Origin: Mycoplasmoidaceae bacterium
GTDB taxonomy: Bacteria > Bacillota_I > Bacilli_A > Mycoplasmatales > Mycoplasmoidaceae
Reading direction: 5' to 3'
Assembly (NCBI GenBank): GCA_024427265.1
Contig: JAKSVP010000012.1
Coordinates: forward strand, 1-22,761
Length of the DNA: 22,761 bases
A program made the position numbers and the translations under genes. Positions 1 to 22,761 of this stretch are shown piece by piece (within the stretch, counting starts at the first letter, position 1; the number at the start of each line of letters is the position of its first letter). The notes beneath the pieces are model-generated. The model ran no database searches, was not told the origin of the DNA, and saw nothing but the letters and a program-made list of their open reading frames with translations.

Positions 1-1269
1 TACTGTTCTCCTGTGAAGCAAAAGAATGATCCACAATATTTAAAGGTAAATTTACAAAAGCAAAATAGATTTGATCATTTCTTTTTAAAGAAATGAATTG
101 GTATTCCTTTATTCTTAATTATTGCTGTTGCTATCTATTATTTAGCATTTGGTAGTTATGCTGGTGGATGATTACAGCAAAACTTTAATGCAGCATTGGT
201 TGGACCAACAAATAGTTTATCAGCATTAATGATTACTGGATTTAATAACATTAATGCTCCAGATTGAGTATCGAGCATGATTGTTAATGGTATCTTTGGT
301 GGTTTATTCACAGTACTATCATTTATTCCAAGTATTGTTATTCTATTTATGTGTGTAACAATTATCCAACAGGTAGGTTTATTATCAAGAGTTAGCATCT
401 TGCTTGATAATGCTTTAAGTAAGTTTGGTATCTCTGGAAGATCAGTTGTTAACTTACTAACAGCATTTGGATGTAACGTTCCTGCTTTAATGTTAGCAAG
501 AAGTTCTAGTTCAAAGAAAGAAAGGATTATCTCTGTTTTAATCATTCCTTTCATTCCTTGTGCGACAAAAATTATTGTTATCTCTGCTATTTCTAATGCA
601 GTGTTTGGTCTAACCTTTGGTTGATTATTTATTCTTGGTGCAGTAATTGTTTCAGGAATAATTGCTCTAACACTAGGTTTAACATTCTCTAAAACACTAT
701 TTAGAAAACAAAAATCATTCTTCTGTGTAGAAATGGTTAACTGAAATGGTATTGACTTACGTATTATGTTTAAAAACGTATGACAAACAGTTAAAGGTTT
801 TTTAAAGAAAGCTTTATTAACAATTACTATTGCTAACCTAGTGTTCTGAGCATTATTACATTTAGGTAAAGGTGGATACATTTCTGATCCTGCTTTATTT
901 GAACAATCTGCACTAGGTTACATAAGTAAAGGTTTAAGTTATGTAATGTATCCAGTGTTTGGTTCAGCTAACTGAAAACTAACTTCAAGTTTAGTTGCTG
1001 GTATTCCTGCTAAAGAATTAATCTTAACTAACTTAGGTTTATCTGCTGGTGGCATTGATAATAGTAAATCTTTATTCACTCCTGCATTGGCTGCAAGTTT
1101 CATGGTATTTAGTCTATACTATTTACCATGTATTCCTTCTATTAATACAATGAGAACTGAAGCAGGAAGAAAATATTTATGAATTAATATTGGCGTTAGC
1201 TTTGCTATTGCCTATGTTCTAGCTGCTTTAGTATATTGAGTAGGCTTTGGTATTAGTTTGGTGGCATAA
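1..1269 (+). CDS. feoB: Ferrous iron transport protein B, C-terminal part (5' end outside window)
   Basis: Open in frame 1 from the first base to TAA at 1267-1269, with TGA as Trp; about 422 residues are visible. This is the polytopic membrane half of FeoB, the GTP-driven Fe2+ importer of the cytoplasmic membrane; the N-terminal G domain would lie upstream of the window. Supporting motifs are the two Gate-type hydrophobic blocks, the conserved GCNVPA near residue 160 (usual G-C-N-V-P), IPFIPCATK just after it, and a second block with YYLPCIPSINTM near the C-terminus, which matches the typical FeoB pattern of a Cys-Pro in each gate repeat. Many hydrophobic segments alternate with short Lys-rich loops. 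Its TAA overlaps the ATG of the next gene, so the two are probably co-transcribed and translationally coupled. I see no FeoA or FeoC partner in the window. Confidence 0.93.
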
Positions 1270-2054
1270 TGAAAAGATGATTAAGAAATACATTAGCAAT
1301 TTCTTTAAGTCTATTAGTAATAGCTATTTTTACAGTTACATGTGTTTGTGTTTATAAATTTAATTGATATGGTGCACCATTTTGATGAACTTGATTTGCT
1401 TTAGTTTGATTATTTGATTTGTTTGTTGGTGGTTACATCTTCTACAAACACAATCGAACTGACGAAACAAAAGCATTCTGATTATTAGTAATGATTGTAT
1501 TACCAATTGTTGGTGCCATTATTGCCCTTATCTTTAACTACAAGTTAAAGACGGAATATGGTAAACCAGATAATGATCATACTAAATTACAAGCAATGAT
1601 CTTTAAGGCAAAAAAGAGTATTAAGATTTATACTAACTCATTCTTTATTTCTAAAGATACAGTTAATGCTTTAAACTTTGCTAGATGAAAAGCAGTAAGA
1701 ATTGAATTAATTGTTTCTATTCAAAAAACCAAGACAAAGCAAGATTTACTTATTTATCAATTACAAAAAGCACTTGAAAACAAGATTGAATTGCATATGA
1801 CAAATAAGCAAATTCTAGAATCATTTATCATGATAGATGATGAAGATGTTATCTATACAGATAAGAACTTCAACTTCCGTAACATCTATCAATATAAAGC
1901 AATCAAACATTCTACTAAGGATATCAAACGTTACCAAAAGACATGAGAAACTGATATCATAACATCAACTTTATACCCTCTAGAAAGGGATCAAATTAAC
2001 CCTTTCAAAAAGGCCTATTTAAAGTTCATTAATATTTTTTCACCATTTTTCTAA
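1269..2054 (+). CDS. Short membrane protein resembling cardiolipin synthase, with degenerate PLD domain
   Basis: A 261-aa protein starting at the ATG that shares one base with the feoB stop (TAATG). Residues 8-29, 39-59 and 69-90 are hydrophobic and Trp-rich. The segment around 66-90 (K-x2-WLLVMIVLPIVGAIIALIFN type) resembles the N-terminal anchor of bacterial cardiolipin synthases (PLDc_N). Residues 100-261 resemble a single phospholipase D unit: a start like AKKSIKIYTNSFFI, and later FIMIDDEDVIYTDKNFNFR, which occupies the place of the HxKxxxxD-then-GG/N motif. The His and Lys of HKD are not there and only one unit exists, whereas true cardiolipin synthases are around 480-510 aa with two HKD motifs. 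Seen: truncated length and missing motif. Inferred: a non-catalytic relative or decayed paralog whose role is unknown. No terminator separates it from feoB. Confidence 0.6.
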
Positions 2055-2061
2055 TTTCCTA

Positions 2062-2067
2062 TATAAT
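2062..2067 (+). promoter_or_regulatory. -10 box of the rplJ-rplL operon
   Basis: A perfect TATAAT lies 8 nt after the preceding stop codon and about 15 nt before the L10 leader motif. Any -35 element is weak (TTCACC at the right distance), which is common in mycoplasmas. Start of transcription is expected near 2073-2075. Confidence 0.65.
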
Positions 2068-2080
2068 AAATGAGCAATAT

Positions 2081-2183
2081 ACCAAAGACAGTAACTGGCT
2101 ATGCCTTAATTCGTTACCGAGGAATATTATCAATTTATAGATAAATCTCTCTATGTCTTTGTGTGTATCACAAAGACATTTTA
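2081..2183 (+). promoter_or_regulatory. Ribosomal protein L10 leader (autoregulatory mRNA element)
   Basis: The leader carries the hallmark blocks of the L10 leader family directly upstream of rplJ: ACCAAAGACAG at 2081-2091 (usual ACCGAAGACAG) and TTACCGAGGAATAT at about 2114-2127. In Firmicutes this RNA binds the L10(L12)4 complex and controls readthrough into rplJL. Here CAAAGACA (2083-2090) can pair with TGTCTTTG (2154-2161). The same TGTCTTTG is the 5' arm of the terminator hairpin at 2153-2179, so the two structures exclude each other. This gives a complete attenuation switch. Recognition is by motif and position. Confidence 0.88.
2153..2183 (+). terminator. Attenuator hairpin in the L10 leader
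   Basis: An 11-bp perfect stem (2153-2163 with 2169-2179, ATGTCTTTGTG / CACAAAGACAT), 5-nt loop, then TTTTATTT. It sits 35 nt upstream of the rplJ start, so it can only act as a regulated leader terminator. Confidence 0.85.
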
Positions 2184-2217
2184 TTTGTATATTGCCAACA
2201 AATTACGGAGGTAAATT

Positions 2218-2706
2218 GTGTCTAAAGCAAAAATTGAACTAAAAGCTAAGGCTACTGAAGAATTTGTAGATAAGATTAAGAAAGCTAAATCATTCTTAGT
2301 GTTTGAATATTTAGGTCTTACTGTTAAGGAATTAACAGAAATGAGAGCTAACCTACACAAAGAAGGTGCAAGCATTGAAGTTGTTAAAAACAACGTTCTT
2401 AACCGTGCTTTCAAAGCAAACAATCTTCAAGTAGATGAATGCAAAGGCCCTAATGCTGTCATTATCTGTAATGATGATGAAGTATGTTCTTTCAAAGCAG
2501 TAGCAGATATTGCTAAGAAAAGAAACTTTGTAAAGTTTAAATTTGGATACTTAGAAAACCAAATTATTAAGCCTGACCAACTTGCCCAAATCGCAGCCAT
2601 TCCAGGAAGAAAGGGTCTATACTCTATGTTCTTATCTTGCTTAACAGCAAGTCTAAGAAACTTCCTATATGGACTTAATGCAGTTGGAAAGACTAAACAA
2701 GCATAA
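2218..2706 (+). CDS. rplJ: 50S ribosomal protein L10
   Basis: A 162-aa protein matching L10 in length and motifs: KSFLVFEYLGLTVKELTEMR near residues 22-41, the RNA-binding region VVKNNVLNRAFK at about 56-67, and a C-terminal helix that anchors L12 dimers. L10 forms the base of the ribosomal stalk. The start is GTG at 2218, chosen because a strong GGAGGT (2207-2212) ends 5 nt upstream and no ATG fits. The gene follows an L10 leader and precedes rplL by 22 nt, the standard order. Expression is probably autoregulated through the leader. Confidence 0.96.
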   Translation: MSKAKIELKAKATEEFVDKIKKAKSFLVFEYLGLTVKELTEMRANLHKEGASIEVVKNNVLNRAFKANNLQVDECKGPNAVIICNDDEVCSFKAVADIAKKRNFVKFKFGYLENQIIKPDQLAQIAAIPGRKGLYSMFLSCLTASLRNFLYGLNAVGKTKQA

Positions 2707-2728
2707 TTAGAAAAGGAATTTTATAAAT

Positions 2729-3094
2729 ATGGCAAAATTAACAAATCAACAAGTAATTGACTCTCTTAAAGAAATGTCTTTAATGGAAATCAATGATTTA
2801 GTAAAAGCTATTGAAAAAGAATTTGGCGTATCTGCTGCTGCTCCTGTAGCTGCTGCAGCTGCTCCTGCTGCTAATGCAGAACCATCATTAGTTACATTAA
2901 CATTAACTAACGCTGGTGCAAGCAAAGTAGCTGTTATTAAGATCTACCGTGAAATTACTGGTTTAGGTCTAATGGAAGCTAAAAACGCAGTAGACAAAGC
3001 TCCTTGTGTAGTTAAAGAAGGTATTAAACCTGAAGAAGCTAAGGAACTTGGTAAGAAATTCACTGACGCTGGCGCTAAAGTTGAAATTAAGTAA
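2729..3094 (+). CDS. rplL: 50S ribosomal protein L7/L12
   Basis: A 121-aa protein, the usual L7/L12 size. Residues 1-32 form the dimerisation domain, residues 34-50 the Ala/Pro-rich flexible hinge ([17 protein letters not shown]), and residues 52-121 the globular factor-binding domain with [20 protein letters not shown] and [11 protein letters not shown]. This is the multi-copy stalk protein that recruits translation GTPases. An AAAAGGA ribosome-binding site lies about 11 nt before ATG. The operon ends at a strong terminator 12 nt after the stop. Confidence 0.98.
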
Positions 3095-3105
3095 TTTAAT
3101 TTACT

Positions 3106-3138
3106 AAAAAAATAGGGTTTACCCTATTTTTTATTTTT
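3106..3138 (+). terminator. Intrinsic terminator of rplJ-rplL
   Basis: The stem AATAGGG / CCCTATT (3111-3117 with 3122-3128) is extended by A-T pairs, has loop TTTA and is followed by a T-rich tract. The same GGG/CCC core is reused after gatB and near 22390. Confidence 0.9.
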
Positions 3139-3153
3139 TCTTACATAAATACA

Positions 3154-3159
3154 TATAAT
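3154..3159 (+). promoter_or_regulatory. -10 box for the first lipoprotein gene
   Basis: TATAAT 29 nt before the start codon, located just after the rplL terminator. An AGAGGAG ribosome-binding site follows at 3177-3183. No clear -35. Confidence 0.55.
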
Positions 3160-3188
3160 TCTATCAATGCAATATAAGAGGAGAAATC

Positions 3189-3836
3189 ATGAAAAAAAGG
3201 AAAATATTATTGCCTTTATTGAGCGTCGGAGCGGTTGCTTCGACAGTTGGAATAATAACAAGTTGTAACAAGACAACCTTGGTTTTAAATAAAGTAAAAC
3301 AAATAAATGATAGAAAATATTTAATACATAATCATGTAAACCTAAAAGAGGAAACAATTTATACTATAAAATGTGATTTATCTAAATTAAGTGAAAATAT
3401 CACAGATTTCAATAACCAAACTTCGTTAGTGGTTAGCGATTCTATACCTGAAAAAGAAGGTGATGTTGCTGTCATTTATAATATTGCAGAAGCTGAAGTT
3501 TCGGTTGATGGAGTAGATTTACAACAAGTTCCAGAAGAACATACGAAAAATATCGAAAAAAATCAATACGCCCTTATTGATACAAGTCCTATTGATACAA
3601 GTCCTGATGTCAATAAAGCTAGAGTATTAGTTATTGGTGGTGAAACGTTGAATAAGGACTCCGAACTTGTTATAAAAATACAAGTTAGCACAAATGTTAA
3701 TGATGGTTATCTTTCTTTTGGCTTCCTTATTAAATGCCCGACCCGCCTAGTGCTAAATAATATTAAAAAATATGGTCTTTGACCATATTTTTTGTTTTAT
3801 AATAAGCAAATTAGGAGAAAATATGAAAAAGAGTAA
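3189..3836 (+). CDS. Small putative lipoprotein with a likely frameshifted C-terminus
   Basis: The N-terminus is a lipoprotein signal: MKKRK, a hydrophobic stretch, then IITSC with the lipidated Cys at 26. A good AGAGGAG site 5 nt before ATG supports this start. The remaining sequence is hydrophilic and beta-rich with no family I recognise. Read with TGA as Trp, the frame runs through the terminator hairpin at 3765-3793 and 14 nt into the next gene, ending at TAA 3834-3836 (215 aa). This is unlikely to be the native end. If one base is missing in the CCC run near 3738, the frame ends in A-K-TAA at 3758-3760, exactly where the paralogous neighbour ends (P-K-TAG) before the same terminator. I therefore infer a 1-nt deletion altering only the last few residues. 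Confidence 0.7.
3576..3605 (+). repeat. Tandem 15-bp duplication inside the lipoprotein gene
   Basis: ATTGATACAAGTCCT occurs twice back to back (3576-3590 and 3591-3605), encoding Ile-Asp-Thr-Ser-Pro twice. It is in frame, so it changes protein length without breaking the gene. Confidence 0.9.
3765..3793 (+). terminator. Intrinsic terminator between the two lipoprotein genes
   Basis: 13-bp perfect stem (A-rich arm ending TATGGTC, loop TTT, arm GACCATATTTTTT), then G and more T. The formal reading frame of the upstream lipoprotein runs through it. Confidence 0.9.
3798..3803 (+). promoter_or_regulatory. -10 box for the 739-aa lipoprotein gene
   Basis: TATAAT immediately after the T tract of the preceding terminator. 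An AGGAG ribosome-binding site follows at 3813-3817 and ATG at 3823, giving a leader of roughly a dozen nucleotides. Confidence 0.6.
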
Positions 3837-6042
3837 ATTTTTTGGGTTAATTGGTACCACTGGTGCAATGTTAACCTTGGGAACAATTTCCGCAGTTGCT
3901 ACATCTTGTTCTTGTAGCCAAACATTTATTGAAGCAGCTGATATTGATGTAAGTATTATTGGTAACAATATGGCTGCATATTTACAATATACATTGAATA
4001 GGGCTTTGAATAAAGATCAAAAATTAGTCGTTGCTCATGATGATGGTGGTCAATTTGTTTTTGGTGATTACACTGTTAAAAATAAATTAGTTACCGTTCC
4101 TGTATATTGATTAAAACAAAATGTTCATGACACTATTTCATGAACAGGTGATATGACATTTACTTGTATTAATACAAAAACATCGAAAGTTGTATGATCT
4201 CAAGTAATCACTGGATCTAAAGTTACATACTACCCTTATTGCATTTTGCAAAAAAATGTAGATGTTACAACTACAACTATATCTGCTGATGGCAAAACTA
4301 TAACAGCTGAAATGGAATTTGAAGTTCCTACAGGTTTACCTAAAGAATATTACCCAAAACTAAAAGCACATTTTAGTACTGGAGATTATAATAATCAATT
4401 TACAATTGATGAAGCAAAAGTTAGAATCGACTTTAACGAAGAAACTAACAAAGGTAAAATATCTATACCTGCTACAACAAAAAATACTGGTGTAGCTGAT
4501 GGAAACTCATTTAAGTTTGATATCCAAATTTTCTGTATGTATAGTGATACAGATATTCCTATCTGAATCTCTAATAACTATACTGGAATTAGAGTTTCTT
4601 ATTCTGTTGCTGAAAACCCTATTCCATATGGTTTAGAAGATGGATATATTCAATATCAACCTGATCCAGTATATGGAGATTATGGATGCTACCAAATTGT
4701 TGGCATTAATCCAGAAGCATTCAATGAAGGTTACAATACTCTATACATTCCTGATTTCGTAACAAGAATTGGTGATGGAAATGCAACAACACATGAACCA
4801 ATTAATCTTCCTGATTCTGTTACAAAAATTTCATTTTCCCCTAACTCAGTGTTGACAATCATTGAAGACAATGCTTTTTATGGAAATAAAAACATTTCAT
4901 TTATTGATTTAACAAACATTAACGATACGGCAGATAAACTATCCCTATTAAAGTTTGGTGCTAACTCATTTGGTGATTGATCTGAAAGCGGTCAAATTAT
5001 TTGATCAAGTGATATGAGCCAATACAACCGCCACATTTTAATTCTAGACTTATATAACGGTGGTTTAACTCAACCTGACTGATATAACTTCAAAGAAGTT
5101 AAAACAGAAGGTCAATTAAGAGAAGCTGTTGATACAGGAGTTAATGTTCGTTTAGGTGCAAGTATAACTCTAGGTGATGGAGAATATGAACGTGATGATT
5201 ATACTGGTCAAGTTGATATTGAAAAGAGTTTGCTAATTGACTTAAATGGTAAAACAATCACTTCTAAGAAACCTATTTACAACTATGATGAAAAAGAATT
5301 TGCCATCTTTGGAATTTGAAGTGGTGCTGATGTTATTGTAACTGACTTATCTGATAATCATAATGGCTCAGTAAAGGCATACAACCAACACCATGATGGT
5401 AGTTCGACAAGAGACCTTGGTAGACAAGTTACTCCAACAGATCCTAATGATTACGATAAAGATCTATGAGACCTTGTTGAAAATGACGATGGAACATACA
5501 CATTTAAACCAAGAGAATGTCGTTGTTTCTATATCCGTACTGATACACCTTCAAAACACCATACTTCACTAGAAATCATGACAGGTAATTACTATGGTAA
5601 CTGTACTACAGTTATGAACTGAAATGGTATTTGCTGAATTGAAGATATGTTTACAGCACAAGAAGCAACTGAAGGTGAACCATATAAATATGCTCCTCAA
5701 TTCCACCTTTACACTCCTTATTCTGAATATAAACCAGTTGGAGAAGAAGGGGCAGTAGATCGCCCATATGCTGAAATACTTAACTGTGATAACGGAAATA
5801 GTGCGCTTGGTACTGCTAAGTTTGAAGTTTATAGTGCTAAGTTCTATGCGGTTCAATGTTTAGATCAAAGTAAGGTTCCAACTGACACATGACTAAGTTA
5901 TAAGCCAAGTGATGCTGAAAATGATCCAATTATTGACCCAATATCTCATGAAGAAGTTCATGCTAACTGATTGGCAGATAAATATAAAGAAATTATATCT
6001 GGTGAAGGTGCAGATAAATATACATTAACTTGTCCTAAATAG
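3823..6042 (+). CDS. Large lipoprotein with LRR-like and beta-helix-like regions
   Basis: A 739-aa protein kept open by several TGA (Trp) codons. The signal peptide MKKSKFFGLIG... ends VATSC with Cys29 as the lipid site. Residues 30-300 look like beta-rich repeats. Residues about 304-360 carry a BspA-like leucine-rich pattern (LYIPDFVTRIGDG, LPDSVTKISFSPNS, IIEDNAFYGNKNISFIDL). Residues about 425-640 resemble right-handed beta-helix surface proteins: EGQLREAVDTGVNVRLGAS, then IEKSLLIDLNGKTITSKKP. These folds are common in mucosal bacterial adhesins, so surface attachment is a reasonable but unproven role. A good AGGAG site fixes the start. The gene has its own promoter and terminator and is bracketed by direct repeats, so it looks like a self-contained cassette. 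Confidence 0.82.
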
Positions 6043-6050
6043 TTAATATT

Positions 6051-6079
6051 AAAAATATGGTCTTTGACCATATTTTTTT
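6051..6079 (+). terminator. Intrinsic terminator of the 739-aa lipoprotein gene
   Basis: 12-bp perfect stem (6051-6062 with 6066-6077), loop TTT, followed by T residues. Same sequence as the hairpin at 3765-3793. Confidence 0.9.
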
Positions 6080-6082
6080 ATT

Positions 6083-6088
6083 TATAAT
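6083..6088 (+). promoter_or_regulatory. -10 box of the gatCAB operon
   Basis: TATAAT ending only 9 nt before the gatC ATG, with no ribosome-binding site between them. The transcript should begin within a few bases of the start codon. Confidence 0.6.
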
Positions 6089-6097
6089 TATTTTATT

Positions 6098-6382
6098 ATG
6101 AGTAAGAATATTGATCAAGAATACATCAAAGAATTAGCTCGATCATTATATTTTGAATTATCTGATGAACAATTACAAAAGATTGTTGCAGAAATTCAAG
6201 AATTAGATGAACAATTACAAAGAGCTAATTTTTCTGAATTAACTTCTAAATTTACTCCAGTTTGCTACACAAGAGTTAGCAACTGTGCTAAATTAAGAAG
6301 AGATGATGAACCTGATAAGAAGTATGATAAGGACTATTTATCTGATGCTAAGAAAGCAGATAAATATGTGGTAGGTAAATAA
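6098..6382 (+). CDS. gatC: Glutamyl/aspartyl-tRNA amidotransferase subunit C
   Basis: A 94-aa protein of GatC size. The N-terminal helix pair (IKELARSLYFELSDEQLQKI) is typical, followed by KLRRDDEP matching the family's L-R-x-D motif, and a short C-terminal tail ending DAKKADKYVVGK. GatC wraps around GatA and stabilises the GatCAB complex, which converts mischarged Glu-tRNA(Gln) to Gln-tRNA(Gln) in the cytoplasm. No Shine-Dalgarno sequence is visible and the -10 box is 9 nt upstream, so initiation is probably leaderless. gatA starts 1 nt after its stop. Confidence 0.93.
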   Translation: MSKNIDQEYIKELARSLYFELSDEQLQKIVAEIQELDEQLQRANFSELTSKFTPVCYTRVSNCAKLRRDDEPDKKYDKDYLSDAKKADKYVVGK

Positions 6383-6383
6383 A

Positions 6384-7778
6384 ATGAAATCTGTTATTTT
6401 AAACCTACATGAACAACTTAAGTCTGGTAAAGTTAAACCAGTTGATCTTATCAACAATGCTAAAGCATTAGCTGATAAATATAGCTTTACAAACTCTATT
6501 ATCACACCAATCTTTAAAACAAGTGATAAACCATTTGATCCAAATAATCTTTTATCATGTATTCCTTACTCATTAAAAGATAATGTCTCTACTGAAGGAA
6601 TTACTACAACTGGTGGAAGCAAATTCTTAAGTAAATATGTTCCTCCATACAATGCTTCTGTTTATGGTTTATTAAAAATAAACGGAGCAGCTTTAGTATC
6701 TAAAGATGCTTTAGATGAATTTGGTTTAGGCGGAACTGGAACTCATTGTTTTACAGGTCCAGTTTGTAACCCTCATGATAAAACAAGAAGAACTGGTGGT
6801 TCATCATCTGGTTCTGTTGTTAATGTGGCAACTGGTATTTCAACATTTGCTATTGGAACAGATACAGGCGACTCTATTAGAAGACCAGCATCATTAGTTG
6901 GTGTGGTTGGTTATAAACCAACTTATGGGGCTATTTCAAGATATGGTGTTTTACCTTATGCACCAAGTTTTGATCATGTTGGGATTATTAGCAAGTATGT
7001 TGCTGATGCTACAATCGTTGCACAAACATTAATTAAACATGATCCAAAAGATTACACATCAACAACAATGATTAAAGATGTTAAACTTGAAAACTTAAAA
7101 AAAGAAAGTGTTATTCGTTTTGTTGTTTTAACAAACTTAGTCAAATTACTTGATCAAAACAAACAAGATATATTTAATAGATTTGTGCAACAACTAAAAG
7201 ATGCAGGTCATATTGTTACGGAAGCACAATTAGACAATCAAGTTCTAGATAAAATTCTATTTGCTTATAAAGTTTTAACATACACTGAAGGTTATAGTTG
7301 TTATTCTAATCTTCAAGGTATTACCTTTGGTAAGAATGAAGGCAAAGATGATGATGACTATGAACAAACATTGATCAAATCTAGAACTTTAAACATTGGC
7401 AATGAAGTTAAAAGAAGATTTGTTATTGGTACTTTCTTAACTGCTAAAGAAAATATGTCAAGTATTACTTTAGCTGCTCAATGTATTAGACACATGGTGC
7501 AAGATGAGCAAGCAAGATTATTAAAACTTGGAGATTGTATCTTAATGCCAACATTAATGTCTACTGCTCATGTCATGGATGACTTTAGCAGAGAGAGCAA
7601 TTATGATGATTGATTAATGATGGATAACTTCTCTGGAACACCAAGTATTTCCATTCCATTTACAAAGATTGATAATCTGCCTTGGGGATTAACAATCTCT
7701 TGTGATATCTATCAAGATATGAAGCTATTAAACATTGCTTATACTCTTGAAGATATGATTGGAGGTAACCATGAATAA
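6384..7778 (+). CDS. gatA: Glutamyl/aspartyl-tRNA amidotransferase subunit A
   Basis: A 464-aa amidase-signature enzyme, the glutaminase subunit of GatCAB. The Ser-cisSer-Lys triad is readable: Lys65 (SLKDNV), Ser140 in GGSSSGS, and nucleophile Ser164 in TDTGDSIRRPAS. Spacings of 75 and 99 residues equal those in well-studied GatA. The residue before the nucleophile is Asp rather than the usual Gly (GDS, not GGS), a change worth comparing with other mycoplasmas. A TGA at 7611 is Trp, and the frame continues through P-W-G (a rare TGG codon at about 7678) to TAA 7776-7778. It overlaps gatB by 8 nt, so translation is coupled. Confidence 0.96.
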
Positions 7779-9207
7779 TTTTAAAACCATTGTTGGTATT
7801 GAAGTTCATACAGTTGTTAACTCCAAGACTAAAATGTTCTCTGCAACAAAAAGTAGCCATACTGATCCAGTTAACCAAAATATCAATGAAATTGATATAG
7901 GTTTACCTGGAACATTACCATCTGTTAATGATTTAGTTGTAAAGAAAGCAATATGTTTAGCTCATGCTTTACATATGAACATTGCTAATACTATTAGCTT
8001 TGATCGTAAAAACTATTTCTATCGTGATTTGCCTAAAGGTTATCAAATCACACAACAATTTAATCCTATTGGTACAGATGGATATGTAGAAATAGAAGTT
8101 AATGGCAAAAAGAAAAAGATCCATGTAGAACGTATCCACATGGAAGAAGATACTGCTAAGCAAATAAGAGAAGGTAATAAAGTCCTACTTGACTATAACC
8201 GTTGTGGTATGCCATTAATTGAAATTGTATCTAAGCCAGATATCAATTCACCAGAAGAAGCAATGGCATACTTAACACAACTTAAGAGAATCTTAACTTT
8301 CTGTGGTGAAATCTCAGATGCTAAGATGGAAGATGGCAGCTTAAGAGCAGATGTTAATATTTCAATTAATCCATATGGATCTGATAAATATGGAACAAGA
8401 GTTGAAATTAAAAACATTAACTCTATTTCTAATGTAGGTAGAGCTATTGCTTATGAAGCAGATAGACAAGCAAGCTTATATCTTCAAGGTAAAGAAGTAA
8501 CACCTGACACTAGAAGATTTGATGATGCTAAAGGTGAAACAGTCTATATGCGTAATAAACAAGCTGTTGATTATCACTTTATGCCTGAAGGAAATATCTT
8601 ACCATTTGCTTTGTCTGATCAATTTAAACAAGAAGCTTTAAGACAAGCAAGATATACACTTGAAGATATTGTCAAGACATTAACAGATCTTAAACTTGAT
8701 AATAAGATTATCACTTTATTATTAGATGATTATCCATTGTATAAAGCATTCAAGAAAGTGCTTGTAGCAACAAACGATGCTCAAGCAGCAGTCACTTGAG
8801 TTCTTGTTGAACTTGTTGGATTATTAAAGAAAGACAACAAAACAATTGAAACTGTTTCATTATCTAAACTTGAACATATTATTGAAATGATTAAGATTGT
8901 TCAACAAGGAAAGATTAACTCTAAACAAGCTAAGACTGTAATTGCTGAAATCTATAAGGATGATAAAGATCCTGAAACAATTATTAAAGCTCATGGCTTT
9001 AAACAAATTACAGATCCTAAAGAACTTGAAACATTGTTAAGAGCAATTATCCAAAATAATTTTGCAATGGTTTTAAAGAATCAAGATCGTCCAGAACGTT
9101 TAGAGAAAATGTTATTAGGACAATTAATGAAAGATACTCAAGGTCAAGCTAACCCAGTAATCTCAACTAACATTTTAAGAAACATTCTTAGAGAAAGTAA
9201 AAAATAG
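7771..9207 (+). CDS. gatB: Glutamyl/aspartyl-tRNA amidotransferase subunit B
   Basis: A 478-aa GatB, the kinase-like subunit that activates the mischarged tRNA and receives ammonia from GatA. Motifs: GIEVHTVVNSKTKMFS at 6-21, GLPGTLPSVN, the catalytic-core block FYRDLPKGYQITQQ, HMEEDTAKQ, DYNRCGMPLIEIVSKPD, and GTRVEIKNINS. The last ~150 residues are the YqeY-like tail that contacts tRNA. The start at 7771 is set by a perfect GGAGGT at 7761-7766, inside the end of gatA; an in-frame ATG 12 nt upstream has no such site. A TGA near 8797 is Trp. Confidence 0.97.
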
Positions 9208-9226
9208 GGTTATCCCTATTTTTTTA
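9200..9226. terminator. Bidirectional terminator between gatB and the DUF31 lipoprotein gene
   Basis: AAAAATAGGG / CCCTATTTTT with loop TTAT, A-rich on one side and T-rich on the other, so it works in both directions. It overlaps the last bases of both convergent genes. Confidence 0.88.
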
Positions 9227-10207
9227 TAGTCATTCAAAGATAAAATCTACTGAATCATATTTGAACAAACTAAATCTTGGTCAGAACTTGGTTGGGTTTT
9301 TGGCTCTATCAACTTCTCCACCTCAATAGATACCACAAATTTCATAATCTTGTGTTACTAACATACTTCCTGAAGCACCACCAGTCATTCAATTTATTCC
9401 TTTATTTTGTTTACATACATATTGTGGTGAAACATCCATATATGGATAAAATTGATAATAATCTTCATCAATATAATGAAATTCAGAGTATGCTCTTTTG
9501 TATGTTAATTGGTTTGCACTAAGAGCATGAGTTTCTCATTTGCCACCTGCTAAACCCATTTCTTCTTTATATGGATAACCAGCAACATATTTCTTTTTCT
9601 TTAGAATGTCAGCATCATCTGCTGGAACAAATTTATTAATATAACCTTTTTCTCTTTGTGTTTCATTTAAACGATCTAATTTTTGTTTAATTGAACCTGA
9701 TGGATCAGCAAAGTTTGCATCGCAAACATATAGGTCAATACCATCATATCCATCAGGATTATAAAGAAATTTTTTGTCTCTGTTAGGCATATGATAGTCA
9801 AAACAATTGTTATCAAATAATATGTAGTCATCATAATCAATGACACCATTGCTGCTTGCTAATGATGAATCAGCATAGAAGTAGGCAAAAAGTTTAGGTT
9901 CAGTTGAAAGTAATTTTTCAAAACCTCAAGTAACATGTCAATTTGTTGCTACATGATATTGATAATCATTATTATCTTCTGGTGTCATATCACTAATAAT
10001 TCATCCTGTTCCAAAAACTAGTGAATATTCTTTACCTTTAGATGTTTGATAAACAGCAACAGCCATTAAACTAAATGTTCTATCACTAATGAATTGTTTC
10101 ATTTCATTAGGAACAAAATCACTACCACAACTAGTAAATGTAAATGGTACACTAGCTGCTACTAGTGATGTTGTTATTAAAGGTGTTAATCATTTAGTTA
10201 ATTTCAT
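9224..10207 (-). CDS. Putative lipoprotein serine peptidase, mycoplasma DUF31 type
   Basis: A 327-aa protein read on the minus strand with several TGA as Trp. The signal MKLTKWLTPLITTSLVAAS leads to FTSC with Cys27 as the lipid site. The rest fits the mycoplasma DUF31 family, a trypsin-like fold whose members include the immunoglobulin protease MIP. Hallmarks in order: DRTFSLM at 42-48, FGTGWIIS at 65-72, ATNWHV with candidate His91, GIDLYVCDANF with candidate Asp158, and GGASGSML with candidate Ser279, followed by ICGIYWGG. All three catalytic positions are present, so I infer an active surface protease. There is no ribosome-binding site; a TATAAT ends 10 nt before ATG. It converges on gatB and shares its terminator. 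The substrate cannot be told from sequence. Confidence 0.85.
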
Positions 10208-10217
10208 ATTATTTAAT

Positions 10218-10223
10218 ATTATA
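10218..10223 (-). promoter_or_regulatory. -10 box of the DUF31 lipoprotein gene
   Basis: TATAAT on the minus strand, 10 nt before the start codon, with no Shine-Dalgarno in between; leaderless or nearly so. Confidence 0.55.
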
Positions 10224-10264
10224 ACCTATTTTAAAATTTTAATATAAAATTTTAAAATATACTA

Positions 10265-10270
10265 TATAAT
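10265..10270 (+). promoter_or_regulatory. -10 box of a candidate non-coding RNA
   Basis: TATAAT at the end of an A/T-only stretch, divergent from the DUF31 lipoprotein promoter 42 nt away. A GC-richer structured segment begins about 7 nt downstream. Confidence 0.55.
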
Positions 10271-10327
10271 CTATATGCGTAATTAAATTTATCGCTCTTG
10301 CTGGGCGGTTTTGTTCTGCCCAGAGGG

Positions 10328-10353
10328 GGTGAATAAAATTTATGTTTACGTAT
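10328..10353 (+). repeat. Short direct repeat, copy 1 (inside the RNA candidate)
   Basis: GGTGAATAAAATTT (10328-10341) followed 4 nt later by TTACGTAT. It matches 10502-10526, where the gap is 3 nt. Confidence 0.8.
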
Positions 10354-10457
10354 GGAGTCAATCGAACAAATTGTTTTATTGCTCCTAGTGATTCTCTTGT
10401 TCAAGATAACTAAGAGTTAACAATTATTCGATTCACTTCCTTGGCAAAAGCCTAAAG

Positions 10458-10489
10458 AAAAAGGAGCAGTTGCGTCTGCTCCTTTTTTT
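10458..10489. terminator. Terminator of the RNA candidate; also fits the minus strand
   Basis: AAGGAGCAG (10461-10469), loop TTGCGT, CTGCTCCTT (10476-10484), then T residues. The A run before it makes it a plausible second terminator for uvrA on the other strand. Confidence 0.88.
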
Positions 10490-10501
10490 AATTACCGATT
10501 T

Positions 10502-10526
10502 GGTGAATAAAATTTCTATTACGTAT
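10502..10526 (+). repeat. Short direct repeat, copy 2
   Basis: GGTGAATAAAATTT (10502-10515) with TTACGTAT at 10519-10526. The following ~30 nt show no long stem before the next terminator, so this looks like a remnant or a minimal second unit. Confidence 0.75.
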
Positions 10527-10557
10527 AAAAGTATTATATAGTATTTGTTTAAAAAAG

Positions 10558-10587
10558 AAAAAGAAGCAGCGTCAACTGCTTCTTTTT
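10558..10587. terminator. Terminator downstream of uvrA, bidirectional
   Basis: AAGAAGCAG (10561-10569), loop CGTCAA, CTGCTTCTT (10576-10584), with A runs before and T runs after. On the minus strand it ends in T tracts and lies about 35 nt after the uvrA stop. It differs from the hairpin at 10461-10484 by two compensated base pairs near the stem base (GGAGC to GAAGC). Confidence 0.88.
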
Positions 10588-10621
10588 AATTTGGTATATT
10601 ATGTATCCTCGAGATATCATA

Positions 10622-13468
10622 CTATTTTTTCAATAATGGTTTCAAGAATTTAGCAGTATAGGAGATATCACTATCTTTTAAGATTTGTTCTGGTGTTCCA
10701 GTAGTGATTATTCTTCCACCTCTATCTCCACCATCTGGTCCTAAATCAATGATGTAATCAGCACACTTGATAATATCAAGGTTGTGTTCGATAATGATGA
10801 CTGTGGCACCATTATCAACAATTCTATTTAATACTTCAATTAGTTTAGCAATATCGTGTTGATGCAAACCAGTTGATGGTTCATCTAACACGATAATTGT
10901 TCTATCACTAGCTTTACGTTGTAAGAACTTAGCTAATTTAATACGTTGTGCTTCACCACCAGATAAATCAACCGATGGTTCACCTAGTTTTAAATAACCT
11001 AGTCCTACATCTTTCATTAATTCTAGTTTACGTTTAATAGAAGGAATGTTTTGGAAGAAGTCATATGCTTCATCAACAGACATTTCCAAAACATCATAGA
11101 TTGATTTATTCTTGTAGAGAATAGATAATGTTTCAGCGTTATATCTCTTACCTCCACATTCATCACATTTAACATAGACATCTGGTAAAAAGTGCATTTC
11201 AATTCTAATATATCCATCACCTTGGCACTTTTCACATCTACCAGATTCTACGTTAAAACTAAATCTTCCTTTATCATATCCTCGAGCTTTAGCTTCAGGA
11301 GTATTAGCAAATACTGTTCTAATATCATCAAATAAACCAGTATATGTTGCTGGATTAGATCTTGGCGTTCTACCAATAGGTTCTTGCGTGATAACTATTA
11401 AGTTATCAATATCTTGTATTCCTGTTAAATCTGTTACTTTAGGTGCTAATTCAAAAGGATTAAATAAGATCTTTTTGATGTTAGCAACTAAAGTTTCATT
11501 AACAAGAGTTGATTTTCCTGATCCTGAAACTCCTGTTACACATATAAGTTTTCCTAGTGGGAATGTAACATTAATATTCTTAAGGTTATTAAGTTTTGCT
11601 CCCTTAAGAATAATCCTTTTACCATTTCCACCTCTTCTTTGTTTTGGTACAGGAATCTTATATTCTCCTGATAAGTATTTACCTGTAATTGATTGTTTAC
11701 AAGCGATTAAATCATCAACAGATCCTGTGGCAATAACTTTGCCACCATTGATACCTGCAAGCGGTCCTACATCAATTAAATAATCTGCCGCTTTCATGGT
11801 ATCAGTATCATGTTCTACTACTATAAGAGAGTTTCCTAAATCTCTCATTGCTTTCATTGTATTGATAAGCTTTTGATTATCTTTTTGGTGTAAACCAATA
11901 GATGGTTCATCAAGAACATATAAAACACCAGTTAAGCTTGAACCAATTTGGGCAGCTAATCTAATTCTTTGGTTTTCTCCACCAGAAAGAGTTCCTGCAG
12001 ATCTTGATAATGTTAAATAATCAAGACCAACATTGATAAGGAACTCTAATCTGTTAACAATTTCTTTTAAGACTTGTTTACCAATTTGTCTTTCTGTTTC
12101 ATTTAGTTCAAGTCCTAAGAATCAATCATGCATTTGTCCTACGGACATATCACATACATCCATAATTGATTTACCATTAATTTTTACAGATAATGCCTTT
12201 TCATTTAATCTATGTCCATGACATTTCTTACATGGTTTTTCTACCATATACATTCCATAAAATTCTCTGGCCATTTCAGAGTTAGTTTCTAAGTGTCTAC
12301 GTTTAATTGTAGCTAAAACACCTTCGATGTAGTCATTGTATGAATATGTCTTGTAAGATGCTGATTTAGCTACTACTTCTATTGGTTCATCGCTTCCTCA
12401 CATCATTAAGTCAATTTCTCTTCTTGAAAGATTCTTAATTGGCTTATTTCTATCAATATGATAGTGATCTAATAAAGCAGAGAATTTTTGTCATTCTAGG
12501 TTCTTAGAATCCATAGTATTTTTAAACCATCTAATACCACCTTCATTGATAGAAAGATTACGGTCTGGAATCATTCTATCTTCATCTGGTTCATAGACAA
12601 ATCCTAGACCTTTGCATTCATCACAATAACCTGTTGGTGAATTAAATGAAAATAGTCTTGGTTCCATTTCTGGAATAGAAAAACCACAGACTGGACAAGA
12701 GTGATTTTTAGAGTATAAAATATCACTTTTACCATCTCAAATAACAACTTTGTTGTTACCATGTTTTAAACAAGTTTCAACTGCTTCTGTTAAACGATCA
12801 TGTGTTTGATTATCTTCGTTTAAAACAATACGATCAACGATGATGTCAATGTAGTGAAACTTGTTTTTATCTAAATCAATTTTATCGTCTAAAGAATATA
12901 CATTTCCATCTATTCTTACACGTAAAAATCCATCTAATTTTAGCTTGTTTAGCTCTTTGGCAAAAGTTCCTTTTTGCTTAAAAGCAATAGGAGCTAATAA
13001 TTGGATTTTTGATTCCAATTTATAGTCAAGATAAATCTTATCAACAATTTGTTTTGTTGTTAGAGTTTTAATTGGTCCATGGCCTTTTGGACAGTATGGT
13101 ATTCCAATTCTTGCTCATAACAATCTTAAATAATCATAGATCTCAGTAACTGTTCCCACTGTTGATCTAGGATTATTAGTTGTTGTCTTTTGATCAATAG
13201 AAATAGCAGGTAATAATCCTTCAATTGAATCAACATCAGGTTTATCGTTATTACCTAGAAATTGTCTAGCGTAGCTTGACAATGATTCTAGATATCTTCT
13301 TTGTCCTTCTGCATAAATAGTATTAAATGCTAATGACGATTTACCAGATCCTGATAAACCTGTCATTACCACTAATTTGTTCTTAGGAATAACAACATTA
13401 ACATTTTTTAAGTTGTTTTGTCTAGCTCCTTGAACATAAATATTGTTGTGTAAATCTTGTTTAGCCAT
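10622..13468 (-). CDS. uvrA: Excinuclease ABC subunit A
   Basis: A 948-aa UvrA of normal length, the damage-sensing ATPase of nucleotide excision repair that loads UvrB. It holds two ABC cassettes. The first Walker A is GLSGSGKSS at about 37-45 and the second GVSGSGKST at about 646-654. ABC signatures are [12 protein letters not shown] and [12 protein letters not shown], each followed by a Walker B ([25 protein letters not shown]). Zinc-binding clusters appear as SCPVCG...YCDECKG in the first half and CEKCQGDG...KCDECGGKR in the second. I chose the ATG of MAKQDL at 13468 because the family begins here; an in-frame ATG 27 nt upstream falls in an inverted repeat. TGA occurs as Trp, TGG once. 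No uvrB or uvrC is present in the window. Confidence 0.97.
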
Positions 13469-13477
13469 AATAAATAA

Positions 13478-13502
13478 AATATATCTTGTTTTCACAAGAT
13501 AT
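13478..13502 (-). promoter_or_regulatory. Inverted repeat overlapping the probable uvrA -10 box
   Basis: ATATCTTGT (13481-13489), 4-nt spacer, ACAAGATAT (13494-13502): a perfect 9-bp inverted repeat. On the minus strand its downstream half merges with TATATT (13483-13478), which lies 9 nt before the uvrA ATG and could be the -10 box. This geometry resembles an operator. A hairpin at the very 5' end of the mRNA is the alternative reading. Confidence 0.45.
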
Positions 13503-13531
13503 AACCAATAATATATATTTAATAACCCATT

Positions 13532-13553
13532 ATAAATACCTAAAGGTATTTAT
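13532..13553. repeat. Inverted repeat in the uvrA / lipoprotein intergenic region
   Basis: ATAAATACCT (13532-13541), spacer AA, AGGTATTTAT (13544-13553). A perfect 10-bp near-palindrome with no T tract, so more like a protein-binding site than a terminator. Confidence 0.6.
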
Positions 13554-13583
13554 CTTTGGCTATTAAGAAAATATATAGATGGA

Positions 13584-13611
13584 AATAAATAATTTATATA
13601 AATTATTTATT
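13584..13611. repeat. A/T-only inverted repeat
   Basis: AATAAATAATTT (13584-13595) and its exact complement (13600-13611) around a 4-nt loop. All A/T, so part of this could be composition alone, but 12 perfect pairs stand out. Confidence 0.5.
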
Positions 13612-13654
13612 AAGTTTATAATGAAGGTGAGATGAATAATATATATAAAATATA

Positions 13655-13660
13655 TATAAT
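13655..13660 (+). promoter_or_regulatory. -10 box of the two-gene lipoprotein operon
   Basis: TATAAT at the end of a TA-repeat tract, 69 nt before the start codon. Transcription would begin near 13666, inside the hairpin that follows. Confidence 0.45.
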
Positions 13661-13700
13661 AAAGTATCTGGGTTACCTTTGGTAGCTTAGATACTTTTTG
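13661..13700 (+). promoter_or_regulatory. Long leader hairpin with T tract upstream of the lipoprotein operon
   Basis: AAAGTATCTGGGTTACC (13661-13677), loop TTT, then a fully pairing 3' arm (13681-13697; G-U allowed) and more T. This 17-bp stem has the form of an intrinsic terminator, but the gene upstream (uvrA) is divergent, so it can only lie in the leader of the downstream operon. Attenuation or mRNA 5' protection are both possible. The ribosome-binding site GGAGGT at 13721-13726 is outside the stem. Confidence 0.6.
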
Positions 13701-13729
13701 ATTCATCACATAATTCCATAGGAGGTATT

Positions 13730-16700
13730 ATGAAATTAAAAACGAAACTTGTTAGTATTTTAGGAACAGCTGCTATTGCTACAACTAGCTTGTCTGTTGT
13801 TTCTGCTTGTACGTTTACTAGAAAGCCAAAAGGTGAATATGATAAGCCTACTTTCCACTATGCCGGTGAAACAACATTGGCTACTGAAGAAGGCAGAAAC
13901 ACACTTGCCATTTCTGGTTTCTATGCAAATAGAGATTTATATACTGGTGAAGAAGTAACAATTGAAGCTATAAATCCAACAAGCAATGATAAATCTGAAG
14001 ATGTTACTGCTTCCTTCAGTAAAGATGAAAATGGTTTTGTTGTTAATGTAACATTAACCAAAATTGAAGCTGAATCAACTGAAGAAGGTGGTGCGACTTT
14101 CAATTTATTGTTCAAAACTAAATATGACAATCAAACTTATGAAATTCCTTTAGAGAATAAAACGTTCACAGTTAACTATATTCCAAAATATGTAAGAAAT
14201 GATATTACATTATTTGGTGCAACAACTGTCAGCACTCCTAAAGGCAACTCTGAATTCACACTTCAATATCAACTTAATCATAAACTTGAAGCAAATAGAA
14301 CAATTCTAACACCTGAAACAAACAATAGTAAGGTTCATTATAGATCTATGTCTAGAGAGGGGCAAATTATTACATTAACTCTATGAGTTGATGTTCCTGA
14401 AGCTGAAAAATTCTCTCCAGATATATCTGAAAAGTTCACTGTAAGTTTCCCAATTAGTTATTATGGAAGCACTCAACCTCGTGATACTATAGCTCATGAG
14501 GAAGTGACTGTTAACTATGTTCCTAATTGAAAACCAATCTATGTTTATGCTGTTGGTAAGACAGAAGAAGACTTTATTGATTTAGGTTCTATTAAGAAAG
14601 ATGTTGATGAATCTGGAAAAGTTAAACTAACAGCTAATGCTAATTTTGAATTGTCTAGATCTCTTGAAACTGGTGAACAACTTCAAATTACTGCATCAAC
14701 TAATGATGGAAATCCTCTCCCTCACTTTGATAAATGAACATACACAATGATTGGAACATCAAATTATTTGAGCTTATCAACAACATTTGAACCTCAAAAA
14801 GTTGGTGAAGCATATGTTAGTGAAGCTTATAGCTTCCAATTAGTGTTCACATTTACAAAAGAAGGAGAAGAACCAAGAGTTACAACATACCCAGATGTTG
14901 GTTTTGGTTGATCGCCTGAATGAAAAAACAATAACATTTCAGACTTAGAAGAAGAAAAAACAACACCTTCATACGAATTTGAAGCAGATGGAACAACATC
15001 ATTTAGTGTTCCTAGTAATAGATTTAAACTTGAAAGAAACCTTGACATAAGTAAAGGTGACTCATTACAAGTTCAAGTTATTCAAGACCAAAATGTTGTT
15101 CAATACTCTAGTTATGAATTGGTATCAACTGGTGGTGTTTCACCTGAATATTATTTAAAGATGTACTTTAATTTGAATATTCCCGCTGATGAAATACAAT
15201 ATCCTCACACATACCCATTTAAATTACAATTTAGCTTTAAAAACAACAATGTTTTGATGAGAAGCAAAACTTTACCAAGTAAAAGTGGCGAAATTTATAA
15301 AGTTAACTATAAACCATCGACTAACAAATTAACATTCCCTAACGAAGTAAAAAACGGTCAAGCTGGATATACATATTTTGCATTCGATGCTATTTTTAAT
15401 GAAGCTCCTACATATCCAAGCATTGAAAATGTTACTGTAACACCTGATGCAGGATATGCAATTAGCCCTTTTAATAGCACTACTACACTTGATGGAAAAT
15501 CTAAATTTGAATATAAACCTGCTGAAAACAAGATATCTTTTGAACTTTGTTTTGTTCCAACAGAACAACAAAAATATACTGCACAAAGCTTTAATATTAG
15601 CGTTAGTGTTAAACCAACAGGAGTTGATCCTATAACTGGAAGCACAACATTAATTTATGCTCCTCTTGAAGAAGATCCTGAACAAGAACAAGAAATTGAA
15701 AGTTATATTCATGACCGTTCATTCTCATTAATGTGCTACACTGAAGCAAACGGTACATACAATGTAAACTATGCTTCAGCATGAATTATCAATCAAGCTC
15801 ATAATGGTGTTTTAGATAAAGAAACAAATGAAATAAATGATGATGATCCTAAGCAAAATTATGCTTATTATGTTGTAACATCTTACGATACTTACAAAAA
15901 CTTTACAAAATTGTATGCACAAGCTGCGGCTAGTGAAGGCAATGTTAAGTTTGGTGTTGGTGTAGCAGATGGTACAATGCAAAAAGAATATTCAGATTAC
16001 CAAGGTAATAAAGTTAAAGGTCTTAAATTTAACACTGACTATATGATGCTAGATGCATACAATGCATTCTCATTTGAAACTGACTGTAGTAATTATCTAT
16101 GATCAAACAACGTTGAAGATCCATACTACAGCAGTCTAACAGGTACATCAAACATTGTTGTAGGAAGAATAAACTTCGCATATGTTGATGGTGCAACTGA
16201 AGCAGATTTACCATCTGGTTCTAAAATGAACATTCATATGAAGAACAAACTTGGAAAGATTAATGGTTGAGCTGAAGAAGGTACCCCTATTGTTAACTTC
16301 AAAGAAGATTCTGAAGGAAAAGACACTTCTAGTGGTTACTATGTTTGAAACTCAGACCAAATATTCCAAGGTGGTTTCCCAACTATTTCTTATAATATTT
16401 CATCACAAAAAACAGATACATTAGCTAGATGAGATGAAGGTTGATGAACAAACGAAGGTAAGACAACATTTACAACACAATACTACTCTGCGGATGAAAC
16501 TTATTACTATGGGCTATATGATAGCAAGTATCTTGATAAAGATATTAGCCTTTATCACTACTCGCCTACTTACTACATTAAAAATATTAATACTAGCTCA
16601 CTTCCACGTTTATCTCCTGGATCAATGATTGCTTATCGTGAATCAGATAATAAAATATATGTGTTTGGAATCTTTGGCGGAAGAATTGGACGCTCTAATG

Positions 16701-16777
16701 GATGCTTTGACATCCTATCTGAAGAATGGTCTGATGGCAATGCACATAATATATTAGATTATTACATAAACCAATAA
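13730..16777 (+). CDS. Large lipoprotein: Ig-like repeats plus catalytically dead DUF31-like domain
   Basis: A 1015-aa protein with more than a dozen TGA-Trp codons and one TGG. The signal MKLKTKLVSILGTAAIATTS ends VVSAC, Cys27 lipidated. Residues 30 to about 640 look like tandem beta-sandwich units, each closing on a motif such as FTVNYIPK, VTVNYVPN or YKVNYKPS. After an acidic linker (EEDPEQEQEIE) the C-terminal ~350 residues align with the DUF31 peptidase at 9224-10207: DRSFSLM at 662-668, ASAWIIN, YYVVTSYDTYKNF, NIVVGRINFA, SPGSMIAY, FGIFGG. The positions matching His91, Asp158 and Ser279 are Asp720, Asn808 and Pro963, so peptidase activity is very unlikely. A binding role is inferred. 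GGAGGT lies 4 nt before the ATG. The next lipoprotein gene starts 14 nt after its stop. Confidence 0.8.
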
Positions 16778-16791
16778 TGAAAGGAAAATTT

Positions 16792-18351
16792 ATGAAAAAT
16801 AAAAAAATATTAATCCCTATTTTATCTATTGGTGCACTAACCTCTGTTGTTGCACCATTATCAACATTAACAAGTTGTGGCAAAAAACTTGGAAATTTAA
16901 TGACTGAATACACTCCAACAATTGCTGCACCTGAATATAAAGAAGCATTTGCTACTCCACATGATGTTGTCGTACAATATCTTAAAGAATGTTACGATAA
17001 CCCTGAAATATTTAGGCAAGATTTGTTATACACATTATCTAGAGGAATGCCTCAGTATAATGCTTATATGTCTGAATTCTGTGAAATTAGTGATGCAGAT
17101 TATGACGCAACAATTGATAAAATCCAAGTTAATAAAAATGATGAAACGGTATCTTTTGAATTAACTATGAAGATTCATTTCGATTACAGCAAAACGAAAA
17201 AATATGAACTTGAATGATATGATTTAAATTACCAAATATGAGATTCAGTTACTACAGCAAAATTTGTCTTTGATTTCAAAACTACTACTTTTGATGCGTT
17301 CGATGCAAGAGGACAAAGAAGACAAATGACAACATATGCTGGTGCAACTCAACTAGGAATTTCTGAATTCCGTTCAACTACTCAATTGATTAAACAAACT
17401 GGAAAAGGTATAAATCTTGAAGGCAATGAAGTTGACTTAGGTCAAAGTGGTGGTGATTTATGTCACTTTATTCTTCCAACATATGATTACTACGAAAAAG
17501 AAGGACAAACTGAAACATATTATAAGAACTATACAGAAGCTTGAAAGTTATGATTAAACTACTGAGGTATTCAAGCACCAGTTCTATCATTCAAATATTA
17601 CATGCCAAGTAATAACGTTCTTGCTTCTGACGACACTCCTAGAGCTTTAGACTTTGGATCTTATCATATGCAATATGCTAGATTAAAAGATCTTTATACT
17701 TATGGAAAATCTACACAAACATCTTATGTTGATAACCCAGAAAAAACAATTATGGGGTTCAACCTATCTCATGACTCATCTCGAAACTGAACAAATATTC
17801 AATCAGATATAGGCTGAGATGCAGCAAATAAAGCTTTAACACTTGGTAATCAATCTGGATTAATTACTAATGTTGCTCCACATGCTTTTGATGGTGTATT
17901 TTCTGAATATACAAATTTAGGGATCCCTAACGAAGTAGAAGCATTGGTTATACCTGGATCTTATTCAGATTTTGGTGACTATGCATTCACATCTAGCTTT
18001 GGATTGAAAAAATTAATATTTGAACAAACAGGTGACAATGTTGTTGCTTTCCATGACCATAGTTTTGATACACTACCAAATGTTGAGGAAATTGACTTCA
18101 GTAAAATGGGAAAGACAAAATCAGGTATGTTAACACAAATGGGTGGTATTGGTGCATCAGCATTTGCTGATATCCATTTAGGAGTTGAAACACAAGTTGG
18201 TGTTAAAGAAGGTGACATCATTATTCCAGTAGGTGCTGATGAAGAAACATGAAAAGCACAATTAAAAACACTAGGATTTAAATTAGTGGAAGAAGAACAA
18301 GCTAGTGGAAAACCCGGTGGATGATACGTTCACACTGCTGACAAACCTTAA
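16792..18351 (+). CDS. Lipoprotein with BspA-like leucine-rich C-terminal region
   Basis: A 519-aa protein, second gene of the lipoprotein operon. The signal MKNKKILIPILSIGALTSVV ends LTSC with Cys29 as lipid site and resembles that of the small lipoprotein at 3189. I chose the ATG at 16792 because AAAGGA lies 6 nt upstream; an in-frame ATG at 16777 overlaps the previous stop and lacks a site. Residues 30-370 show no family I recognise and are rich in Tyr, Thr and Trp. Residues about 381-440 carry an LRR_5/BspA-like pattern (ALVIPGSYSDFGDYAF, LKKLIFEQTG, HDHSFDTLPNVEEIDFSKM). Such repeats are known from mucosal and trichomonad-associated microbes, but here only two or three units are visible. 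A terminator follows directly. Confidence 0.78.
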
Positions 18352-18361
18352 TCGAAAAACT

Positions 18362-18390
18362 TACATAGGTAAAACCTATGTATTTTTTTA
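18362..18390 (+). terminator. Terminator of the lipoprotein operon
   Basis: TACATAGGT / ACCTATGTA (18362-18370 with 18374-18382), loop AAA, then seven T. Confidence 0.92.
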
Positions 18391-18416
18391 TATATATTTT
18401 TAATTTAAATAATAAA

Positions 18417-18422
18417 TATAAT
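18417..18422 (+). promoter_or_regulatory. -10 box of mnmA-alaS
   Basis: TATAAT ending 7 nt before the mnmA ATG. Transcription would start at or next to the A of ATG, implying a leaderless mRNA. Confidence 0.6.
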
Positions 18423-18429
18423 ACATAAC

Positions 18430-19548
18430 ATGAAAAACAAGAAACAAACAGTAGTGTTAGGATTATCAGGCGGAGTAGACTCTGCTGTTTCTTGTTATTT
18501 ACTTTTAAAACAAGGTTTTAATGTTATCCCAGTCTTTATGCAAAACTGAGATACTGTCATTAATAATGACATTAAAGGACATAAGAAACAATTACCAGAT
18601 GGTTGTGAAAGTAATGTAGATTACTTAGCGGCTAAAAAAGTAGCTAATTTCTTTAACCTTAAATTACACAAAGTGGAATTTATTAAAGAGTATTGAGATG
18701 ATGTCTTTAAATACTTTATTGCTCAATATAAGAAGTCTTTTACACCTAACCCCGATGTGTTATGTAATAAATATATTAAATTTGAAGCATTTAGAAAATA
18801 TGCTTTAAAGAACTTTAAAGCAGACTATCTTGCTACTGGACATTATGCAGCTATCAAGCAAAATAAGAATGGTTCATTCTTATTAATGCCTAAAGATCTA
18901 ACTAAGGATCAAACTTACTTCTTATCTGATTTAAATCAAACACAGTTAGAAGATGTTATCTTTCCTTTAGCTAACTTAACTAAAGTTGAAGTTAGGAAGA
19001 TAGCTAAACGTATTAAACTCCCTAACTGAGATAGAAAAGATTCTATGGGAATCTGTTTTATTGGAAAAAGACAATTTCAAGAATTCTTACAAAACTATAT
19101 TCCTAACCAACCAGGTAATATCATAGATATTAAAACAAAGAAAGTGGTAGGTAAACATATTGGAACTATGTACTACACTCTAGGTCAAAACAAAGACCTA
19201 CACCTATCTGGTCAAGCTAGTAAATACTTTGTTTGTGGCAAAGACACTAAAAAGAAAATTATTTATGTCTGTGCACAAGCAGATAGGCAGAAATATTTAA
19301 ATAGCACGCAATGTGAACTATCTAGTTTTAATTTTATTAATCCTATCTCAGCTAAGTCTTTATCAAACCTTAAAGTAAGATTTAGACACTTACAAAAACT
19401 TATCAAAGTTAAGTCTTTGAAAAAGACTAATGGTAAGTGAATCTTATCATATGATAAAACTTTAGCTGTAACACCTGGACAATATGCTGTTATCTATAAA
19501 AATAAAATTTGTTTAGGATGTGGCGAAATAAGAAAGATAATTAAATAG
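18430..19548 (+). CDS. mnmA: tRNA-specific 2-thiouridylase MnmA
   Basis: A 372-aa enzyme that thiolates U34 of tRNA(Lys), tRNA(Glu) and tRNA(Gln) using ATP and a sulfur carrier. Residues 11-20 hold the PP-loop [16 protein letters not shown] follows near 39-44. The catalytic pair is Cys112 in [14 protein letters not shown] and Cys209 in [15 protein letters not shown] and DQTYFL are further family motifs. The C-terminal beta-barrel ends with TPGQYAV and CLGCGEI. TGA as Trp occurs at several positions. No ribosome-binding site is seen; the -10 box is 7 nt upstream. alaS starts 1 nt after the stop, so the two form an operon linking tRNA modification and charging. Confidence 0.96.
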
Positions 19549-19549
19549 T

Positions 19550-22261
19550 ATGGCAATCAAATGATCAACAAACAATATTAGAAAAGCATGATTAGACTTT
19601 TGAAAGTCTAAAGATCATTTTGAAGTTCCATCTAAATCATTAATTCCAGTTAATGATCCATCTTTAATATGGATCAACTCTGGTGTTGCTACATTAAAGA
19701 AGTACTTTAGTGGTATTGAAAACCCACCATCTAAACGTTTAGTTAATAGCCAAAAGGCTATTAGAACTAATGATATAGAAAATGTTGGTTTAACATCTAG
19801 ACACCACACTTTCTTTGAAATGTTAGGAAACTTCTCTATTGGTAACTATTTTAAGAAAGAAGCTATCACCTGAGGATTTGAACTATTAACTAAAGTGTTT
19901 AACTTTAGCTTAGATCGTTTATACTTTACAGTTTATGAAGATGATAAGGAAGCATATGATACTTGAGTATCATGTGGAGTTAAACCTGATCATATTGCTA
20001 AATGTGGCAAAGATCGTAACTTCTGAGATGTTGGTCAAGGACCTTGCGGTCCATGTACCGAAATATATTATGATAGAGGTGAAAAATACGATCCTAAGCA
20101 CATCGGTGTAGATTTATTTAAGAAAGATATAGAAAACGACAGATATGTTGAAATCTGAAACATTGTTTTCAGCCAATTCAACAATGACGGTAAGAACAAC
20201 TACAGTGAACTTGCTCATAAAAATATAGATACAGGTTGTGGGCTAGAAAGATTAGCATGTGTGTTACAAGACACATACACAAACTTTGAAATTGATATCT
20301 ATCAAGATATCATTAAACAAATTGCTACTTTAACAAAGTTACCATACAATCCTGATAACTATCTAAACCCTAGCAAAGAACAAACCCAAATAAATTATGC
20401 GTATAGAATAATTGCTGACCATTTAAAAGCTTGTACCTTTGCTATTGCTGATGGTGCTATCCCAAGCAACACAGGCCGTGGTTATATTATCAGAAAGCTT
20501 GTTAGACGTGCAATTGTTTATGCTCATAAGTTAGATATCACAAAATCCATTGTTGAGCCTGTAGTGAGTGCTATTGTGCTTGTAATGAAAGACTACTATC
20601 CTTACCTTGAACAAGAAAAAGCAAAAGTGGTCAAAGTACTAGAAAAGGAAGAAGCACAATTTAACCAAACCCTAAAGAAAGGTATGGAATTATTTGAACA
20701 CGCAATAAAATCAAATACTATTGCGGGTGATGTTGCATTTAAATTATTAGATACATACGGCTTTCCTATTGAACTAACTCAAGAGTTAGCTGCAGACAAG
20801 AATGTTAAAGTTGACATGAAAGGTTTTAAAGCATGTCAAGAACAACACTCTAAAGTGTCTAAGACAAATACTAACATTAAAGCTATGGCAGTGCAAAATG
20901 CCACTTTAATGGACTATAAAGAAGAATCTAAATTCTTCTATGATCAAAATGAATGCAAAGCTAAAGTCATTGGTATCTTTGACCAAGACTTTAACAAGAT
21001 TGATAAAGTCATCCCAGATAAACATAACTGAGTTGTTTTAGACCAAACAGTTATCTACGCTAACTGTGGTGGTGAAGTTTCAGACTGAGGTTGAATTGAA
21101 GTTAATGGTTCTAAACTAAAAGTTTATGATGCCATCAAAGGACCTAATGGGCAACACTTCCACTCCATCGTTGGTATCAACGGTCTAGAACTAACATTAC
21201 ACACTAATGTGTTAGTTAGTCTAGACCTTAAGGCAAAAGCTATTATTGCAGCTACGCACACAACAGAACATTTATTACAAGCTGCATTACAACAATCTAT
21301 CTCTAAAGAGATTAAACAAATGGGTGCATTAAAAACACACCATAAGTTAACCTTTGACTTCCAATATCACCAAAAGTTAACTGATGAACAGTTAAATGAT
21401 GTAGAAGCTTTAATTAATAAATGAATTAAACAAAGTTTACCTGTAACTACTTACCATAAAACATTACAAGAAGCTCAAGCCATGGGTGCTTTAGCTTACT
21501 TCGAAGAAGTATATGCTAAGGTTAAAGGTAAACTAAGAGTAGTTAAAGTAGGAGATATTTCTACTGAAATATGTGCTGGTAGACATGTAACAAACACAAG
21601 TGAAATAGAACAATTCCATATCACTAACCTTTCTTCAAAAGGTTCTGGTGCATGAAGAATTGAAGGTATTGTATCTAATGCTAATACTGCTGCTACTATT
21701 AATGAGCTTAATAGTGAGCTAAAAGTAAGATTAGACAATATCAACAAAGAAATTGTTGATACTGGCTTTAATGACCAAGCAATCATAGCTGAAGTTAAGA
21801 AGATTAAGCTATCTGATGATTGAAACCAAACTAAAGCTAATAAGCTTGCTCTAGACTTAGCACAAAAGAACTTTGATAAAGCTTTAAATGAATTTAAAGT
21901 AGCTAAGGTTAAGAAAGAAGTTAATGACTTCATTAATAACTTAAAAGTTAATGAAGCTCAACCATATAACATTATTAAGCTTAATAATGCAAGTAGTAGC
22001 TTCATCTTTAACCTACCACGTGCTTTATTAGATAAATATCAAAACAATGGTTTTGTTATTCTAAACTTAACTGAGAAGCTATCTTACATAGTATGTAAGC
22101 ATACTAATGCTAAAGTAACTAAATGTAATATTATTATTAATGAACTTAATAAACTAACAGGTGGTCGTGGTGGTGGCAAAGATAACTACTGTCAAGGATC
22201 AACATCAGATACAAACTGTATTAATAAGATAGAAGAGTTTGTAAGACAAATAAAAAAATAA
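19550..22261 (+). CDS. alaS: Alanyl-tRNA synthetase
   Basis: A 903-aa full-length AlaRS charging tRNA(Ala). Catalytic-core motifs: [25 protein letters not shown] near 83-107, [30 protein letters not shown], and [13 protein letters not shown]. The editing domain retains the metal-binding residues His570 and His574 (HTTEH) and Cys675 and His679 (CAGRH), although the last motif is usually CGGTH. The C-Ala end has the glycine-rich [13 protein letters not shown]. Start ATG 1 nt after the mnmA TAG with no Shine-Dalgarno, so translation is probably coupled. Trp is TGA except one TGG at 19670. Its stop codon lies within the terminator stem. Confidence 0.97.
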
Positions 22262-22284
22262 CACCCGTGTGGGCGTTATTTTTT
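22256..22284. terminator. Terminator of mnmA-alaS
   Basis: AAATAAC-A-CCC, loop GTGT, GGG-C-GTTATTT, with one A-C mismatch, then T residues. The A run on the other side allows use from the minus strand too. Confidence 0.88.
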
Positions 22285-22295
22285 ATGAGGTATCG

Positions 22296-22346
22296 GTCCC
22301 CTTCCATGGTCATTATATGTATTTACTCTAGTAAATACATCGGGAC
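22296..22346. other. Nested inverted repeats in the alaS 3' intergenic region, function unknown
   Basis: An inner perfect 10-bp inverted repeat ATGTATTTAC / GTAAATACAT (22317-22326 with 22331-22340) is enclosed by GTCCC / GGGAC (22296-22300 with 22342-22346). The unpaired segment CCTTCCATGG lies between the arms. No start codon with a reading frame of note is present. The element lies between two terminators, so neither flanking gene should transcribe through it. Confidence 0.4.
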
Positions 22347-22383
22347 AAAATTATTACATAGATAGGTATCAAAGTAATAAAAA

Positions 22384-22403
22384 AATAGGGTGTTTACCCT
22401 ATT
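22384..22403. terminator. Terminator of the minus-strand gene at the window end
   Basis: AATAGGG / CCCTATT (22384-22390 with 22397-22403), loop TGTTTA. On the minus strand it is followed by seven T and overlaps the stop codon of the upstream gene. Confidence 0.85.
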
Positions 22404-22761
22404 ATTCATTTTGAATTAAACTTGGAGTGTAAACACAAAGTTGTGAACCATCAACTATACGTAGCCATTCACCTGTAACATCAAAATAACCTGTAACAAC
22501 TTGTTGTTCACTTTCATCTAATAATTCACTTATTGGTTTAGGAAGCATAATATGAATTTCATATCATCCATCGCCTTCAATTCATTTGTGTTCAATATTT
22601 TGGTTATTTAAATAAATGTCTGATGGGTTAGATGGATATATTCTTTGTGACATTCCGCTTGCATTATATACATATACTATTAATTCACTGTCTTTAGAAA
22701 CATCTAGTGATTTTGCGCTAGCCATCTTCGACAATTCAGCTAATTTTATTTGATATGCAAA
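22402..22761 (-). CDS. Unrecognised protein, C-terminal 119 residues (5' end outside window)
   Basis: Open on the minus strand from the window edge to TAA at 22404-22402, with TGA read as Trp (two codons) and one TGG. The visible part is hydrophilic and beta-rich: SELIVYVYNASGMSQRIYPS, then GWYEIHIMLPKPIS, and VVTGYFDVTGEWLRIVDGS near the end. There is no motif I can assign. Style and composition resemble the lipoproteins of this window, so an exported surface protein is plausible, but the signal peptide would lie outside. A terminator overlaps the stop codon, which supports this as the true end. Confidence 0.6.

What the first reader, a model, noticed from the sequence alone, without database searches (positions are those of the whole stretch)
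13730..16777. Giant lipoprotein carries a DUF31-type peptidase domain with all three catalytic positions replaced
The C-terminal ~350 residues align by eye with the DUF31 lipoprotein at 9224-10207 over DR-FSLM, G/A-WII, the His loop, the Asp strand and the Ser loop. The His91 equivalent is Asp720 (ATNWHV versus VTSYDT), Asp158 is Asn808 and Ser279 is Pro963 (ASGSM versus SPGSM). Loss of all three suggests a pseudo-protease kept as a binding or decoy module, fused to Ig-like repeats. The frame is intact over 1015 codons, which argues against plain decay.
Basis: partly seen in the sequence, partly recalled or inferred. Interest (0 to 1): 0.72.

Follow-up and report, generated by a model that had tools for sequence, protein, structure and literature searches.

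The report
Surface protein with a dead protease
A gut mycoplasma carries a large, very variable surface protein that ends in a protease-shaped domain whose cutting residues are gone, and a related species keeps a similar dead-protease design in the same place, so it is probably used for binding rather than cutting.

Summary

New: a related genome has a syntenic ortholog (uvrA, 1062 aa, 519 aa, mnmA) whose domain also lacks His and Ser, although the proteins are 26% identical and uvrA/mnmA 96%. Neutral decay would not leave such frames open. Among 95 other DUF31 frames, 94 of 94 with that column aligned keep His (a biased sample).

The two-gene operon is a hypervariable island between conserved flanks (dN 0.9 against flank dS 0.44-0.57). 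I read it as a lipid-anchored surface pseudoprotease kept for binding; ligand unknown, Ig-like repeats unproven. Dead DUF31 proteins may not be unique: a table on M. pneumoniae lists the serine motif for 4 of 16.

The parts
13730..16777 (+). giant lipoprotein, 1015 aa (code 4); lipobox cysteine C27 (VVSAC)
   Evidence: lipobox read from the sequence; ortholog P0031 has a Cys at 27 too
13841..15685 (+). five diverged repeats of 115-133 aa (residues 38-652; borders set by eye), first one modelled as a beta-sandwich; Ig-like not proven
15677..16774 (+). degenerate DUF31/MIP-type trypsin-fold domain, residues 650-1015
15887..15889 (+). codon of D720, in the place of catalytic His91
16151..16153 (+). 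codon of N808, in the place of catalytic Asp158
16616..16618 (+). codon of P963, in the place of catalytic Ser279
16777..18351 (+). second gene of the operon, lipoprotein of 519-524 aa (likely start at 16792, as in the ortholog); weak LRR_5 signal below Pfam's cut-off
   Evidence: starts at most 14 bases after the giant gene's stop
9224..10207 (-). intact paralog: DUF31 lipoprotein with H91, D158, S279
13663..13699 (+). terminator-like leader hairpin (17 pairs in the fold, then TTTTT), ending 30 bases before the start codon; also in the ortholog
18362..18382 (+). terminator-like hairpin after the operon, same sequence in the ortholog

Best explanation
The gene encodes a lipid-anchored surface protein of a Mycoplasmoidaceae-like gut bacterium: a stalk of five repeats, probably beta-sandwiches, that carries a MIP-like trypsin-fold head without a catalytic triad. 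It is probably made together with a second lipoprotein from one operon. Shown by sequence: the homology, the loss of the triad, its conservation in one ortholog, the gene order, and extreme divergence between conserved flanks. Inferred: the head cannot cut and is kept as a binding surface for a host or microbial ligand; it varies because it is exposed to immune or phage pressure; divergent alleles may have been exchanged at this locus.
For: Homology and triad loss. Ortholog in synteny (uvrA, giant, partner, mnmA) with S743/D824/F985 in the catalytic columns. A scan of that genome (25 of 25 candidates scored) gives two DUF31 loci above noise: this one and a second beside gatB, of which only the last 69 residues, with an intact Ser motif, are on the contig. 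Fold. Constraint: 0 of 300 neutral runs keep an open frame at 0.1 or more changes per site. Diversification: 26% identity for the giant, 39% for the partner, 81-96% for uvrA, mnmA (partial) and gatA, gatB, gatC; giant dN about 0.9 against dS 0.44-0.75 in uvrA, mnmA, gatA and gatB. Among 95 other DUF31 frames, His is kept in 94 of 94 and all three residues in 81 of 82 with the columns aligned.
Against: The model's alignment held DUF31 rows, so its fold is partly built in. Foldseek's scores are modest (MIP 7adk_B only rank 9, E 8.5e-4, TM 0.38 by query). The erosion is not significantly concentrated at the active-site loops (4 of 13 against 24 of 44 conserved columns kept in the window's domain, 5 of 13 against 26 of 44 in the ortholog; Fisher p about 0.2 each). 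No ligand, expression or binding data exist. Only two orthologs are known; the pair profile found the ortholog in 1 of 95 genomes and nothing else.
Confidence: 0.6

Rival explanations
1. The pseudoprotease regulates or presents substrate to the intact DUF31 protease encoded about 3.5 kb away, much as pseudoprotease partners of active paralogs do elsewhere.
For: The window holds one intact and one degenerate DUF31 gene, and the ortholog's genome one degenerate locus and one whose visible end is intact. A pseudoprotease that activates a related protease is described for CspC and CspB of Clostridioides difficile (starts of abstracts in the listing).
Against: No interaction data. The two genes are on opposite strands, not in one operon. 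They diverge at different rates: 26% for the giant against 59% for the 66 alignable end residues of the intact protein, or 42% if P0020 is that species' protein.
Confidence: 0.15
2. The domain is a decaying relic inside an otherwise useful stalk protein (relaxed constraint).
For: The whole gene is very divergent, and conserved columns are lost throughout the domain, not significantly more at the active site.
Against: Both species keep the full domain in frame to the C-terminus, with R43, W69, F166, K176, N181, G210 and P212 of the family intact. Neutral drift gives many stops.
Confidence: 0.12
3. The domain is still an enzyme with a relocated or different catalytic apparatus.
For: H943 is shared by the two domains in the pairwise alignment; the Asp is kept in the ortholog.
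Against: The nucleophile position is Pro or Phe and the His position Asp or Ser; no other His and no Cys is shared. In the joint alignment H943 falls opposite D258 of the family, where the ortholog has Ser, so even that His is unsure.
Confidence: 0.06
4. The similarity is only a beta-barrel resemblance, not DUF31 descent.
For: Pfam and NCBIfam do not hit the protein, apart from a sub-threshold Kelch_2 match.
Against: Profile hits along most of the domain in both orthologs, far above shuffles; the best structural match after realignment is MIP.
Confidence: 0.04

Closest known systems
MIP, mycoplasma immunoglobulin protease (PDB 7adk chain B)
   Different: MIP cleaves antibodies (PMC8593674, passages); here the triad is gone, no MIB was recognised in the partner, and no NCBIfam MIP model hits the protein
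DUF31 lipoproteins (PF01732), such as the intact neighbour at 9224-10207
   Same: homologous domain, lipobox, same window
   Different: the neighbour is 327 aa with an intact triad; the finding has five repeats before the domain and no triad
Long DUF31 lipoprotein-like frames of related genomes (L092 1059 aa, L083 840 aa, L096 839 aa)
   Same: long N-terminal part and C-terminal DUF31 domain
   Different: their triads are intact, and the window's N-terminal part finds no significant similarity in them
M. pneumoniae DUF31 proteins listed without the GSSGS motif (12 of 16 in Table 1 of PMC7176901)
   Same: DUF31 proteins for which the table lists no serine motif
   Different: the table mentions no repeat stalk and several are short; I did not test their triads

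Membership tests
DUF31 (Pfam PF01732) | score above Pfam's gathering cut-off | tested here: not met
   no hit at E<=1 for the giant protein or its domain alone; the intact neighbour passes
DUF31 (Pfam PF01732) | descent from DUF31 by sequence profile | tested here: met
   with a clade-specific profile
DUF31 serine peptidases | catalytic His, Asp, Ser | tested here: not met
   D720, N808, P963
MIP (NCBIfam NF045841, NF045842) | score above the curated cut-off | tested here: not met
   no hit for the giant protein at E<=10; the intact neighbour scores 27.3 and 21.3 against 125 and 305
MIP | trypsin-like fold closest to MIP | tested here: met
   on a model whose alignment held DUF31 rows; Foldseek alone ranks MIP ninth
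MIB-MIP system | adjacent MIB antibody-binding protein | tested here: inconclusive
   the partner hits no NCBIfam family and in Pfam only LRR_5 below cut-off, and no solved structure below E 0.98; no fold was predicted for it
MIB-MIP system | binding and cleavage of immunoglobulin | not testable with these tools
   needs protein
Ig-like repeat proteins | Ig fold of the repeats | tested here: inconclusive

The most novel reading that the evidence does not exclude
The operon is a non-cleaving descendant of a MIB-MIP-like system: a dead MIP-type head on a stalk and a co-expressed LRR-type lipoprotein hold, rather than cut, host antibodies or another mucosal ligand. It sits at a locus where highly divergent alleles are exchanged between conserved flanks.
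Probability: 0.12. Interest if true: 0.8.

Novelty: new variant of a known kind. Interest (0 to 1): 0.52.

Why it matters
Mollicutes have small genomes, yet two species keep a 1000-residue surface protein that ends in a protease fold without a full catalytic triad, at the same locus. If it binds instead of cutting, DUF31 domains, usually annotated as peptidases, include binding proteins, and annotation by family name misleads. The pair of intact and dead domains in one window makes the question testable with purified proteins.

Tried and rejected
Protein database searches with the C-terminal region (4607 candidates) and with the alignment of both orthologs (7996 candidates) found nothing. The second did not return even the ortholog or the window's protein, so these absences say little (proteins predicted with the standard code may break at TGA; my inference). 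Contig scans with the giant protein found no relative. The domain alone as a single sequence found nothing in 95 genomes, not even the ortholog, and the tool calls that answer uninformative. The pair profile of the domain found only the known ortholog, 1 of 95 genomes. The partner's profile is matched over its full length only in that genome; it also has seven weak short matches elsewhere in G225, and weak short ones (E 1.5e-5 to 0.009) in 6 other genomes of 95. The tree joins the two degenerate domains (SH-aLRT 91, not starred), but both are long branches, so orthology rests on synteny. Preferential erosion of the active-site loops was tested and is not significant. The partner has no significant family or solved relative. 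A PHROG match of unknown function to residues 67-116 of the giant (E 3e-4) was not pursued. The survey of 95 frames is biased: its 80 regions came from the higher-scoring hits and some long frames in the list, and that search scored at most about 6 candidates a genome and missed the ortholog itself. In its tally a frame counts as keeping a residue if any of its aligned pieces does.

Full report
What is there. The window's genes are open with TGA read as Trp, as in mollicutes. Of 28 relatives of its intact DUF31 protein, two are named Mycoplasmoidaceae and one Mycoplasma sp.; the others carry no name. The frame 13730-16777 gives 1015 residues with a lipobox cysteine at 27. Pfam and NCBIfam find no domain above cut-off in it. 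The neighbour at 9224-10207 is a true DUF31 lipoprotein (48.3 bits, cut-off 27), and in 24 aligned members H91, D158 and S279 are invariant.

The ortholog. Genome G225 was reached through a distant DUF31 locus. Its contig C22 reads uvrA(-), a 1062-aa lipoprotein, a 519-aa lipoprotein, mnmA: the order of the window. The large proteins are 26% identical, the second proteins 36-39%. The ortholog's domain scores 43.5 bits in the whole protein and has Ser, Asp and Phe in the catalytic columns, which are S743, D824 and F985 counted. A scan of G225 finds two DUF31 loci above noise: this one and one beside gatB, cut by a contig end, of which the last 69 residues with an intact Ser motif are visible. 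That end is identical over 34 residues to P0020 (compared by eye), which has His, Asp and Ser; P0020 is named Mycoplasma sp. and a second name is cut at 'Candid'. Candidatus Hennigella equi, a horse-gut member of this family, is a guess for it (passages of PMC8957277).

Constraint and change. Neutral drift of the window's gene leaves stops in 300 of 300 runs at 0.1 changes per site or more, and in 299 of 300 at 0.05. Between the species, the available parts of uvrA and mnmA have dS 0.57 and 0.44; gatA and gatB 0.67 and 0.75. The giant gene has dN about 0.90 and dS about 1.46, the partner dN about 0.61 and dS about 1.37 (rough, because the alignments are at 26-39% identity). Of 260 aligned intergenic bases before the operon 231 are identical (88.8%), and the hairpin after it is the same. 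So two genes have diverged beyond their flanks even at synonymous sites. Exchange of old alleles, or very strong diversifying selection, would do this; I cannot tell which.

How common is loss of the triad? I examined 80 fetched regions, giving 95 DUF31 frames other than the window's and the ortholog. His is kept in 94 of 94 with the column aligned, Asp in 82 of 85 (the rest a gap, a Lys and an Asn), Ser in 86 of 87 (the other, a Phe, in a 148-residue fragment); all three in 81 of 82 with all three columns covered (the exception is the gap). The choice of regions favours typical members. Long N-terminal parts on intact DUF31 domains occur (L092, L083, L096), so the architecture itself is not new. 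Table 1 of PMC7176901 (that section read whole; passages) lists the motif GSSGS for 4 of 16 M. pneumoniae DUF31 proteins; no activity on immunoglobulin was found for MPN592 there. Dead members may thus exist elsewhere. Among the papers listed (15 or 20 rows each, of 38 to 6,558 papers found) I saw none on a DUF31 pseudoprotease; passages of PMC8593674, PMC12994834 and PMC11213901 mention none. Most subscription papers are outside that library.

Mechanism. The most likely reading is a lipid-anchored, variable surface protein whose protease-shaped head binds and does not cut. That the head lacks a serine-protease triad is shown by sequence; that it binds is inferred from its upkeep, surface position and diversity. 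A regulatory role towards the intact paralog is the main rival.

Noticed in passing
window 13663-13699 (+); L036 2354-2390: A hairpin (17 pairs in the window, 19 in the ortholog) followed by TTTTT lies in the leader of the operon, ending 30 bases before the window's start codon, although the gene upstream is divergent. The ortholog has A-U where the window has two G-U pairs (z -6.2 and -6.7). It could be an attenuator.
   Followed up: partly
window 13469-13729 and 18352-18429: Non-coding DNA on both sides of the operon is far more conserved between the two species than the two proteins it encloses.
   Followed up: partly
window 3767-3791 and 6052-6076: The same 25-base hairpin stands before and after the 756-aa lipoprotein gene; no third copy within 2 mismatches in the window, and its 19-base core is in none of 136 loci. 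A possible cassette boundary.
   Followed up: partly
window 3189-3836: A 215-aa lipoprotein frame runs through the first of these hairpins and past the likely start (3823) of the next lipoprotein gene; it may be a truncated gene.
   Followed up: no
P0028, P0029: Related DUF31 proteins with an intact triad also carry LRR_5, the domain type weakly seen in the operon's second protein.
   Followed up: no
window 2064-2193 (+): Ribosomal protein L10 leader (RF00557), ordinary.
   Followed up: yes
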